A stretch of DNA of 64,000 bases from Verrucomicrobiia bacterium (lineage in GTDB: Bacteria; Verrucomicrobiota; Verrucomicrobiia; JABWAM01). Below, piece after piece: positions 1 to 64,000 of the stretch; the stretch's first letter is position 1, and the number at the start of each line of letters is the position of its first letter. Location of the stretch: positions 1 through 64,000 of the forward strand of contig JAQUAF010000013.1 in NCBI GenBank assembly GCA_028687435.1, in the 5' to 3' direction. Position numbers and translations under genes: made by a program. The notes under the pieces were generated by a model, which was given only the letters and a program-made list of their open reading frames with translations, did no database searches and was not told where the DNA came from.

Positions 1-102
1 AACTTCAAACGATTCAAAATGTTGACCCAAAAATGGATCGACCTCGCCCTGACGCTCTCCAGACTGGAAGTTGAGGAAGCTAAAAAATCACTGAAGGAGT
101 AG
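1..102 (+). CDS. 3' end of an unidentified gene (partial)
   Basis: The first frame is open from the window edge to a TAG stop at 100-102 and gives 33 residues ending in an amphipathic stretch (LEVEEAKKSLKE) typical of a C-terminal helix. The gene begins outside the window. The tail is too short to assign a family. It is followed by 91 bases without a recognisable gene, then by the 3' end of the convergent DUF1573 gene. Confidence 0.45.
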   Translation, partial: NFKRFKMLTQKWIDLALTLSRLEVEEAKKSLKE

Positions 103-193
103 TCCAGAATTCGGTACTCTCAAGCTCTGAAGAATGGTCAATTTCAAGAATTATAGGATGACAGTGAAAAGAAATGATGCGCAAATCCCCAAC

Positions 194-922
194 TCAGCGC
201 GGTTTGGCGGGAAATTGTTCGCTCAAACCCGCCGGCAACGTCGATTTGCCCACAATGGTTTCCACGGAATAAACGCGCGGTCTTCCGCCGGGATCGCTTG
301 TTTCCATCCGGATGATTTCCCTCACCGGTTTTGCCGTGCCGGTGGGGGTGACGACCACGGTGTATTCTTTTCCCTCAACGCGTGTTTGCAGCTTGGGAAC
401 AAAACGTGCGCCATCGCTGCTCACCTTGGTGATTTGAATGGGGGCGGCGGTTTCTGCCTTCAACCGGATTGTTTTCGCCGTGGCCGCTTCCCCCACCGAC
501 CAAAACAAGGATGGCGGGTCAATGGTGAGAGGCGAGGGAATGAACGCTCGCAGTTGGAGCACGGAAACCGGATTCTGCGCGTCATCCGTGGAAACCGCGA
601 TTTGGTGTTCTTGCCGGCCAAGCCTCCGGCCAAACTCAAACTGGGCGGTCAGCGTCCCTTTTTCCCCGGGTTGATAGGTTTTCTTGTCCACCAGCACCGT
701 CACGCATTTGCAGTTTGATTTGATGGCATTGATGGTGACCGGCCGTTTGCCCTCATTGCGAAAATGATATTCCGCGATCATCCCGCGATCCTGGACGGTG
801 GGACGCAGTTCCAATACCGGAGATTCCCACTTGATCTGCGCTTGTGACACGGAAAACGGAGCAAGGCTGCAAACAACGGCAGCGAAATATTTTGTAAAAC
901 GGTCAACAGGCAGGCAGAACAT
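194..922 (-). CDS. Secreted DUF1573 domain protein
   Basis: This is a 242-residue protein with an N-terminal signal peptide (about residues 1-28, ending VSQAQ). Residues about 45-125 match the DUF1573 pattern: an Ig-like strand with FRNEGKRPVTI, the paired cysteines C71-x-C73 in SNCKC, and PGEKG at 85-89. DUF1573 proteins of Bacteroidetes and PVC bacteria are exported and their function is not established. The rest of the protein is beta-rich, probably a second Ig-like fold. The ATG at 920-922 is followed directly by the signal peptide. The gene is divergent from the secreted ankyrin protein, with about 100 bp of AT-rich sequence between them that probably holds both promoters. Family assignment is good; role unknown. 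Confidence 0.8.
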   Translation of the reverse strand: MFCLPVDRFTKYFAAVVCSLAPFSVSQAQIKWESPVLELRPTVQDRGMIAEYHFRNEGKRPVTINAIKSNCKCVTVLVDKKTYQPGEKGTLTAQFEFGRRLGRQEHQIAVSTDDAQNPVSVLQLRAFIPSPLTIDPPSLFWSVGEAATAKTIRLKAETAAPIQITKVSSDGARFVPKLQTRVEGKEYTVVVTPTGTAKPVREIIRMETSDPGGRPRVYSVETIVGKSTLPAGLSEQFPAKPR

Positions 923-1024
923 GACAACAATAATATAAAAAGAGATTTTTCACGGCAAATCTATTTTTTTCGATTCAGATTTTCCTTTCGTCTTGGCGGG
1001 AAATATTCTCTACACTTGACAGGC

Positions 1025-2635
1025 ATGAAAGCTCCTTTTTTTTCGTCTTTCTTCCTGCTCCTTGTTGCCGGTTCGTTGTCCGCCCAGAAATCAATGTCTC
1101 CTGTCATTCTGACAGATCCTCCCCTTGTCGCAGCCGCAAAAGTCGGCAGTTTCACCCAAGTCAAGGTTTTGCTGGACAAAGGCGTTTCAGTGAATTCCAC
1201 CGATGCGGAAGGTAAAACCCCCTTGTTTTGGGCGGCGGAACGCGGTCATTTTGAGATTGTCGAACTCGCGCTTGCCAAAGGTGCGGATGTCAATCTTGCC
1301 AGCGTCGAGGGGTGGACGCCCCTCATGAAAGCCGCCGCCGCCGGACATGTGGCCATCGCAAAAATTTTGATTTCGAAAGGCGCCAGAGTAAACGCCAAAA
1401 ATGCCGGTGAATGGACTGCCCTCAATCTTGCGGCGGCCAATGCCCGCGTTGAAATGGTTCGATTGTTGCTTGCCCATGGGGCTGTGGTCAATGAACCCAA
1501 CCAATTTGGGAAAAATCCGCTTGATTATGCGATTGCTTTTGCCGATCGGACCGGCCAGCCAGAGCTTGCCGCATTGCTGACCAAAGCGGGCGGAAAACCA
1601 ACTCCGCCCCCGGCGTTCTCTTCGTCTCCTTCGGAAAGCAAGAAAGTTCAAACGATGGCGGACCATGTGAAGTCGGGCAACTTGGCCAGGGTTCGGGAAT
1701 TGCTGAAAAGCGGAATTCCTCCCGATCAGCGTGATGAGGGCGGCAAGACGCCGCTCATGTGGGCTGCGGAACGAAACCGCCATGAAATCGCCATGCTTCT
1801 CCTGGAGCGTGGCGCCGATGTGAATGCCTCCACTTCGGAAGGTTGGACGCCGCTCATGAGCGCTGTCACAGGCAGTCAAACAAAATTGCTGGAGCTTCTG
1901 ATTGAAAGGGGCGCCAAAGTCAATGCCAGACATCAAAGCGGCTGGACCCCCATGATCCTTGCCTCGCTGACCAGGCATGCCGATGCCGTTGCCTGCCTTC
2001 TTAAACATGGAGCAAATGTCAATGCCAGGAATTCCTCGGGAAAGGGCGCTCTTGATTACGCTTTGGAGAACAACCAGACTCATTTGGCGGTCATGCTGCA
2101 AAAAGCCGGAGCAACCGCCGTCCTCCCTTTGCCGTCGGAACTTCCCGACACCGACCAATCACTTGCGGCCTGGGCCAAGATCGGCCATGTTAAAAAAATC
2201 CAAGCCATGCTGGATCAGGATGCCAGGGTTGATGAACCTGACAGGGAAGGCAAAACTCCTCTCATGTGGGCCGCGGAACGTGGGCAATTGGAGGCTGTCA
2301 GGATTTTTCTGAAGCATGGCGCGGATGTGAACGCAGCCAAGCCGGGGCAGGGTTGGACGGCGCTTATGGGCGCCACGGCCGGGGGACATGCTGAAATTGC
2401 CCTGCTCCTGCTTCAAAAAGGGGCGAAAATCAACGCCATTGACTCACAAGGCAGGACTTCGCTGATGCTGGCCGCCTTGATGGGCAACGTGGAAATGGCC
2501 AGGCTGCTGCTCAAGCAGGGCGCGGATCCTGGCGTTAAGGGTTGCAACGGTGAAACCGCTCTCACCCTCGCCAGACAGTATAACCAGACAGCCATGGCAA
2601 ACCTTCTCGCCGGGGCGGCCAAAAGACAGCGATAG
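1025..2635 (+). CDS. Secreted ankyrin-repeat protein with triplicated block
   Basis: The protein has 536 residues and starts at the ATG at 1025, which begins a clear signal peptide (MKAPFFSSFFLLLVAGSLSA); an in-frame TTG lies three codons upstream. The rest is ankyrin repeats, with motifs such as GKTPLMWAAERG and LLLERGADVNA. They fall into three blocks of about 150 residues (roughly 30-185, 205-350 and 365-530), each with about five repeats and each containing the same G-K-T-P-L-x-W-A-A-E-R repeat near its start. Low-complexity Pro/Ser linkers separate the blocks. Ankyrin arrays bind proteins; a periplasmic or extracellular location is inferred from the signal peptide. No catalytic domain is visible. 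It appears to be monocistronic. Confidence 0.85.
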   Translation: MKAPFFSSFFLLLVAGSLSAQKSMSPVILTDPPLVAAAKVGSFTQVKVLLDKGVSVNSTDAEGKTPLFWAAERGHFEIVELALAKGADVNLASVEGWTPLMKAAAAGHVAIAKILISKGARVNAKNAGEWTALNLAAANARVEMVRLLLAHGAVVNEPNQFGKNPLDYAIAFADRTGQPELAALLTKAGGKPTPPPAFSSSPSESKKVQTMADHVKSGNLARVRELLKSGIPPDQRDEGGKTPLMWAAERNRHEIAMLLLERGADVNASTSEGWTPLMSAVTGSQTKLLELLIERGAKVNARHQSGWTPMILASLTRHADAVACLLKHGANVNARNSSGKGALDYALENNQTHLAVMLQKAGATAVLPLPSELPDTDQSLAAWAKIGHVKKIQAMLDQDARVDEPDREGKTPLMWAAERGQLEAVRIFLKHGADVNAAKPGQGWTALMGATAGGHAEIALLLLQKGAKINAIDSQGRTSLMLAALMGNVEMARLLLKQGADPGVKGCNGETALTLARQYNQTAMANLLAGAAKRQR

Positions 2636-2668
2636 ATTCATGGGATTTTGCCGCCTTTTATCTGATGT

Positions 2669-3259
2669 TCAATTCTTGCGGGCATTTAAAATCAAGGCAT
2701 CGACAGCTTTTGAAATTCCATCAATATCTTTGATTTTTTCAGTAGCATACAGACTGATTGCATTGCCTTCCCTGAAAAAATGAACCACAGAAGGATCTTC
2801 AATATATGACTTGCTGGCTTTTTCAAATTTTCTTTCAATAATACACCACTCTCCAACTTTATTGTTGCAAATCTGATATTTTAGCAACAATGAATCAATC
2901 ATCATTGAGTTCATAACCAAATCTTTCATAAGAAGAGCCAAGGCATCTTCCGATGTTGCGCCCTCAATAACACGTCCGCGAGCGAGAATTTCTCCGTTTT
3001 TATCAAAAATATCCATGTCTGAAATAATCCCTTTCTGGCTTTTTTGAAAGTTTTTCGTTTTTATTTGGAATCCGCCAACCAATAGGATGCTTTTGTCTAA
3101 AAAAAACGTTTTTCTTGTCGTGAGTGATTGGCTTTTAATTGGAATTTTAAGTGAAGATCTAAGTTGACCGGCTCGGTCATCCATATCATCTGAAAAACAA
3201 ATTTCACAAAGAAAAATTAGAAGAATTCCTTGAATAATGACATTGATGCTTTGTTTCAT
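2669..3259 (-). CDS. Small secreted protein of unknown function
   Basis: This 196-residue protein begins with a hydrophobic signal peptide (MKQSINVIIQGILLIFLCEICFS). The ATG at 3257-3259 is preceded on its strand by AAAAAAGGTATTT, a weak ribosome-binding site. The body is mixed alpha/beta with no motif I recognise. Its base composition is clearly more AT-rich than most neighbours. It lies 11 bases after the stop of the transglutaminase-like gene and is almost certainly co-transcribed with it, so it may be an accessory or partner protein. Confidence 0.65.
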   Translation of the reverse strand: MKQSINVIIQGILLIFLCEICFSDDMDDRAGQLRSSLKIPIKSQSLTTRKTFFLDKSILLVGGFQIKTKNFQKSQKGIISDMDIFDKNGEILARGRVIEGATSEDALALLMKDLVMNSMMIDSLLLKYQICNNKVGEWCIIERKFEKASKSYIEDPSVVHFFREGNAISLYATEKIKDIDGISKAVDALILNARKN

Positions 3260-3270
3260 AAATACCTTTT

Positions 3271-5580
3271 TTATTGAATATCTGATACCGTGCCTGGGCT
3301 GATATTTGCTGTTGTTCCTGCCGATGCAGCTTCCGCGGCGGTCGAGGTGTCGATTGTGTCCGCGATATATTGCGCTTCTGTTTGCGTGCCAAGCGATGGG
3401 CCTGCGCAGGCATCGAAAATCCGTCCGTCGAATTCTGCAAAGGCATGATTTCCAAAGCCAAGTCGAACAGGGTTGACATCGTCTGTGCCGGCAATTTTCA
3501 AATTGCTGGTCGATAAGGGGTAAAATGGATTGTTGCAGTTTCCTTCACCTACTAAATTAATGGTATTTATATATCCAAAGGGTGACATATAACGATAATT
3601 AATCGGAATGCCTAGTAATCTTCCAAGACTACAAATGCCAGAGGCCTGATCGTAACAATTGATGATATTTCCATCGGATTTGTCGATATAACCAGTAAGA
3701 TTCATTCTCCCGCCAAAATTATTTTCCGCATACTTTCGACGACCACCGTTTATGTCGTAAGTAAGGCCGTGCCCCGCATGAAGATACTGGGTAATATGGC
3801 GCAAGGCGTTGCCTGATGTTGAGTCTCCATTGCAGGAGGCGCTTGTCATTACAAAATCCAAAGCCTTTGTCCACGCGTTTTTCTGGCTTCCAACAGTGTT
3901 TTCCCACGGCGATGCCGGCGTGTCGAGGATCGTGTATACGGTGATAGGCCCTGAAACGTTCATGTTGACGTTGGTTGTGACGGTTGTGTTGAACCCCCGC
4001 ATCTGCCATTGCCATTGGCCGCCGGTCATTTTCAGCACGCAGTTGGTTGCGGTTCCCGCGGACGAGAACATCGTCCAGTTTGTTCCACCGTCCGACTCGC
4101 CTCCGCCGGTTGGGAACGACACGGTGGAGTAGCAATTCGTGCCCAAGGACAGGGAACCGGACGAACCCGCCGCGACAGGCGACATCGTGGCCCGGTAAAT
4201 GGCATTGGTCAGCCCGGAGGGTTGAACGGCAAAGCGGGCCTTGAAGGAGAAGATTTTGTTTGTGGGGTAGCACACCGGTATTGCCGATCCGCCCGCCGCC
4301 GCCCACTCGCCATTGGTAAGATTATAAGCCGTGGAATAATCCTGCCGGAGATGGATGGCGGGGGCGCCCGCGCCATAATCAAAATTGATATGGGTCACTT
4401 TTACTCCCGCCACGCTGAAATCCTTGCTCCCTTTGCATGAGGATTCGTTTTGATCTTTGGCGGAAATTTGCACGTCTTTGAGCGAACTGCTCATGTTCTG
4501 TCCGCAGACATAGGCCACGGATTCATTGGTCGCCACCACCGCCTTTGACGTGTCCGACGAACTCCATGCATAGCTGCCCGATCCGCCTGTTGCCCAAACA
4601 ACCGTTTTCCAGCCTGCGGCGACCCATTCCTGGGATGCCTCAACCTTGATTGGCGGCTTCACGTCCACTTGATGAACATCCTTGTCCGCCACATCCTCGG
4701 CCCTGATATTTACTGTTCCACCGGTGGAATCCTTGACATACGTCACCTTGGTTGTGGGTCCCTCTTCCGGGCTGACTGTTGCGATGGAAGTATTCTCCGA
4801 TGTCCAATAAAGCGTGGGAGCGCCGCTTCCGGAAAGATATTCATTGTGCAACATGATGCTTTCCCCGCAGGGAATGGAGGCATCCCCGGAAATCGCCGCG
4901 CCGCCGATGGTTACCTGATGCGGATCGGCTTCGCATCCCAGGTTTGCGTCGGAAACCGAGATGGTTGTCTTGCCGCGCTTGTAAAAACTCATCCATGCTG
5001 TTCCGCCGCCCAAATCGCTCACATCACACACGTCCGTGTTGCTGGAGGACCAGCTGTAACTGCCCATCGCCGCTCCATCCGCGTAACAATAGCCGCCCGC
5101 CCCGTCAGACAGGCAAAAAGGGGCACCGCCTCTTTCATCTGTCACCGTGATTTGCTCCACATTAAACCAATTTTCGCCGGAGCTGATATTCTGCGGCTTG
5201 TTGCTGTCATCGACCGAACAGGACCAATAATAAGTGATATAAACTTCCGCATGTTTCCAACCGGGGCTGCTGGTATTTAATATGGCGTTATCGCCGACTT
5301 GGGTTAAATCGTCATACCAATGGTAAAAGGTGGAATCCAGGCTCCATGATCCCGTGCTTCCATCATCCTTGCAACAGGAAGAGGCGTCAGGCGGTTCCGG
5401 CGGATCTTCGTCAAAGGCGTACAGGTAACCGGTTTCATTCAGGCAAAGATTCTGTCCGTCTCCGGCGCCCAGATCAATTGTCACCGTTCCCCCCAAGGGG
5501 TGATTCGCGGCAATCAAGATCCACAAGGCCAGTCCCCAATGAAGCGGGTTTTTCAAATGCGGCACATTAAAAATTTTCAT
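3271..5580 (-). CDS. Secreted Ig-like / transglutaminase-like protein
   Basis: The protein has 769 residues. I chose the ATG at 5580, which gives a signal peptide (MKIFNVPHLKNPLHWGLALW...); a TTG seven codons upstream adds only a basic tail. Residues about 150-400 contain several bacterial Ig-like (BIG/PKD-like) units, with SYSWSSSNTDV and SYAWSSSDTSK. The C-terminal 130 residues resemble a transglutaminase-like cysteine protease fold: a candidate Cys at 642 (NCYDQA, followed by LGRLLGIP), His at 712 (FGNHAFAEF) and Asp at 723 (IFDACAG), in the order of the Cys-His-Asp triad. The protein is rich in cysteine, which suggests disulfides in the periplasm or outside the cell. It lies 39 bases after the YD-repeat gene. 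The substrate is unknown; the triad is inferred from motif order. Confidence 0.7.
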   Translation of the reverse strand: MKIFNVPHLKNPLHWGLALWILIAANHPLGGTVTIDLGAGDGQNLCLNETGYLYAFDEDPPEPPDASSCCKDDGSTGSWSLDSTFYHWYDDLTQVGDNAILNTSSPGWKHAEVYITYYWSCSVDDSNKPQNISSGENWFNVEQITVTDERGGAPFCLSDGAGGYCYADGAAMGSYSWSSSNTDVCDVSDLGGGTAWMSFYKRGKTTISVSDANLGCEADPHQVTIGGAAISGDASIPCGESIMLHNEYLSGSGAPTLYWTSENTSIATVSPEEGPTTKVTYVKDSTGGTVNIRAEDVADKDVHQVDVKPPIKVEASQEWVAAGWKTVVWATGGSGSYAWSSSDTSKAVVATNESVAYVCGQNMSSSLKDVQISAKDQNESSCKGSKDFSVAGVKVTHINFDYGAGAPAIHLRQDYSTAYNLTNGEWAAAGGSAIPVCYPTNKIFSFKARFAVQPSGLTNAIYRATMSPVAAGSSGSLSLGTNCYSTVSFPTGGGESDGGTNWTMFSSAGTATNCVLKMTGGQWQWQMRGFNTTVTTNVNMNVSGPITVYTILDTPASPWENTVGSQKNAWTKALDFVMTSASCNGDSTSGNALRHITQYLHAGHGLTYDINGGRRKYAENNFGGRMNLTGYIDKSDGNIINCYDQASGICSLGRLLGIPINYRYMSPFGYINTINLVGEGNCNNPFYPLSTSNLKIAGTDDVNPVRLGFGNHAFAEFDGRIFDACAGPSLGTQTEAQYIADTIDTSTAAEAASAGTTANISPGTVSDIQ

Positions 5581-5619
5581 AAGTTTCTTTCGCGATTTCA
5601 ACTTGAAATGTGATGCCCG

Positions 5620-7389
5620 TCAGTTGTTGCCGGAAGAGTTCCGCTGCGGTTTTGCCAGTCCGCCCATGGCGTCAAAATGCACTGTTTTGACGGATTGTTT
5701 TCCAGCCAGCAAATCAATGCTGGTAATCTGCATCTCCCTTCCCCCGTCGCCAACCGCAGTTCGTTTTTCCCGCACCAGTGTGGTCCCATGATGATCATAA
5801 TAAAGGGTTTTTTCTTCCTGCCCATCGTCGCCGTATTGCACAATATGATGCGGCACTCCGTCCAAATAAGCGGTTTTGGTCTTGCCGTCAGCGCTGCGCT
5901 CATAGGTCCAAATCCTGCCCTTGGCGTCGCGTTGGGCCACGCAATGTCCCCGGGCGTCGTAGTAAAGGACCCTTCGCCTTTCCATGTCCCACGAGTCGTT
6001 GGAATTGGTCTTTGCATCGGCTGAAGTGTCTGGCGATTCCTTGAAAAAACGCGCGGGTATGATGGTGATCTCTCTCATCCCGTCGGTCAAATATCGTGTG
6101 CGTATTTGCGAGTGGCCCATATTTTCGCGGTAAACCACCCGTCCGGATTCATCACGTTCTTCTTTCCAGAGCAACCGGCCATCGCATATGGCGGTTATAT
6201 GCCGGCCATCCGGGGAATATTGGTATGACGTGGTTTTTGTCGGATTGTCCTGACTTTTTTCCGTTGTTCGAACCCTTTTGCCTTGCTCATTATAGGTATT
6301 GCGCACCGATTTGACAATCTTGCCATTCTCCACGATTTCTTCCTTGCGGAATTTTCCGGCAAGAGAGCCGGAGGCAAATCGGCATGAGGTTTTCTTTACG
6401 CCATCAAGGCTCTGAACGATGAGAATGCCCTTGGCCGTGTCATCATGCCAGAACTCCGTCTGTCCCTTGGCGTTTTTGCGTCCAATCGCGGCGTTCTCAA
6501 ACATGCCCTTGGCGGCGTCCACATGGTAGGTCCACTCCCCGTTTGGGGCGGCATCCTTGAGAATCCGCCGGGTTTTGGCGTCCCACGCCAGCAGCCGGGC
6601 GCCGTTCAGTTTGAGCGTGGAATTTTTCTGGCCGTCGGTTCCATACTCGAAGCTGGACGACGTTCCGTCCGCCTTGACCACCCTGGCGAGACAGGACTCT
6701 TCCTTGAGGCCCGGGGTCAAAGAGGGGAGCTTGATTTTTTCGATGGCAATCCGTTGGTTGTTGCGCAGAAGGAAACCTGTCACTTCCCCGGTCATGGGCG
6801 CGGTTTCCACCCGCAGGATGGGGGTGCCGCCCTCCCGGATTTCCGACACCCTGTTGTTCATGTAGAAATAATCCAGTTTTTTGTCCTTGGTCTGAAACTG
6901 GGCGATTCTGCCCTGGTTGAAAACCATCTTGGTGTCGCAAGTTGCATAAACAAACAAGCTGGGACCGTTTTTTTCGGCTTTCCAACCTCCCTGGCCATGC
7001 AAGATCGAGGGATTTTTTTTGTCGATCTGAAAGATGCGGAACCATCCGTCGGGCTGTTCCAGCTTATAATTGTTGTCATCCACCTGGTACATCTTTGCCT
7101 CAAGCAACGGCACGCACCAGGAGCCCGCCTGACCGCCCCCAAGATAGGGGGAAGGGATGTTCAGGCTGGAATTGAAGAAAACATAGAGAGGCGCCTGGAT
7201 TTTGCCGAGATCCAGGCTGCCAACGGTTTCCACATGCAAAACATGGCCTTGGAAGTCCACATGATCGAAAAACGAACGGGGAACTCCCCATGACAATCCG
7301 CAACTCCGACCCGGCTGGACGGAAACCAGCAGGCATGCCGCCGCAAGAAGAGCGCGCAAATGGTTGTTTATGGAAAAAACTCTTGCCAT
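5620..7389 (-). CDS. Secreted YD-repeat (RHS-like) protein
   Basis: This is a 589-residue protein. The frame is open further upstream, but the ATG at 7387-7389 begins a signal peptide (MARVFSINNHLRALLAAACL, followed by a Cys near position 31). The C-terminal 300 residues contain YD/RHS-type repeats such as YNEQGKRVRTT, YSPDGRHITAI, YYDARGHCVAQRDAKGR and YGDDGQEEKTLYYD. YD repeats form beta-shell filaments in RHS and teneurin proteins. This one is short and has no visible toxin tip or RHS core motif, so it is better called a YD-repeat surface protein than an RHS toxin. It sits between the small membrane protein and the transglutaminase-like gene, all on one strand with short gaps. Confidence 0.7.
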   Translation of the reverse strand: MARVFSINNHLRALLAAACLLVSVQPGRSCGLSWGVPRSFFDHVDFQGHVLHVETVGSLDLGKIQAPLYVFFNSSLNIPSPYLGGGQAGSWCVPLLEAKMYQVDDNNYKLEQPDGWFRIFQIDKKNPSILHGQGGWKAEKNGPSLFVYATCDTKMVFNQGRIAQFQTKDKKLDYFYMNNRVSEIREGGTPILRVETAPMTGEVTGFLLRNNQRIAIEKIKLPSLTPGLKEESCLARVVKADGTSSSFEYGTDGQKNSTLKLNGARLLAWDAKTRRILKDAAPNGEWTYHVDAAKGMFENAAIGRKNAKGQTEFWHDDTAKGILIVQSLDGVKKTSCRFASGSLAGKFRKEEIVENGKIVKSVRNTYNEQGKRVRTTEKSQDNPTKTTSYQYSPDGRHITAICDGRLLWKEERDESGRVVYRENMGHSQIRTRYLTDGMREITIIPARFFKESPDTSADAKTNSNDSWDMERRRVLYYDARGHCVAQRDAKGRIWTYERSADGKTKTAYLDGVPHHIVQYGDDGQEEKTLYYDHHGTTLVREKRTAVGDGGREMQITSIDLLAGKQSVKTVHFDAMGGLAKPQRNSSGNN

Positions 7390-7462
7390 CTCTTTGATGC
7401 GTTGAGACGCTTCATTCCTTCGGTCTTGAGTTCTAACAGCCGCCGTGGCGGACAGCCTCTTA

Positions 7463-7675
7463 TCATTCCCCTCCACTGGACGAACTGGAGGATGAGCAGG
7501 AGGTGCCCTGCGACTGGGTGGGCCGGATCGTGTTGCCGTCCCTTCGAACCTGCGAGGCGAACGTGACCAGGGTGACAACCCACAAAACAGCGGCGCAAAC
7601 CAGCAATCCAAACAGAATCTTGATATTTTTCGTCGGAAGCCTCTTTCTTGTTTGTGAAAAGGCGAGTCTATGCAT
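7463..7675 (-). CDS. Small single-pass membrane protein, Ser-rich tail
   Basis: The protein has 70 residues from the ATG at 7675 (ten more if a TTG at 7705 is used). A basic N-terminus (FSQTRKRLPTKNIK) is followed by one transmembrane segment (ILFGLLVCAAVLWVVTLVTF) and a short C-terminal tail ending in CSSSSSSSGGE. The positive-inside rule places the Ser-rich tail outside. No clear ribosome-binding site is seen. It lies 73 bases before the YD-repeat gene and is probably the first gene of that cassette. No family recognised. Confidence 0.5.
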   Translation of the reverse strand: MHRLAFSQTRKRLPTKNIKILFGLLVCAAVLWVVTLVTFASQVRRDGNTIRPTQSQGTSCSSSSSSSGGE

Positions 7676-7770
7676 TAATAAATCGCTGTCAACATCATTT
7701 GACAATATTAAACTTTTTCATCGGGAAACCCCTCATGCCTCATTTTGTTTCAAGGTTTGGAAAATTCAGA

Positions 7771-7935
7771 GTTTGCTGGAAAAAGCGGTGCAGGAGCCCC
7801 GCCCTCCTTTTATTTCAAAATGAATGGCGGGCGGGCCGTCGCCACGCCGACTTGTCTCGCCGAAGCGCTCGGGCGAAGGCGGAAATGGCTTTGGCCACGC
7901 AGGCGGGGCTCCCGCACCGCCTTGCCGGTTTTCCG
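7771..7935. repeat. Imperfect inverted repeat, family R
   Basis: The left arm (7776-7803) reads GCGGTGCAGGAGCCCCGCC at its core. The right arm (7902-7928) is its near-perfect reverse complement (GGCGGGGCTCCCGCACCGCC). The two can fold into a long hairpin. A second copy of the left arm lies at 12493-12530. The element overlaps the 5' end of the GT2 gene and supplies its probable start codon, so it may be an inserted palindromic element. Confidence 0.7.
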
Positions 7936-8688
7936 CATCAAGCGTCAAACATCGAGCATCGAGCCGCCCCGGCGCAGGCGGGACTTAATTCAACTCCGGT
8001 TTCCGTCATTCTTCCGATTTTCAACGAGGAAGCCAGTCTGCCCGGGGCCGCTCGGGAGATTCTGGCCGCGGCGCCCGTTTTTTTTGCCGATTATGAACTG
8101 ATCCTGGTCAACGACGGCAGCGACGACCGGACCGCCTCGATTTGCGGGGAACTGGCGGCGGAATCACCCTGCGTGCGCGCGATTCATCATTCCTCCAATC
8201 GCGGTTATGGCGCGGCCCTTCGCAGCGGTTTTGCCGCCGCAACCAAGGAGTGGATTTTTTTCATGGACGCGGACAGACAGTTTCGGTTCGATGACATCAG
8301 CGGGCTGCTTCCACATCTTGAGCGTCATGACCTGATCATGGGCTATCGCGCTCCGCGACATGATCCGTGGTTCCGCATCCTGGCCGCCCGGATTGGGAAT
8401 TTTCTTGCCCGATGGATGCTTGGCATCCGGGCGCGGGACATCAACTGCGCGTTCAAGCTTGTCAGACGCGACAGGCTGCAGGCTCTCGACTTGCGTTCGG
8501 AGGGCGGATTCATCAATGCGGAACTGCTGGCGCTGGCGGCGGCGGAGGGATGGCGTTGCGTTGAAGCGCCGGTGCGGCATTTCCCGCGCCGATATGGGGC
8601 TGCGACAGGGGCGCGCCCCCGCGTCATAGGCCGGATTCTTTGGGAGTGCCTCCGCCTGCGGCGCCGGATTTTGAGCAAAGCCAGATGA
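7885..8688 (+). CDS. Family 2 glycosyltransferase
   Basis: The protein has 267 residues from the ATG at 7885, preceded by AAGGCGGA; the frame is open up to 7648, so the start is uncertain. The GT-A fold is clear: VSVILPIFNEE (39-49), LVNDGSDD (74-81) and the metal-binding DxD in MDADRQF (127-133). It resembles dolichol-phosphate mannose synthase/polyprenyl-phosphate glycosyltransferases, which move a sugar from a nucleotide donor to a lipid carrier at the inner face of the membrane. There is no C-terminal membrane anchor. Its 3' end overlaps that of the convergent GT-C gene by 65 bp. That neighbour is of the class that uses polyprenyl-phosphate sugars, so the two may act in series (inference). 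Confidence 0.85.
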   Translation: MALATQAGLPHRLAGFPHQASNIEHRAAPAQAGLNSTPVSVILPIFNEEASLPGAAREILAAAPVFFADYELILVNDGSDDRTASICGELAAESPCVRAIHHSSNRGYGAALRSGFAAATKEWIFFMDADRQFRFDDISGLLPHLERHDLIMGYRAPRHDPWFRILAARIGNFLARWMLGIRARDINCAFKLVRRDRLQALDLRSEGGFINAELLALAAAEGWRCVEAPVRHFPRRYGAATGARPRVIGRILWECLRLRRRILSKAR

Positions 8689-9910
8689 AATTCAGCAGCA
8701 ACAGGGGTTCCAGGGGTTTGCGGTAGCGTCCTTCCATGGTCACGCTGTTTTGAAAACAGAGGACAAGAAGCATCGCGGAGGTCAGCAACGGCAGGAGGGG
8801 AATCGGGCGGCGGATCAAAAAAGCCGCATTGCCGATCAACACCTGAAAAATCAACGGCGCCCAAAGCCAGCGCTGCCAGCGGCTGATCGCGCCAGGGAAA
8901 CCTTCATGGCTGGTTTCCGGCCAAGAGGGGGCAAAAAGAAACAATACGACATTTTCCCCGAGATGTTGGAGCCAGACGGAAGCGGAACGTCGGACGCCGG
9001 CCAGGGCTGCAGTCCAATCGTTCCTCCCGTTTTTCCGGTGGATGACCACTTCCATGGTGTTTTCTCCATCCCCCCGCCCGATCCGCCATTCGTTGAGCGG
9101 TTCCAAAGGGTGGATATAGCAACTGGGCGAACTGTAGATCAGGGTTTCCCGGCGGCCATTTTCCCAATAAAATTGCGTATGTTTGGTTCCGCCCGCATGC
9201 ATGATGCGGGCCAGGCAACTGTTGCCAAAGGGGGAGGGGAAACCCAGAATGGAGCGGGTGCGCAGGGTGTTGGGAATGAGCATCAAGGCCGTCAACGCAA
9301 GGGCTGCGATCAGGGCCGGAATCCTGCGGGGCATTTGCCAAAGCGCATAACCGCAGCAGAGGATCAAGGGAAGAAGGGCCTGGGCTTTGGTCAGGGCGGC
9401 AAGAGTCCAGCAAACAGTCATGAGCAGGAACGAGGGCAGATCCTTGCGGCGAAGCGCGCGGCCTGTCATCCAAAGCCCCAGCCCCATCAGGGGCAGCAGG
9501 AGCGTTTCAACCATGAAAAAGCTGTAGATGACAAGAAACGACGGCATCCAGAGCATGAAAGACCAAAACATGGCCGCGGGTTTTTGCTCCAAGCCCAGGC
9601 TGCGCGCCGCCCGATAATAGAGCCATGGCATTGCGGCGGAAAGAATCCCGGTGAACAAGTTCAGGACAAAACGGTTGTCGAAGGAGAGCTTGCGGGTCAG
9701 AAAAAGAAAAACCTGATATCCCAGCGGATCGCAGCCGTTCATGAGCAGGGGATGCAGGAAACGGCCCGCGTTGTCCCAATGCCTTTGGGGATCGGAAAAG
9801 AGATGATCCATGGGGCTGTCGAAAAACGGCAGAAGCAGGCGCAGTCCGGTTCCCGCAAGGATAAAGATCAACAACCCATGCCGCAAAAGACCATGATGTT
9901 GCTGCCTCAT
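8624..9910 (-). CDS. GT-C membrane glycosyltransferase (ArnT/PMT-like)
   Basis: This is a 428-residue integral membrane protein with about ten hydrophobic segments. An acidic, charged loop follows the first membrane segment (FDSPMDHLFSDPQRHWDNAG), the position of the catalytic Asp loop in GT39/ArnT-like enzymes that use polyprenyl-phosphate sugars. The start is fixed by the ATG at 9910, which overlaps the TGA of the upstream methyltransferase gene (ATGA), so the two are translationally coupled. A frame extension upstream of this ATG overlaps the neighbour and is not coding. Acceptor unknown. Confidence 0.75.
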   Translation of the reverse strand: MRQQHHGLLRHGLLIFILAGTGLRLLLPFFDSPMDHLFSDPQRHWDNAGRFLHPLLMNGCDPLGYQVFLFLTRKLSFDNRFVLNLFTGILSAAMPWLYYRAARSLGLEQKPAAMFWSFMLWMPSFLVIYSFFMVETLLLPLMGLGLWMTGRALRRKDLPSFLLMTVCWTLAALTKAQALLPLILCCGYALWQMPRRIPALIAALALTALMLIPNTLRTRSILGFPSPFGNSCLARIMHAGGTKHTQFYWENGRRETLIYSSPSCYIHPLEPLNEWRIGRGDGENTMEVVIHRKNGRNDWTAALAGVRRSASVWLQHLGENVVLFLFAPSWPETSHEGFPGAISRWQRWLWAPLIFQVLIGNAAFLIRRPIPLLPLLTSAMLLVLCFQNSVTMEGRYRKPLEPLLLLNFIWLCSKSGAAGGGTPKESGL

Positions 9911-11262
9911 GACCTTCTTCTGAAAAGAGCGCGGATTTGCGCCAGCAATCCATGCCGGTCGATCCACCGGCAATAAGCGACGTAGGCGGGATCGCGGGAC
10001 AGATGCCTCTCCTCTGTTTTTGCGCGCAAGACATAGATGCCATTGGTCAGGGCCAGGCACAGACACGCCCGCAAGGCGTCGTCCCATGCGGCATGGGCCA
10101 CGAAAGGAACGGACATCATCCACCACGCCAGATTTTTGGCCACATAGGCCGGGTGGCGCACAAACCGGTAAGGCCCATCCACCAGGATGCCGCGGTTGGT
10201 CAGGTTGGAGAAACGGCATCCGAATGAAACGGTGGCCCAAACGTAGATGACATGCAGCAGGAGGATGGCAAACCCCCAGGAGATATAGGTCATGGGTTGT
10301 TCCTGCAACCAGTCGTTCCAGCGCACCGGGCCTTTGTAGCTGAGAAACGCGCTGTACATAAACGAGGCGAAGGGTTCGTAGCAACAGATGGCGCTTGCCC
10401 AGCCGAGTCCTGTTGATTCGGAGGAGCGGATTTGCGTGTCGAGCAGCCGCAGGGTGAAAAGGTAACCCGCTGCGCCAAAAACGACGTCCAAGGCAAAAAT
10501 GAGATTCAACGAAGTGGTGTAAAGCCCGCCGAAGGTTTTGAAATCCACGCCATTGGAAATCAATTTTTCCAGCAAGGGAACGGCGCCCGCCAGCATCAGC
10601 GGCAGATAAAATCCCTTGATGATCCAGCCTGCAACATGGCCGCGGATTTCCTGCCAGTCGATTTGGCCGTCATGAACAGTCCTTCGGTTTCGCCCAGGAC
10701 TGTCCGCCCGATTTCGGATCAACTCAAGCGGCAGGAGCAAAAAATGGGTGAGCAGCAGCCCCATGTGCCAATAACCGTCCTTGGGCTGCGCCATGCGCCG
10801 GTCAATCCAGAAAAAATAAGCCGCCATCAGCAGAAGGGCGGGCCAAAACACCAAACGCGCCGCTTCCCAGACCGGCTGGTAAAAATCCCGGGCGTACAAG
10901 GGGAAAAGCCAGTAGGCCAGGGCCAGCGTCGAAAGGGTCAACAGCAGGCCGAGGAGTTTGATGGCGCAGCGGCGCGGGTCAAAAGGCCTGGCAACAGGCG
11001 CCAGTCCGCTGTCTGGCCGCAAATGGACGCGGTTGACCAGCACGCTCAGGATGGCCATGGGCGCCGCAGTCAGCAGCACGAAAAGGATCAGTTGGGCGGG
11101 CGGTTTTTGAACCGCCCAACGGAGCGAAATCCACCATGCCAGAAAGAAACCGCCCACCCCCAGAAAACCCAATGCCTGGGCGCCCAAGGGGTCATTGCTC
11201 CGGCGGGCAAAATTCAGGCCGATGGCGTCCGGCGGGGCGGCGTTGTCGTTCGGGGAAGACAT
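9907..11262 (-). CDS. ICMT-family membrane methyltransferase
   Basis: The protein has 451 residues and about ten membrane segments. Its C-terminal quarter has the isoprenylcysteine carboxyl methyltransferase (ICMT/PEMT) signature: GPYRFVRHPAYVAKN (363-377), then a membrane hairpin and EERHLSRDPAYVAYC (about 416-430). These motifs bind S-adenosylmethionine in this fold. The N-terminal 340 residues are additional membrane helices of unknown role, making the protein about twice the usual length. The substrate is likely a membrane lipid or lipid-linked molecule. It is the first gene of an ATGA-coupled pair with the GT-C gene, which fits modification of a glycolipid (inference). Confidence 0.8.
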   Translation of the reverse strand: MSSPNDNAAPPDAIGLNFARRSNDPLGAQALGFLGVGGFFLAWWISLRWAVQKPPAQLILFVLLTAAPMAILSVLVNRVHLRPDSGLAPVARPFDPRRCAIKLLGLLLTLSTLALAYWLFPLYARDFYQPVWEAARLVFWPALLLMAAYFFWIDRRMAQPKDGYWHMGLLLTHFLLLPLELIRNRADSPGRNRRTVHDGQIDWQEIRGHVAGWIIKGFYLPLMLAGAVPLLEKLISNGVDFKTFGGLYTTSLNLIFALDVVFGAAGYLFTLRLLDTQIRSSESTGLGWASAICCYEPFASFMYSAFLSYKGPVRWNDWLQEQPMTYISWGFAILLLHVIYVWATVSFGCRFSNLTNRGILVDGPYRFVRHPAYVAKNLAWWMMSVPFVAHAAWDDALRACLCLALTNGIYVLRAKTEERHLSRDPAYVAYCRWIDRHGLLAQIRALFRRRS

Positions 11263-11318
11263 TGGTTTTTTTCAATGACTTTCGATTCCTCGGCCGCTTT
11301 TTTTGCGGCGGCAGGGGG

Positions 11319-12491
11319 TTATTTTTTTGCGGCAAGCTGGCTGTACAGGTCGAAGAGGCGGCGGAAGACGACGGTCCAGGGGTATTTTTGGATGACCATT
11401 TCGCGGGCCTGGCGGCCGACTTCGCGCAGGTCGTTCTGGTAGGCGTGGAGGATGCATTTGGCGAGGGATTCGGGGTCGCTGCCATGGCAGAGGAAATCGC
11501 CGCCGCCGAAGATGTTTTCCTCCATGCCGCTGCCGTGGATGGCAATGGCCGGGGTGCCGCAGGCCTGGGCTTCCAGCACCACCAATCCAAAGGTTTCGCA
11601 CAGGCCGGCGTGCACCATCAGGTCGGCGGAGGCGTAGATGGATGCCAGTTTTTTGGTGTCGCCTTCGTAGGGGAGCCGGTAAACATCGTGCTGGATTTTC
11701 TGGAATTCCTCGACGCGGGCGCCTTCGCCGCCCTCGCCGACAATGAGCAGGGCGAAACGGTCGCCGGCGTAATGGCGGACCCGGGCAAAAGCCTGCAACA
11801 GGCAGTCGAGGCGTTTCTCGCGGGCCAGGCGTCCGACAAAAAGCAGGAGGATCTGCCGGTCGCGAATGCCCAGGGAACGGCGCCATTCCATGCTGCGGAG
11901 CGCGGGGACAAAGACGTCGGTTTCAACCCCGAGGGGAACGATGCGGGTGTTGTGGACGCCGATGCCGTTGAGGACTTTTTCCAGTTTGGTGGAGGCCACA
12001 AGGGTCAGGTCGAAGCGGCCGTACAATTTGCGGATGTAAGACTGGCTGATGGAATCCACCAGGGCGGCGGTGGGAGGGCCGCCAAAGCGGGAAAAAGTGC
12101 GCAGATAGCTTTCGGGAAAATGGGAATGGTAAAATCCCACGACCGGCTTGCGGAGTTGTTGGCCGGCGCGGAGGCAGGTCCAGGCCAGTTGATAAGGTTC
12201 CCCGGCTTCGATGACGTCGGGATTTTCCCGCAGGATGGCTTCCAGCACGGGTTTGCGGTTGAGCACGATCCGGTAATGGGAGGTGAAGGACACCCGGGGC
12301 GCCGCCACGTAACAGGTCTTGAGGCGGCCCTTTTGTTCCATGGTGGTGCGCGGTCCCGGAACAATCAGCACGTGTTCATGGTCCGTGTATTGTTCGAGGT
12401 AATCCCGTTTTTCGGTCAGGTAGCGTTTGACGCCGCCGCTGACGGGGGAATAGAACTGGGTGACATCGCAGATTTTCAAGGCGGATTTCAA
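11319..12491 (-). CDS. Family 4 glycosyltransferase
   Basis: This is a cytoplasmic GT-B fold enzyme of up to 390 residues. The N-terminus has ICDVTQFYSPVSGGVKRYL, with the Gly-rich acceptor-side loop. The C-terminal half has the retaining GT4 E-x7-E motif (ETFGLVVLE) followed by AQACGTP. It resembles phosphatidylinositol/alpha-mannosyltransferases. No ATG is available: it starts at a TTG, either at 12491 or, more like relatives, at 12479 (MKICDVTQ). Upstream sequence is replaced within a few bases by repeat R at 12493, which may have displaced the original start region. Confidence 0.85.
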   Translation of the reverse strand: MKSALKICDVTQFYSPVSGGVKRYLTEKRDYLEQYTDHEHVLIVPGPRTTMEQKGRLKTCYVAAPRVSFTSHYRIVLNRKPVLEAILRENPDVIEAGEPYQLAWTCLRAGQQLRKPVVGFYHSHFPESYLRTFSRFGGPPTAALVDSISQSYIRKLYGRFDLTLVASTKLEKVLNGIGVHNTRIVPLGVETDVFVPALRSMEWRRSLGIRDRQILLLFVGRLAREKRLDCLLQAFARVRHYAGDRFALLIVGEGGEGARVEEFQKIQHDVYRLPYEGDTKKLASIYASADLMVHAGLCETFGLVVLEAQACGTPAIAIHGSGMEENIFGGGDFLCHGSDPESLAKCILHAYQNDLREVGRQAREMVIQKYPWTVVFRRLFDLYSQLAAKK

Positions 12492-12492
12492 G

Positions 12493-12590
12493 GTTTGCCG
12501 GGAAAAGCGGTGCGGGAGCCCCGCCCTCCATTATTTTAATTGCAAATAAATGGAGCGCTGACCTCCCGGGCAGCACAGGCGGGGGGCAGT
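12493..12590. repeat. Repeat family R, second copy
   Basis: Bases 12493-12530 match 7771-7806 closely, sharing AAAAGCGGTGC and GGAGCCCCGCCCTCC. The downstream half (ATAAATGGAGCGCTG, then ACAGGCGGGG) is a weaker match to the rest of the first copy. It fills the 103-base gap between serA and the GT4 gene. Confidence 0.6.
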
Positions 12591-12594
12591 CGCG

Positions 12595-14193
12595 TCATAG
12601 TTTGATGGTTTTTGTCCAGAGGATGTCGGGGTTGGCGGTGATTTCGGCGAGGGTTTTTTCGCAGGGCGCGCTGTCGAGGTTCAGCGCGGTCAGGGCATGG
12701 CCGCCGCGCTGGTCGCGGGCGAGGGACATGTTGGCGATGTTGACCTTGTGTTTGCCGAGGACGGTGCCCAGCCAGCCGACGATGCCGGGGCGGTCGTTGT
12801 TGGCCAGCAGGAAGAGCACGCCCTTTGGAGTGGCTTCCACGGGGCGGTCGTTGATGCGCACGAAGCGCGGGTTGTTGGTGGAGCCGAAGAATGCGCCCGC
12901 GATGGAGCATTCCTCGGTTCCGCCCTTGACGCTGACCTGGATCAGTTCGCTGTAGTCCAGGGGCGAGGCGGTGCGGTTTTCCTGGACGCGGATGCCCAGG
13001 TTGGCAGCGATGGCCATGGCGTTGATTTCGTTGACATCGCGTCCCGAGATGCGTTCCAGGAAGCCTTTCACGGCCAGGCGTGTGATGGGCTGGGTGTTGA
13101 GTTCGCTGACGTGGCCGCTGTAGTTGATGGTGAATTGTTCCACGTTCTTGGGCGAGATTTGGGAAAGGGCGCGGCCGAGTTTTTCGCCAAGGACCAGATA
13201 AGGCTTGAGCGTGGCCAGGCTTTTGGCGTCGAGGTTGGGCATGTTCACCGCGTTTTGGATTTCGCCGCGCAGGAGGAAGTTGCGGGCGGCCTCGGCGATT
13301 TCGATGCCGACGCTTTCCTGGGCTTCGGCGGTGGAGGCGCCAAGGTGGGGGGTGAGAATGACGTTGGGGAATTTCCGCAGGATGTAATCGGCGGGGGGCG
13401 GTTCGGGGTCGTAGACATCGAACGCCGCGCCGGCCACCTTGCCGGATTCGATGGCTTCGGCCAGGGCCTGTTCGTCCACGATGCCGCCGCGGGCGCAATT
13501 GACGATGCGGACGCCCTTTTTCATCCGGGCGAACGCCTCGCGGTTGACCATGTTTTTGGTTTCATCGGACAGGGGCATGTGGACGGTGATCCAGTCGGCC
13601 CGTTCGAAAAGCGAGGGCAGTTCCGAGAGTTCGACCTGCAGGCTTTTGGCCCGTGCGAGGGAAACGAAGGGGTCGTAGGCGATCACCCTCATGCCAAAGG
13701 CGATGGCGCGGCGCGCCACTTCGCCGCCGATGCGGCCCAGGCCGATGACGCCGAGGGTTTTGTTGCAAAGCTCGACTCCCTGGTAGCTTTTGCGATCCCA
13801 CTTGCCGGCTTTCATGGAAGCGTGGGCCTGGGGGATGCTCCGGGCCAGGGAAAGGATCATGGAAAAGGAGAGTTCGGCGGTGGAGATGGTGTTGCCGCTG
13901 GGGGTGTTCATCACCACGATGCCTTTTTGGGTGGCGGCTTCCACGTCCACATTGTCCACCCCCACGCCGGCGCGACCGATGATTTTGAGTTTTTTGGCCG
14001 CTTCGATGGCCTTGCGGGTGACCTTGGTCTGGCTGCGGACCACCAAGGCGCTGATGTCGCCGATGTTTGCGATCAATTCGGCCTCGGGCATGGGGCCGGA
14101 TTCCTTCACCTCCAGGGAGGGTTCGGCTTTCAGGATGGCCACACCACGCGCGGACACATGGTCGAGAACAAGAACTTTGGCTTGCGATTTCAT
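12595..14193 (-). CDS. serA: D-3-phosphoglycerate dehydrogenase
   Basis: The protein has 532 residues, the length of the long SerA form (substrate, NAD, allosteric substrate-binding and ACT domains). It oxidises 3-phosphoglycerate to 3-phosphohydroxypyruvate, the first step of serine synthesis. Visible features are RAGVGVDNVD (74-83), the NAD-binding GLGRIGGEVARR (151-162), NCARGGIVDE, the catalytic-site HLGAST and a C-terminal ACT domain (about 455-532, VLFLLANNDRPGIVG). The ACT domain usually senses serine. The ATG at 14193 fits the family start. It is a single gene, flanked by repeats on both sides. Confidence 0.95.
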   Translation of the reverse strand: MKSQAKVLVLDHVSARGVAILKAEPSLEVKESGPMPEAELIANIGDISALVVRSQTKVTRKAIEAAKKLKIIGRAGVGVDNVDVEAATQKGIVVMNTPSGNTISTAELSFSMILSLARSIPQAHASMKAGKWDRKSYQGVELCNKTLGVIGLGRIGGEVARRAIAFGMRVIAYDPFVSLARAKSLQVELSELPSLFERADWITVHMPLSDETKNMVNREAFARMKKGVRIVNCARGGIVDEQALAEAIESGKVAGAAFDVYDPEPPPADYILRKFPNVILTPHLGASTAEAQESVGIEIAEAARNFLLRGEIQNAVNMPNLDAKSLATLKPYLVLGEKLGRALSQISPKNVEQFTINYSGHVSELNTQPITRLAVKGFLERISGRDVNEINAMAIAANLGIRVQENRTASPLDYSELIQVSVKGGTEECSIAGAFFGSTNNPRFVRINDRPVEATPKGVLFLLANNDRPGIVGWLGTVLGKHKVNIANMSLARDQRGGHALTALNLDSAPCEKTLAEITANPDILWTKTIKL

Positions 14194-14675
14194 AAGATGG
14201 AAAGGTGAAAATTGAAGCCTTGGACTCTAGGCGGAGGCTGTTGAGACGGCAATTCTATTTTTGGAGGGGAAAAGTTTTTTTGAGGCGATTCCCGCTTTCG
14301 CGGGAATGACGAAGAAAAAAAGAATGACGAAGAAAGAAGAATGAGGAGAAAATGGGTTGAGAAGGTGAAATGGGAATGATGAAAAATTGGGATGATGGAG
14401 ATGATCGGCATTGCTCTCTCCCGTCATTCCCGCGAAAGCGGGAATCCAGAAGGTTCCTCAAAATAAAAATCCTTCGCAATTCCCGATTTTTTAATGCGTT
14501 TGCCCTGATCTTTTTCTTTATATTTATGATTTTTTGGGTAGTCTTGCCTCGATCCGGCTCATTACATTTGAGAAGAAAGGGGACCCATGCACGATTTTCC
14601 TGATTTTACAGCGGACGGTTCTGTTTTCTGTGAAAAATCTGCTGGCATGGCGGTTTTCCGGAATGGAAGAAAACC
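14194..14675. other. Repeat-rich intergenic region
   Basis: This 482-base spacer between divergent serA and histidine kinase has no supported gene. It carries a 20-bp palindrome (ATTCCCGCTTTCGCGGGAAT) at 14288-14307 and a second copy, in inverted-complement context, inside a 127-bp repeat at 14381-14507. Purine-rich GAAGAAA-type low-complexity sequence lies between them. Promoters for both flanking genes must lie here, but no confident -35/-10 pair can be named. Confidence 0.7.
14381..14507 (+). repeat. 127-bp interspersed repeat, copy A
   Basis: This stretch is present as a near-identical inverted copy at 38074-38200 (a handful of substitutions). Its centre is the palindrome CATTCCCGCGAAAGCGGGAA (14425-14444). 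A degenerate third relative lies near 52650-52750. Size, palindromic core and intergenic position fit a non-coding mobile or REP-like element. Confidence 0.85.
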
Positions 14676-16766
14676 ATGAGTTCTTCAAATGAAAACGGCA
14701 AAAAAGGGGATTCGGATTCCAGAGTCGTGGAATTGACCTCGAAAATTCGTGTCTTGGAGGAACTTCTTGCGGCGACAAAACAATCTTCTCTTGAAAACGC
14801 GCGACAGCTTGAGGATGCCAATGCCAAATTAACCGCCTTGAATGAGCGGATGGCAGCCGAGATTCGCGAGCGGCAGGGGGCTGATGTTGAAATACTCCGC
14901 CTGAACCGGCTTTTCGCGGTTTTAAGCCAGGTCAACCAGCTTCTGGTGCGCAGCCGTTCCAAGGAGGAGCTTTTCGGGCAGATTTGCCGCATTGGGGTGG
15001 AGCATGGCAATTTCAAGATGGTTTGGATCGGATGGGTTGATGAAACCACGCGGCAGGTGGTTCCCACGGCATGCGCTGGCGAACCAAGGGAGTATGTCCA
15101 GGATATCCGGATTTATGCCGATGAACGTCCGGAGGGGCGCGGCCCGACGGGCGCCTGCATTCGCGAGGGGCGCAGTTTTATTTGCAACGATTTGCTGAAC
15201 AGCCCGCAAATGCAACCGTGGATTGAACGGATCCGCCAGACGCCGCTTCGTTCCACGGCGGCCTTTCCCATTCGTTTCAAACAGAAGGTTTGCGGCGCGC
15301 TGGTGCTTTACTCCGATGCCCCCGGCTTTTTCAAAACCAGGGAAATCGAGTTGTTGGATGAAGTGGTGATGGATATTTCCTTTGGGCTGGATCGAATGGA
15401 GGATGAACGCCGCCGTTGCGTCATGGAGCGGGAACTGCATCGGATCAGTTTGTTGCAGCAGGCCATTTTCGACAGCGCCAACATGACCATCATTTCAACG
15501 ACGAATGACGGCACGATCCGCTCTTTCAACACCTCCGCGGAACGGTGGCTTGGCTACAAGGCCGAAGAGGTTGTGGAAAAGACAAACCCGGGGATTTTCC
15601 ATGACCAGGAGGAGGTGATCGAGCGGGCCAAGGCGCTTTCCAAGAAGTTGGGGAGGAACATCGAGCCGGGGTTCGAGGTTTTTACCGCCAAGGCGCGGCG
15701 CGGGATGCCGGATGAGAGGGAGTGGACCTATATCCGGAAGGATGGCAGCCGGTTTCCGGTTTTTTTGTCGATCACCGGTTTGTTCGACGCAAGGGGGGAG
15801 TGCAATGGGTTTCTCGGCATTGCCATTGATATTTCCGAGAGAAAACGGATGGAGGCGGCGCTGGCGAAAAACATGGCGGATCTGGTGGAAATCAACCAGT
15901 TGTTGCAAACCAACCAGGCCCAACTGGTGCAGTCCGAAAAAATGGCCTCGCTCGGCCAGTTGGCGGCGGGAGTGGCCCATGAAATCAACAATCCCGTGGG
16001 CTTTGTCCGCAGCAACCTGGGCACCCTGCAGGAATACACGGAGGCTTTCAAAAAATTGCATTCCCTGTGCGTGACACTGGTTGACGCGGTCGGGAACGGG
16101 GACATCGTCAGGCAACAAATGATTGTGCGGCAGATTCAATCGCTCGACCAGAAGGAAAATCTTGATTTCATCATGGGAGATATCGGCCATCTCCTGAAAG
16201 AGTCGATGGATGGAGCGGATCGGGTGAAGGAGATTGTATTGAACCTGAAGAGTTTTGCCCGCCTTGACGAGGCTGAACTCAAGGATGCCAACATCAACGA
16301 ATGCATTGAATCGACGCTCAAGATCATCTGGAACGAACTCAAATACAAATGCCGGGTTTCCAAAAAACTGGGGGATTTGCCGTCCATTCAATGTTACCCG
16401 GGCCAGATCAACCAAGTGTTGATGAATCTTTTGGTCAATGCCGCCCAATCCATTCCGGAAAAAGGGGATATTGCCATTGAGACAGAGGCAAGGGAGAGGG
16501 AGATCATCATCCGGATCAGCGATACGGGCAAGGGCATCGCGCCGGAAAACATGCCGAAGCTTTTCACCCCGTTTTTCACCACCAAACCGACCGGCAAGGG
16601 AACGGGGCTGGGGCTGTCGATTTCCTATGGAATCATCCAGAAACACCGGGGGAGCATCGAGGCGGCCAGCGAGGAGGGAAAGGGAACCACCTTCACCATC
16701 CGGCTTCCCATCGGGAACGGAAAAGAGGGGACGCCGCCGGTTGCCGGGAAGGATGCTGAAAAGTAA
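14676..16766 (+). CDS. Soluble GAF-PAS sensor histidine kinase
   Basis: The protein has 696 residues and no membrane segment, so it should sense a cytoplasmic signal. In order: coiled coil (17-90), GAF domain (about 92-240), PAS domain with PAC (about 262-392, ending GIAIDISERKRMEAAL), a second coiled coil, the HisKA dimerisation helix with H435 in SLGQLAAGVAHEINNP, and a HATPase domain with N box (QVLMNLLVNAAQS), G1 (DTGKGI), F box (FTPFFTTK) and G2 (GKGTGLGLS). About 65 extra residues separate the H box from the next helix, a layout seen in other HEINNP-type kinases. No cognate output regulator is adjacent; the nearest receiver protein is at 18.5 kb. Confidence 0.93.
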   Translation: MSSSNENGKKGDSDSRVVELTSKIRVLEELLAATKQSSLENARQLEDANAKLTALNERMAAEIRERQGADVEILRLNRLFAVLSQVNQLLVRSRSKEELFGQICRIGVEHGNFKMVWIGWVDETTRQVVPTACAGEPREYVQDIRIYADERPEGRGPTGACIREGRSFICNDLLNSPQMQPWIERIRQTPLRSTAAFPIRFKQKVCGALVLYSDAPGFFKTREIELLDEVVMDISFGLDRMEDERRRCVMERELHRISLLQQAIFDSANMTIISTTNDGTIRSFNTSAERWLGYKAEEVVEKTNPGIFHDQEEVIERAKALSKKLGRNIEPGFEVFTAKARRGMPDEREWTYIRKDGSRFPVFLSITGLFDARGECNGFLGIAIDISERKRMEAALAKNMADLVEINQLLQTNQAQLVQSEKMASLGQLAAGVAHEINNPVGFVRSNLGTLQEYTEAFKKLHSLCVTLVDAVGNGDIVRQQMIVRQIQSLDQKENLDFIMGDIGHLLKESMDGADRVKEIVLNLKSFARLDEAELKDANINECIESTLKIIWNELKYKCRVSKKLGDLPSIQCYPGQINQVLMNLLVNAAQSIPEKGDIAIETEAREREIIIRISDTGKGIAPENMPKLFTPFFTTKPTGKGTGLGLSISYGIIQKHRGSIEAASEEGKGTTFTIRLPIGNGKEGTPPVAGKDAEK

Positions 16767-16774
16767 GGATTTGG

Positions 16775-17034
16775 CTGGCGGGAGGGGATGTCTCCGCCCT
16801 GTATGACATTGGACGGAAAAAGGAGGTTGTTCCCTGGTTTGAGAAAGCCTTGGAGTTGAAGACGGATGGGCTTGAGTCAATGAAACGCTTGGGAAAACCG
16901 TTTACATCAAACAGGGAGGGGCATGCCCGCCGGTGATTGACGGCGATTCTTCCGGCGGATGCCGGTTGCGATTGGAATTGATGGGGCCGGATGACAACCA
17001 AATTGCCGTGGAGGATGACTTTTGGAAGTTGTAG
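16775..17034 (+). pseudogene. Decayed gene fragment
   Basis: Two frames look coding in succession. The first reads LAGGDVSALYDIGRKKEVVP and continues WFEKALELKTDG, then ends after SNREGHARR. A second frame takes over near 16880 and reads ETLGKTVYIKQGG, then RLRLELMGPDDNQIAVEDD and FWKL before a TAG at 17032-17034. Neither has a good start. The simplest explanation is one gene broken by a frameshift or deletion. Family unknown. Confidence 0.35.
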
Positions 17035-17083
17035 GCGCGGGGCGTTCAGCGAAGGAACAAATCCTTGGCAGGCCAGAAATTGA

Positions 17084-17175
17084 ACATGGATAAACAGGAT
17101 GAACAGGATAGGATATTCAAACTTGAGTGAATGGACGGGCGGGGATTTAATCCTGTGCATCCTGTTTATCCATGT
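17084..17175. repeat. 26-bp inverted repeat (ATGGATAAACAGGAT family)
   Basis: The left arm 17084-17109 (ACATGGATAAACAGGATGAA...) and right arm 17150-17175 (...CATCCTGTTTATCCATGT) are reverse complements with one mismatch, separated by 40 bases. They lie just upstream of the PHP gene. A degenerate second copy lies downstream of the same gene at 18443-18500. Confidence 0.85.
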
Positions 17176-17223
17176 GGATGTTTGGGAATGGTTTCTTAAT
17201 CATCAATAATTTGAATTGAATTT

Positions 17224-18279
17224 ATGAAAACCGAATGGATCAAAGGCGTTGCGCATTATCATACCGGGTTTCGTTATCCGGGGGAGACCAGGCTTTCCCC
17301 GCAAAAGATGGCGCAGGATTTGAAAAGGCTGGGGGCGAAGTTCGCTTTTTGCGCGGGAGACCATGGGGACCAGGATGGGAATTATTATTGGGGTTTGGAT
17401 GTGAGGGAATTCGGCGAATTTCGGGAGTTTTGCCTGACGGAGAGCGCGCGGCATGATTTTCTGTTCATTCCCGCGCCGGAGATCCATCTGATGTTTCCGC
17501 CGTTTTCGGAGAGGCATGAGCATCATAGTTGTGTTCCGTTGGCCGGTTTTGAGCCTTCTCTTGAGCCGCCTGAGACGCGCGCCCTGGCAGCCTCTTTCAC
17601 CCGGGATGTTGAGGGATTGATGGCGGAGGCGCGCCGGCAAGGGATTGCCCTGACGCTGAATCATCCGTGGCTGTCGGTTCATTCAGCGTTTGGCGGGCCG
17701 CCGCCGTTGGAAGTCCCGGGGCTTGAAGCGATGGATTGCTTCGAGTTGTTCACCATCGATCATCCGGACAAATTTCCGCTTGATTTTGGAATGTATCTGT
17801 CGTTTTTGCGCCGGGAAAGATCTGGCGGCATGGGGTGTTGCGCAAGCGTGGACAATGCGGTCAATCCGAACGCGGCGGTTTCCGATGAAACCCGGATCGT
17901 GCCCGCCACCTATCTTGGGGTGAATGGAGAACTGACGGTTGATTCCGTGATGGAGGCGTGGAACGATCGGCGGAGTTGCGCGGTTTATGGCGATTTTCGC
18001 ATTGAACGGCTGGAGCCGGTTCCATCCAGGGCGCTTGTCAAAGCGAAGATTCCCTTTTTGCGTTTGGCGGCGGCTAATTTGGGAGGCAAGAAAATCGGGC
18101 GGGTGGAGATTTTTCGCAATGGGGAAAAGGTTTTTGAGGATCAGGGAAAGGGGAGCGAGAGGTATTCACTGGATTGGGAAGATCGCAAAACCGATCGGAA
18201 AACGAACCGTTACGTTTTGCATGTCGAAGCGGAGGGCGAACACTTGATTGTTTCGCCCATTGGTTTTCAGACGGGATAA
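17224..18279 (+). CDS. PHP-domain metal-dependent hydrolase-like protein
   Basis: The protein has 351 residues. The N-terminus carries the PHP motif I histidines (H11 and H13 in GVAHYHTG) followed by LSPQKMAQDLKRLG and a D-H-x-D element (AGDHGD), in the order of PHP family members. Further ligands are suggested in PAPEIHLMF and TLNHPWLSVH. PHP domains hydrolyse phosphoesters (histidinol phosphatase, polymerase-associated exonucleases, other phosphatases). The last 90 residues form a beta-rich domain seen in some PHP proteins of PVC bacteria. It stands alone, and both flanks carry related inverted repeats. The exact substrate cannot be read. Confidence 0.7.
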   Translation: MKTEWIKGVAHYHTGFRYPGETRLSPQKMAQDLKRLGAKFAFCAGDHGDQDGNYYWGLDVREFGEFREFCLTESARHDFLFIPAPEIHLMFPPFSERHEHHSCVPLAGFEPSLEPPETRALAASFTRDVEGLMAEARRQGIALTLNHPWLSVHSAFGGPPPLEVPGLEAMDCFELFTIDHPDKFPLDFGMYLSFLRRERSGGMGCCASVDNAVNPNAAVSDETRIVPATYLGVNGELTVDSVMEAWNDRRSCAVYGDFRIERLEPVPSRALVKAKIPFLRLAAANLGGKKIGRVEIFRNGEKVFEDQGKGSERYSLDWEDRKTDRKTNRYVLHVEAEGEHLIVSPIGFQTG

Positions 18280-18283
18280 GGTT

Positions 18284-18420
18284 GGGGGGGGAAGGTTTAA
18301 GGTTTAAGGTTTTAGGTTTTAGGTTTCAGGTTTCAGGATTCAGGATTCAGGGGGGCGGTTTAAGGTTCACGGTTTACAGGGGCACAGGTTTACGCAGAGG
18401 CGCGGAGGACGCGGAGAAAA
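18284..18420. repeat. Low-complexity AGGTTT tract and CGCAGAGG element
   Basis: Bases about 18290-18350 are a degenerate run of AAGGTTT, AGGTTT and AGGATTC units. It is followed at about 18393-18417 by ACGCAGAGGCGCGGAGGACG, a short element of the CGCAGAGACGC type. No gene is visible. The tract is not a CRISPR: units are 6-8 bases without spacers. Confidence 0.7.
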
Positions 18421-18442
18421 TCCCTGTTCAGATGGGAATTGA

Positions 18443-18500
18443 ACATGGACAAACAATGAGCAGGGACGGGTTTAACCCTGTCTATCCTGTTCATCCATGT
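18443..18500. repeat. Degenerate second copy of ATGGATAAACAGGAT inverted repeat
   Basis: The left arm (ACATGGACAAACA) and right arm (ATCCTGTTCATCCATGT) repeat the arms at 17084-17175 in shortened form. Both copies are preceded by AATTGAACATGGA-like sequence. The element ends 19 bases before the stop of the convergent receiver gene and may act as a bidirectional transcription end (inference). Confidence 0.65.
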
Positions 18501-18518
18501 GAATGATCAGAATTCGCA

Positions 18519-18959
18519 TCAGGCGGCGGCGGCGGTGGTCAGGAGTTCTTCGATGGTATCGAGGAGGCCTTCGTGGTGGACGGGTTTGGCGAGGAGGCGG
18601 CAGTTGCCGGGGCCCAGATTGAAAAAATCCTCTTCGTCTGGAGCGGCGATGCCGGTCAGAAAGATGACGGGGGTGTTTTGGTGACGGGGCGAGGCGCGCA
18701 TGCGGCGAAAGACTTCCCAGCCGTCGATGTCGGGCATCATGACATCCAGAATCACCAGATCCGGGTTGTTGATGGAGAGCCAGCGGAGAAAAGAATTGGG
18801 ATTGGTTGATCCGGCCAAGTGACAGCCGGTGGATCGGAGGACTCGCAGAATGGTTTGGACCTGAAGGGGATCGTCGTCCACGACCATGATGGATTTGTCG
18901 TTGAAAGTGATCCTTTGGGCCGGCTTTGTTGGTGATGAAAAATCGGGGAAAGTCTTCAT
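18519..18959 (-). CDS. Receiver-only response regulator
   Basis: The protein has 146 residues from the ATG at 18957-18959. This start is fixed by a strong ribosome-binding site, AAGGAGG, four bases upstream; the frame is open further but lacks a site. The CheY-like receiver has acidic pocket VVDDD (26-30), phosphoacceptor D72 (VILDVMMPDIDG), T102 (FLTG) and K125 (AKPV). There is no output domain, so it passes a signal by phosphorelay or protein contact. The histidine kinase at 14.7 kb is the nearest kinase, but co-transcription is excluded by strand. Confidence 0.9.
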   Translation of the reverse strand: MKTFPDFSSPTKPAQRITFNDKSIMVVDDDPLQVQTILRVLRSTGCHLAGSTNPNSFLRWLSINNPDLVILDVMMPDIDGWEVFRRMRASPRHQNTPVIFLTGIAAPDEEDFFNLGPGNCRLLAKPVHHEGLLDTIEELLTTAAAA

Positions 18960-19459
18960 ACCGCCTCCTTTATTGCCAGCCCCTTGTCCCATTCCAGCGC
19001 AGCCCAAAAGCAAACCACCCTTGCGATCGTTGCCGTTTGAGTGGCAAAAACCGCAAAGAGGTTCCCCGGCCTTGGCGCCCTAGCATGGGATAAAATGGCC
19101 AGACGCATTGCCCATCCGTTTTTAGACAGGCCTTAGTCATAATCTACACCAGAACGGCGGAAGAGCAAGCTGGTGGCGATGGACAATTAAGAATTGAAAA
19201 TTGACAATATCAGACACAGCCATCCCATAATTTCGTGAAACGGCCAATTTTTCATTTTTGTTCAGGAGAAGGAAGCAAAATGCCAAAAGCTGAGATTAAG
19301 AATCCGGAGATTGCTTCACCCCCTGTTGCCCTGGGTTCGCAATGACATTTTAGGAGGTCATTGCGAGGTTTGGGAAAAAGGGACCGAAGCAATCTCTGAA
19401 AAATTATGGGATGGCTCTGAATATCAGAATCAAAAAATGCAATCCAACTGATTGGGAAG
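18960..19459. other. Intergenic region with palindromic repeats
   Basis: This 500-base spacer has no supported gene. It contains an inverted repeat at 19307-19396 whose arms read GAGATTGCTTC...CGCAATGAC and GTCATTGCG...GAAGCAATCTC. A 28-bp stretch at 19389-19416 (GCAATCTCTGAAAAATTATG...) recurs exactly inverted at 38203-38230, and a partial copy (AGCCATCCCATAATTT) lies at 19218-19233. Confidence 0.7.
19307..19396. repeat. Inverted repeat of GAAGCAATCTC type
   Basis: Two nested inverted arms (GAGATTGCTTC/GAAGCAATCTC outer; CGCAATGAC/GTCATTGCG inner) flank a short ATTTTAGGAG loop. It resembles widespread intergenic palindromes and could form a cruciform or an RNA hairpin at the 3' end of the GT9 gene. 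Confidence 0.7.
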
Positions 19460-20440
19460 CTATGTTGAGATGGGCAATCTGTCAATTTGACTGGTCCATT
19501 CATCCCAGACTTTGGCGACCTCTTGAAATTCCAGGGTGGAAAGGGGATTTTGGTGGATAACGCGGTGGAGATCGAGGTCGAAGGCGGGGCCGTGGACGGA
19601 TGGATGGGTGGGGCCGAAGAGGCAGAGGGTGGGGCAGCGGACGGCAAAGGCGAGATGCATGGGGCCGGAATCGGTGGTGAGCATGCGGCGGGCGGCGCGG
19701 ATGACGCAGGCGCTTTGGCGGATACTGAGGCCGGAGGGGGCAAGGTGGAGGGAGGGATCGAAGGAGCGATGGGAGCGAACCTGTTGCCGGGCTTGTTCAT
19801 CGCCGACAAAAACAGTGGCGAGTCCGTGTTTTTTGAAAAGGTACCCGGACATGGTGAAGAATTGTTCCAACGGCCACCATTTGAGGGGATTGGTGCCGAA
19901 GCAATGCATGACCACGTAGCCTTTGCCTTTGGATGCCTTTTCAGTCCAGGGAAGAATTTCCTCCCGGGTTCGGAGATCGTCGGCGTCATTGAGGAACAGT
20001 TCGGTGCGCAGGTCGTGGACGGGGATGCCGGCCAGTTCAGCCAGCCGTTTTTTGTGGGCGAGGAAATGTTCAGGTGGATCGGTTCGGAGAAGGGAGTGGG
20101 TGAAAAGGTGCGCCCATTTGCTTTCGCCCCAGCCGACCCGTTGCGGGGCGCCGGTCCAGCGAACCAGGGGAACGATGTCGGGATCGTTGGCATGGAGGAC
20201 CAGGACCAGGTCGAAATGTCCGCGTCTCAGCCGGGCGAGGGTGGTCCAGAGTTTTTTCCATTTGCCGTGGTAAGGGATGAGGTGGTTGAGGTGCGGATTG
20301 CCTTCGAAGACGGCCATGCGCCGGATGTGGGCGAAAAGGGAGATTTCGGCATCCGGATGGCGCTGGCGCGCGGCCCGGATGAAGGGGGTGGCCATGACGC
20401 TGTCGCCGATGGCTGTGGTGCTGACGAGGAGGATGCGCAC
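19460..20440 (-). CDS. Family 9 glycosyltransferase (LPS heptosyltransferase-like)
   Basis: The protein has 326 residues from a GTG start at 20440 (VRILLVSTTAIGDSVMATP), which matches the family N-terminus and follows AGAGAGG; the frame extends 16 codons upstream without support. GT9 features are the N-terminal R-I-L-L-V-x-x-x-x-x-G-D loop, VVMHCFGTNPLKWWP in the donor domain, the TDSGPMHLAFAV motif and CLFGPTHP. These enzymes add heptose from ADP-heptose to the lipopolysaccharide inner core at the cytoplasmic face. It is a single gene between repeat-rich spacers. Confidence 0.9.
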   Translation of the reverse strand: MRILLVSTTAIGDSVMATPFIRAARQRHPDAEISLFAHIRRMAVFEGNPHLNHLIPYHGKWKKLWTTLARLRRGHFDLVLVLHANDPDIVPLVRWTGAPQRVGWGESKWAHLFTHSLLRTDPPEHFLAHKKRLAELAGIPVHDLRTELFLNDADDLRTREEILPWTEKASKGKGYVVMHCFGTNPLKWWPLEQFFTMSGYLFKKHGLATVFVGDEQARQQVRSHRSFDPSLHLAPSGLSIRQSACVIRAARRMLTTDSGPMHLAFAVRCPTLCLFGPTHPSVHGPAFDLDLHRVIHQNPLSTLEFQEVAKVWDEWTSQIDRLPIST

Positions 20441-20543
20441 CTCTCTTTGGTGGCAGGTTGCGGGAAGGAAGGCAAGTTTACAACACAACCTGGGTTTGCA
20501 AGATAAGGAATTGATTTTTTGGGTGAAATTTTTATGATGTAAT

Positions 20544-20848
20544 CATGAGAGGCTCTTGCAAAACTACGATGCTTGGCGTTGCTGCGGATTTTTTTCGCTG
20601 GGAAGGCGTGGAGCTTGGGCAATCCCTGCAACGGTGCCGCTTGTGCGGCACAAGCGATCCCGCCACCACAGCGGGACCGCCAGCGAAAAAAAAGACGCGC
20701 AACCCCTTGGGCGACAACCGCTTTGGCCAACTCCGGCGTTGACTCGGCAGTCAAAGCCCACTTTGGGGATTTTCCCGCCTCATCGCCTTGGATTTGGCCA
20801 AAGCGGTTCATCGCGCCAAGTATCGTAGTTTTGCAAGAGCCTCATGAG
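20544..20848. mobile_element. MITE: 29-bp TIRs, 6-bp target duplication
   Basis: The element proper is 20550-20842 (293 bp). Its left end 20550-20578 starts AGGCTCTTGCAAAACTACGA. The right end 20814-20842 is its reverse complement with one mismatch. The six bases CATGAG directly precede the left end (20544-20549) and follow the right end (20843-20848), a perfect target-site duplication. The interior contains no credible gene, so the element is non-autonomous and needs a transposase elsewhere. A 21-base fragment of the same end is found at 53626-53646. Confidence 0.93.
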
Positions 20849-20869
20849 TGATCAAAGGAAGGGAACGAG

Positions 20870-21232
20870 ATGACGAGCGGGATGATGATGGCCTATGCGG
20901 GATTGGGACTGGCGGCGGGTTTTGCCAGCGGGTGTTTTGGCATTGGTGGAGGGGCTTTGATGGTGCCGGTGATGGTGATATTTTTCAAGGTGCCGTATCA
21001 TGTGGCGGTGGGGACGTCGCTGGCGTTGATCCTGCCGATTGCGGTGGCGGGCAGTTCGGCCAATTTCACATTGCAGAAGATTGATTGGGCGATTTTCTGG
21101 GGATGCGCGATCAGCGGGGTGATCGGGGCGCTGGCGGGGGTTTATTTCATCCAGAAGATTCCGGCGGAGTACGCCAGGAAGGCGTTTGCGATATTCCTGG
21201 TCTATTCCGCGTACCGGTTGTGGGTGAAGTGA
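20870..21232 (+). CDS. Half-size TauE/SafE family membrane protein
   Basis: The protein has 120 residues, four hydrophobic segments and one TauE/SafE repeat, including the Gly-rich GCFGIGGGALMVPVMV and the AVGTSLALILP motif. Full-length members (about 250 residues) have two such repeats and export sulfite, sulfoacetate or related organic anions. A 120-residue member would have to dimerise to form a transporter. The ATG at 20870 follows AAAGGAAGGGAACGAG. The MITE ends 22 bases before the start codon, so it may carry or have replaced the promoter. Confidence 0.85.
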   Translation: MTSGMMMAYAGLGLAAGFASGCFGIGGGALMVPVMVIFFKVPYHVAVGTSLALILPIAVAGSSANFTLQKIDWAIFWGCAISGVIGALAGVYFIQKIPAEYARKAFAIFLVYSAYRLWVK

Positions 21233-21261
21233 CTGGATTTTTGCGCAGACTGAGCTGCGAA

Positions 21262-21312
21262 AAAAGGCGCTGAGGCACTGAGGCACTGGGGCGCTAAGGC
21301 ACTGAGGTGGCG
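21262..21312. repeat. Short tandem GAGGCACT-type repeats
   Basis: Four imperfect 8-11 base units (GAGGCACT, GGGGCGCT, AAGGCACT) lie between the convergent TauE/SafE and chorismate mutase genes. They add up to about 50 bases. No gene or terminator T-run is present. Confidence 0.6.
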
Positions 21313-21578
21313 AAACAAATTAAAGCGACTATTGGCGGGAGGATATTTGGATGATGCGGCGCTGGCGGTTGCGGGAGATTTTGAGGATGCGCTGGTAAAC
21401 GCCGTGTATTTCGGCGGTGGAGAGGACGGTGTTGCCGGAATCGGAAAGGCGGTTGAGGATTTCGCGTTCGCGCTGGCGGTCATAAATCTTCTCGCCGCAG
21501 CTGGCTTTGATTTTGCCAACCTTTTGGGCGAGGGTCAGCCGCCGTTTGAGGAGATCGACGATTTGGTCGTCGATCTGG

Positions 21579-22304
<726 letters not shown>

Positions 22305-22309
22305 GGCAA

Positions 22310-23245
22310 TCAGGCTGGGTTGGAGGGTAAGGGATCGGCTGGCTGGCCGGGCGCCGCGGGTTGGATATCAGGCGCGGGTTGGGGATCGGCGGCAGCCGCA
22401 GCGGTTTGGAGAACCGGTTCACTGGGCGCCGGAGCGGTTTCCGGCGTGGCATGGTCCGATTTTGAAGCGGCATTCGCCGGCGGTGTGGACGTTTTGCTTT
22501 CGGTTTCCAGTGACTGGCGGATGACCATGATTTCGCCGAAGGGACCTTCCTGTTCCACCCGCAGGTGTTTGAGCCGGATCAGTTCGAGCATGGCGAGGAA
22601 GGTGACGATGATTTCAAAGCGGGAGGCCGCGCCGTCGAACAACTGGGTGAAGGGGGTGCGGTTTTCCACGGACATGGCTTTGCGGATGAAATCGATTTTG
22701 TCGCTGACGGTGAAGCGTTCCTCGGAGATTTCGCGGACATCCTCGGGTTCGCTGACGCGTTTGAGGACCTGGTTGAAGGCGTTGAGGAGGTCGAAGACGC
22801 TCAGTTCGCCGAGCATCATGCTGCCGCTGTCGGGCATGAAGGAGGCGCCTTTTTCCCGTTCCTGCCGGCTGAACATGCCTTCCTTCATGAACTCGCGTTG
22901 TTGGAGCGTGGCGGCGGCGTCCTTGAATTTTTTGTATTCGACGAGCTGCCGGATCAGTTCCCAGCGGGGGTCCATTTCGTCGGCGGGCTCCTCGGGATCG
23001 ACCTGCTGCTGGTCCGCGGGAAGGAGCATGCGGCTTTTGATGTACATGAGCGTGGCGCCCATGACGACGAATTCGCCGGCGACATCGGGGACGACCAGTT
23101 TCATCATGGTGAGGTACTCAAGGTATTGAGAGGTGATTTTGGCGATGGGGATATGGTAGATATCCACCTCGTTTTTCTTGATGAGGTAGAGGAGCAGGTC
23201 GAGCGGCCCCTCAAAAACCTCGAGTTGAACCTTGTAGTCCGGCAT
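22310..23245 (-). CDS. scpA: Segregation and condensation protein A
   Basis: This is the 311-residue kleisin subunit of SMC-ScpAB. The N-terminus has the SMC-binding YKVQLEVFEGPLDLLLYLIKK motif region and IPIAKITSQYLEYL. The C-terminal winged helix ends near residue 250 (FLAMLELIRLKHL...QEGPFGEIMV). After that a 60-residue Ala/Pro-rich tail follows, longer than usual. The ATG at 23245 fits the family start. It is the first gene of scpA-scpB-chorismate mutase. Confidence 0.95.
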   Translation of the reverse strand: MPDYKVQLEVFEGPLDLLLYLIKKNEVDIYHIPIAKITSQYLEYLTMMKLVVPDVAGEFVVMGATLMYIKSRMLLPADQQQVDPEEPADEMDPRWELIRQLVEYKKFKDAAATLQQREFMKEGMFSRQEREKGASFMPDSGSMMLGELSVFDLLNAFNQVLKRVSEPEDVREISEERFTVSDKIDFIRKAMSVENRTPFTQLFDGAASRFEIIVTFLAMLELIRLKHLRVEQEGPFGEIMVIRQSLETESKTSTPPANAASKSDHATPETAPAPSEPVLQTAAAAADPQPAPDIQPAAPGQPADPLPSNPA

Positions 23246-23310
23246 GGATGGGGATTAAAGAGGATTGGGCGGAAAAATGCAAATACCCAGCGTGAACGGG
23301 TGGAAGGTTT

Positions 23311-24276
23311 TCATTTCAGCCCCACGGCCTGGCGGGCTTTGCGGAGGGTGGCTTGGGCGATGGGGCGCGCCCTGGCGGCGCCTTCGCGGAGGACGCGTTC
23401 GACTTCGCCGGGGTTGGCCTGCAATCCGGCCCGGCGGCGGCGGGCTTCGGCGAAGTAGTTCCAATATTGGTCGAAAAGGGCTTTTTTGAGGTCGCCCCAG
23501 CCGGTGCCGCCCGCCTTGAGGCGTTTTTCCATGGCCTCGATGTCGGCGGGGCCGGCAAAAAGCTTGAAGAGGTTCCATGCGATGTTTTCATTAAGGCCGG
23601 TTTTGGGCGCTTCCAAGGGCTGGCTGTCGCTTTTGATGCCCATGACCTTTTTGCGAAGGGCCTTTTCCTCGCCGAAGATTTCGAGGGTGTTGTTGTAGCT
23701 CTTGGACATTTTCTGGCCGTCGAGGCCGGGGATGACGGCGACGCTGTCCCGGATTTCCGGTTCGGGGATGGTGAAGGTTTCGCCAAATTGCATGTTGAAT
23801 TTGATGCCCAGGTCCCGGGTCACCTCGACGTGTTGTTTTTGGTCGCGTCCGACGGGCACGAGGTTGGATTGGTAGATCAGGATGTCGGCGGCCATGAGGA
23901 CGGGGTAGGCGAACAGGCCGTGGGATGGGGAAATGCCCTTGGCGATTTTGTCTTTGAAGGAGTGGCATTTTTCCAAAAGGCTCATGGGGGTGACAATGGA
24001 GAGGAGCCAGGTCAGTTCGGTGACTTCGGGGATGTCGGATTGGCGGAAGAAGGTGGCTTTTTTGGGGTCGAGACCGCAGGCGAGGAAGTCCATGGCGACT
24101 TCGTTGCTGTAACGGCGCAGGGCTTCGGGGTCGTGCAGGGAGGTGAGGGCGTGGTAGTCGGCGATGAAGTAAAAGGCTTCGCCGCGTTCCTGTAGTTCGA
24201 TGGCCGGGCGCATCATGCCAAAGTAGTTGCCGATATGGAGAACGCCCGATGGTTGGATTCCGGATAGAATTCGCAT
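23311..24276 (-). CDS. trpS: Tryptophanyl-tRNA synthetase
   Basis: This is a 321-residue class I aminoacyl-tRNA synthetase. I chose the ATG at 24274-24276 (MRILSGIQPSG), the conserved family start; the 104 residues upstream in frame are Pro-rich shadow of the neighbouring gene. The HIGH-type motif is HIGN (14-17), and the ATP-loop motif is KMSKS in GLDGQKMSKSYNN. Also visible are ADYHAL and the YPVLMAADIL segment of the Trp pocket. It charges tRNA-Trp. It lies 66 bases upstream of scpA on the same strand. Confidence 0.96.
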   Translation of the reverse strand: MRILSGIQPSGVLHIGNYFGMMRPAIELQERGEAFYFIADYHALTSLHDPEALRRYSNEVAMDFLACGLDPKKATFFRQSDIPEVTELTWLLSIVTPMSLLEKCHSFKDKIAKGISPSHGLFAYPVLMAADILIYQSNLVPVGRDQKQHVEVTRDLGIKFNMQFGETFTIPEPEIRDSVAVIPGLDGQKMSKSYNNTLEIFGEEKALRKKVMGIKSDSQPLEAPKTGLNENIAWNLFKLFAGPADIEAMEKRLKAGGTGWGDLKKALFDQYWNYFAEARRRRAGLQANPGEVERVLREGAARARPIAQATLRKARQAVGLK

Positions 24277-24325
24277 CCCTTGCTTTTGCCAAAAGAAACC
24301 GCTGTCAGGCAAGAATCTATCGCGA

Positions 24326-25735
24326 TTATTTGGAGGGAGGGGTTGGCTGGGTGAAGTAACGGCGGACGGTTTCGCGATGGCGAAGAAGGACGGCTGCGCC
24401 ATGGCCTTCGGTTTTGGCTGTTGAAGCGGCAGCGCTGGATGAAGGGGTGGCGGCGCCGGCGAGCGGGGTGGCTTTGGGGGGCAGCGCCTGGATGGAAAGG
24501 GTGAGGGATTGGTCGGCGGAGGGGCTGGCGCCATCTGGCAGCAACCGGGCTTGGAAGGCTTTGTCATCGAGCCTGGTTTCGTCGCCATAGGTCAATTCGG
24601 CGTCGGCCCTGCCGCGGTCGTTGCCGCCCTTGCCGGGTTGCCCGGAGACGCCGGAGCAGGCGGACTTGAGCGCCTGGCGTTCGGCCTCGGTTTCGGTGAT
24701 GAAATGGTCTGAGCACCCGGCGCCAAGCTGGCATTGGGATGCCTTGTCCGCCTTGGTTTTCAACCATTGACGCATGGTGTCGAGCATGTTTTGCAGTTCG
24801 CCCGGGTTTTTTGGCAATTCGGCGTTGGCGCCTGCGAGATAGGCGCGCATGATTTCAGCCAGTTCCTTGTTGTTGAGTTGGGAAAGGGCGGGATCGCTGT
24901 CGAGTCCCAAATCCTTCATTTTTTGGAGGAGTTCGGCGGTTTGAGTCTTCAATTCCGCGGATTGCCAGGTTTCCATGGCTTTTCCGGTGACGGCAAATTG
25001 TTGCAGGGAATTGACGGCATCGGCGCAACTTCGCAGTTGGTTGAGGAGGTTTGATTCGGATTTTGCCAGTTGTTCGGAAAGGCGGTCGGCAGCTTCGAGC
25101 GTCGGCGGATCGCCGGCGTATGCGCCGGCGGCCCGGTTCAAATCCTCGATTTCGCGCTTGAAACCATCCAGTTCCCTGCCTGGGAGCAGACCGGTTTTTT
25201 CAAGGGTTTGGATGCGTTCCAATTGCCGGCGGATTTGTTTGTGGATGGGGATGGACCGGGTTGCGGATGGGGATGTGGTTTTCCAGGGGATCAATTGAAG
25301 AACCAGCAGGGTGAGGACCGGGGCGATTGCCGGGCGCAGGAGTTTCATCCAGCGCCAGTGAAGGCGGGGCGGAAAATGTCCCCTTGCCAGGTTTTGGCCC
25401 AAGGGGGCGGACAGCGGGACGCCATCCTGCGCCAGGGTTCCCAAGCCGTGCAGGGCATGCCGGGCATCGAGCCATGCAGCAGCCTGCCGGTTGGTGAAAA
25501 ATCGGCGCCGGCTGCGTTGCCAGGCCAGGATCAGGCTCGCGCCAAGAGGCAGGATGGCAAGGGGACGCCATGAGGGTTTTTGCAGCGCCAGAAGAACGAC
25601 CAGGGTCAGGCCGATGGAGGCGATCAGGCAGGCTGGCAGATGGTGGAACAGGTTTTCAACCAGAACACCGCCATTCAAAAGGCGGCGGCACCTGTTTACC
25701 GCGGAAGACCATTGAAAATGAGCGGGGGCGTTCAT
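24326..25735 (-). CDS. Membrane-anchored coiled-coil protein, unknown function
   Basis: The protein has 469 residues. Two N-terminal membrane segments (about 37-55 and 58-73) and a third (about 133-150) precede a long helical, Gln/Leu/Lys-rich region (165-345) and a disordered Ala/Pro/Ser tail. The C-terminus, LLRHRETVRRYF, resembles the ending of large membrane proteins found near BatA/MoxR-type genes in PVC bacteria, but no MoxR or VWA gene is present here. It follows nuoB by 15 bases on the same strand. I do not assign a function. Confidence 0.6.
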   Translation of the reverse strand: MNAPAHFQWSSAVNRCRRLLNGGVLVENLFHHLPACLIASIGLTLVVLLALQKPSWRPLAILPLGASLILAWQRSRRRFFTNRQAAAWLDARHALHGLGTLAQDGVPLSAPLGQNLARGHFPPRLHWRWMKLLRPAIAPVLTLLVLQLIPWKTTSPSATRSIPIHKQIRRQLERIQTLEKTGLLPGRELDGFKREIEDLNRAAGAYAGDPPTLEAADRLSEQLAKSESNLLNQLRSCADAVNSLQQFAVTGKAMETWQSAELKTQTAELLQKMKDLGLDSDPALSQLNNKELAEIMRAYLAGANAELPKNPGELQNMLDTMRQWLKTKADKASQCQLGAGCSDHFITETEAERQALKSACSGVSGQPGKGGNDRGRADAELTYGDETRLDDKAFQARLLPDGASPSADQSLTLSIQALPPKATPLAGAATPSSSAAASTAKTEGHGAAVLLRHRETVRRYFTQPTPPSK

Positions 25736-25750
25736 GGCCCTTATTGATGA

Positions 25751-26263
25751 TCAACAATCAGCTTTTTTTTGCCGGAGAAGGGACGGTTCAATCTGGATTT
25801 TTTTCTGGAGCTGGATCAATCCTTCGAGAAGGGCTTCCGGACGGGGAGGGCATCCCGAGACATAGATGTCCACGGGCAGGATGCGATCGATGCCTTGGAG
25901 GACGGCGTAACTGCGGTACATGCCGCCGGAGGAGGCGCAGGCGCCCATGGCGATGACCCATTTGGGAGAGGGCATCTGGTCGTAGAGGCGTTTGGCGGCC
26001 AGGGCCATTTTATAGGTGACGGTTCCCGCGACGATCATCAGGTCGGTCTGGCGGGGGGAAAAACGCATGACTTCGGCGCCGAACCGGGAGATGTCAAAGC
26101 GCGAGGCGCCGGAACTCATGAGTTCGATGGCACAGCAGGCCAGTCCCATCGGCATGGGCCAGAGGGAATTCTTGCGCATCCAGTTCATCACCGCGCTGAC
26201 TTCGGTGAGGATGAGCTGATTTTCGAGCTTGGGATCGAAGCCGAGAGTGTCGGGAAACTTCAT
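25751..26263 (-). CDS. nuoB: NADH-quinone oxidoreductase subunit B (orphan)
   Basis: The protein has 170 residues from the ATG at 26261-26263 ([10 protein letters not shown]). All four ligands of the N2 [4Fe-4S] cluster are present: C43-C44 (GLACCAIEL), C109 (MGACASSGG) and C138 (VSGCPPRPE). NuoB passes electrons from the cluster chain to quinone in complex I; homologous subunits occur in [NiFe]-hydrogenases and membrane formate lyases. No other nuo gene is in the window. Standalone nuoB copies are known in genomes that also have a full operon. The Cys set argues it is functional. Confidence 0.92.
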
Positions 26264-26316
26264 TGCCGCCGGTTTTATAACAGTTCCGGCGCCGGCGCAC
26301 AAGGGATAGAAGCGGA

Positions 26317-27645
26317 TTATGTGGTGCTGACCAGGTGGTATTCGGAACGAGGGGAACGCCGGACCTGAAGGATGGCCCGCGCCCGCGCGAGGCTTGCGGA
26401 TGTGATGGAGGATTCCTTGGCGCGCATCAGAACTGTTTGCGCCCAGCGGCGGGGGGATTCCTCGGGTGGCGCAATGGTTGGTTTGAAGGGATCATCCAGG
26501 GAAATTTCAAATTCGGCGGCGTATCGCAACGCTTCCATGAATGTGAAGGGAGTGCAGCTGGCATCCTCGGTTTTGATTTCCTGGTAAGCTTCCGCAAAGG
26601 TCATGGGCATGGTTTTGCCTTCGAACCGTTTTTTGAGAAGCGTGAGGACTTTTTCGAGTTCCGGTGTGCGCAGAGCGGCTGGCGTCTGTCCCGTGGGCCA
26701 TGCGGAAAAATCCTTGGAAATCCAATCCATCAGGCGGATGTAAAATGGCAGGGAATGGGCTGCTGTGAAGGATGCCTTGTCGAGATTGGACTTGATGAAT
26801 TGCGGGGTCAACGGCAGCACCAGACGGTTGAGCTCCTCTCCGAGTTGCTTCAGCGCCTGGGCAAATTCGGGACCTCCCGCGCGAGTGATTCGGACCAGCA
26901 GCATGTCAACAATCTGACGCACCCGTTCGCGGGTCATGTTGAATTTGCGTCCAACTTCGGCCAGGGCCATGGGCTGTCCCATGCCGCCGGTCCGATCAAT
27001 GAAAATCTGCCGGTATTGGGGTTGGAGTTGGGCGACTGTGGCATCGATTTTTCCAACCAGGGAGACAATGGGGTTTTCGGTCAAAGGTTTCTCCGGGCTC
27101 CCAAATTCTCCGCGTTCGATCCGGCTGATGATGTCCTGCAATTCATTCAAGGTTCGTTGGCCGCAATTTGGAACCACCAGCAAATCCGCGCAAACCACAC
27201 CGTGCAAGTCTCCGAGGGTTTTGTGGTTGAGCTTTTGCAGAACATGATCCAGCCGGATGGAAAGGGGAAGATGGGAGACCGGCCAATTTCTGGCGTATTC
27301 CGGAATGGACAGCGTTCGATTGTTGCCGGAAGCGTAAACGGTGCGATTGATCTGCCCGTCCTTTTGTGATTCGGATTGCGCGTATTTTTCAATGAGTCGC
27401 ACAATTTCGTTGAATGTCTTCGCGCCGCAATTCTTTAGCTCCAACAGTTTGCTGCAGGCAATCCCATCCAAATCCCCCAGTTTTTGAGTCCCCATGCGCG
27501 CCAAGGCGCTCATGGCGCGCTTGGAAAGAGGCAGATCGCGGGTTTTTTCCTGAAAAAAAGCAGGATTGATGCGAAAAACGTTTTCAATGGGAACAGGAGT
27601 TGTTGCCTCAGGTGAGGGGGGATTGATGGCCGGCTTCTGTTGCAT
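26317..27645 (-). CDS. Regulator with two alpha-CTD-like domains and a sigma-4-like HTH
   Basis: The protein has 442 residues. Residues about 38-86 and 126-176 are two copies of a helix-hairpin-helix fold like the RNA polymerase alpha C-terminal domain; compare [19 protein letters not shown] with [19 protein letters not shown]. Residues about 205-250 resemble sigma-70 region 4: an acidic/aromatic helix ([12 protein letters not shown]) then the [23 protein letters not shown]. The 190-residue C-terminal part is helical and unrecognised. There is no sigma region 2, so it should not act as a sigma factor by itself. It probably binds UP-like DNA or contacts RNA polymerase. Monocistronic, with a 193-base upstream spacer. 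Confidence 0.82.
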
Positions 27646-27838
27646 GGAATTGATAGATTAATTTTTTGGTCATACACGAGGTCGAATGAAAAATGTCAAA
27701 CGACTTCGCTAAAAAAGGATTGGACATGTTCTAGCGCAATGAGTTGCAAAAGTCAATAGCAGAGATGAAGAATATGCTGGACGTAAAAAATATCCCTTTT
27801 CAGCATACTTCGGGGGCCATTTGTCCCATGCCTGGGAT
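27646..27838. other. Spacer upstream of alpha-CTD/sigma4 gene
   Basis: This 193-base spacer contains an imperfect inverted repeat (AATATGCTG at 27772-27780 and CAGCATACT at 27801-27809). It lies between the end of the cysteine desulfurase gene and the start of the alpha-CTD/sigma4 gene, on the same strand. It may end one transcript and start the next. Confidence 0.35.
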
Positions 27839-29014
27839 TTAGGCGTTTTCCGGACCGAGCGGCGAAATGGCTCTTAACTTTTGAATGATGGCAGGGAGGA
27901 CGGCTATCGTTTTGTCAATGTCTGAATCAGTGTTATAGGTGGACAAACTGAAACGCACGGAACCGCGTGCACGAGCCGGGGGAATGCCCATGGCCAAAAG
28001 GACATGAGATGGGTCCAGCGATCCGGTGGTGCAGGCTGAACCTGAGGAGGCACAGATTGAATAATGGTCGAGCATGGTCAAGACGGCCTCTGATTCGATG
28101 AAATCAAATCCCAAGCTGGTGGTGTTGGGAAGGCGCATTTTGCGGGAACCATTGACCCATGTGTGGGAAATGGTGGACAGGACATGATTTTCCAATCGAT
28201 CACGCAGAGCTCTGATCCGCGTGTTTTCTTCCTCAATGCGGTTGGATGCCAGTTCGCAAGCTTTGCCCAGGCCCACAATATGCGATACATTTTCAGTTCC
28301 ACCGCGTTTGCTTCGTTCCTGTCCACCGCCAATGACCATGGGAGAGAAGGCAACTCCTTTGCGAATGTAAATTGCGCCGATCCCTTTGGGTGCGTGAAGC
28401 TTATGACCGGCAATGGATAGCATATCGATCTTGTTTTGCTTCATGTCAATGGGGATTTTCCCAACGGCTTGAACGGCGTCGGTGTGAAAGAGGACGCCTT
28501 TGGATTTGCAGATTGCGGCAATTTCCTCGACAGGGAAAAGAACACCGGTTTCATTGTTGGCCCACATGATGGAACAGATGGCGGTTTTTTCATCCACAGC
28601 CTTATCCACAGTTTCAGGGGCCAGAGTGCCGTCCGATTGGACGGGGAGCCGGACGACTTCAAAACCCTTTTTTTTCAAGAAATCGCCCATTTTGACAATT
28701 GCGGAGTGTTCGACTTGGGTGGTGACAATTTTTTGGCGTCCGGTGGTTTCCAAGGCGGAGAGAATGGCCGCATTGTCGCTTTCGGTGGCGCAGGAGGTGA
28801 AAAGGATTTCCCTTGGGGCGGCGCCGATGATTTGGGCCACCTGTTCGCGGGCTGTTTCGATGGCGGCGCGAACCTGGCTTCCGAAACGGTAGGCGCTGGA
28901 AGGATTTCCCCAGAAATCCTTCAAAAAAGGCAGCATGGCCTCCATCACTTCGGGAGCAATGGCTGTGGTGGCGTTATTATCCAGGTAGATGATGTCTTTG
29001 GGGAGAAGGTTCAT
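27839..29014 (-). CDS. Cysteine desulfurase (NifS/IscS family)
   Basis: The protein has 391 residues. It is a PLP-dependent class V aminotransferase fold enzyme that moves sulfur from cysteine as an enzyme persulfide. Visible are YLDNNATTAI at the N-terminus, HTDAVQAVGK, the PLP lysine in SIAGHKLHAPKG and the persulfide cysteine in ASSGSACTTGSLDPSHVL. The long SxxS-A-C-x-x-G-S-L loop is the group I (NifS/IscS) form. No IscU, NifU or Suf scaffold lies nearby. The ATG overlaps the TGA of the upstream unknown gene by four bases (ATGA), so the pair is translationally coupled. Confidence 0.93.
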   Translation of the reverse strand: MNLLPKDIIYLDNNATTAIAPEVMEAMLPFLKDFWGNPSSAYRFGSQVRAAIETAREQVAQIIGAAPREILFTSCATESDNAAILSALETTGRQKIVTTQVEHSAIVKMGDFLKKKGFEVVRLPVQSDGTLAPETVDKAVDEKTAICSIMWANNETGVLFPVEEIAAICKSKGVLFHTDAVQAVGKIPIDMKQNKIDMLSIAGHKLHAPKGIGAIYIRKGVAFSPMVIGGGQERSKRGGTENVSHIVGLGKACELASNRIEEENTRIRALRDRLENHVLSTISHTWVNGSRKMRLPNTTSLGFDFIESEAVLTMLDHYSICASSGSACTTGSLDPSHVLLAMGIPPARARGSVRFSLSTYNTDSDIDKTIAVLPAIIQKLRAISPLGPENA

Positions 29015-29697
29015 GACTCTTTCATGATCTCATAAAAACGGTCTTCATAATTTTCAAACACGCCGTAATGGCAGAGTTTGGCGCCCAAGGCCTTGATTTT
29101 TTCCGGATCTTTTCCTGTCTGGGCGAAATCGCGCTCGATTTCTTCGCGCACGAAGCGGGGGATTCCTTCGATGTTTTCCAGCAGTTTGCGCCGGCGCAGG
29201 TCCTTCACATGTTGCGGCACGGTTTGGTGAATGGTGTCGGACATGAACTTGAGCAGGCAGATTTCCCATGCATCGTCCACCCCTTTGATCACCGTGGTCA
29301 GAGGCTCGTTTTTTTCCTCGACATGCCGTTTGACCCGTTCGGTTGCGGTGGCGAGGGTTTCGTGGATGGTGGACTCTTGGAGATTTTCCTTGCGGAAGCC
29401 AAACCCGTATTTGAGGAAGGTTAGATCTGGAATGGCAGCCTGGAGCCACTCGATATATTGTTGGGCCTCATTGCCGAAGCCTTCCAGCATGAGCCGTTCG
29501 AAGTAGGCGGGGGTGAGCACCTGGGGGCGTTCCGCATGGATCCGCCCCTCGCGAATCCGGACTTCATTGACTGCGTCCATTTTTTCCGCGAGGAGATGGT
29601 AGGTGATCACGGTGGCGCCAAAAGTGTCGAGCCGCTGGCGCGGCGGCACCACCACCTCCGTGTTGGCCACGGCGTACCACATGTCATCGGCATTCAT
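29011..29697 (-). CDS. Unknown protein coupled to cysteine desulfurase
   Basis: This is a 228-residue, largely helical soluble protein without membrane segments or cysteine clusters; its single cysteine-containing motifs are in EICLLKF and KLCHYGVF. It has many charged residues and no fold I can name. Its stop overlaps the start of the cysteine desulfurase gene (ATGA), so equal expression and physical interaction are plausible. Candidate roles are a sulfur acceptor, partner or regulator of the desulfurase; this is inference from position only. Confidence 0.7.
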   Translation of the reverse strand: MNADDMWYAVANTEVVVPPRQRLDTFGATVITYHLLAEKMDAVNEVRIREGRIHAERPQVLTPAYFERLMLEGFGNEAQQYIEWLQAAIPDLTFLKYGFGFRKENLQESTIHETLATATERVKRHVEEKNEPLTTVIKGVDDAWEICLLKFMSDTIHQTVPQHVKDLRRRKLLENIEGIPRFVREEIERDFAQTGKDPEKIKALGAKLCHYGVFENYEDRFYEIMKES

Positions 29698-29774
29698 TGG
29701 CTGGGCAACATACTTGATCTTTGGCGCGATGACAAGGGAAGCCGCATGTTCCTGACCGGATTGCGGCGGATGAA

Positions 29775-30173
29775 TCAGTGCCCGCGGGGAATTTTGGGAA
29801 GTTGAACGACGATTTTCTGGGTGCTGCTGCTGGTTTTCTGATTGGAATCCTCCGGGGTGGTCATTTCCGCCAGAAAATCCTCCAGCAAACTCATGGCCTG
29901 GCCTGAAGTCAGCCGGTCGCCTACATTGATCAATTCCAGACGTTCGGTGTATTCGCGGAAATCGACCCTGACCTTGCCTTTGGTCAGCAACTGGACAATG
30001 ATGCCTGTGATGTGGGCGCTGGAATAGCCCAGACGCAAAAGGTAGTCGGCAACCTTCTCGCTCAGAGCCACTTCGGCCGTGGTCGCGATGCTGCTCAACA
30101 ACCCATCTTCGATCGCCCGATTGATGATCTTAATGGGGATGTTTCTTGGATGCTTTGGGTAAGCTTCTCTCAT
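29775..30173 (-). CDS. Small protein of unknown function downstream of a receiver gene
   Basis: The protein has 132 residues from the ATG at 30173, overlapping the 3' end of the receiver gene by 44 bp. A helical segment (IINRAIEDGLLSSIATTAEV, then ALSEKVADYLLRLGYSSAHI) is followed by a short beta segment and a Ser/Thr-rich tail. The overlap and shared strand suggest translational coupling to the receiver, so it may be its output partner. A later start would remove the overlap, but no good ribosome-binding site marks either. Not a recognised family. Confidence 0.55.
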   Translation of the reverse strand: MREAYPKHPRNIPIKIINRAIEDGLLSSIATTAEVALSEKVADYLLRLGYSSAHITGIIVQLLTKGKVRVDFREYTERLELINVGDRLTSGQAMSLLEDFLAEMTTPEDSNQKTSSSTQKIVVQLPKIPRGH

Positions 30174-30567
30174 CGAAATACCAATGTTTGCTGATCAACC
30201 GGTCGGCCAGCCCAAGCAAATCCCTCAGATCGTTTTCCTTGCTGAAATAAGTGGCGGCGCCCCGGTCGATGGCTGTCTTCATCATATTGCTGTCGTATCC
30301 CATGCCGGTCAACACCACCACGGGCACTTCCGGATATTTTTTCTTGAAGTCGGGAAGGATATCGAGCCCGTTTTCGTTTTGCAGCCGGATATCCAGGAAA
30401 ATCAGGTCGATGGAGGTTTTTTCCATGATTTTAAAGGCTTCGGTCAGGTCCGTGGCGGTGAAGGGTTCCATCTTTTCTTCCTTCAGCAATTCAAAAACAA
30501 GGCGGGAGAAGAGTTCGTTGTCCTCTACGATCAGCACGCGTTTCCCCTCCAATGTATGTTTGTTCAT
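30130..30567 (-). CDS. Receiver-only response regulator (paralogue 1)
   Basis: The protein has 145 residues from the ATG at 30565-30567. Its receiver has E15-D16, phosphoacceptor D59 (IFLDIRLQNENG), T87 (VVLTG) and K110. K110 is followed by Glu (FSKEND), not by the usual cis-proline. Sequence and spacing match the divergent gene at 30762 closely (FKKKYPEVPVVVLTGMGYD versus FKKKYPSVPVVILTGAGYD). A C-terminal extension of about 20 residues is basic. No DNA-binding domain is present. Confidence 0.88.
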   Translation of the reverse strand: MNKHTLEGKRVLIVEDNELFSRLVFELLKEEKMEPFTATDLTEAFKIMEKTSIDLIFLDIRLQNENGLDILPDFKKKYPEVPVVVLTGMGYDSNMMKTAIDRGAATYFSKENDLRDLLGLADRLISKHWYFDERSLPKASKKHPH

Positions 30568-30761
30568 GACTCTGATAATGTGGTTGAAAAGAGGTTTGGG
30601 GTCAATAGTCAAGTGAAGTTTTTGACGTCCGGTCTTGTTTTGCCTTCCAATATTTTCCCGGTTTTTCCGGAAAAAACATGATGATGGCGAAAAGGCCTTG
30701 CGTTCAGTGTTCGCCTTTGTTTTGCTGTGGTTCGTTCGGCAGACAGTTGCCCGAGGCGCCT
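30568..30761. promoter_or_regulatory. Divergent spacer between paralogous receiver genes
   Basis: The two receiver genes are transcribed away from this 194-base segment. It contains no gene. A purine/pyrimidine-rich stretch (TTTTCCCGGTTTTTCCGG) at about 30653-30670 is partly palindromic and could be an operator; no confident promoter elements are seen. Confidence 0.35.
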
Positions 30762-31142
30762 ATGCTTTTTTTTAAAAAAGAAAAAAAACGTGTGTTGGTG
30801 GTTGACGATGAGCAGTCCATCGTTGACATCACCTGTGAGTTTCTGCAGGACGACGGTTACGAAACCTGTTCCGCCAGAAACACCCGTGGCGCCATGGCCG
30901 AAATGGAGAAGAACCCCGTGCATGCCATGTTGCTGGATATCAATCTGGCCGGAGAGGATGGACTGGCCTTTCTGGCGGAATTCAAGAAGAAATATCCGTC
31001 CGTGCCGGTGGTTATTCTGACAGGCGCCGGTTACGATGATGAAATGATGCAGTCAGCCCTCAAAAATGGCGCGTCCGGATATGTGAGCAAGGACACGGAT
31101 TTGGGCAACCTCGTGGTGGCCGTGAAGAGGGTTCTTCGATGA
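30762..31142 (+). CDS. Receiver-only response regulator (paralogue 2)
   Basis: The protein has 126 residues from the ATG at 30762, preceded by CCCGAGGCGCCT. The receiver pocket is D15-D16, the phosphoacceptor D59 (LLDINLAGEDG), T87 and K110. Again K is followed by Asp (SKDTDL), not Pro. It is a close paralogue of the divergent receiver on the other side of a 194-base spacer. It lies 19 bases upstream of purS on the same strand, probably by chance of gene order. No kinase is adjacent. Confidence 0.88.
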   Translation: MLFFKKEKKRVLVVDDEQSIVDITCEFLQDDGYETCSARNTRGAMAEMEKNPVHAMLLDINLAGEDGLAFLAEFKKKYPSVPVVILTGAGYDDEMMQSALKNGASGYVSKDTDLGNLVVAVKRVLR

Positions 31143-31161
31143 TTATTCCAAGGATTTTTCC

Positions 31162-31404
31162 ATGAAAGCTTTGATTGTTGTCACACCCAAAAAAACAGTT
31201 CTCGATCCCCAAGGCAAGGCGGTTGCCAATGCCATCCATCAGCTGGGCTTGCCGGAAGTCAAGGATGCCCGCGTGGGCAGGTACATTGAATTGACCCTGG
31301 AGGGATCTGCCACCGAAGCCTGCAAACAGAAGCTGGAGGGCATTTGCCGCGATCTGCTTTCCAATCCAGTCATTGAAGATTATACCTTGAAAATCGAAAA
31401 ATAA
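31162..31404 (+). CDS. purS: Phosphoribosylformylglycinamidine synthase, PurS subunit
   Basis: The protein has 80 residues, the usual PurS length. It has KALIVVTPKKTVLDPQGKAV, then LGLPEVKDARVGRYIEL and LSNPVIEDY, the family core. PurS is the small structural subunit that joins PurL (synthetase) and PurQ (glutaminase) in the fourth step of purine synthesis. PurQ and PurL are not adjacent. The next gene makes PRPP, the substrate of the first purine step, so the pairing is metabolically sensible. Confidence 0.93.
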   Translation: MKALIVVTPKKTVLDPQGKAVANAIHQLGLPEVKDARVGRYIELTLEGSATEACKQKLEGICRDLLSNPVIEDYTLKIEK

Positions 31405-31434
31405 CCTGTCTCACGCATCCAACCCCCTGCACCC

Positions 31435-32403
31435 ATGCGAAAAAATCTGTCTGATCTTTGTCTCATTACCGGAAATTCAAACCCAAACCTCGCCGGAAAA
31501 ATCGCCCAGCATGTGGGGGTGCCCCTGACCAATGCCGCGGTTACGACCTTCCCGGATGGCGAGACCTTCGTCAAAATCAACGAAAATGTCCGGGGCCGCG
31601 ACCTGTTTGTCATCCAGTCAACCTGCCCCCCGACCAATCATAACTTGATGGAACTGTTGATCATGATCGATGCCGCCCGGCGCGCGAGCGCCGACCGGAT
31701 CACCGCGGTGATTCCTTTTTATGGATATGCCCGGCAGGATCGCAAAGACCAGCCGCGGGTGCCGATCACCGCCAAATTGGTGGCAAACCTCCTCACGGCT
31801 GCGGGCGCCAATCGAATCCTGACCATGGACCTGCACGCGCAGCAGATTCAGGGTTTTTTCGACATTCCCGTGGATCATCTTTATGCCGCTCCGGTGCTTT
31901 ACCGTTACTTCATGGCCAAAAAACTTCACAAATTGGTGGTGGTTTCTCCGGACGTGGGCGGGGTCAAGATGGCTTATGCCTATTCCAACATGCTCGGCGC
32001 CGGACTGGGCATCGTGGCCAAACGCCGCAAGTCCGCCACCGAAGTGGATGCGTTCAATTTGATCGGCGAAGTGCGCGATTGTGACACCCTGATCGTTGAC
32101 GACCTGACCGAGACTGCGGGCACCCTGACCGCCGCCGCTGATTTCCTCAAAAAAGCCGGCGCACGCAGCATCTATGCCGGTGTTTCCCACACCGTGCTGG
32201 GCAAGGTCGGGATTGATCGGCTTCGCAATTCGTCATTCAAGGAAATTGTGACCACCGATAGTGTTCCCCATCAGGATTTCAGCGGCATCCCCGTGCATGT
32301 CCTGAGCATTGCCTCGTTGCTGGGCGATGCGATTCTTTGCATCCACGGCAACAGTTCCGTCACCTCGCTCTTCGAAATCAACGGCAAGAAGTTCGGACAC
32401 TGA
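31435..32403 (+). CDS. prs: Ribose-phosphate pyrophosphokinase
   Basis: The protein has 322 residues and makes PRPP from ribose 5-phosphate and ATP. Family features are TFPDGETFVKINENVRG, IPFYGYARQDRKDQPR (ATP and flexible loop), MDLHAQQIQGFFDIPVDHL (metal site), VVSPDVGGVKMA and the PRPP loop DDLTETAGTL. The loop more often reads DDMIDTAGT, so the Leu-Thr-Glu variant is a mild deviation. It follows purS by 30 bases and supplies PRPP to purine, pyrimidine, His and Trp synthesis. Confidence 0.95.
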   Translation: MRKNLSDLCLITGNSNPNLAGKIAQHVGVPLTNAAVTTFPDGETFVKINENVRGRDLFVIQSTCPPTNHNLMELLIMIDAARRASADRITAVIPFYGYARQDRKDQPRVPITAKLVANLLTAAGANRILTMDLHAQQIQGFFDIPVDHLYAAPVLYRYFMAKKLHKLVVVSPDVGGVKMAYAYSNMLGAGLGIVAKRRKSATEVDAFNLIGEVRDCDTLIVDDLTETAGTLTAAADFLKKAGARSIYAGVSHTVLGKVGIDRLRNSSFKEIVTTDSVPHQDFSGIPVHVLSIASLLGDAILCIHGNSSVTSLFEINGKKFGH

Positions 32404-32530
32404 TTCCCGGGAGGTTGTTTGGCCTGCCCGCCTCGACGAAGCCTCTGGCGCAGTTCGGGAAGACTGAAGGGATTGAGGCAGCCGTGGGAACGCCTTGCGC
32501 TTTCGGCGGTGGGAGGACGGTCTGACCGAA

Positions 32531-32743
32531 TCACGCCAGCACATCCACAAGATGATTGGATGACGTGACTGGGACGGCGGGTGTGGCGGCATTGCTTCCG
32601 CCGCCTACGGCAGGAAGGGAACCGATGAGTGTTGCAACCGTCTGTTGTTGCATGTCCAGCGCTTTTTTTAGCATGGTGGTGGTTACTGCGCCAGAAACGC
32701 CGGTCTGACCGGACTGGGCGGCGATGGCGTTGATCGAATCCAT
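32531..32743 (-). CDS. YjfB-like putative motility protein
   Basis: This is a 70-residue helical protein with the YjfB-family pattern: an N-terminal helix, VSGAVTTTMLKKALDMQQQT, a Leu/Ser/Pro turn and a C-terminal short LVDVLA. The family is found in flagellated bacteria and named putative motility protein; its mechanism is unknown. It is small but carries recognisable conserved residues (K-K-A-L-D-M-Q). It is convergent with prs. Its upstream side holds the left flank of the insertion sequence. Confidence 0.7.
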   Translation of the reverse strand: MDSINAIAAQSGQTGVSGAVTTTMLKKALDMQQQTVATLIGSLPAVGGGSNAATPAVPVTSSNHLVDVLA

Positions 32744-32995
32744 GCTCAGAATCTACACGACAAACGTTGATTCGTCAAAGAGGGGAATGCCGTTGCAGCG
32801 ATTTCGGAACGTTGCCGGTTTTCGCCATCTTTCGGGACGGCATCATTTTTTTAGGGGCATCCGCCGGATCAAACCCTGATCCAGCCTGAGCCCCCCATCT
32901 GTCGTGAAGACACCTCACCCGTGGCGGGTAACCGCAAAAACTCCATTTCACTGTCAAAGAACAATTTCCCGAGAAACACTCCCTGGAAAGAAAGT

Positions 32996-34252
32996 TCAGC
33001 CGCTCCAGATGGGCTCCAGTTGCTCCCATTGTTCCATGGACAAATCCATCTGCCGGGCGATCTCCCGGAGAGTGGTTCGCCCCACCCGCCAGAGTTTGCC
33101 GTTAAGCTTGACGTAAAACTCGAAGAGATTGAAAGCCAGCACCTTGATGAGCAGGCAGACCAAAATAGCCACGGGATGATGATGGGCGCAATGGGTCAGA
33201 TGGTAGTGCTGAGTCAACTCGTTGAAAGCATCGTTTTCCACTCCCCAGCGCCGATGGCCGATGCGCCAGACCACTGCTGCTCCATAGCCATCCAATTTCC
33301 GGGTTGCCATCCACCGCCAGTGGCTTTGCTCTTCCTGGCGTTGCAGCGTCCCGCCCACCCGATGATTTTGCTCCCATTTCTCATCGGCAATGACCACCCG
33401 AACCTTGCCCATCGCTTCCTCGGTAAAATCCAGATGGCGAATATCCCAAAGCTTGATCTGGCGCTTGGCCTCAACCAACTCCTGGCAGGCGGTGCGCCGC
33501 TGCAGCAGGCTGGCCATCGTGTTGATGTGGTATTTTTCCTGCTTCAGCACACTGACCACCCCCCAGCCCATTTTCTCGACGGCCAGCAGGAAGGGGCCCT
33601 TGGTGTACCAAGCATCCACCGTGACAACCTGAAAAAAACGGGGGCCATACATCCGGCGCATCCGTCCCAACAAACGCAGGGCGGCGCGGCATTCGTCCTC
33701 GCCGGGGCGGATGGGTTCCAGATCCAGGATCACACTGCAATCCGGGCCTTGGATATGGGCGTAAACTTGGCGGTGATAATACTGGATATGCTCGTGTTCC
33801 ACCCCCTTGGAATCTTTGACTTTTATCCGACGCTGCGAACAAGCCTCACAACAACGTTTGTCGCTGTGGAATTGCTCGTTGGCATCCAGCGCCACCACCA
33901 GCAAGCCATTGATCATGGCGCTTTCCAAACCCTTGTTCTTTTTGAGCTGTCGATTCACATCCACCAGGACCCAGCGCCAATCTTCCACCCGGTAACGTTC
34001 GCAAACATAGGCCAACAAATCGTCATGCACGATTTGGGCATAGCCCGTCAGGCGTTGAAATCCCCAGCGTTTGCTCTCCTGCTCCAGTTGCAGAAAGGCG
34101 CCGATCCGCAGCAACATTCCCAAAAACAACGTGGCGGAAACCACCTCGGTGGGAATTTTGGCCTGGGTCCGATCATCCCGGACACCCTTCAACCTCCAAT
34201 GCAGTCCATAAACCTTCTTGGCGTAGTGCCAAAAGCCTTTGATGGGGTTCAT
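32996..34252 (-). CDS. DDE-type transposase
   Basis: This 418-residue transposase shows the RNase H-like order of an IS4-type DDE enzyme. Candidate catalytic Asp lies in NGLLVVALDANEQFH, a second in FFQVVTVDAWYTKGPFL (DxWY) and the Glu in the WRIGHRRWGVENDAFNEL motif (Y/W-x2-R-x-x-x-E-x6). These match the YREK-like region of IS4 relatives (inference). A CCEACSQRR cluster follows the first Asp, unusual for the family. The frame is intact, so the copy could be active. The ATG overlaps the upstream stop by one base (TGATG). Confidence 0.8.
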   Translation of the reverse strand: MNPIKGFWHYAKKVYGLHWRLKGVRDDRTQAKIPTEVVSATLFLGMLLRIGAFLQLEQESKRWGFQRLTGYAQIVHDDLLAYVCERYRVEDWRWVLVDVNRQLKKNKGLESAMINGLLVVALDANEQFHSDKRCCEACSQRRIKVKDSKGVEHEHIQYYHRQVYAHIQGPDCSVILDLEPIRPGEDECRAALRLLGRMRRMYGPRFFQVVTVDAWYTKGPFLLAVEKMGWGVVSVLKQEKYHINTMASLLQRRTACQELVEAKRQIKLWDIRHLDFTEEAMGKVRVVIADEKWEQNHRVGGTLQRQEEQSHWRWMATRKLDGYGAAVVWRIGHRRWGVENDAFNELTQHYHLTHCAHHHPVAILVCLLIKVLAFNLFEFYVKLNGKLWRVGRTTLREIARQMDLSMEQWEQLEPIWSG

Positions 34253-34617
34253 CAGGTGGAGGAACCCAGCTTTTCCCCTCGATCCAACAACTCGGTGTTG
34301 ATCTGGGAAAGCAACTCCAATTGATCGTAATACTCATTGAAAGCTTTGACCGCCTCGCGGGCCTGCAGTTGGGCCTCCGGGGTTTTGAGCAGGAATTTGC
34401 GCATCCGTCCCACCCCCAGACACTGGGTCAGGTAATAGAAGGGGCCGTGCAAATGGCCCTGCAAACACCGGCAATTGGGTTTTCCGCACTTGGTGAACCT
34501 TTCCACCACCGATGCCCGGATCAGTTGCGGAGAAAACCGCAGCTTTTTGAGCAGGAAGAGCTTGCGTTTACGCAACGCAAGGGTGGAAAGCGTCTGGAGT
34601 TGGTGATCCTTCGCCAT
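34252..34617 (-). CDS. DUF6788-like accessory protein of the insertion sequence
   Basis: The protein has 121 residues from the ATG at 34615-34617; 20 hydrophobic residues upstream in frame have no support. A basic N-terminus precedes a C-x4-C-x-C cluster (KCGKPNCRCLQGHLHGPFYYL), then a helical tail in which EYYDQLELLSQINTELL is conserved in type. This CG(K/R)..C.C...HGP(Y/F) pattern is what I know as DUF6788, often seen beside transposases. It may bind DNA or zinc. It is coupled to the transposase through TGATG. Confidence 0.7.
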   Translation of the reverse strand: MAKDHQLQTLSTLALRKRKLFLLKKLRFSPQLIRASVVERFTKCGKPNCRCLQGHLHGPFYYLTQCLGVGRMRKFLLKTPEAQLQAREAVKAFNEYYDQLELLSQINTELLDRGEKLGSST

Positions 34618-34722
34618 AGATATCCAGAAGATATCGCAAAATCCAAAAAATGCAACAAAAAAGAATCTGCCCGCCAAAACGAATCTGCTCCAACCCCCCT
34701 TATCCCCTTGATAGACCGGATG

Positions 34723-35295
34723 TTAGCAATCTGGAAAAAAATCGTTCCGAAATCGCTGATGCCGTTGATAGAGCGACTGGCCGTTGGCGTCGGTGGCGAC
34801 AATGGCCGGAAAATCCTTCACTTCCATGAGGCGCAAAGCCTCGGGCCCCAAATCCTCATAAGCCGCCACTTCCGCGCGGACAATGCATTTGGCCAGGAGC
34901 GCTCCCGCCCCGCCGGTGGCGGCGAAATAAACAGCGCCGGATTGTTTCATGGCCGCGACCACCTCCGGCGAGCGTTCGCCTTTGCCGATCATCCCGCGCA
35001 ACCCCAGTTCGATGAGCCGCGGGGCGTACGCATCCATCCGCACGCTGGTGGTGGGCCCTGCCGAACCGACAACCTGGCCGGGCGCGCCGGGAGTCGGGCC
35101 CACATAATAAATGATGGCGCCCCGAATGTCGACGGGCAGGGGGCGCCCCTCGTCCAGGGCGGCAATCATCCGTTTGTGCGCGGCGTCCCGGGCGGCGTAG
35201 ATCACGCCCTGGATGAGAACCTCGTCGCCGGCTTTGAGTCCGCGTGCGGAGGTTTCATCCATCGGCGGGGTGATGATTTGGGGTGATGAGGACAT
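34723..35295 (-). CDS. Fumarate hydratase class I, beta (C-terminal) subunit
   Basis: The protein has 190 residues, the length of the separate beta subunit of the two-subunit oxygen-sensitive Fe-S fumarase (or tartrate dehydratase). Motifs are TPPMDETSARGLKAGDEVL, YYVGPTPGAPGQVVGSAGPTTS (substrate-binding loop with the serine-rich GPTTS), GKG and FAATGGAGALLAK. It adds water to fumarate to form malate together with the alpha subunit. Unusually, the alpha gene is divergent, not downstream on the same strand. The insertion sequence ends about 100 bases past its stop. Confidence 0.88.
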   Translation of the reverse strand: MSSSPQIITPPMDETSARGLKAGDEVLIQGVIYAARDAAHKRMIAALDEGRPLPVDIRGAIIYYVGPTPGAPGQVVGSAGPTTSVRMDAYAPRLIELGLRGMIGKGERSPEVVAAMKQSGAVYFAATGGAGALLAKCIVRAEVAAYEDLGPEALRLMEVKDFPAIVATDANGQSLYQRHQRFRNDFFPDC

Positions 35296-35420
35296 GGGAG
35301 ATGAGTCAGGTTGAAAGACTGCAGGTTATGGAGTTCCCCTGGGAGTTGTTGTCATAAAAAACTTGAATGCAAAATACCGAATCGCCACCCTCCCCGCAAC
35401 ACTCAACTCTTGACGGGATT

Positions 35421-36263
35421 ATGCGTGAAATATCGACGGAAGTCATTCGGGAGGCGTTGCTGGATTGTGTCCGGCGGGCTTGTTTCATCCTGATGCCCGA
35501 TGTCCGGCAGAAGCTGGAGGAATCGTTGCGCACGGAAACCGGCGAAACCGGGAAATCCATTCTTCGGCAGCTCATTAAAAACGCGGAGATTGCCGCCGCC
35601 GAGTCCAGGCCCTTGTGCCAGGATACCGGTGTGGCGGTGGTTTTTCTTGAAATCGGACAGGAGATCCATTTGACCGGCGGCTCCCTGGAAGAAACGGTTC
35701 AAGCGGCGGTTCGCGAGGCATACAAAAAATTTTATCTGCGCAAAAGCCTCGTGGATCATCCCCTGAACAGGAAAAACACCGGCGACAACACACCCGCCAT
35801 GATTCACACGCGGATTGTTCCGGGCGACCGGATGAAAATCGGTTTCGTCGCAAAAGGAGGCGGTTGCGAGAACATGTCCCGGATCGGAATGTTGACCCCC
35901 TCGGTGGGATGCCGTGGAGTTGTTGATTTTGTGGTTCAGACCGTCAGGGATGCGGGCGGCAATCCCTGCCCGCCTGTGGTGGTGGGAGTGGGGCTCGGAG
36001 GAAATTTCGAAAAAGCCGCCTTGCTTGCCAAGGAGGCCTTGTTGCGGCCTCTGGGCCGGCCGGCCGAACTCCCGGCGGATCGGGAATTGGAGCGGACCTT
36101 GTTGAAGGAGGTCAATGACACCGGAGTGGGACCGATGGGATTGGGGGGGCGGACGACCGCCCTGGCTGTTCATGTGAAATCCTTTCCCTGCCATATTGCG
36201 GCGCTTCCCGTGGCGGTGAATCTCGACTGCCACAGCCATCGGCACGTGGAAACCGTGTTGTAA
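35421..36263 (+). CDS. Fumarate hydratase class I, alpha (N-terminal) subunit
   Basis: The protein has 280 residues from the ATG at 35421 (MREISTEVI), the family start. The three cluster cysteines are visible in PLCQDTGVAVVF, KGGGCENMS and GGNPCPPVVVGVG. They hold a [4Fe-4S] cluster whose free iron activates fumarate. The GVGLGG and GGRTTALAVH motifs complete the fold. Its partner beta gene is divergent across about 125 bases, so both may share a regulatory region. Tartrate dehydratase is an alternative that sequence alone cannot exclude. Confidence 0.88.
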   Translation: MREISTEVIREALLDCVRRACFILMPDVRQKLEESLRTETGETGKSILRQLIKNAEIAAAESRPLCQDTGVAVVFLEIGQEIHLTGGSLEETVQAAVREAYKKFYLRKSLVDHPLNRKNTGDNTPAMIHTRIVPGDRMKIGFVAKGGGCENMSRIGMLTPSVGCRGVVDFVVQTVRDAGGNPCPPVVVGVGLGGNFEKAALLAKEALLRPLGRPAELPADRELERTLLKEVNDTGVGPMGLGGRTTALAVHVKSFPCHIAALPVAVNLDCHSHRHVETVL

Positions 36264-36339
36264 AACAGCCGCGCGCCCCGCGTTTGCGAATCGAAAAAGG
36301 CTGGCGAACCGGCGGCGATGTTGTATCGTCAGACGCAAT

Positions 36340-36768
36340 ATGTGCAAAACCGTTTTGCTTGGCTTGGGATGTTTGTTTTTTGCGCTGGGGTTTGCCGGGT
36401 GCGATTCTCCCCGTTATGTCTGGCCGTCTGCCAGGAAAATGCCTTGCCAGGATTTCTCTTTCGGCTCCGATGGCGAAGAACTGGATGTCACCCTCCAGAG
36501 CATTGTGGCGGGAACCTTGACCAAGCCAACCGTCTATTGTTTTGTTCTTGCCCGGCCTTTGAAAAAAGATGGAAAAGAGGTTCTTCCCTCCGGAGCTTTG
36601 CTGGCCACACGCCGGGACCGGGTGAATTACCGGCTTTTCCAGGTTTATCTGGTCCAGTTGCCGAAAAAGGATTTCTGGACTCCCGCGCAGGGTGAGGTGT
36701 TGCTGCCGGAAACGGGCGGGCTCAAGGGAAAAGCCTCGATCTCCGCCGTGTCAACACCCCGTAAATAG
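36340..36768 (+). CDS. Small putative lipoprotein
   Basis: The protein has 142 residues with a hydrophobic signal segment (CKTVLLGLGCLFFALGFAGC). The lipobox-like FAGC, followed by Asp-Ser, suggests lipid attachment; Asp at +2 would keep it in the inner membrane by the E. coli rule, which may not hold here. The rest is beta-rich with no family recognised. It is 76 bases downstream of the fumarase alpha gene, on the same strand. Confidence 0.65.
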   Translation: MCKTVLLGLGCLFFALGFAGCDSPRYVWPSARKMPCQDFSFGSDGEELDVTLQSIVAGTLTKPTVYCFVLARPLKKDGKEVLPSGALLATRRDRVNYRLFQVYLVQLPKKDFWTPAQGEVLLPETGGLKGKASISAVSTPRK

Positions 36769-36791
36769 TTCGTCTGGTTGAAAGGCTCCGC

Positions 36792-37718
36792 TCATTTCAT
36801 TTGGATTTTCCCGTGCGCTTGCCGGTTTTTGTTCCCGAACTGGAGCTGGAGCCGCCGCCGGTACTCGCCCGGGGACAGCGTTTTCATGGCGCGGAATTGG
36901 GTGTTGAAATGCGACAGGTTTTGGAACCCCGCCGCATAGGCGATCTCGGATATGGTTCGCTCCGTCTGCAGCAGGGCCATGCAGGCTTTCCCTATCCGGA
37001 TTTCGTTGATGAATTTTTCGTAGGTCTTGCCCGTATGTCGCTTGAAAAACCGGCTGAAGGCCGCCGGGGATTTTCCCGCAATTGCCGCCGCCCCCGGCTG
37101 CGGCGCTGCGCGGCCTTGTTCAGTGTTTTCCCGGATGTAATCCAGCACCCGGCCCAGAACGGAATCGGTTGGGGAACTGACCGCCGGCGCCATGATCGTT
37201 GAGGACAGCGGAGTCCAGTCTTTGCCCACAGCCAGTTCAACCAGCAGATTCAAAACCGTGCAGAACCGTTGGGGCGGCGGCGGGGGCTTTTTCGCGAATT
37301 CGAGAAGCATTTGCGCGATCCGGCGCCGCGATTCCCCGGCGATTTTCAAGCCGAAACGGGTCTCCTGAAAAAGCCGCTTCAACGCCTTCATTTCCGGCAG
37401 CTCCATGAGAGACGGCCCCCATGCGCCCGGATCAAACTGGATCTGCAGGATGCGCTCTTTGCGACCAGGTTTCGCCTCGATGGACCAGCCATGGGGCACA
37501 TCGGGCCCGATCAGGCACAGGTCCCCATTCCGGTACGGCTCGACCGAATCGCCGACCGCACGGATGCCGCTGGCGCCGGGGTAATAGACCAGTTCCATCT
37601 CCTTGTGATGATTCCAGTAGATCGGGCCCGCCCCCAGCGCTGTGTCGTAAAAGGCAAACACGCAGGCCCCGCTCAAAGGATGGATTTCATAGCGCGGCAA
37701 GGTTTTGCCGCGCTTCAT
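36792..37718 (-). CDS. AraC-family regulator with cupin sensor
   Basis: The protein has 308 residues from the ATG at 37716-37718; an extension of 22 residues upstream is unlikely. An N-terminal cupin-like domain (about 1-150: H-K-E-M-E-L-V-Y-Y, then LIGPDVPHGW) is followed by the AraC HTH pair, with AAIAGKSPAAFSRFFKRHTG and ISEIAYAAGFQNLSHFNTQF, then the closing SPGEYR. This class usually senses a sugar and controls nearby catabolic genes. The target is not evident; a repeated leader-like element lies about 115 bases upstream. Confidence 0.9.
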   Translation of the reverse strand: MKRGKTLPRYEIHPLSGACVFAFYDTALGAGPIYWNHHKEMELVYYPGASGIRAVGDSVEPYRNGDLCLIGPDVPHGWSIEAKPGRKERILQIQFDPGAWGPSLMELPEMKALKRLFQETRFGLKIAGESRRRIAQMLLEFAKKPPPPPQRFCTVLNLLVELAVGKDWTPLSSTIMAPAVSSPTDSVLGRVLDYIRENTEQGRAAPQPGAAAIAGKSPAAFSRFFKRHTGKTYEKFINEIRIGKACMALLQTERTISEIAYAAGFQNLSHFNTQFRAMKTLSPGEYRRRLQLQFGNKNRQAHGKIQMK

Positions 37719-37831
37719 TCCAGTGGTTGGATGGTTTTTTTTCACAAGAAAACACAAGGCTAATAGAGCATCGAATAAAGTCAATGCCGGGGAGTGTCCT
37801 GATTTGAAATCGGATTATTGTTCTTGTTTGG

Positions 37832-37997
37832 AAATTTCAATGTTTGCAAAAAAATGAATTGGAGATGGATTTTTTGACAGGATTAACAGGATTGACAGGA
37901 TTTTTATGCAAGACCATGTCCGGCCGCATGGCCGAACAATCCTGTAAATTCTGTTAATCCTGTCGAAAAGTTGTCCGCCGCAGGCGGATTTAATTTA
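37832..37997. repeat. Leader-like interspersed repeat, copy 1
   Basis: The element begins AATTTCAATGTTTGCAAAAA and ends GGCGGATTTAATTTA. It contains a perfect 14-bp inverted repeat (GACAGGATTAACAG at 37876-37889; CTGTTAATCCTGTC at 37951-37964) enclosing a smaller hairpin (CGGCCGCATGGCCG). It is nearly identical to 39295-39451, with ten extra bases (an additional GACAGGATT unit). It lies upstream of the AraC gene. Confidence 0.9.
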
Positions 37998-38073
37998 AGA
38001 GCCTTCGTGGCGGGGATTATTTGGGTCATTTTTGAAACAACATATTGTGCCTATATGGGATGTGGTTTGAGTG

Positions 38074-38200
38074 CAGGGCAAACGCATTAAAAAATCGGGA
38101 ATTGCGAAGGGTTTTTATTTTGAGGAACCCTCTGGATTCCCGCTTTCGCGGGAATGACGGGAGAGAGTAATGCCGATCATCTCCATCATCCCAATTTTTC
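38074..38200 (-). repeat. 127-bp interspersed repeat, copy B
   Basis: This is the inverted counterpart of copy A at 14381-14507, differing at only a few positions. Its palindromic core is ATTCCCGCTTTCGCGGGAAT at 38137-38156. Immediately beyond it is the 28-bp stretch shared with 19389-19416, so the complete element may be longer than 127 bp. Confidence 0.85.
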
Positions 38201-38248
38201 ACAGCCATCCCATAATTTTTCAGAGATTGCATGCTCTTGATTCTTGCA

Positions 38249-39259
38249 TCATGGATGCAATGATGAAGCAATTGCGGAGGGTTGGGAGCTTTCGCGCACG
38301 ATCAATTGCGTGGGCAGGCGGATGAATTGGCGGGGGATGGACGGCTTTTGGATGCGCGCCATGAGGAATGCAATGCTTTGTTGGGCCAGTTCCTCCTTGG
38401 GTTGGGCGACGGTGGTCAGGGAGGGGCGGTGAAAGGGTGCGGCCATGATGTTGTCGAACCCAACCACGGCGACTTGGCCGGGGACGGACAGGCCGGCTTC
38501 ATGAAGCGCCCGCATGGCGCCGATGGCGCAGGCGTCGTTGACGGCAAAAATCGCGTCGAAGGAGGATTGTTTCAAGCGGGCTCGGGTTTGTTCATGGCCG
38601 TATTCGTAAAGATTCCGGGCGAAAGGAATGGCGTGAATCAGCGCGGGATCAATGGGGATTTGATGTTCGTCGTGCGCCTGTTGATAGGCGATGCCCCGTT
38701 CGTTTTTCAGGGATGAGCCCAGCAACAGGATGCGCCGCCGTTGTTGTTGAAACAGATGGTTTATGGCCTGACGGCATCCGGCGATGCGATCCAAGGCGAC
38801 ACAGTCGCAGAGGGGATCGTCCAGATCGCAGCCCGCCACCGGAATTTGATTGCGGGCGATCAAGTGGCGCATGGAATCGCTGAGGGCGCAGGAAAGGATG
38901 ATTCCCGCCGGACGGCTGCTGACCAGCCGGCGCAGTTGATTTTCGGCTTCCTCCTGATTCTGAAAACTGGCCAGTTGCCAATCGAAACCGGCGGCGCGGC
39001 ATGACGCCTTTAAAAAATGCAGTTTTTCGACAAAAAGTTCATTTTCCAGGTCGGGCATGAGACAGGCGAGGGTGTTTGACTGCTTGAGACGCAGGGAACT
39101 GGCCGCGTTGTCCTTGCAGTATCCCAGCCGGTCGCAGGCTTGCAGGATGCGGGCCCGGGTTTTGGCGTTGATCTCATGACCGCGATTCAGGGCGCGGCAT
39201 ACGGTGGAGGGGGAAACCTTGCAGCGCCGGGCGATATCGATGACGGATGGGCGGTTCAT
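38249..39259 (-). CDS. LacI-family transcription repressor
   Basis: The protein has 336 residues. The N-terminal HTH (SVIDIARRCKVSPSTVCRAL, 5-24) is followed by the hinge helix (about 48-58, AASSLRLKQSNTLACLMP) and a periplasmic-binding-like ligand domain (60-325). It binds a palindromic operator with central CG and releases it on ligand binding. The next gene upstream on the same strand is a UroD-like gene, which has a 14-bp CG-centred palindrome (CGGCAACGTTGCCG) near its start; this is a likely target. Leader-like repeat copy 2 lies about 35 bases upstream of the ATG. Confidence 0.93.
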   Translation of the reverse strand: MNRPSVIDIARRCKVSPSTVCRALNRGHEINAKTRARILQACDRLGYCKDNAASSLRLKQSNTLACLMPDLENELFVEKLHFLKASCRAAGFDWQLASFQNQEEAENQLRRLVSSRPAGIILSCALSDSMRHLIARNQIPVAGCDLDDPLCDCVALDRIAGCRQAINHLFQQQRRRILLLGSSLKNERGIAYQQAHDEHQIPIDPALIHAIPFARNLYEYGHEQTRARLKQSSFDAIFAVNDACAIGAMRALHEAGLSVPGQVAVVGFDNIMAAPFHRPSLTTVAQPKEELAQQSIAFLMARIQKPSIPRQFIRLPTQLIVRESSQPSAIASSLHP

Positions 39260-39294
39260 GGTGGAGTCAGGTTCAGTCGGGCCTTGATGTTCAG

Positions 39295-39451
39295 GAATTT
39301 CAATGTTTGCAAAAAAATGAATTGGAGATGGATTTTTTGACAGGATTAACAGGATTTTTATGCAAGACCATGTCCGGCCGCATGGCCGAACAATCCTGTA
39401 AATTCTGTTAATCCTGTCGAAAAGTTGTCCGCCGCAGGCGGATTTAATTTA
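39295..39451. repeat. Leader-like interspersed repeat, copy 2
   Basis: It is nearly identical to copy 1 but lacks one GACAGGATT unit. The same 14-bp inverted repeat and inner CGGCCGCATGGCCG hairpin are present. It fills the space between the UroD-like stop codon (39453) and the LacI start (39259), so it could end the first transcript or precede the second. Confidence 0.9.
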
Positions 39452-39452
39452 T

Positions 39453-40577
39453 TCAAAGAGAATACCAAAAATCGCGAGCGGTGAAAACATCGGGAAAATC
39501 GTGCGGCCCGACCGCCTCATTGCCGGAAGGGAACAGGCTTCCCTTGGCCGCCCACGAGTGGAGACGACGCAGGTAATCCCGCCCGGATTCATCGGGACGC
39601 CGCGGCCATCTGCCGAAATAGACCTTGCCCGACTCATGAATCAAGGCCATGTCCTGTTCAAAGGGGTGGTCGTGCTCGTGACCGGGAATGTGGCCGAAGT
39701 TGATGGCCCGGATTTCCGGCAGTTCGCAGATGGCCCGGGTTAGGTGATCGTTGCGTCCGCAATAGTGAACCCACGCCCCGCCGAAATGTTGCGCCAGGCG
39801 TTGGGTGCAGGGAATGGCAAATTCGCGGATGTCTTTGGGGCTGAGCAGGGTGGTGGTATCCTCGCAAATGCGGATGCCCATGTTTTCAGCGTAGAGTATG
39901 CCGGTGTGATGATGAGCGGCAAGGGGTTCTCCGATGATTTCCTTCATCCAAGTGTGGGTTTTGATGCCCAAGGCCAGGGCGATTTCCATCAGGTGATGAA
40001 CGAAAGCCGGGTCTTCATGGAGTTCATAAAAAAGATCGTCGCCCATGATCAGGTGAGCCAGGTCGAAAGGTCCCTGGGTATCCATGCAATAGATGGGCAG
40101 GGAATCTCCCATGATCTGACGGAAGCAACGCATGAATTCCAGACCCCGGGAAAAAGTTCCCTGGTTTTTGATGTCATCGGGCGTGAGTCTGGCAATTTGA
40201 TCCCTGGTCAAATGCTGCCGCAGCCACGGCATTTTGTCCGGGAAGATTTCCTGTTCGAGACCGAGACAGGAGAGGCAGACGCCTGTTCCGAAGTTGACCC
40301 GGATGCTGGGAACGCCATCGGCGCGGGCATTGACGATGGCGCAGGCAGCCCGAAACTGTGAACAGAGCATGAGTTCCTGATTGTAAAAGGCGTCGTGAAA
40401 ATTGGGGACCGGGATATTTTCCTGATCGGTGGTGAGCGGGGCGTTGAAAACAATGGGCCAGGCGTCGGGCTTTTGATGTTGCCATAGAGCGGTTTGACGC
40501 CTGCGCGCCAGGTTTTCGCGGTGGGGATCCGCGCGAAGGAGGGAGGCAAGGGAATTGATGGGAAAAGGGGGTTGCAT
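39453..40577 (-). CDS. Uroporphyrinogen decarboxylase-like protein
   Basis: The protein has 374 residues from the ATG at 40575-40577 (MQPPFPINS); the frame reads upstream through an operator-like palindrome, so the longer start is unlikely. It has the URO-D/methyltransferase TIM-barrel pattern: IYCMDTQGPFDLAHLIMG, HTGILYAENMGIRICEDTT, WVHYCGRNDHLTRAICELP and INFGHI. In PVC genomes such proteins are numerous, not heme enzymes, and lie near sugar regulators; they may be corrinoid-dependent methyltransferases or have other roles. The catalytic residue set of true UroD cannot be confirmed. Regulated, I infer, by the adjacent LacI protein. Confidence 0.82.
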   Translation of the reverse strand: MQPPFPINSLASLLRADPHRENLARRRQTALWQHQKPDAWPIVFNAPLTTDQENIPVPNFHDAFYNQELMLCSQFRAACAIVNARADGVPSIRVNFGTGVCLSCLGLEQEIFPDKMPWLRQHLTRDQIARLTPDDIKNQGTFSRGLEFMRCFRQIMGDSLPIYCMDTQGPFDLAHLIMGDDLFYELHEDPAFVHHLMEIALALGIKTHTWMKEIIGEPLAAHHHTGILYAENMGIRICEDTTTLLSPKDIREFAIPCTQRLAQHFGGAWVHYCGRNDHLTRAICELPEIRAINFGHIPGHEHDHPFEQDMALIHESGKVYFGRWPRRPDESGRDYLRRLHSWAAKGSLFPSGNEAVGPHDFPDVFTARDFWYSL

Positions 40578-40595
40578 GGCGCCACGGTGGTTTGT

Positions 40596-40622
40596 CGGCA
40601 ACGTTGCCGGTATCGTTGCCGG
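40596..40622. promoter_or_regulatory. Probable LacI-type operator
   Basis: A perfect 14-bp palindrome CGGCAACGTTGCCG (40596-40609) is followed by a further half-site (ATCGTTGCCGG, 40612-40622). The CG centre and the A-A-C-G-T-T core are typical for LacI/GalR operators. It lies 18 bases upstream of the UroD-like ATG (40577) and 59 bases from the divergent Kef start. Confidence 0.6.
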
Positions 40623-40680
40623 AAACTTATCCCCAAAATTGAGATTTGTCAAATGGTTCGAGGCGGCGTAGAGATGGGGC

Positions 40681-42366
40681 GTGGAAGCGGGTTTTTTGCA
40701 GGCTTTGGTGCTGGCGTTTCTGGCGGCATCGGTGATTGCGGCGCTGATGCATCGGTTGAAGCAGCCGCCGGTGATGGCTTATTTGCTGGTGGGGTTGCTG
40801 ATCGGCCCTTCCGGAGTGGGATTGATTCGTGATGTTCACAATGTCCAGGCCCTGGCCGAGGTGGGAGTGATCGTGCTGATGTTCAGTCTTGGGGTGGAAT
40901 TTTCCATGGCGCAGTTGAAGAGGCTTTGGCGTCCGGCTTTGATTGGAGGCAGCATTCAGCTTTGGGTGACGATTTTTGGGGTTTTTCTGCTTTGGGGGTT
41001 TCTCTACGGGAATGGGTTCAAGGGATTGTTTGCGGGTTGCATTCTGGCCATGAGCAGCACGGTCATTGTGTTGAAGCTTTTGGAGGATGGCGGGGGAACC
41101 CACACTCCGCATGGGGCTGCGGCGTTGGGGATGGCCATTTATCAGGATGTGATGGTGGTGCCGTTGATGTTGTTGCTGTCCGCGCTGGGGGGGAAGGAAT
41201 CCGGCGCTTTGATGGGGTTGATGATTTCATTGGGTAAAAGCGTTCTTTTTCTGGGGGTTTGCTGGCTGATCAACCGGCTGGCGGTGCGCTGGTTTTTTGA
41301 TGTGGTGGCGCGGACGCGCAGCAAGGAGTTGTTCACGATTTCGGCGGTGGCGATGTGTCTGGGGGTGGCTTTGCTGGCGGAGCGAATGGGGTTGTCCGTG
41401 GCGGTGGGGGCGTTTGTGGCGGGTTTGCTGGTCAGCCGTTCCATTTACAGTCACAAGATTTTTTCCGACATGCTGCCGTTGAGGGATTGTTTTTTGAGCC
41501 TTTTCTTCATTTCGGTGGGGATGCTGGTGAATGTGGACTGGGCGGTGGAACATTGGCAGGCGGTGTTGGGCTGGGGATGTCTGGGGGTGTTTTTCAAGTT
41601 TGTGGTGGCGCTGGGCGCCTGCCTGGCTTGCGGATTCCCTTTGCAGGCTTCCCTGCTGGCGGGCATGGCCTTGTCCCAAGTGGGTGAATTTTCCTTTGTG
41701 CTGCTGTTGCAAGGGATCCGGGATAACGATATCAGCCAGGAGGATTACCAGCTTTTTCTTGGTGTGATTCTTTTCACACTGGTGGTGGTGCCCGCCCTCT
41801 GGCGCCCTTTTGGACGTTGGGCGCGCTGGCTGGTCAGGCGTCCGTTCGTCCGGCGCTGGGAAGACCGCCGCTATGCCCAGGAGGAGCCTGAGCATGCCGC
41901 GACGTTAAAGGATCATGTGGTGTTGGTGGGGTGCGGGCCTTTTGGGCAGACGGTGTTACATTCCCTGCAGGTGTGCCGTGTTCATTGCCGGATCCTGGAA
42001 TTGAATTCGGAAACCGTCCGATCGCTTCAGCAGGCCGGGTTCGATGCCATGTATGGCGAGGCGGGAAATCTTACCATCATGGAATCGCTTCATTTGGAAA
42101 GCGCCTGCGCCATGGTTGTCACCATTCCCGATGTGTCGGCGGCGGCGGAGTTGATCCGGGAGGCGCGGATGCGGCGTCCGGATTTGCTGATTATCGGGCG
42201 GGCGAGATATGGGTCGCAAATAGAGAAATTGCGCAAAGCCGGCGCGAACCATGTGGTGTATGAAGAGATGGAGGCGGCAACCAAGGCCGCCCGGTTGTTG
42301 GAATCGTTGCTGAAAGAGGGCGCTGCCCAAGCACCCTGTTTCAAAAATACGACCGCGTGCGGCTGA
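40681..42366 (+). CDS. Kef/CPA2-type cation:proton antiporter with TrkA-N domain
   Basis: The protein has 561 residues from a GTG at 40681, preceded by GTAGAGATGGGGC. Residues 1-375 are about 12 membrane segments with the CPA2 signatures LLVGLLIGPSGVGL, AEVGVIVLMFSLGVEF and AGMALSQVGEFSFVL. A cytoplasmic RCK/TrkA-N domain follows (about 405-530; VVLVGCGPFGQTVL nucleotide loop, then DAMYGEAGNLTIME). KefB/KefC proteins extrude K+ and take up protons, gated by nucleotide or glutathione. It is divergent from the UroD-like gene. Confidence 0.92.
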   Translation: MEAGFLQALVLAFLAASVIAALMHRLKQPPVMAYLLVGLLIGPSGVGLIRDVHNVQALAEVGVIVLMFSLGVEFSMAQLKRLWRPALIGGSIQLWVTIFGVFLLWGFLYGNGFKGLFAGCILAMSSTVIVLKLLEDGGGTHTPHGAAALGMAIYQDVMVVPLMLLLSALGGKESGALMGLMISLGKSVLFLGVCWLINRLAVRWFFDVVARTRSKELFTISAVAMCLGVALLAERMGLSVAVGAFVAGLLVSRSIYSHKIFSDMLPLRDCFLSLFFISVGMLVNVDWAVEHWQAVLGWGCLGVFFKFVVALGACLACGFPLQASLLAGMALSQVGEFSFVLLLQGIRDNDISQEDYQLFLGVILFTLVVVPALWRPFGRWARWLVRRPFVRRWEDRRYAQEEPEHAATLKDHVVLVGCGPFGQTVLHSLQVCRVHCRILELNSETVRSLQQAGFDAMYGEAGNLTIMESLHLESACAMVVTIPDVSAAAELIREARMRRPDLLIIGRARYGSQIEKLRKAGANHVVYEEMEAATKAARLLESLLKEGAAQAPCFKNTTACG

Positions 42367-42383
42367 GAGGCTTTTGGCCCGGG

Positions 42384-44078
42384 CTATTTCTTTTTTGCCG
42401 CAGGTTTCACGGGCTGTTTGGGGGGTGAAACGGGCGGATGGATGGCGGGAGGCTTTTGAGGAGGAGGCAGCGCCAGCTTGAAGGGAAGAGGGATTTCCGT
42501 TTCGTCCTGGGGCCGGTGGGACAGGATGTTTTTCAGGCCGGCGGCAAGAAGTTTTCTGGCCTGTTGTGTTTCATTGGCCGAGTAGAGGAGATCGTTGAGA
42601 CGAATGTCCGCAACGTGATTTTTGCTTCCGTCATAGAGGATTTCCGCGAGAAGTTCGGCGGGATAGGCTTTGAAGGTGTATTCCTTTGGAGTGTCGCGCA
42701 TGTAGTCTCCCTCAAGGGTTTCGATGAGGAGTTTGCCGGGTTCGGTTATGGCGGGTTTGATGATGGCCAGCCAGAGAAGTTTTTCTTTTTCCTGGAGGGT
42801 TTTCTGCAATTCCTTGGTGGGGAGGGAGACCAATCCCCACTGGATGCCGCGAGCGGCCATGTGCCAGGGGAATCGGGGGGTGTTGAATTTGGGGACCTGG
42901 GCCATCAGTTGCGGAGAACGGTCGAAATAAAGATTTTGTCCCAGGGTTGGAAGATGAAAGGAGCCGATGAGGGCCTTTTTAGCCTCAACCACCGTGCTGT
43001 TGTAGTCCCAAAAAGTGGGATTGTGGAGGCAATCCTCGATGATCAGACGAAGGTAAGCGCGGGCGGTGGGATTGGATTCCACGCGCAGCAATGCGGGAGA
43101 GAGAACGACCGCGCCTGTGCGGTAAATCGAACGAAAATTTTGAAGGGCGTCTTCCTTGGTGAGATTGGAAACTGATTCCGGCAAAGAAAGGGAGCTGGCG
43201 ACGGTGTCGGGAGACAGGAGGAGGGAGGGATCGCCGCCGGAGGGCGCCCAAACCAGTTGGCCATTGAGCAGGGGCAGGGCCGCCGCGACTTTGGGGGGGG
43301 CAAGAAGCGGATCTGCCGCCGCTGCGGAGGCGTGACTGGCCGCGGGCGCGGTTGGGGCGGCGGTTTTGCCGGAGTCGGCTGCCGAATGGTGGACGGTCAG
43401 AAAATAGATGGCGGCCAGCAACCAGATGACCAGGCAGCTATAGCCCAAAAGCATGCCCATCAACCGCAGTTTTTGGGAACGGGCGTCGGAGGGTTTGCTC
43501 AGGTGCCCGAGGATGATGGCTGGCAGAAAGGCAATCAAACCGGCGCAACCGCAGATGAAACAAGCCATGACCATGAATTGGGATTCTGTCTGGACGGCCA
43601 CGGGAACGGGTGTTTTGGGCAGCGGCTTGGGTACGGGATGGGTAAGAGTCAACTGCAAGCCCGACGCACCCGGTTTTTTTTTGTCTGGCGGAAGATTGAC
43701 AATCGCCCGGTAATGGGCGCCTTCGCCGGACACGGTGGCTTCGTGGGCTTTGAGTTGGGGCGTGTGGATGCCTTCCTTGAGATGCTGATCTTCCATGTCC
43801 ATCAGGAAGACAATATCGCCAAAGCGGATGATGTCGTGATTTTTGAGAATGTAGCGGCTGACCCGTTGTCCGTTGACGAATGTGCCGTTGAGGGAGCCAT
43901 TGTCCCGAACCACAAACTGGTTGTTTTCGTCGAAGATGATGGAGGCATGGTTGCGCGACACGCTGTCGCTGTCGATATGGATTTGAGAAAGGTCATCACG
44001 TCCCACCATTAGCGTGGCTTTGCCGAGCGGAAAAATCTGCCGCTCACCCTCTTCGGAAAGGAGAATTAATGATGGCAT
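42384..44078 (-). CDS. FHA-domain membrane protein
   Basis: The protein has 564 residues. An N-terminal FHA domain (about 20-95) carries the phosphothreonine-binding pattern: G-R-D-D (25-28), DSVSRNHASIIFD (38-50) and the D-N-G-S-L-N-G-T-F-V-N loop. A central pair of membrane segments (about 170-225: ICGCAGLIAFLPAIILGHLS and YSCLVIWLLAAIYFL) resembles DUF4190-type hairpins. A large C-terminal region (about 265-545) has no recognised fold and ends in a Pro/Lys-rich tail. FHA proteins read Ser/Thr phosphorylation. No Ser/Thr kinase is in the window. It overlaps nothing and is convergent with Kef. Confidence 0.85.
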   Translation of the reverse strand: MPSLILLSEEGERQIFPLGKATLMVGRDDLSQIHIDSDSVSRNHASIIFDENNQFVVRDNGSLNGTFVNGQRVSRYILKNHDIIRFGDIVFLMDMEDQHLKEGIHTPQLKAHEATVSGEGAHYRAIVNLPPDKKKPGASGLQLTLTHPVPKPLPKTPVPVAVQTESQFMVMACFICGCAGLIAFLPAIILGHLSKPSDARSQKLRLMGMLLGYSCLVIWLLAAIYFLTVHHSAADSGKTAAPTAPAASHASAAAADPLLAPPKVAAALPLLNGQLVWAPSGGDPSLLLSPDTVASSLSLPESVSNLTKEDALQNFRSIYRTGAVVLSPALLRVESNPTARAYLRLIIEDCLHNPTFWDYNSTVVEAKKALIGSFHLPTLGQNLYFDRSPQLMAQVPKFNTPRFPWHMAARGIQWGLVSLPTKELQKTLQEKEKLLWLAIIKPAITEPGKLLIETLEGDYMRDTPKEYTFKAYPAELLAEILYDGSKNHVADIRLNDLLYSANETQQARKLLAAGLKNILSHRPQDETEIPLPFKLALPPPQKPPAIHPPVSPPKQPVKPAAKKK

Positions 44079-44142
44079 ATAGAAAGGTGACGGAGACGCT
44101 AGCGGAATATGAGTGTCAAGGCAACTTTGAATTTTCCGCTTG

Positions 44143-45021
44143 TCATTTTGAGACGAATCGGTCCTGCACCCGGGCTTTGGGGAAGTAGTGGTTGAGGATT
44201 TTGGTTGAGGTGGCGCCTTGACGGGCCATTTGTTCAGCGCCGAATTGGCAGAGGCCTACGCCGTGACCGAATCCGTTGCCATGGAACACAATGATTTCGT
44301 CCGGAGCGTTGACGGAACGGGGGGCGGAAGATGCGTCGAACAGAGTGCTTTTCAGGTTGCCGTATCCCAGCAATGCGCGGAATTTTTCACCGGAGAGCGC
44401 CAGCACACCGGTTTCGCTGCGGATGGTGATCCGGAGGATGTGTCCTCCGGCTGTTTTCCGGGTGATTGACAGCGATGGGGTGGGACCGGTGGTGAGGCCG
44501 GCTTCCTTCAGGATTTGACGCAAGGCGGACCGGCTGATTTTAAAGGTCCATCGATTTTGGGATGAACGGACACACCATGGGCAGACGACTGCGGCGGGCA
44601 GCATTGATTCGTTTTTTGTTTCCCAGATGTCCGCTTCTGTTTCCGTATGTCCGCCGCAACTGGAGTGAAAATAGGATGGGAAGCATTTGTTTTTAAAGAC
44701 CAGCACTTGTCCCCGGGTTGTTTCAATGGCCAGCACGATGTTTTTATTGAGTTTGGGCTGGCCCATGTAGGCTTGCGAGAGATTGGCCACCAGATCGCAG
44801 GACCGGTTGCCGGATGTGCAGATTTGGTGGAGAGCATGCGAGCGCGCGGCAATGGCTTGGGCTTTCAGAGCTTCCAATGGCCCCTTGGGGTCCATTTCCC
44901 GCGCCACCACACCCAGCAGAAAATCTTCCAGTTCCAGGATGTTGATGACATCGCAGCCGCCGCGATCATTGGGAACCACCCGCACGGCGCCCTTGTAATC
45001 CCGTCCTGCCACAGTCATCAA
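44143..45021 (-). CDS. SpoIID/LytB-domain protein (probable 5' frameshift)
   Basis: From the start at 45021 the protein has 292 residues and contains a SpoIID domain: V-V-A-R-E-M, LKAQAIAARSHAL, the HSSCGGHTETEADIW motif and GNGFGHGVGLCQFGAEQMAR. SpoIID-type enzymes are peptidoglycan lytic transglycosylases; in non-sporulating bacteria they are often secreted. The frame stays open upstream to about 45170 and there encodes a signal peptide (FSGLFILAGAFSSLHAG), but lacks a start codon. An ATG at 45173-45175 lies in another frame; one base change in the G5 run at 45154-45158 would join them. The gene is therefore either frameshifted or mis-sequenced there. Confidence 0.78.
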   Translation of the reverse strand: MMTVAGRDYKGAVRVVPNDRGGCDVINILELEDFLLGVVAREMDPKGPLEALKAQAIAARSHALHQICTSGNRSCDLVANLSQAYMGQPKLNKNIVLAIETTRGQVLVFKNKCFPSYFHSSCGGHTETEADIWETKNESMLPAAVVCPWCVRSSQNRWTFKISRSALRQILKEAGLTTGPTPSLSITRKTAGGHILRITIRSETGVLALSGEKFRALLGYGNLKSTLFDASSAPRSVNAPDEIIVFHGNGFGHGVGLCQFGAEQMARQGATSTKILNHYFPKARVQDRFVSK

Positions 45022-45241
45022 TGCGGTTTCGACGTCGGGGGAGTTTTGAAGGATTCCGACCCGGATCAGGGTGGAAAAGGGATCTCCCGCATGCAGACTG
45101 GAGAAGGCGCCGGCCAGGATGAAAAGGCCGGAAAAAAGGGCTGGAAAAATGGAGGGGGACGAGTGAATGAATCATCCCGTATCGCAAGGGCCGGTTTTTC
45201 GCAAGGAGCTTTTCCGGAGAGGTTAATTTTTGCGCGGCTCC

Positions 45242-45685
45242 TTATTCTCCGGAGGGAAGCTGGCATCTGGGAATGAAAGTCGTTTCCTTGGGACCTTTGG
45301 GGCGTCTGTTGGGCGGCAACAGTCCGCTGACCACCGAATGCAGCTGGGTGATGGTAAAGGGCTTGAGCAGAAAACCGTCGAGTTGATTGTCGATGGCCAT
45401 TTGTTCGAGATCGTCGGCAACGGTGCCGCTCATGATGACCCGCTTGGTGGAGGGGCAGACGGATTGAACGAAGGAAAGCAAAGTCAGACCGTTGGGGCCG
45501 GGAGGCATGTCGAAATCGGATATGACCAGATCGATGGGGGTATCGGGATTTTGCTGGAACCATTCGAGGGCTGCATTCGTCCCCTCCAGGGACAGGACCC
45601 GGTAATCCTGAAGCAATTCAGTCATCAATTCGCAGACGGAGGGGATGTCGTCCACGACCATGATTGCCGCCGGGAGGTTTTCCAT
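45242..45685 (-). CDS. Receiver-only response regulator
   Basis: The protein has 147 residues. Its receiver has D12-D13 (VVDDIPS), phosphoacceptor D57 (VISDFDMPPG), S86 (IMSG) and K108 (LLKPF). A short basic tail (residues about 125-147) has no fold. No kinase or output gene is adjacent; it lies about 70 bases upstream of the SpoIID-like gene on the same strand and may be co-transcribed with it. Confidence 0.88.
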   Translation of the reverse strand: MENLPAAIMVVDDIPSVCELMTELLQDYRVLSLEGTNAALEWFQQNPDTPIDLVISDFDMPPGPNGLTLLSFVQSVCPSTKRVIMSGTVADDLEQMAIDNQLDGFLLKPFTITQLHSVVSGLLPPNRRPKGPKETTFIPRCQLPSGE

Positions 45686-45838
45686 GCCGCCGAAATCTAC
45701 AGGATGACGGGCTTGGTGTCAAAGTGTGGTTCAGGGCAAACGTAAAATAGGGCTGTGTTTCCGCGTGACGGGACTTTGGCAGACAGGCGCAAAGCCGGCT
45801 GGATTCCCGCTTTCCCAAGGATATCCTTTCCAGTCCCA
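45686..45838. other. Short spacer upstream of receiver gene
   Basis: The 153-base spacer after the clostripain-type gene holds a truncated relic of the GATTCCCGCTTTC palindrome (near 45800) and no gene. It probably contains the promoter of the receiver gene. Confidence 0.45.
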
Positions 45839-47932
45839 TCAGGGCTGGCTGCCGACGAGAACCGGGTATTCCAGAACATTGCTGCCGTTGTTGTAAACAT
45901 CGGTGGCCATGATATCCACGCAATAAGAGCCGGGGGGGGCGGGCTGAAATAAAACAGGGATGTCTTTGACGCCTTTGGGCGGCACAACGATCCGTTCCTT
46001 GGCGGTGAGTTGGAAGTCTGTCCATTTGCCGGGGTTGTTGCCTTTGCGTCGTTGGGCCTGGTAAACGAGGCGGAAAGAATCGCCCGGATCGACCTCCATG
46101 CTGCTGGGCGCGCTGTTGCCGTCGCCGGCGTCCAGGACATCGACGATCCTGCCTTTTTCGCCTTCAAACTGAGTGATGAGGATGACGTCGTCTCCTCGTT
46201 TGGAATTTTTCGGGAAATGTTTTGCGTAGCTGACGAAGAGGCCGCTGCCCTGCAAATAGGCGCCGCCCATGAAAATGGTTTTTGTTCCGTTGTTCACCGC
46301 CACGACAGGCAGGCGGGAATCCCAGCGGACCTCGTATTGACCGGGGCCGCCGGCCTCCGTCTCCGAGATTTCGCCGAGGAAAACGTGAATCCGCGGGTTT
46401 TTGGTCATGTGGTTGCCGATGACCATGGAGGTGATGCCGATGGCGCCGTTGCCTTTGCCGATCCGGACGGGGATGCGCAGGGGGGCGCGGACGGAGGCGG
46501 AGAGGTTTTCGGCGGTTTGGGATGGCAATCCCTCGATCTCGGGAGGCTCATTTTTGTCGAGGAGGAAGTTTTCGTGGATCCGGGTGAGGAACTGGCCCCA
46601 TGGGGTCCGTCTGGCCATGGAGATTTGCTGGTAATGCTGGAATTTTTCGCGCGCTTCCGCATCAGGGGAGGGATCTTTGCGGGCCGGGCTGCCGGCGTTG
46701 TCTTCTTCACCGTCCTCGCCGCTTTCCTCCTCCTCGTCCGCTTCATGGAGTTCGCCCCACCCATTGACGGGATACCAGACGGACAATCCGCGGCAATCCT
46801 TGCGGCATGATCCGATGACTTTGGCGGCGACCAAGTCATCGACTGAGACGAGGAGCCGGCGGGAGACATCCCGGAGGCTGGCGTCGATTTTCGGGCTTTG
46901 AGCCAGCTTTCCGGCGAATTCGCCCAAGTCCACGTATTCGGTGGGGTTGCCCAGATCCATGACGCAAGGGATGCTGTATTCGTGGGATTTTCGCCGGAGG
47001 ATGGGGATGTCGAGGTTTTTGGGGGTGGCCAGACGGGCCAGGGTGGAGGCGAATTCGGCAAACACCCGTTCAAATGTGGGATATTTTCGCAGATCGAAAA
47101 CGCTGTGGGCGGCGAGGATTTGGTCGGCGGGATTGTCGTCTTTGAAATGCAGGGTTTTCCAGCATTCGGCTTCCTGACGGGCGAAATCCAGTGTGCCGGC
47201 GGCGGGATGGGATTTCAGCCAGGCAAAGGACGCGCCATAATTCCACCCGTCGCCGAAATCAATTTCCGGACAGGCGATGAAAACCCCGGTGATGGAAGCG
47301 AAGTCGCCGAGGACCTCGGCGCCGCCCATGAGACAGGTGTCGAAGGCGATGAATTCCCATTTGGGAATGGAAGCGGTTTTCATGGCGGCTTGGATGGCGC
47401 CGGCGATCTGGGCGGTGGACAGGCTGCCGGGATCATCGAGTGTGCCGTCCTGGGTGTCGCCTCCGTATCCTTCCCATTGGCCGCCGTGGTCCCAGAGGAT
47501 CAATGCGTAGCGGTTGGCGGGATATTTGCGGGCCGCCCAAACAATGAAATCGGACAACACCTTGGGATCGTCGTGGTTGAGTTCGGGCAGGCGTTGGACG
47601 GGGGCGGACGTCACTTTTTCCGGGTTTGTGGAGGCTTTGACCAGGAAACGGGTTGTGGCGGGGGCCAATTCTTTGGGCAGGCCATCCTCGACGAGGTCTT
47701 CCAACTGGCTGGCGTCGAAGTCGGCTTGGACGACCATGTTGAAGCCGGCGGCGCTTCCGGTGGTCTCCATTTTTTTGATGTCGGCGACCAGCGAGGGAGC
47801 CAGGTTGTTGTCGCCATTGCCGTAGATCATGATGGTCCAGACAGGCGGCCGGTCTGCCGCGCCAGCCTGCGGCGCGGCGAGCCATTGAAGGACGAGAACA
47901 AGAAGAATGATCAATGGGAAACGACGTCCCAT
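45839..47932 (-). CDS. Secreted clostripain-family (C11) cysteine protease
   Basis: The protein has 697 residues from the ATG at 47932, which begins a signal peptide (MGRRFPLIILLVLVLQWLAA). The C11 core lies at about 30-420: VWTIMIYGNGDNNL, the catalytic His149 in LILWDHGGQWEGYG and Cys200 in FIAFDTCLMGGAEVL, as in clostripain and PmC11. C11 enzymes cleave after Arg or Lys and are often self-activating. A very acidic insert (EADEEEESGEDGEED) lies near residue 440; the last 200 residues are beta-rich and may bind a surface. It follows the small Cys-rich gene by 34 bases and the chemoreceptor by an operon-like gap. Confidence 0.88.
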   Translation of the reverse strand: MGRRFPLIILLVLVLQWLAAPQAGAADRPPVWTIMIYGNGDNNLAPSLVADIKKMETTGSAAGFNMVVQADFDASQLEDLVEDGLPKELAPATTRFLVKASTNPEKVTSAPVQRLPELNHDDPKVLSDFIVWAARKYPANRYALILWDHGGQWEGYGGDTQDGTLDDPGSLSTAQIAGAIQAAMKTASIPKWEFIAFDTCLMGGAEVLGDFASITGVFIACPEIDFGDGWNYGASFAWLKSHPAAGTLDFARQEAECWKTLHFKDDNPADQILAAHSVFDLRKYPTFERVFAEFASTLARLATPKNLDIPILRRKSHEYSIPCVMDLGNPTEYVDLGEFAGKLAQSPKIDASLRDVSRRLLVSVDDLVAAKVIGSCRKDCRGLSVWYPVNGWGELHEADEEEESGEDGEEDNAGSPARKDPSPDAEAREKFQHYQQISMARRTPWGQFLTRIHENFLLDKNEPPEIEGLPSQTAENLSASVRAPLRIPVRIGKGNGAIGITSMVIGNHMTKNPRIHVFLGEISETEAGGPGQYEVRWDSRLPVVAVNNGTKTIFMGGAYLQGSGLFVSYAKHFPKNSKRGDDVILITQFEGEKGRIVDVLDAGDGNSAPSSMEVDPGDSFRLVYQAQRRKGNNPGKWTDFQLTAKERIVVPPKGVKDIPVLFQPAPPGSYCVDIMATDVYNNGSNVLEYPVLVGSQP

Positions 47933-47966
47933 GGAGGAATGGAAGGGGGGAGGCGCCCTTGCGCGG

Positions 47967-48188
47967 TTAGTTGGTGGTTTTCCTGTCCGCCGCCGTGTTG
48001 GTTTCGGGGTAGAGCGCCTTTTCGGCATTCCAGGCGGGACAATGATTGGCGTGCAGGCTGGAGTGCATCAATTTTCCGATCAGGGAGTTGGGGTGTTTGC
48101 GTCCATAGGAACAAAACGGACAATGGTGGCAGGCAAGGCCGAGGATGCGGCGCAGTCCCTTGACTTCAGTGGGTTGGCTGGCGGTCAT
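47967..48188 (-). CDS. Small Cys-rich protein, probable metal binding
   Basis: The protein has 73 residues. C20, C23 and C26 (LACHHCPFCSYGRKHP) with several histidines (H21, H22, H32, H46, H49) and C50 (NHCPAW) look like a zinc- or iron-binding centre. The SLIGKL...LHANHCPAW pattern appears conserved in type, but I cannot name the family. The ATG at 48188 lies 12 bases after the stop of the chemoreceptor gene; it precedes the protease gene. The spacing supports a three-gene operon. Confidence 0.65.
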   Translation of the reverse strand: MTASQPTEVKGLRRILGLACHHCPFCSYGRKHPNSLIGKLMHSSLHANHCPAWNAEKALYPETNTAADRKTTN

Positions 48189-48200
48189 TGCGGCTGATGG

Positions 48201-50012
48201 TTAGAAGATATTGCGAAAGTCCTTGCCCATGGGGATTTTTTCGTCGGCTTCCTGGCGTTTTGAGCGAGGTTCCCCGGACAAGGTGAGTTTGTTCCGTCCG
48301 GCTTTTCGTGTTTCGTCCGGTTGAGACGGGGTGTGGACGGTCACCTTGACGGCCGGGGCTGCCGCCGCCGGAGCCGGGTTTGGCACGGGGGTGGCGGTGA
48401 GTTTTTGGGCGGGTTTGGTTTCCTCGAATGGCAGGTTTTCGGTTTCCCGCACTTCGGAACCTTCCGCAAGGGCCACCAGTTCCCTGACGGAGTTTTTGAG
48501 GGCGGCGGCCTGGACTTTGAGCTCCTCGGAAGCGCTGGCGGTTTGCTCGGCGTTGGCGGCGTTGGATTGGGTGACCCGGTCCATTTGATTCACTGCGTTG
48601 TCGATCTGGGTGATGCCCTGGCTTTGTTCCTGGGAAGCCACTGCGATTTCCGCGACCAATTCGTCCACCCTGTGGACGCGGGAGACAATTTCCTTGAGCC
48701 GGTGATCCACATCGGTGGCTTTTTGAACGGCGGCGAGCAGGTCATGTCCGACTTTTTCGCTGGAGCGCACGCCGTGTTCGCTGTTGCGGATGGAATCCTC
48801 GATTTTTTCCGCGGTTTCCTTGGCGGCCTGGGCGCTGCGCTGGGCCAGTCCGCGCACTTCGTCGGCGACCACGGCAAATCCCATTCCCGCCTCGCCGGCC
48901 CTGGCGGCCTCGACGGCGGCGTTAAGGGCCAGAATATTGGTTTGGAACGCGATTTCGTCAATGGTCTTGATGATCTTGGAAATGTCGCCGCTGGAGGTCT
49001 TGATGGCGTTCATGGCGTTGTTCATTTCGCTCATGGAGACCTTGATGCTTTCCATGACCTCGTTCAATTCCTTCATTTCGACCGTGCCGGTGTCGGCCAC
49101 GGTGCGGGCCTGCGTGGCCTGATCCTTGGCGAATTGGGCGTTTTCGGCGTTTTTCTTGGTCATGCTGGCCATTTGCTCGAGCGAGGCGCTGGTTTCCTCA
49201 AGGGACGCGGCCTGCTCGGCGGCGCCGCCCGCCAGTTGCTGGCTGGCGTTGGAAACCTGTTCGGCGGTGGTGGTGGCGTTTTCCGCGCCGCTGGCGAGAG
49301 CCCTGGCCACGCGTTTGACGGGGTCGGCAATGCCCCGGCTGAGAACAAGCGCGAAGATGACGGCAATGATGAATCCGACAACGACCGCCATCCAAGAGAA
49401 GAAGTTGTTTACCCGCTCGCTGGTGGTTGCCTCCTGCTGGATGCGGCGGGCGGCGTCTTCATTGAACTTGACCATGGGTTGCAATAGTTTCTGGACGCTG
49501 AGGAAACGCTCATGGGTTTTGCTGAAGGCGTTGGACATGTCCTGTTCCAGTCTCGAAAGGCGGGGATCATTGGGGGCGCTGATTTTTTCCCGTTCCTTGG
49601 CCAGATTCAGAAATTCGACATGGGCGTCTTTCCAGTATTGCCATTCCTTGACAAGTTGGTCGGCATTTGCGCTGTCAGTTTCGTCTTTTTTAACACTGTT
49701 GAATCTTGTCCAGGCGTTTTCAAGCCGGCCTTGCGCTTCGGCGATTTGGACCATTTGGAACTGGCGGGTTTCCCGGTCGGAACGGGGATTGAGCAGAGTC
49801 TGATCCGCGGCATACAGGGAGGTTTGAGCCTGGCTGATGGTCAGCAACGATCCGATCAAGTTCAGCCGGGTGGCGCCGAGTTCATGAACTTGCACTCCCA
49901 AATGATAAACACCGTAGAAGCGAACGATGGCGCCAAGCAGCGCTAAAATAGTCACCCACATGAAACTCCACATCATCCTGGAGCGAAGCGGTTTGTTTTC
50001 CATGAATTTCAT
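48201..50012 (-). CDS. Methyl-accepting chemotaxis protein
   Basis: The protein has 603 residues from the ATG at 50010-50012 (MKFMENKP), chosen because AAGGAG lies eight bases upstream. Two membrane segments (about 13-35 and 187-208) enclose a roughly 150-residue periplasmic helical sensor domain of the 4HB type. A HAMP-like segment and the long signalling hairpin follow, with the tip motif [20 protein letters not shown] and [19 protein letters not shown]. It would signal to CheA/CheW, which are not in this window. It starts an operon with the Cys-rich and clostripain-type genes. Confidence 0.92.
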
Positions 50013-50238
50013 TGGACAGTACTCCTTGTTGTTGGTTGCTGTTGCTTGATATTCTGGCGAGGCTTTGCCGCAGACCAACAAGCGGCAAAGCTTCGCAATT
50101 CAAAAGTAAAAATTAAAAATTCAAAATGATCTGGCGCCATGGCGGTTCAAAATTTTGATTTTTTAACATCATATTTTGGTTTTCAAGGAATCTAGGCGAG
50201 AGCGATGGCGGATGCAAAGGGGAAAATTTGGAGAGCCG

Positions 50239-52056
50239 TCAGGGATTCCCTGATGATCCGGCGGCTTCAAGCGCCTGCAAAACAAGTCCTTCAGTCAGTA
50301 GCTCCGGAAGAATGACGGGCGGTTTTTGGCGGTCGGCAGGAAATAGCAGGTAAAGAGGCACTCCCGCGCGTCCGTGGGATTTGAGAGCCTGGCGGATTTC
50401 TTCGTTTGGGCGGGTCCAGTCCGCCAGGAGAGGGATGACGCCCAGATCGCGGAAACGCGTGGCCACGGCGTGGGTTTCGATGGCGGTCCGTTTGTTGGCC
50501 TGGCAGGTGATGCACCAGTCGGCGGTGAAATCGACAAACACAGGCTGGGAGGTCTTGAGGGCTTCATCCAAAGCCTGGCGGGAAAAGGGACGCCATGAAA
50601 TGCCTGCGGTTGTTGCATGAATATTGGTTGGTGTTGTGGAAACGGCCATGCGTCCGGCAACGGTGAAATATCCGGCAAAGGCAAAAAAGGCGATGGTTGC
50701 GGTCAGCCAGCCGAAATGACAGGGACGGAGAATGTTAACCAGCCAGATCCCAAAGGCGGCGAGCAACAGCCAGCCGGCGGTCCACATGGCGCTGTCGGGG
50801 CTGGCGGAGCGGATAAGAATCCAAAGAAGCCAGAGAACTGTGGCCAGAATGGGAAATCCCATGGCTTGTTTGAAATGAAGCATCCACGCCCCCGGTTTGG
50901 GGAGCCGCTTGAGAAGACGGGGGTTCCATGACAGCGCCACGGTGGGCAGGGCGAGGCCGAGCCCCATTGTGGTGAGAACCAGAAAGGATTGCCAGAGAGG
51001 TTGGCTGAAGGCAAAGGCTGCCGCGGTGGAAACAAACGGAGCGGTGCAGGGAGTGGCCAGGAGGGTGGCCAGAATTCCGCTGAAAAGGGCGCCCCATGGA
51101 CCCTTCGTGTCCGGCGCAGAGATCCCTTGTGGCAGGTGGATGGGAGGGGTGAATTCGAATATTCCAAAGAGATTAAGGGACACCAAAGTGAGGACATAGG
51201 CCATGAATATGAGAAAAACCGGGTTTTGAAATTGGAATCCCCATCCCGCCTCCTGCCCGATCAACCGGAAAATGCCAATGAGGGCAGTCAACAGCCAGAA
51301 GGAGAAAATGACCCCGAGGGCGTAAAAAAGCGACAGTTTGCGGGGAGTGGCGGTCTCCTGGCCGGCCTGGTTGACGAAGTGCATGATTTTAATGGCCAGC
51401 ACCGGCAAGACGCAGGGCATCAGGTTAAGAATCAGTCCTCCCACCAAGGCTGCCAACAAGGCATGCCAGAGCAATGCGTTTTGTCCGTCCGGAGACGGCT
51501 GGACGGGTGGCGGGGGGGGAGGTTTCGATGCCGGCGTTTTTTGAGACTCAAACAGGGAGAGAATTTCCGGCGAACTGTCCATGCTGATGCGTCCCATCCG
51601 CAAATGGACGGTCACCTTGGCCGAGCCAGGGACGCAGCTTTTCTCGCAGGCCAGCCACGACACTTCCGCCTCGATGGCGGCGGATTGTCCGGAATGGCGC
51701 CCGGTGGAGGGAACCTGAATGCGAATGGGAAAAAGAACCCGTCCTTCATAGCCTTGGCTGGAGGCGCCCATGAAGGAAAAGGTTTGGGGCGTGGGCCATC
51801 GGATGGCTTCGGCTTTGAAGCCGGATGGAAGTTTCAGGTGGATTTCAGTGGGCAGTCCCGATTCGCCGGGATCCTTGCCGTAAATATGCCAGCCGGGGGC
51901 GATTTCAAACAGGACGCCGACATCAAAACGGTCGCCGGCAGCAGCGACAGAACGTTGCGCCACCAGTGAAACCTGCACCGGGTTGATGGCGGTGGCGGAA
52001 AACAGCGGCCAGCCGGCCAGCAGACTGAATATCCATAAACAACGCTTCCGCGTCAT
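50239..52056 (-). CDS. dsbD: Thiol:disulfide interchange protein DsbD
   Basis: The protein has 605 residues. In order: signal peptide (1-23); N-terminal Ig-like DsbD-alpha domain with the redox pair in LACEKSCVPGSA; eight membrane segments with the paired cysteines in MPCVLPVLA and ATPCTAPF; and a C-terminal thioredoxin-like domain with ADWCITCQ near residue 505. It carries electrons from cytoplasmic thioredoxin across the membrane to periplasmic disulfides, for example for cytochrome maturation. The secreted Cys-rich proteins in this window are plausible clients. The ATG at 52056 is 20 bases after the zinc-ribbon gene. Confidence 0.95.
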   Translation of the reverse strand: MTRKRCLWIFSLLAGWPLFSATAINPVQVSLVAQRSVAAAGDRFDVGVLFEIAPGWHIYGKDPGESGLPTEIHLKLPSGFKAEAIRWPTPQTFSFMGASSQGYEGRVLFPIRIQVPSTGRHSGQSAAIEAEVSWLACEKSCVPGSAKVTVHLRMGRISMDSSPEILSLFESQKTPASKPPPPPPVQPSPDGQNALLWHALLAALVGGLILNLMPCVLPVLAIKIMHFVNQAGQETATPRKLSLFYALGVIFSFWLLTALIGIFRLIGQEAGWGFQFQNPVFLIFMAYVLTLVSLNLFGIFEFTPPIHLPQGISAPDTKGPWGALFSGILATLLATPCTAPFVSTAAAFAFSQPLWQSFLVLTTMGLGLALPTVALSWNPRLLKRLPKPGAWMLHFKQAMGFPILATVLWLLWILIRSASPDSAMWTAGWLLLAAFGIWLVNILRPCHFGWLTATIAFFAFAGYFTVAGRMAVSTTPTNIHATTAGISWRPFSRQALDEALKTSQPVFVDFTADWCITCQANKRTAIETHAVATRFRDLGVIPLLADWTRPNEEIRQALKSHGRAGVPLYLLFPADRQKPPVILPELLTEGLVLQALEAAGSSGNP

Positions 52057-52076
52057 GATTCAGGGGCGAAATTCGA

Positions 52077-52523
52077 TCAGTTTTTTTTGCTGGAGGATTT
52101 GACCTTTTTGGGTTTGCTGTTGGCCTTTTTTGATTTGGAGGGACGGACGGTTTCCTCAAGGGAGGGGGGTTCCGGTGTTTCTTCCTCCTGCTCCAAATCT
52201 TCCGGCCTGACAATTTCCAATACGTAAATGTACCGTCCGCAGTGATCGCAGATATGGATGTCGTTGGAATCCTTCATTCGAAGGATGTCCCCGTACGGGA
52301 TGGTCAGGAAACAACCCTTGCAAATGCCGTTGACCACCTCCGCCAGGGGACGCTTGCCGGCGTCCCTCAACCTGCCGTAATGGCCCTGGATGGGAAGGGG
52401 GATTTTTTTGAGGATTTCTTCAGCTTGAGCACTCACTTCGGCGCGTTGCTGGCTGGACAAGCGCTTCTTGAGCTTGTCCTCCAATCCGCAAAGTTCAATT
52501 AAAAGCGAAGTGACTTGATTCAT
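52077..52523 (-). CDS. C4-type zinc-ribbon protein
   Basis: The protein has 148 residues. A helical, coiled-coil N-terminus (5-62) is followed by a C4 zinc ribbon with C68-x2-C71 (CKGCFLTIPYGDI) and C92-x2-C95 (ICDHCGRYIY). The Lys/Ser-rich C-terminal tail (after 120) is low complexity. The family is widespread, of uncertain role; some members have been linked to nucleic-acid or regulatory functions. It is directly upstream of dsbD and likely co-transcribed. Confidence 0.85.
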   Translation of the reverse strand: MNQVTSLLIELCGLEDKLKKRLSSQQRAEVSAQAEEILKKIPLPIQGHYGRLRDAGKRPLAEVVNGICKGCFLTIPYGDILRMKDSNDIHICDHCGRYIYVLEIVRPEDLEQEEETPEPPSLEETVRPSKSKKANSKPKKVKSSSKKN

Positions 52524-52766
52524 GGGGTATACCTTTCAGGCGATGTCTCCATCCCCGCAAAGTTTCAAAATTATGGCACGCGACAGAGGGGCAGGACAAA
52601 GCAGCTCATTTCATAAAAGGTCTGAGTTGTCCAAAAGGCAAGCGAAAAATCAGGATAAACGCATTTAAAAATGGGAATTTCAAAGTTTGCTGGAAATTTT
52701 CATCATTCCACTTCCCTTTCGTCATTCCCGCATTCGCGGGAATCCAGCCGCCTTTGCGCGTCTCCT
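52524..52766. other. Intergenic region with degenerate palindromic repeat
   Basis: This spacer contains a relative of the 127-bp repeat: AAACGCATTTAAAAATGGGA near 52650, then CATTCCCGCATTCGCGGGAA (52723-52742). No gene is supported. The first part (52524-52560) is presumably the 5' region of the zinc-ribbon gene. Confidence 0.6.
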
Positions 52767-53549
52767 TTATTGGGATGACGACGGTGTTAATGGCGCGTAG
52801 ATGACTTTGGAGACGGCCTTGTTCAGCCAGCTGCGAATGGATTCCGGGCAGGCTTCGTCGGTCACCACGACATGGATGTCTTTCCAATCCAGACAGTGGG
52901 CCAGCGCGGTTTTGGTGAATTTTGAACTGTCAAAAACCACAACAACCCGGTCGGCCGCCTGGGTCATGACCTTGGTGACGCGGGCTGTTCGCACATCGTG
53001 GGTGAAGGTTCCCTCGGAACTTGCGGCATCGGCGCCCACCACGGCCAGATGAACCCGGAACCCCTTGAGATTTTCCTCGGTCAGGGGACCGGTCAGGTCC
53101 GGAAAATTTTTGCGCACCACGCCGCCCAGCAGCACCACTTCCATGCGTTCGTTGGTGTGCAGAACAGACGCGACCAGAAGGGAAGAGGAAAGCACGGTCA
53201 GATCGCTCATGCTGCTCATGGCGCGGGCGACTTCCAGAGTGGTGGAACCGTTGTCCAGAATGATGCCGTTGCCGGGATGGATCATGCGAATCACCTCGCG
53301 CGCAATGGCCTGTTTTTTGGGCAGGTTTTGGTTTTCGCGTTGTTGAAAAAGGAAATTGATGGATCCGGTTCGGGAAAGCACCGCGCCGCCATGGGTCCGG
53401 CTGACCTGTCCTGTCTGGGAAAGGGTTTTCAGATCCCGCCGGATGGTCATGAGGCTTACGTCGAGGCGTTGGGCGAGGGTCTCGACTGAAAACTGGCCTT
53501 CACGGGAAAGCAGCTCAATGATTTTTTCATGCCGCTGGTTGATTTTCAT
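52767..53549 (-). CDS. DeoR-family transcription regulator
   Basis: The protein has 260 residues. The N-terminal HTH (about 5-57, RHEKIIELLSREGQFSVETL, then VSLMTIRRDLKTLSQTGQVSR and THGGA) and the C-terminal sugar-phosphate-binding domain (80-240: ILDNGSTTLEVA, VVLLGGVVRKN, VVGADAASSEGTF) match the GlpR/DeoR family. These sense phosphorylated sugars and usually repress sugar catabolic operons. It appears to be alone here; no sugar operon is adjacent. Confidence 0.93.
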   Translation of the reverse strand: MKINQRHEKIIELLSREGQFSVETLAQRLDVSLMTIRRDLKTLSQTGQVSRTHGGAVLSRTGSINFLFQQRENQNLPKKQAIAREVIRMIHPGNGIILDNGSTTLEVARAMSSMSDLTVLSSSLLVASVLHTNERMEVVLLGGVVRKNFPDLTGPLTEENLKGFRVHLAVVGADAASSEGTFTHDVRTARVTKVMTQAADRVVVVFDSSKFTKTALAHCLDWKDIHVVVTDEACPESIRSWLNKAVSKVIYAPLTPSSSQ

Positions 53550-53625
53550 GGAAATGAGCGATATTTTATCGCATTGTTCTCAAAGGCACAATTCCAAACA
53601 GGCCATATTGTGCGATTTTTGTTGG

Positions 53626-53646
53626 ATCGTGGTTTTGCAAGAGCCT
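53626..53646. repeat. Fragment of MITE end
   Basis: ATCGTGGTTTTGCAAGAGCC (53626-53645) matches the right end of the MITE at 20814-20842 (reverse-complement TIR) with one mismatch in 21 bases. No partner end is seen nearby, so it may be a solo end or relic. Confidence 0.6.
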
Positions 53647-53734
53647 CAGAAATTTTGTGACAAATTGAAAAAAACAGGTATATTCCTCTTATCATGCCGG
53701 TTTGGCGATCGGCTTGGTTAAAAAAGAAAAAAGA

Positions 53735-54103
53735 ATGTTTTGCATAAGTAATTGCCGGGCAATGACATTGGTGGAGACTCTGGTCGTCACAGGGTTGGTT
53801 TGCTCTTTGAGCTTGTTGGTCTTGGTCAGCGTCAATGGATCGCGAAAAACTGCCCAGTCGGTGCGCAAAATGAATGATGCGCGGCAAAAACAAATGAGCG
53901 GTTATCTGGAAGTGGCTGAAAATGAGGGGAAGGCGATGGAGATGGCATCGGATCCCATGGGAGACGGATCGCTATTGCCCAAGGGAGGGACGCAAGTCAC
54001 GGTTCAAGGAACGACGATTAATGTGATGATTCCCGGCAGTCCTTCTCCAGCAGGAATGGGGATGATGACCAATGCCAATTTCGGGACGCCGTTGACGGAT
54101 TAA
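53735..54103 (+). CDS. Small pseudopilin-like protein
   Basis: The protein has 122 residues from the ATG at 53735; a longer frame upstream adds only basic residues. The N-terminus CRAMTLVETLVVTGLVCSLS is a type IV/type II pilin leader: cleavage after A9, M10 as first mature residue, Glu at +5, then a hydrophobic helix. The remaining 95 residues are polar with Gly/Met/Pro-rich C-terminus and no H-x9-DG tail. It may be a minor pseudopilin of a type II secretion or type IV pilus machine not in this window. Precedes the tRNA by 27 bases. Confidence 0.75.
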   Translation: MFCISNCRAMTLVETLVVTGLVCSLSLLVLVSVNGSRKTAQSVRKMNDARQKQMSGYLEVAENEGKAMEMASDPMGDGSLLPKGGTQVTVQGTTINVMIPGSPSPAGMGMMTNANFGTPLTD

Positions 54104-54130
54104 GGAGCCTCGGAAGATTGAATGTCGCTT

Positions 54131-54206
54131 TGGTGGGTTGGCTGGGACTCGAACCCAGGACCAATGCCTTAAAAGGGCACTGCTCTACCGACTGAGCTAC
54201 CAACCC
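54131..54206 (-). tRNA. tRNA-Lys (anticodon UUU)
   Basis: The cloverleaf is complete on the minus strand: acceptor GGGTTGG paired with CCAACCC, D arm GCTC/GAGC, anticodon stem and loop with CTTTTAA (anticodon TTT), T arm CTGGG-TTCGAGT-CCCAG. The discriminator is A and the 3' CCA is encoded. Length is 76 with CCA. Confidence 0.96.
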
Positions 54207-54346
54207 CCAAAATAGGCTGTGCCTGCTGGCTCAGCACGGTCGAAACCATCCTTTGCCCAGCGAGCATCTTGCTCATAACCCAGTCTTTGCCATTGAGCAA
54301 GGATTTCCTCGACAAATTCTGAAAGAGGTTTATGTTTAGTTGCCAT
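54197..54346 (-). CDS. Short ORF running into tRNA-Lys, possibly a truncated gene
   Basis: From the ATG at 54344-54346 a 49-residue frame (MATKHKPLSEFVEEILAQWQ, then RLGYEQDARWAKDGFDRAEP) reads into the 5' end of tRNA-Lys and stops there. The amphipathic helix and charge pattern look coding, but the tail is tRNA sequence. It may be a small gene whose end was replaced, or a chance frame. Its start overlaps, on the opposite strand, the start of the gene at 54345. Confidence 0.3.
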   Translation of the reverse strand: MATKHKPLSEFVEEILAQWQRLGYEQDARWAKDGFDRAEPAGTAYFGGW

Positions 54347-54695
54347 GAAGTATTGGTTGACTTTTGGAGCGGGGTTTTTCTTTGGAGTGCCATTGGGCGC
54401 GTTCATTGCTTCATTCATTCTTTTTTCAGACACGGTGGATGCCTCAAAAACGACCGCCGCCAAAAGGGTTGTCAAAGCGCCTGCGGCTGCCAAAGTGGTG
54501 GCAACCGAACATCAGCGGACCGAACGGTTGAGGATTGCCCAGGAACTTGCAACATTGCCCATGTCCACACAGCCCCGCTTTGAAGATCGTCCGGCGGCCA
54601 TCCCCGCCGAAGTGGTCAGCTTGGATCAGGCGCGTGACACCACGGTGGTGGCCAATGCGCCAAATGATCGGACGCCAGTCCAGACCACACGGTAA
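54345..54695 (+). CDS. Small membrane-anchored protein
   Basis: The protein has 116 residues. An N-terminal membrane segment (MKYWLTFGAGFFFGVPLGAF...) is followed by an Ala/Lys-rich linker and a polar tail (about 60-116). No family is recognised. It lies 16 bases upstream of the acyltransferase start, in the same direction, so the two are probably co-transcribed. Confidence 0.6.
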   Translation: MKYWLTFGAGFFFGVPLGAFIASFILFSDTVDASKTTAAKRVVKAPAAAKVVATEHQRTERLRIAQELATLPMSTQPRFEDRPAAIPAEVVSLDQARDTTVVANAPNDRTPVQTTR

Positions 54696-54711
54696 ACAGA
54701 TCCATTTGATT

Positions 54712-55728
54712 GTGACTCCGGCTTTGGACCGTTCTGTTTGGAGACGAATTCGTCGGATGTTTGAAACCGTTGGCTGTGGAATTGGTTTTTGGCTTTTCCC
54801 CCGGTTGCCCTGCGGGTGTTTGCTCGCTTTGTCCCGCCTGGCGGGATGGTTTGGATGGATTTTTTTGGGAAGGGAAAGACGGATTATGCTGGCCAACATG
54901 GATGTGGTTTTTGGCAGTCGAATGGCATGGGAGGAAAAGAAAAATATTGTTCGCCGGTCCTTTCAGTCCGTTGCCAGGACATCCTTGGAAACCCTGGCCG
55001 CTTCGCGGCTTAAAGGGGCACATTTCGAGAATCACTTCGAGTTTGCGCCAGGTTCTTTGGAGCTTTTGAAGGAAATTATTGGGAGGAAAAAGGGATTGAT
55101 TGCCTTGACATTTCATTACGGCAATTGGGAATGGTTGAGTCTCGCGTGGGGCATGGCGGGGTATCCGGTGACTGCGGTTGCTCAGACCATTAAAAATCCG
55201 AAAGTGGAGGAGATGTTTTGCCGGGTCCGCCAGCAAATGGGAACAAGAATCATTCCGCGGCATCATGCCGGACGTCATTTGTTCAAGGCTCTCAAGCGCG
55301 GGGAATCCATTGGTTTGTTGGTGGACTTGAATTCCTCAGTTGAGGAGGGAGGGGGGTTTTTCGACTTCCTTGGATTGCCGGCGATGACCACCCGGTCAGT
55401 GGGATTTCTGGCTTTGCGAACAGGGGCTCCGGTGGTTTGTTCGGTTGCCCGTCCGCTCGCGAACGGGCGTTACCGGATTGAAATTGGTCCGGAGATCAAG
55501 GTGGATCCTCAGGCGCCGGTCGAGGAGGAGATGGATCGTGTGACCTGCCGGTGGCTGGAGCATTGCGAGCGTTTGGTCCGGGAGCAGCCCGAGTGTTGGA
55601 TGTGGATGTATAAACGCTGGAAGCTCCGTCCTGTTCCGGAACAGGGACGATACCCGTTTTATTCCTTTTACGATCCAAAGGCCTGCCGTGTTTTGAGAGG
55701 GAAACAACCCCATAATCTTTTGTCCTGA
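54712..55728 (+). CDS. LpxL/HtrB-type lipid A acyltransferase
   Basis: The protein has 338 residues from a GTG at 54712; an ATG at 54757 would give 323. Motifs of the LpxL/HtrB family are GRERRIMLANMDVVFG near the N-terminus, the catalytic H-x4-E box in TFHYGNWEWLSL, and GLLVDLNSS (usual site of GxxxDQ). The enzyme adds a secondary acyl chain to lipid A at the inner membrane. Presence of this gene with the heptosyltransferase supports an outer membrane with lipopolysaccharide. Followed four bases later by the open frame of the TPR gene. Confidence 0.88.
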   Translation: MTPALDRSVWRRIRRMFETVGCGIGFWLFPRLPCGCLLALSRLAGWFGWIFLGRERRIMLANMDVVFGSRMAWEEKKNIVRRSFQSVARTSLETLAASRLKGAHFENHFEFAPGSLELLKEIIGRKKGLIALTFHYGNWEWLSLAWGMAGYPVTAVAQTIKNPKVEEMFCRVRQQMGTRIIPRHHAGRHLFKALKRGESIGLLVDLNSSVEEGGGFFDFLGLPAMTTRSVGFLALRTGAPVVCSVARPLANGRYRIEIGPEIKVDPQAPVEEEMDRVTCRWLEHCERLVREQPECWMWMYKRWKLRPVPEQGRYPFYSFYDPKACRVLRGKQPHNLLS

Positions 55729-55767
55729 GGCTTGCGCCGCATCGTTTTTCCTGCTACGAAAGGGGGC

Positions 55768-58700
55768 ATGAGCAGATGTCACTTCATCTTTTTCGGGGTA
55801 TTTTTTGTTGTTGTTCAATGCCTTTGCGCCCAGGAAACCGCTGAGTCTTATGTGCTTCGCGCGGACGCGGCTTACCAGGAAGGGAATCTGAAGAAGGCCA
55901 TTGAGATTTACGAGATGATTGGAAAACGGTTTCCCACCTATGAGGGCGGGCTGAGTGTCAGATTCAATCTGGCGATCGCCTATTATCAGGCGGACCGGTA
56001 CCCGGATGCGATAAAGACGTTGAAGGAAATTGTGGCCAAGGTGACCAATGATCCTGGAATTCGCGAACAATCGTCCCTTTTGCTGGCGGGCGCCCTGGCC
56101 GGAGAGGCGGGGACAAAGGTCAAGCCGGAGGATGGACCGGAAACCAAGGCCAAGCTTTTCAAGGAGAGTCTTGATGCGTATGATGCACACCTGAAGAACT
56201 ATCCCAATACCAAGGCGATGGGCGATGTTCTTTATGGCAAGGCGTTTGTGCAATTCCAGGCGGAGGATTTTGCCGGCGCTGAGAATACCTTGACTGAGTT
56301 TCGCAGGCAGGCCGGCAATTCGTCGCTGGCGGCCGAGGCTGCCTACCTGGCCGCAAAAGTTCTTGCCTCCCAGGCGCGCAAACTGATGGACGATAAAAAG
56401 AATGCATCCGCCAAGGATGAAGCCAGCCAGCGTCTGGACAATGCGGAAAAGCTTTTTCTGGAGGTTTCCAAAAATGAGAAGTCAATGGCCATGGCGAATG
56501 ACGCCTACCGTTCCGCGGGTGAGATTTTTGCGCGTGTGGATCAGCATGAGCGCGCGCTGAAATACCTGCGCCTGGTGAAGCCCACCGGACAGTTGGTCGA
56601 CGCGCAGGAGAAGTTTGTCGAACAGCTGAGAAACGATTATCAGAGGGCGGTTGCCGGCAATAATCCGGCAAAGACCGAGGAACTCAAAAAACTTTCCGAG
56701 CGCGAAAAGAAACGGTTGAACGCCTTGAAGGAAAAGGTGTCCAGTTATCTTGGCGCCCAGGTTTACATGATGCAGTGTTATCTGAATCTGAAGCGCAATG
56801 ACGAGGTGCTCGCGCTCGGACGCCATTTCCTGCCGTTTTTCGACACCGACCAGAAGAAAGTGGCCCGGTTTTTCATGATGATGGCCATGATCAACAACAA
56901 GGATGTCGATGGCGCCATTGCCGATTTCGAGGATTACAAGAAGAATTTTCCAAAGGACAAGATGGTGGAGAGCGTCGGGCCCGCGCTGGCCCAGTATTTC
57001 AAGGATGCCAAAAAACCCCTCGATGCCGTCAAGTGGTCGGAGGATTATCTGGCCGTTTTTCCAAAGGGGCAATATGACGAGGCGATGATGTTCATGCGTT
57101 CCAGCGCCTATCTGGAGGCGGGTGAGATTGACAAGGCCAAGAAGGCCAACGATGAATTCCTCAGCAAGTATCCGAAATCCCCCATGGTGGGATTCGCCCT
57201 GTTTCAGAAAGGCTATGCCGCTTATCAAAAAGGCGATTATGCGGCGGCCATTTCCGATTTTCGCGAATATATCGCCAAGTTTGGCAACTCGGACAATGCC
57301 CCGACTGCGGGCATCTTGATTGTCAATAGTTTCAACGAGCTGAAAAAATATGACGATGTGATCAAGGAGGTCCCGGCGTTCAGGAAGAAGTTTCCTGGAA
57401 GCGATCTGGTTCCGCGCGCCCTTTTTCTCCAGGCCAAGGCTTATGAGGCCAGGCGCAACACCAAGGAAACCATCGGGGTTTACGACGAAATCGTGAAGAG
57501 CTATCCCCAGACCGAGGTGGCGCCCATCGCCCAGTACTACAAAATCATCCTGTTTTTCCAGCAACGAAAGACCGCGGACGCCATGACGGCCCTCGATGAT
57601 TTCATCAAGCTGTTTCCCAAGGACAAGATGTTGCCGGATATTTACCTGACCAAGGCGGATGAATTGAAAAATTCCGGGAAACTGGACGACGCAGTCAAGG
57701 CGTTTCAGGATATTGTGGCCAGGTTCAAGGACCATGAAAAGAGCGCCGAGGCGGTGGTGAGCATCGGCGCCATCGAAATGGGGAGGGCCCAGAGGATGGC
57801 CGCCAATCCGCAGAAATTGACTCCGGAAAAGCAGGCCGAATGGAAGGCCTTTGCCGGGAAGGCGCGGGCTGCCAATGAGGAGGTGCTCAAGAAATACGCC
57901 AGGTATCCGGCGGTGGACAAGGCGCTTTCCTCCCTCAGCAATTACTGGCAGGCAAACATCCACGCCACTTTTGGAACCAAGGAGGATGCGGTTGCTTATT
58001 TCAAAAAACTGGCGGCGGAGGCGGAGGCCCCCGACACCAAGATCAAGATATCATTTACTTTGGGCAGTTTGCTCAGCCTTTTGGGCGACAGGGAGACGGC
58101 TTTGAAAGCCCTGGGGGATGCCTATCAACAAGCCAAGGCTGCGGATGTTTCCCTGCCCAATTCCGGTTATGCGCAGTATCGGTCGGCATTGATCGATGCC
58201 AAAAAATTCGATGAAACCATTGAAATGTCGCAACGGCAGTTGGATGAAAAGCAAAAAGCCGGGGACAACAACGGCAAGGCGGAAGCCGTGCTGGGCCTGG
58301 CCCGCGGTTATTTTGAGAAGGGCGACTACGCCAAGGCGGGTGAATATCTCAGGCAAATCAGCTCGGAATACGCATGGAACAAGGAGGTTTCCATCGAGGG
58401 GCAGATCCTGAGCGCCTTTGCCGAGGAGAAAAAGAAAAAGTATGATGAGGCGATCAAGCTTTACAGTGTCATCATCAAGGCGGTGCCGTTGTCCCAGACC
58501 GAGGCGCGTCTCAAAATCTGGATGCGCACGGGGTATTCCTTCCATGCGCGGGCGGCGGCCAACCCCGCCGGCAGGTTGAGCGATGAAGCGGAGGCCCTGA
58601 CGTATTTCCTCAAGATCGGACTCACGTTCAAGGCGTTCCCGAAATACGCGGCGGAAGGGCTTTATCGCGCCGCTGAAATTTGCGAATGTGGCATTGTCAT

Positions 58701-58878
58701 CAAAGACCCCAAGGCCAAGACCCTGTGGGACCGCAACGACGCCATCGGCTTTTACCAGACGATCGTCAAGGACTATCCCGGAACCGAGTGGGCGGCAAAG
58801 GCGGCCGAACGCCTGAAGGTCCTCGGCCCGCCCACCGCCCCGACTCCCGGCGCCAAGCCGGCCCCGGCAAAAAAATAA
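55768..58878 (+). CDS. Large secreted TPR protein
   Basis: The protein has 1036 residues from the ATG at 55768, preceded by AAAGGGGGC, with a signal peptide (RCHFIFFGVFFVVVQCLCAQ). The whole mature protein is tetratricopeptide-like repeats: YVLRADAAYQEGNLKKAIEI, AISDFREYIAKFG, QKGYAAYQKGDYAAA and others with the usual A-x-Y and G-Y/F spacing. It resembles BamD/YbgF-type and outer-membrane lipoprotein assembly scaffolds in architecture but is much longer. A C-terminal Pro/Ala tail (TPGAKPAPAKK) closes it. Likely periplasmic; partners unknown. Confidence 0.87.
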   Translation: MSRCHFIFFGVFFVVVQCLCAQETAESYVLRADAAYQEGNLKKAIEIYEMIGKRFPTYEGGLSVRFNLAIAYYQADRYPDAIKTLKEIVAKVTNDPGIREQSSLLLAGALAGEAGTKVKPEDGPETKAKLFKESLDAYDAHLKNYPNTKAMGDVLYGKAFVQFQAEDFAGAENTLTEFRRQAGNSSLAAEAAYLAAKVLASQARKLMDDKKNASAKDEASQRLDNAEKLFLEVSKNEKSMAMANDAYRSAGEIFARVDQHERALKYLRLVKPTGQLVDAQEKFVEQLRNDYQRAVAGNNPAKTEELKKLSEREKKRLNALKEKVSSYLGAQVYMMQCYLNLKRNDEVLALGRHFLPFFDTDQKKVARFFMMMAMINNKDVDGAIADFEDYKKNFPKDKMVESVGPALAQYFKDAKKPLDAVKWSEDYLAVFPKGQYDEAMMFMRSSAYLEAGEIDKAKKANDEFLSKYPKSPMVGFALFQKGYAAYQKGDYAAAISDFREYIAKFGNSDNAPTAGILIVNSFNELKKYDDVIKEVPAFRKKFPGSDLVPRALFLQAKAYEARRNTKETIGVYDEIVKSYPQTEVAPIAQYYKIILFFQQRKTADAMTALDDFIKLFPKDKMLPDIYLTKADELKNSGKLDDAVKAFQDIVARFKDHEKSAEAVVSIGAIEMGRAQRMAANPQKLTPEKQAEWKAFAGKARAANEEVLKKYARYPAVDKALSSLSNYWQANIHATFGTKEDAVAYFKKLAAEAEAPDTKIKISFTLGSLLSLLGDRETALKALGDAYQQAKAADVSLPNSGYAQYRSALIDAKKFDETIEMSQRQLDEKQKAGDNNGKAEAVLGLARGYFEKGDYAKAGEYLRQISSEYAWNKEVSIEGQILSAFAEEKKKKYDEAIKLYSVIIKAVPLSQTEARLKIWMRTGYSFHARAAANPAGRLSDEAEALTYFLKIGLTFKAFPKYAAEGLYRAAEICECGIVIKDPKAKTLWDRNDAIGFYQTIVKDYPGTEWAAKAAERLKVLGPPTAPTPGAKPAPAKK

Positions 58879-58910
58879 GCCTTTGACCGCAGGCGGGAAC
58901 GGACGTGATT

Positions 58911-59717
58911 TTAGAAATCGACTGGCGAGAAATTTTCCCGCGCAATCCGGCCGGGGCCGGTGTCAAAGCCGCTGCTTTGTCTGGCGTATTCCATGGCCTT
59001 TTCTTCGGTGAGGCCTTCCACATGACCGTCAAGAAACCATGCGTTAGCCACCCCGCCGTGCCTGAGGTGAATGAGGGATACGAGTGTGAGCGTGTGGCCT
59101 TTGGGCAGGTTGAAGCCTCCGTCAAAATAGTGGATTTGATTGTTGGTGAAGTTTGGATCGGCGCTCAAGCTTGCCGTATCCGCAATCCAGATTTTTTGGG
59201 CGGGATCGCTTTCGTTCAGGATATTCCAGAATTGGAGCGTTGGGGACATGCTGCTGTTGTAAGTGCCTCTCATCCCATAACTCTTGAGATAGTTGTAGTT
59301 GTTTTTGCCGGGGGTGGCTGTGATGGGAAGGCTTGGGCAGCGCATGATGCCGGTGTATGACGAGTCTCTCATTTCGGTTCCGTTGCCTCCGGGGATGTAG
59401 CCTTCCGCCATCAGCAACCCCGGCCATGTGCTGCGGGGATAGGAATATCCATGGGCAGTCAGGCTGTAAGGGGGTATCCAGCCGTCATAATTGTTGGCGT
59501 AGCTCGTTAATGCCAGTCCCAATTGTCTGAGATTGCTCATGCATTTGATCTGTTGGGCGCGTCCTCTCGCCTGTTTGAGCGCCGGGGACAGCAATCCCAT
59601 GAGGACGGCCAAAAGCGTCACGACAACCAATAACTCGATGAGAGTGAATGCCCCTTTTTTATTCCTTCTCAAGCCATCAGATGGGGAAGGGGGGAATGGG
59701 GTCAATTTATATCTCAT
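58911..59717 (-). CDS. Type II secretion-like pseudopilin with C-terminal H-x9-DG tail
   Basis: The protein has 268 residues. The leader KKGAFTLIELLVVVTLLAVL has cleavage after A23 and Glu at +5. The lineage-typical segment ARGRAQQIKCMSNLRQLGLA (one of the signs of the PVC group) follows, then a beta-rich globular domain. Near the end is LRHGGVANAWFLDGHVEGL, the H-x9-DG motif of these proteins. They are numerous in Lentisphaerae and Verrucomicrobia and may display or export proteins. It is 18 bases downstream of the next secreted protein gene on the same strand. Confidence 0.9.
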   Translation of the reverse strand: MRYKLTPFPPSPSDGLRRNKKGAFTLIELLVVVTLLAVLMGLLSPALKQARGRAQQIKCMSNLRQLGLALTSYANNYDGWIPPYSLTAHGYSYPRSTWPGLLMAEGYIPGGNGTEMRDSSYTGIMRCPSLPITATPGKNNYNYLKSYGMRGTYNSSMSPTLQFWNILNESDPAQKIWIADTASLSADPNFTNNQIHYFDGGFNLPKGHTLTLVSLIHLRHGGVANAWFLDGHVEGLTEEKAMEYARQSSGFDTGPGRIARENFSPVDF

Positions 59718-59735
59718 GAGAGCGGGTTAGGATCC

Positions 59736-60767
59736 TTAATGAGGGTCGCTGTTTATGAGGTAAAACTTCACCGCGCCAATGTCAACGCCGCTGTTTTTCG
59801 ACGGTTTGTCATTCAACCCCAGTTCTATTTTTCGAATGGGAAAATCCAGCTTTTGATTTCCGTCTCCACCCCAGGATTTTCCCGTGACTTCCCCGACTTC
59901 GGGGCCTTTGATGAATGAGCTCAAATTAAAAAAGATCTCCCTGCTGGTGTTTTCGCGAATGATTCGTTTGCCGAGAAAATGCCGCTCGCCGCCATTGTCC
60001 ACCAGCACCGCGCCCAGGCAATGTTTTTGTCCGTCGCCTGTCACGGCCGCCGATATCCGCCCGGCGTTTGGAATGTTTACCTCGCGTCCGGTCATCCGGG
60101 GTTCCCTTCCGCCCGGATCATTTGCGTCTTTCCTGTCCGAATCATCCGGGGCCGGGACATCCAGGCGCGCGTTGAAATCAATCTGGCCGACGAGGGTCAG
60201 ATTTGTGTCCGGCCTGACCCCGAAAGTCACTTTTGGGTTCGAAAAAACGGTTGTCGTTTTAATGTCGCCGAGAAAGCCGGCTTTGCCCTCATGGGGGCTG
60301 GAAACTTCAACCCGCCCGATTTCCTTTCCGTCCATGCTGAAGCAGATTTCCTCGTCAAGGCAGGTCAAGGCAAGCCTGTGTTCCTCTCCCATCTTTATGG
60401 GCAATCCTCTGCCGTGGGCCAGCCGTTTTCCGGATTCCATGATATACCACTGTTGATCAATGGGGTAGATGATCAAGTCGATGTGTTTCTTCCCATCATG
60501 CCGCACGGTCAGTCCGGGATATGGACCCATTTTTTGGGTTTCAGAAACCTTGAAGGTTGTTTCAAACTTGTAGTTGGTCCAATTTTTGGAGCCCATGACC
60601 GCCATGCCGCCTCCCACATTCGTGAGGGTTCCGTCCGGGGCTGTTTTCCAGTCGCCGCTTATGATTTCCAATCCGTCGAATCCCTGTTTTTCCTCCGCCG
60701 GAAGGTTTGCGCACAGGATGCTCAAAACCAGACTAGCCAGCCAGAAAGTCATTTTAAAATTTTTCAC
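59736..60767 (-). CDS. Secreted LamG-like / DUF1080-like protein
   Basis: The protein has 343 residues with a signal peptide (MKNFKMTFWLASLVLSILCA). Residues about 35-190 look like a concanavalin-type beta sandwich (GDWKTAPDGTLTNVGGGMAV, WTNYKFETTFKV, GLTVRHDG, HEGKAGFLGD), the fold of DUF1080/3-keto-disaccharide hydrolases and LamG domains. The second half (about 200-343) is a separate beta-rich domain. Function is probably binding or cleavage of sugars. A degraded copy of the leader-like repeat lies upstream. Confidence 0.65.
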   Translation of the reverse strand: MKNFKMTFWLASLVLSILCANLPAEEKQGFDGLEIISGDWKTAPDGTLTNVGGGMAVMGSKNWTNYKFETTFKVSETQKMGPYPGLTVRHDGKKHIDLIIYPIDQQWYIMESGKRLAHGRGLPIKMGEEHRLALTCLDEEICFSMDGKEIGRVEVSSPHEGKAGFLGDIKTTTVFSNPKVTFGVRPDTNLTLVGQIDFNARLDVPAPDDSDRKDANDPGGREPRMTGREVNIPNAGRISAAVTGDGQKHCLGAVLVDNGGERHFLGKRIIRENTSREIFFNLSSFIKGPEVGEVTGKSWGGDGNQKLDFPIRKIELGLNDKPSKNSGVDIGAVKFYLINSDPH

Positions 60768-60805
60768 AAGTTTAATCCTTGGAGGATATCCTGTTCAATG
60801 GTTGG

Positions 60806-60896
60806 GAATTTCAATGTTGGCAGAAAAATGAATTGGAGATGTTTTTTTTGGAAAAATTAACAAAATTGGCGGAATTTTTATGCGAGACCATGCCAG
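60806..60896. repeat. Leader-like interspersed repeat, copy 3 (degenerate)
   Basis: It shares AATTTCAATGTTGGCAGAAA and AATGAATTGGAGATG with copies 1 and 2, then diverges (AACAAAATTGGCGGAATTTT, ATGCGAGACCATG). The inverted-repeat half with TTAATCCTGTC is missing. It lies upstream of the DUF1080-like gene, as copies 1 and 2 lie upstream of the two regulators, and ends at the stop codon of the preceding gene. Confidence 0.7.
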
Positions 60897-60897
60897 A

Positions 60898-63105
60898 CTA
60901 ATGGGATAGTTTGATGATTTTCACATCCCCTGGCAAAACCGGGATTTTCAAGATCGTTCGTCCGTCTTTGCGGTGATATTCCACCTTTTCCCCGCTGATT
61001 GTTTCGATGACATCATAATTGCCGTCCGCCTCGAGGCGGATTTGGGCCGTCAGGGATTTGTCGATTACGGGTTCCTGTCCCATGCCGTGGGTTACCCCAT
61101 CGTAATTGATCAATGTGGCCAGCCATCCGTTTCCAATTTTGTTCAGGGAATAATCAATGCTTCCAGAGGCGACTTTGACCCGCACGGGCAGAACCTCGTC
61201 AAGCATCCGGCCAAGCGTCATCCCGCATAGCTTCAAAAGCCGCGGATTTTCCTTTTCTTCTTTGTCGAGAAAGTGGGGGACTGAGCAAAACAGGACGATG
61301 CCCTTGCCGTATTTCGTTCGTACCAACAGCGGTAATTTTGAGTCGGAATCAAAATGAAGCGCCTCGCCATTCAATAGTTTCAATTTCTGGTAAGCATACG
61401 GTTTTTCAGCAACTTGGTTTCCCCGCCTGTCAATATGTCCTTTGCCGTCCAGCCATTCGCCGCATGTTTCCACCCCGGTCATCTCCGCCGGCATTTCCCT
61501 GCGGATCTGGCTTGCATCCATGGCCAGCGTGCCGCCGTCCTTCACGTAACGAACAAGCTTTTCCGTGAGGTCCGGCCAGTTTCCCTGCAGCCCCGTCAGC
61601 AGGACAACAGGATAAGCCGAGAGGGTTTCCAGGGAGCAATCATTGGTCAAAACGTCAAAGAAATTTCCATAGGGCAGATTATGAAAACAGCAGTGTTCGG
61701 CCGGAACCTCCCGAAGATAACTGGCTTTTTGGGCCAGTTCATAGCTTCTCTCCGCCAGTTTGAAGGGAAATAGCGCGTCAAAAAGCTCGTTGATCTGGTG
61801 GTCGCCGCGTTCCAAAGGCGCAAAAGTGAAGCAGGTTGTTTTCTTGGGATAAATATAGCCGTGATGCCGGTCCAGCATGATGGCAACCGGCGTGCAGGGT
61901 GTTCCGCGAGGCTGCCGTCTGGCGTACGAGTCGATTTCCCGGTATAAATCGACAACCGGAGACGGATAGGTTTTGTCGTTGCGAAAGTTTCTGGCCAGCG
62001 GCGATTCCGTCCGGCCATGGGGATTGTAACCGGCGTAGCGGAAACGCGTTGAATCGCTTTCGTTTTGCAGTGAATTGGCTCCGGCCATGTAGCAGAAATA
62101 ATAGTTTGGCCGCATGCTGGTTTTGACATCGGCCCCCAGCCGCGCCCCGGCAAGCATATATCTTTGCCTTGTATTGTTTTCCACATATGTTTCACAGGTG
62201 GTGATTTCCGGCGAACGATGGCAAAATTGCGTTTGGCCGTCGAAAACGCCTTCAACGCCTTCGCCTTTTAATTTCAAATTCACGCATAATCCATAGTTGG
62301 CATAATAGACGTGCCATAATTTTCCAAACTGTCGTGCGGCGCCTCTCGCAAACGCGCTTTGCAACTGGGCATACAGCAGGTTGCTGCCGAAATAGGTCGT
62401 CGTGGCCCGCGCCCCCCAGCGCAAGGTGTGATGATCCAGGAAACCGATCGACCCAGGCAGGACGGGCAGGTTGTTCAATAACATGAATTTCTTGAAATAC
62501 GCCTCGACGAGCGAATAGGATTCCTCCTTGTTTGTTGGAAACGGCATTTTCAGAACGGCGGGCCATTGGTCGTTGACAAACCTGGTTTTGACAACATTCC
62601 AGTTTCCCTCCAGATGCGTCAGTCCGATGAAATCATCTCCCCACTCTTTCAGCCATGCCTGGGCTTCGGCGGTTTTGAAATCTTCCATAGCCCCGGGATG
62701 ATAACGATTGCCGCCCCAGCCTTTTTCACCCATCATATAGCAGAGAACGGGAATTTTTCCTCCGGTTGGGTTGATCCGTTTTCTCAAAGGGCTTGACTGG
62801 CCGATGTGGTTGATGGGGGAGTTGAAAAACAGATATCCGGCGTTTTTGAGGAATGGCTCGTTTTCCAAACCGGTTGACTGGTCTTCCGGAAGGGCTTTTA
62901 GGAAAAACCAGAAATCCTGTCCGCTCATCTTTTGCAACGCCAGTCTCTCAATGCCTGCAAATGACCGGGCCTGTTCCGAAACCAGGGGTTCTGCCGCAGC
63001 AGGGGATGAAGCAATGCTGCCTGTGATAAAAAAGACCGCAACCATTGCCCGGACGCTGGCTGAAAAACTCCGGAATTCTGGCGGGGGAATCATTTGAGAT
63101 TTCAT
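60898..63105 (-). CDS. Large secreted protein, glycosidase-associated fold suspected
   Basis: The protein has 735 residues. A signal peptide lies at about residues 20-42 (ASVRAMVAVFFITGSIASSP). Residues about 500-570 resemble the glutamine-amidotransferase-like/beta-galactosidase trimerisation module (VVLLTGLQGNWPDL, VRYVKDGGTLAMDAS), often found in secreted glycosidases of PVC bacteria. Residues 90-420 contain no glycosidase family I can name; a catalytic (beta/alpha)8 barrel is possible. It lies 30 bases after the FG-GAP-like gene. Sugar hydrolysis is inferred from context. Confidence 0.6.
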   Translation of the reverse strand: MKSQMIPPPEFRSFSASVRAMVAVFFITGSIASSPAAAEPLVSEQARSFAGIERLALQKMSGQDFWFFLKALPEDQSTGLENEPFLKNAGYLFFNSPINHIGQSSPLRKRINPTGGKIPVLCYMMGEKGWGGNRYHPGAMEDFKTAEAQAWLKEWGDDFIGLTHLEGNWNVVKTRFVNDQWPAVLKMPFPTNKEESYSLVEAYFKKFMLLNNLPVLPGSIGFLDHHTLRWGARATTTYFGSNLLYAQLQSAFARGAARQFGKLWHVYYANYGLCVNLKLKGEGVEGVFDGQTQFCHRSPEITTCETYVENNTRQRYMLAGARLGADVKTSMRPNYYFCYMAGANSLQNESDSTRFRYAGYNPHGRTESPLARNFRNDKTYPSPVVDLYREIDSYARRQPRGTPCTPVAIMLDRHHGYIYPKKTTCFTFAPLERGDHQINELFDALFPFKLAERSYELAQKASYLREVPAEHCCFHNLPYGNFFDVLTNDCSLETLSAYPVVLLTGLQGNWPDLTEKLVRYVKDGGTLAMDASQIRREMPAEMTGVETCGEWLDGKGHIDRRGNQVAEKPYAYQKLKLLNGEALHFDSDSKLPLLVRTKYGKGIVLFCSVPHFLDKEEKENPRLLKLCGMTLGRMLDEVLPVRVKVASGSIDYSLNKIGNGWLATLINYDGVTHGMGQEPVIDKSLTAQIRLEADGNYDVIETISGEKVEYHRKDGRTILKIPVLPGDVKIIKLSH

Positions 63106-63135
63106 TTGGATTTCAGCTTTTGATGAAGTGGCGGA

Positions 63136-64000
63136 TCAAAGGGCGAAACTCCACAGGCGCCGGCGGTCGTAAATCGCGGCATGGGGTTTGCCCTCGTTGC
63201 GCCAGTCCACGATCCTGGTCGCAAACCCGCAGCCCATGTCGTCGGCCCGCACATCCGGCGGCATGTCAATTTCCGGCTGCCTGGATGAGGCCGGGGGGGC
63301 GAAAATTTTCTCGACCTCCCCATTCCCGTTCATCGCCCATGGCCAGCCGCCGTCGGTGAAGAGAATGCGGTCCGGTTTCCCGGGGCACTTCACGATCGGC
63401 CGGTTGCGATGAAAAATCCTCCCGGAGCAGGCTTGGGGCATTCCCAGGGGCCATTGCTCCTTGTCGCTGGTGGTGATGCGCCATAGCTCGCGGCCCTCGG
63501 GATCGAAAAGCGCCATCGGCCCGTCGTCGTTGTAAATGGCCAGTTGATACTCCGAATCATCGCGGAACCGTCCCAGCGCGCAGCCTTGCGCGTGTTTGTC
63601 GGCTTGGGCGAGGCGCGCATGGCCATCGCTCATGACCAGATATTCCTTGTCGGAACCGGCGAAACCCAGGATGAAATCCCCGCCCGGAAATTGCAGGATG
63701 TCGGTGTAATCGACATGGCTGCGATCCTGATCCACCTTTTGGGGATCCACCGCGTCAACGATGCAGCGCCAGTTCCCCGCCGGTTTGACGGCGCAATAAC
63801 CGATGAGATATTCCTTCCTTCCGTCGCGATCGGCGTCGAAATTCAAAATGTGATGCCCCCCGCCGGGAATGGCAACCGGTCCCCAGACGATCTCCAGATT
63901 TTTTCCGAGCCCGAGGACCGGTTCCCCATATTTCCATGGGCCGTATCCGCCCTCGCCGTTTTTGACGACCAACGCCGCCTCGCCCGGTCGGACCGGCTGG
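63136..64000 (-). CDS. FG-GAP/beta-propeller-like secreted protein (partial)
   Basis: The frame is open to the window edge; 288 residues are visible. Repeated blades with D-x-D-x-D-x-R calcium-type loops (NFDADRDGRKEYLIG; AIYNDDGPMALFD) suggest a beta-propeller like FG-GAP/VCBS or rhamnogalacturonan-lyase family 11. The 5' end is missing, so start and signal peptide cannot be seen. It is the first visible gene of a minus-strand group with the 735-residue protein, the DUF1080-like protein and the pseudopilin. Confidence 0.6.
   Translation of the reverse strand, partial: QPVRPGEAALVVKNGEGGYGPWKYGEPVLGLGKNLEIVWGPVAIPGGGHHILNFDADRDGRKEYLIGYCAVKPAGNWRCIVDAVDPQKVDQDRSHVDYTDILQFPGGDFILGFAGSDKEYLVMSDGHARLAQADKHAQGCALGRFRDDSEYQLAIYNDDGPMALFDPEGRELWRITTSDKEQWPLGMPQACSGRIFHRNRPIVKCPGKPDRILFTDGGWPWAMNGNGEVEKIFAPPASSRQPEIDMPPDVRADDMGCGFATRIVDWRNEGKPHAAIYDRRRLWSFAL

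Follow-up and report, generated by a model that had tools for sequence, protein, structure and literature searches.

The window, by which we mean the whole 64,000-nucleotide stretch of verrucomicrobial DNA analyzed here, contains an open reading frame (ORF) at positions 26317 to 27645 of the minus strand, which starts with ATG and encodes 442 amino acids. From the ORF itself, Pfam matches, and orthologues, the product is read as a variable tail, a domain resembling the C-terminal domain of the RNA polymerase alpha subunit (alpha-CTD), a linker, a second alpha-CTD, another linker, a sigma region 4 (sigma4), a winged-helix-like region, a winged helix, and a final tail. RNA_pol_A_CTD (PF03118) matched in two stretches (E 2.6e-16; best over residues 32 to 86) and Sigma70_r4 (PF04545) over residues 205 to 246 (E 2.3e-7), both over the curated Pfam cutoffs. 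Beyond these domains Pfam gave no other match of weight and no enzymatic domain, and sigma region 2 (PF04542), sigma region 3, and the alpha N-terminal domain (alpha-NTD) were not detected. Among the NCBIfam models, those for rpoA matched the CTD part alone (51 of 277 bits) and those for sigma factors matched region 4 alone, and the best PDB sequence matches were RpoD region 4 (1tty_A, E 1.6e-4) and alpha-CTDs. The first-pass annotation, made from the DNA letters only, had described two alpha-CTD-like HhH domains followed by a sigma-70 region 4-like part without sigma region 2; its ORF coordinates and motifs were correct, and each part of that description is borne out by these searches.

Immediately upstream is a cysteine desulfurase gene (IscS/NifS-type aminotransferase class V; 27839 to 29014, minus strand), and the wider surroundings are housekeeping genes (iscS, nuoB, and a response regulator), with no helicase, nuclease, methyltransferase, or kinase gene adjoining. 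The cysteine desulfurase notwithstanding, no dnd genes were found among the neighbors scanned. The only other alpha-CTD encoded in this genome is that of rpoA, and since RpoA and RpoD are encoded separately, the window protein is an extra factor.

DNA-contact residues in the alpha-CTD and sigma modules

The first alpha-CTD-like domain (residues 31 to 88; 27382 to 27555, minus strand) is supported by PF03118, by alignment of its determinants, and by its predicted fold. Aligned to the E. coli alpha-CTD, its R43, G74, K76, T77, and E80 are the equivalents of R265, G296, K298, S299, and E302. In agreement with the HhH assignment, the corresponding region of the AlphaFold model matched solved alpha-CTDs in Foldseek (9dvt_A; TMt 0.79, rmsd 1.7), with no match reaching E 0.001 and with matches allotted to the CTD or the C terminus as inferred from the kind of target. 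The second domain (residues 118 to 176; 27118 to 27294, minus strand), which corresponds to the second PF03118 stretch, aligns R131, H134, G162, R164, T165, and E168 with the alpha-CTD determinants. The resemblance between the two repeats, noticed earlier from shared motifs such as LGDLxG that are all present, amounts to 21 identities in 50 positions (42%) without gaps, and the alignment score of 108 compares with a maximum of 43 among 1,000 shuffles.

Both CTDs retain R265, G296, S/T299, and E302 in each of the four orthologues (the window protein and its three counterparts described below), and position 298 is basic throughout (K in CTD 1 and R in CTD 2); these are the residues with which alpha-CTD contacts the minor groove. 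Three orthologues retain N268 in CTD 1, where the window protein has S, and all four have H at this position in CTD 2. In the distant homologue at locus L113, Pfam does not detect the HhH repeats, which are unlike each other, and several determinants differ. Compared with the RNA polymerase alpha subunit, then, the window protein has the fold and DNA-contact residues of the CTD in common but lacks the alpha-NTD, carries two CTD copies, and is fused to sigma4. A family signature, R[IV]xRG[ED]FG (residues 175 to 182; 27100 to 27123, minus strand; alignment A1), lies between CTD 2 and sigma4, which are separated by about 20 residues, with CTD 1 a further 25 to 30 residues away.

The sigma-70 region 4-like domain (PF04545; 1tty_A) spans residues 196 to 255 (26881 to 27060, minus strand), with the recognition helix placed at residues 237 to 247 (26905 to 26937, minus strand) by alignment to E. 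coli sigma-70. T583, R584, E585, R586, R588, and Q589 (E. coli numbering) are all kept, and TRER-RQI is invariant across five sequences, the distant homologue included; we take the TRERxRQ residues to be those with which sigma reads the −35 element. K593, R596, and R599, in contrast, are replaced; in E. coli these make up the basic patch through which sigma4 contacts activators and alpha-CTD. With the base-contact determinants kept and these three residues lost, the DNA-reading surfaces are conserved and the partner-contact surface is not. The window protein thus has the −35 recognition helix in common with sigma-70 factors but differs from them in the absence of regions 1.2, 2, and 3 and in the loss of the activator-contact patch.

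These features bear on whether the protein works on RNA polymerase itself, as in the first-pass suggestion that it could place the enzyme at promoters or compete with alpha and sigma for it. Its sigma4 would dock on the beta flap, where it would displace or replace region 4 of the housekeeping sigma, and its CTDs would supply UP-like DNA, with sigma appropriation or promoter activation as the outcome. The beta flap naturally binds sigma4, for which RpoD region 4 is the nearest solved relative here; moreover, region 4.1 shows no variation at the equivalents of R562 and G564 among the four orthologues, and the domain order suits promoter geometry. However, the equivalent of F563 is not kept, a loss that adds to that of K593, R596, and R599 (all four presumably facing the flap or activators), and sigma4 folds are reused by proteins that act on DNA only. 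We consider a polymerase-bound factor of this kind rather unlikely.

The missing sigma2 beside a well-kept sigma4 also raises the idea that the ORF encodes one half, sigma4, of a split sigma factor, which would need a separate sigma2 protein, as in SigO/RsoA of B. subtilis. The genome, however, gave 11 sigma2 matches, every one in a frame of at least 181 residues, which is ordinary sigma-factor size, and no small ORF containing sigma2 only was found near the window gene or elsewhere in the assembly, where 94% completeness leaves room for one to have escaped. We regard a split sigma factor as highly improbable.

C-terminal region, conservation, and upstream DNA

The final 190 or so residues had been called unknown in the first-pass annotation, which holds insofar as no Pfam family matched the C-terminal part of the window protein or of two close orthologues at E values up to 10, but a winged-helix DNA-binding fold is predicted there. 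AlphaFold models were built from the window protein, its full-length relative L033, and sigma4 pieces of related loci. The model of the full protein (2 sequences) had a mean pLDDT of 51 and was fairly confident at residues 330 to 380, whereas that of residues 190 to 400 (6 sequences) had a mean of 68; over residues 330 to 380, pLDDT was about 65 to 85 in both. The two models agree on a helix at 328 to 341, a second at 350 to 360, a third from 366 (to 373 or 375), and a two-stranded wing, and on this basis residues 328 to 393 (26467 to 26664, minus strand) are predicted to form a winged helix-turn-helix. Foldseek matches assigned to the C terminus were mostly winged helices (the Fur family, LOTUS, ScpA, and Rok), none of which reached E 0.001. 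Preceding this fold, residues 259 to 320 (26686 to 26871, minus strand) contain three predicted helices and a short strand in the model of residues 190 to 400, together with a conserved PLTP...FY core, and another winged helix there is likely, if tentative.

The look of the motifs had suggested membership in the HARE-HTH family, but PF05066 gave no match up to E 10 in the C-terminal piece or in the orthologues tested, and only the general winged-helix fold is retained. A profile search of the PDB with the C-terminal region returned two chance matches to TRAP transporter subunits (E 0.2), which were discarded.

Among 93 related genomes, full-length orthologues were found only within the same family, in G002 (44% identity), G003 (36%), and G004 (35%), and all three share the layout of the window protein. 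No orthologue was seen in the fourth other family member (G001; 74% complete) or in the single genome examined from the same order. A diverged homologue that aligns over the whole length (24% identity) is present in G408, from a different class of the phylum; a search of 240 genomes of that class found no second one. A scan of genome contigs recovered one full-length relative, L033, the other hits being essentially sigma4 only and mostly from Sphingobacteriaceae; matches in viral contigs were short and confined to sigma4, and phages gave no match to the window protein. For the G003/G004 pair (loci L005 and L006), dN was 0.31 and dS 1.35 (dN/dS about 0.23), with constraint on all domains, highest in sigma4 and the last winged helix and lowest in the N-terminal tail. 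The ORF is thus a real, conserved gene, which by these alignments is under purifying selection and vertically conserved in the family.

In its own genome (G000) and in G003 and G004 the window gene comes after the cysteine desulfurase gene, an arrangement absent from G002 and G408, and gaps of about 100 to 220 bases suggest that the gene has its own promoter. In the window this A/T-rich intergenic region (27646 to 27838, minus strand) contains TTGACA at 27694 to 27699, 54 bases before the start codon, and TTGAC at 27752 to 27756, a weak candidate for the gene's own promoter or an autoregulatory site. TTGAC(A) beside A/T runs occurs upstream of three of the four orthologues, a pattern that lends weak support to the regulator reading given below, since it fits autoregulation but would be given just as well by an ordinary promoter. 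A consensus scan of the region for promoters and terminators found nothing, and by eye no good −10 element is evident upstream of the window gene or its L005 and L006 orthologues; the upstream sites of these three genes may be either an unusual promoter or an operator. At L005 and L006, TTTTATTGACA followed by A-tracts lies about 31 to 34 bases before the start codon.

Relatives in Verrucomicrobiota, plasmids, and defense loci

Across 195 genomes of the phylum, nearly all encode a single alpha-CTD and 11 encode more. In four of the ten genomes other than that of the window, the extra alpha-CTD belongs to a family of about 350 amino acids (L174, L175, L177, and L178) with alpha-CTD, sigma4, and a winged-helix-like end. 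This family (alignment A7) has alpha-CTD followed by sigma4 as in the window protein but only one CTD; hhalign aligned the two families through the CTD, linker, and sigma4 (97.3%, E 2e-11), and homology of their C termini is not supported (hhalign probability 0.1). The C-terminal end of the A7 family carries a conserved AHYxxIT...RVxRGxY pattern and looks like a winged helix, and its member in G095 is encoded about 11 kb from rpoA. As for the remaining genomes, L181 has two CTDs ahead of sigma4, L180 is a DNA ligase HhH, two (L172 and L173) are complete sigma factors with a C-terminal alpha-CTD, and L176 (G134, 1 to 1680, minus strand) is a 1,221-residue frame in which three nearly identical alpha-CTDs in tandem precede sigma4. 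L179 (G214) encodes a PglW-like chain with a Ser/Thr kinase, an alpha-CTD-like HhH, and a sigma4-like HTH (SRQRIGQV). Two further candidates were set aside, since the suspected alpha-CTD-sigma4 fusion in G293 is an ordinary sigma factor and L041 is likewise a sigma factor.

Plasmid relatives and E. coli records are annotated as "sigma factor-like helix-turn-helix DNA-binding protein," a label that, as the first-pass annotation had noted, comes with no described mechanism in the literature searched. The plasmid relatives all have sigma4, and two have a Pfam alpha-CTD. Like the window protein, proteins of this label carry sigma4 after one or more HhH/alpha-CTD-like repeats and before winged helices or other C-terminal regions; unlike it, they are 437 to 1,017 amino acids long (five read) and lie in mobile or island contexts, and clear similarity to the window protein is local to the CTD and sigma4. 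The window protein belongs to the same class in having HhH/alpha-CTD and then sigma4 in one chain without sigma2, but it is chromosomal, its two CTDs are clear, and its C-terminal region is distinct. Proteins combining alpha-CTD, sigma4, and winged helices recur, rarely, in Verrucomicrobiota and on plasmids, and several such relatives adjoin DNA-modification or defense genes. On a Pontibrevibacter plasmid (L159, 114 to 9833), a 1,017-amino-acid HhH/sigma4 protein is encoded between dndCDE with a cysteine desulfurase and a phosphorothioation restriction enzyme; at L145 the sigma-like relative lies within a methyltransferase/helicase/ATPase cluster; and at L161 (6771 to 11451) a DEAD/DEAH helicase gene accompanies that of an 816-amino-acid sigma4/winged-helix protein, with IS remnants around and corA nearby. 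The L161-type protein of E. coli was found in 83 of 5,426 genomes by near match, with the helicase beside it in the chromosome examined, and the pair looks like an undescribed defense candidate.

The presence of several members of the wider class beside such genes makes DNA reading independent of RNA polymerase a serious alternative, in which the window protein would sense DNA or read DNA modifications for a defense-like system, as PglW, MzaA, and the sigma-like proteins encoded in Dnd or methyltransferase islands may do, and would be unrelated to transcription. PglW has been described as containing an alpha-CTD plus winged helices and BrxL as containing sigma-like HTHs (PMC12839542), sigma-like HTHs occur in DndH variants (PMC10853773), and mzaA has been termed a sigma factor (PMC9523054). 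The only PADLOC matches of the window protein were PglW (BREX type 2), which matches its CTD locally, and MzaA (MZA system), which matches its sigma4 locally. However, the whole-length scores (23.7 of 990 bits for PglW and 34.2 of 800 for MzaA) are far below the family cutoffs, and the window protein lacks the kinase or other enzymatic part. Moreover, mzaBCDE neighbors were not found (the closest genes being iscS, nuoB, and others), nor were other system genes nearby, and the gene is vertically kept amid housekeeping genes. A defense role for the window protein itself accordingly seems unlikely to us.

A putative reader of UP/−35-like DNA

The protein has four or five DNA-binding modules and nothing catalytic, which is most simply read as a DNA-binding regulator. 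Judging from its sequence, our leading explanation, which we consider an even call, is that the gene encodes a nonenzymatic, multicontact DNA-binding regulator that reads UP/−35-like DNA and imitates the upstream half of promoter-bound holoenzyme in a single chain. A/T-rich, UP-element-like DNA would be held in its minor groove by the two alpha-CTDs, sigma4 would read a −35-like TTGAC in the major groove next to it, and the winged helix or helices at the C terminus would extend or stabilize the contact. The CTD-CTD-sigma4 order and the short spacing between CTD 2 and sigma4 mean that the single chain could lie along DNA as free alpha-CTDs and sigma4 do on the upstream half of a promoter. Lacking sigma region 2, the protein could not open a promoter alone and would act by occupying sites, which might then be repressed or marked, or where RNA polymerase might be helped if the enzyme is also touched. 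The DNA binding of the protein, its polymerase contact, its site and targets, and the sign of its regulation are all points that we infer.

A wider claim, that a single-chain mimic of the upstream surface of holoenzyme, with two alpha-CTDs and sigma4 suitably ordered and spaced, occupies UP and −35 promoter halves, either competing or cooperating with the enzyme, and that the class extends to several phyla, is possible but falls somewhat short of an even chance. Besides the kept DNA-contact residues and the loss of the basic sigma4 residues, the recurrence of the alpha-CTD-sigma4 order in a second verrucomicrobial family (A7) supports the regulator reading, and the N268 changes, the divergence of L113, and the low depth of the models count against it. 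Sigma4 and HhH folds also serve nonpromoter DNA binding in PglW, BrxL, and DndH (PMC12839542, PMC10853773).

The class is almost unstudied, and in the literature searched we found no description of an alpha-CTD-sigma4 fusion regulator and no mechanism for the layout of the window protein. The domains are known and fusions are already in databases without a described function; what is new is a tandem-CTD version with its own C-terminal region that is chromosomal and nearly confined to one family. If the regulator reading is true, bacteria have more than once made regulators out of RNA polymerase's own promoter-reading parts, with an A/T tract plus TTGAC as the predicted site and a mechanism for proteins so far labeled only "sigma factor-like." As the same modules occur in defense-linked proteins, a mechanism established for this small chromosomal protein could apply to them as well, and the interest of the finding lies in the class and its testable site prediction more than in the single gene.

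A different arrangement of these parts was also observed. L172 (499 to 1713, plus strand) and L173 (1474 to 2724, minus strand) encode complete sigma-70-type factors (regions 1.2, 2, 3, and 4) with a C-terminal alpha-CTD (Pfam E 3e-16 and 6e-15). The same type occurs at G371:C42:7179-8384 (L186) and G398:C444:22901-24076, giving full-length matches in four genomes from two related verrucomicrobial families, while the sigma factors of other relatives match it only up to about residue 270 to 300. A sigma factor that carries its own UP-element reader merits a separate look.
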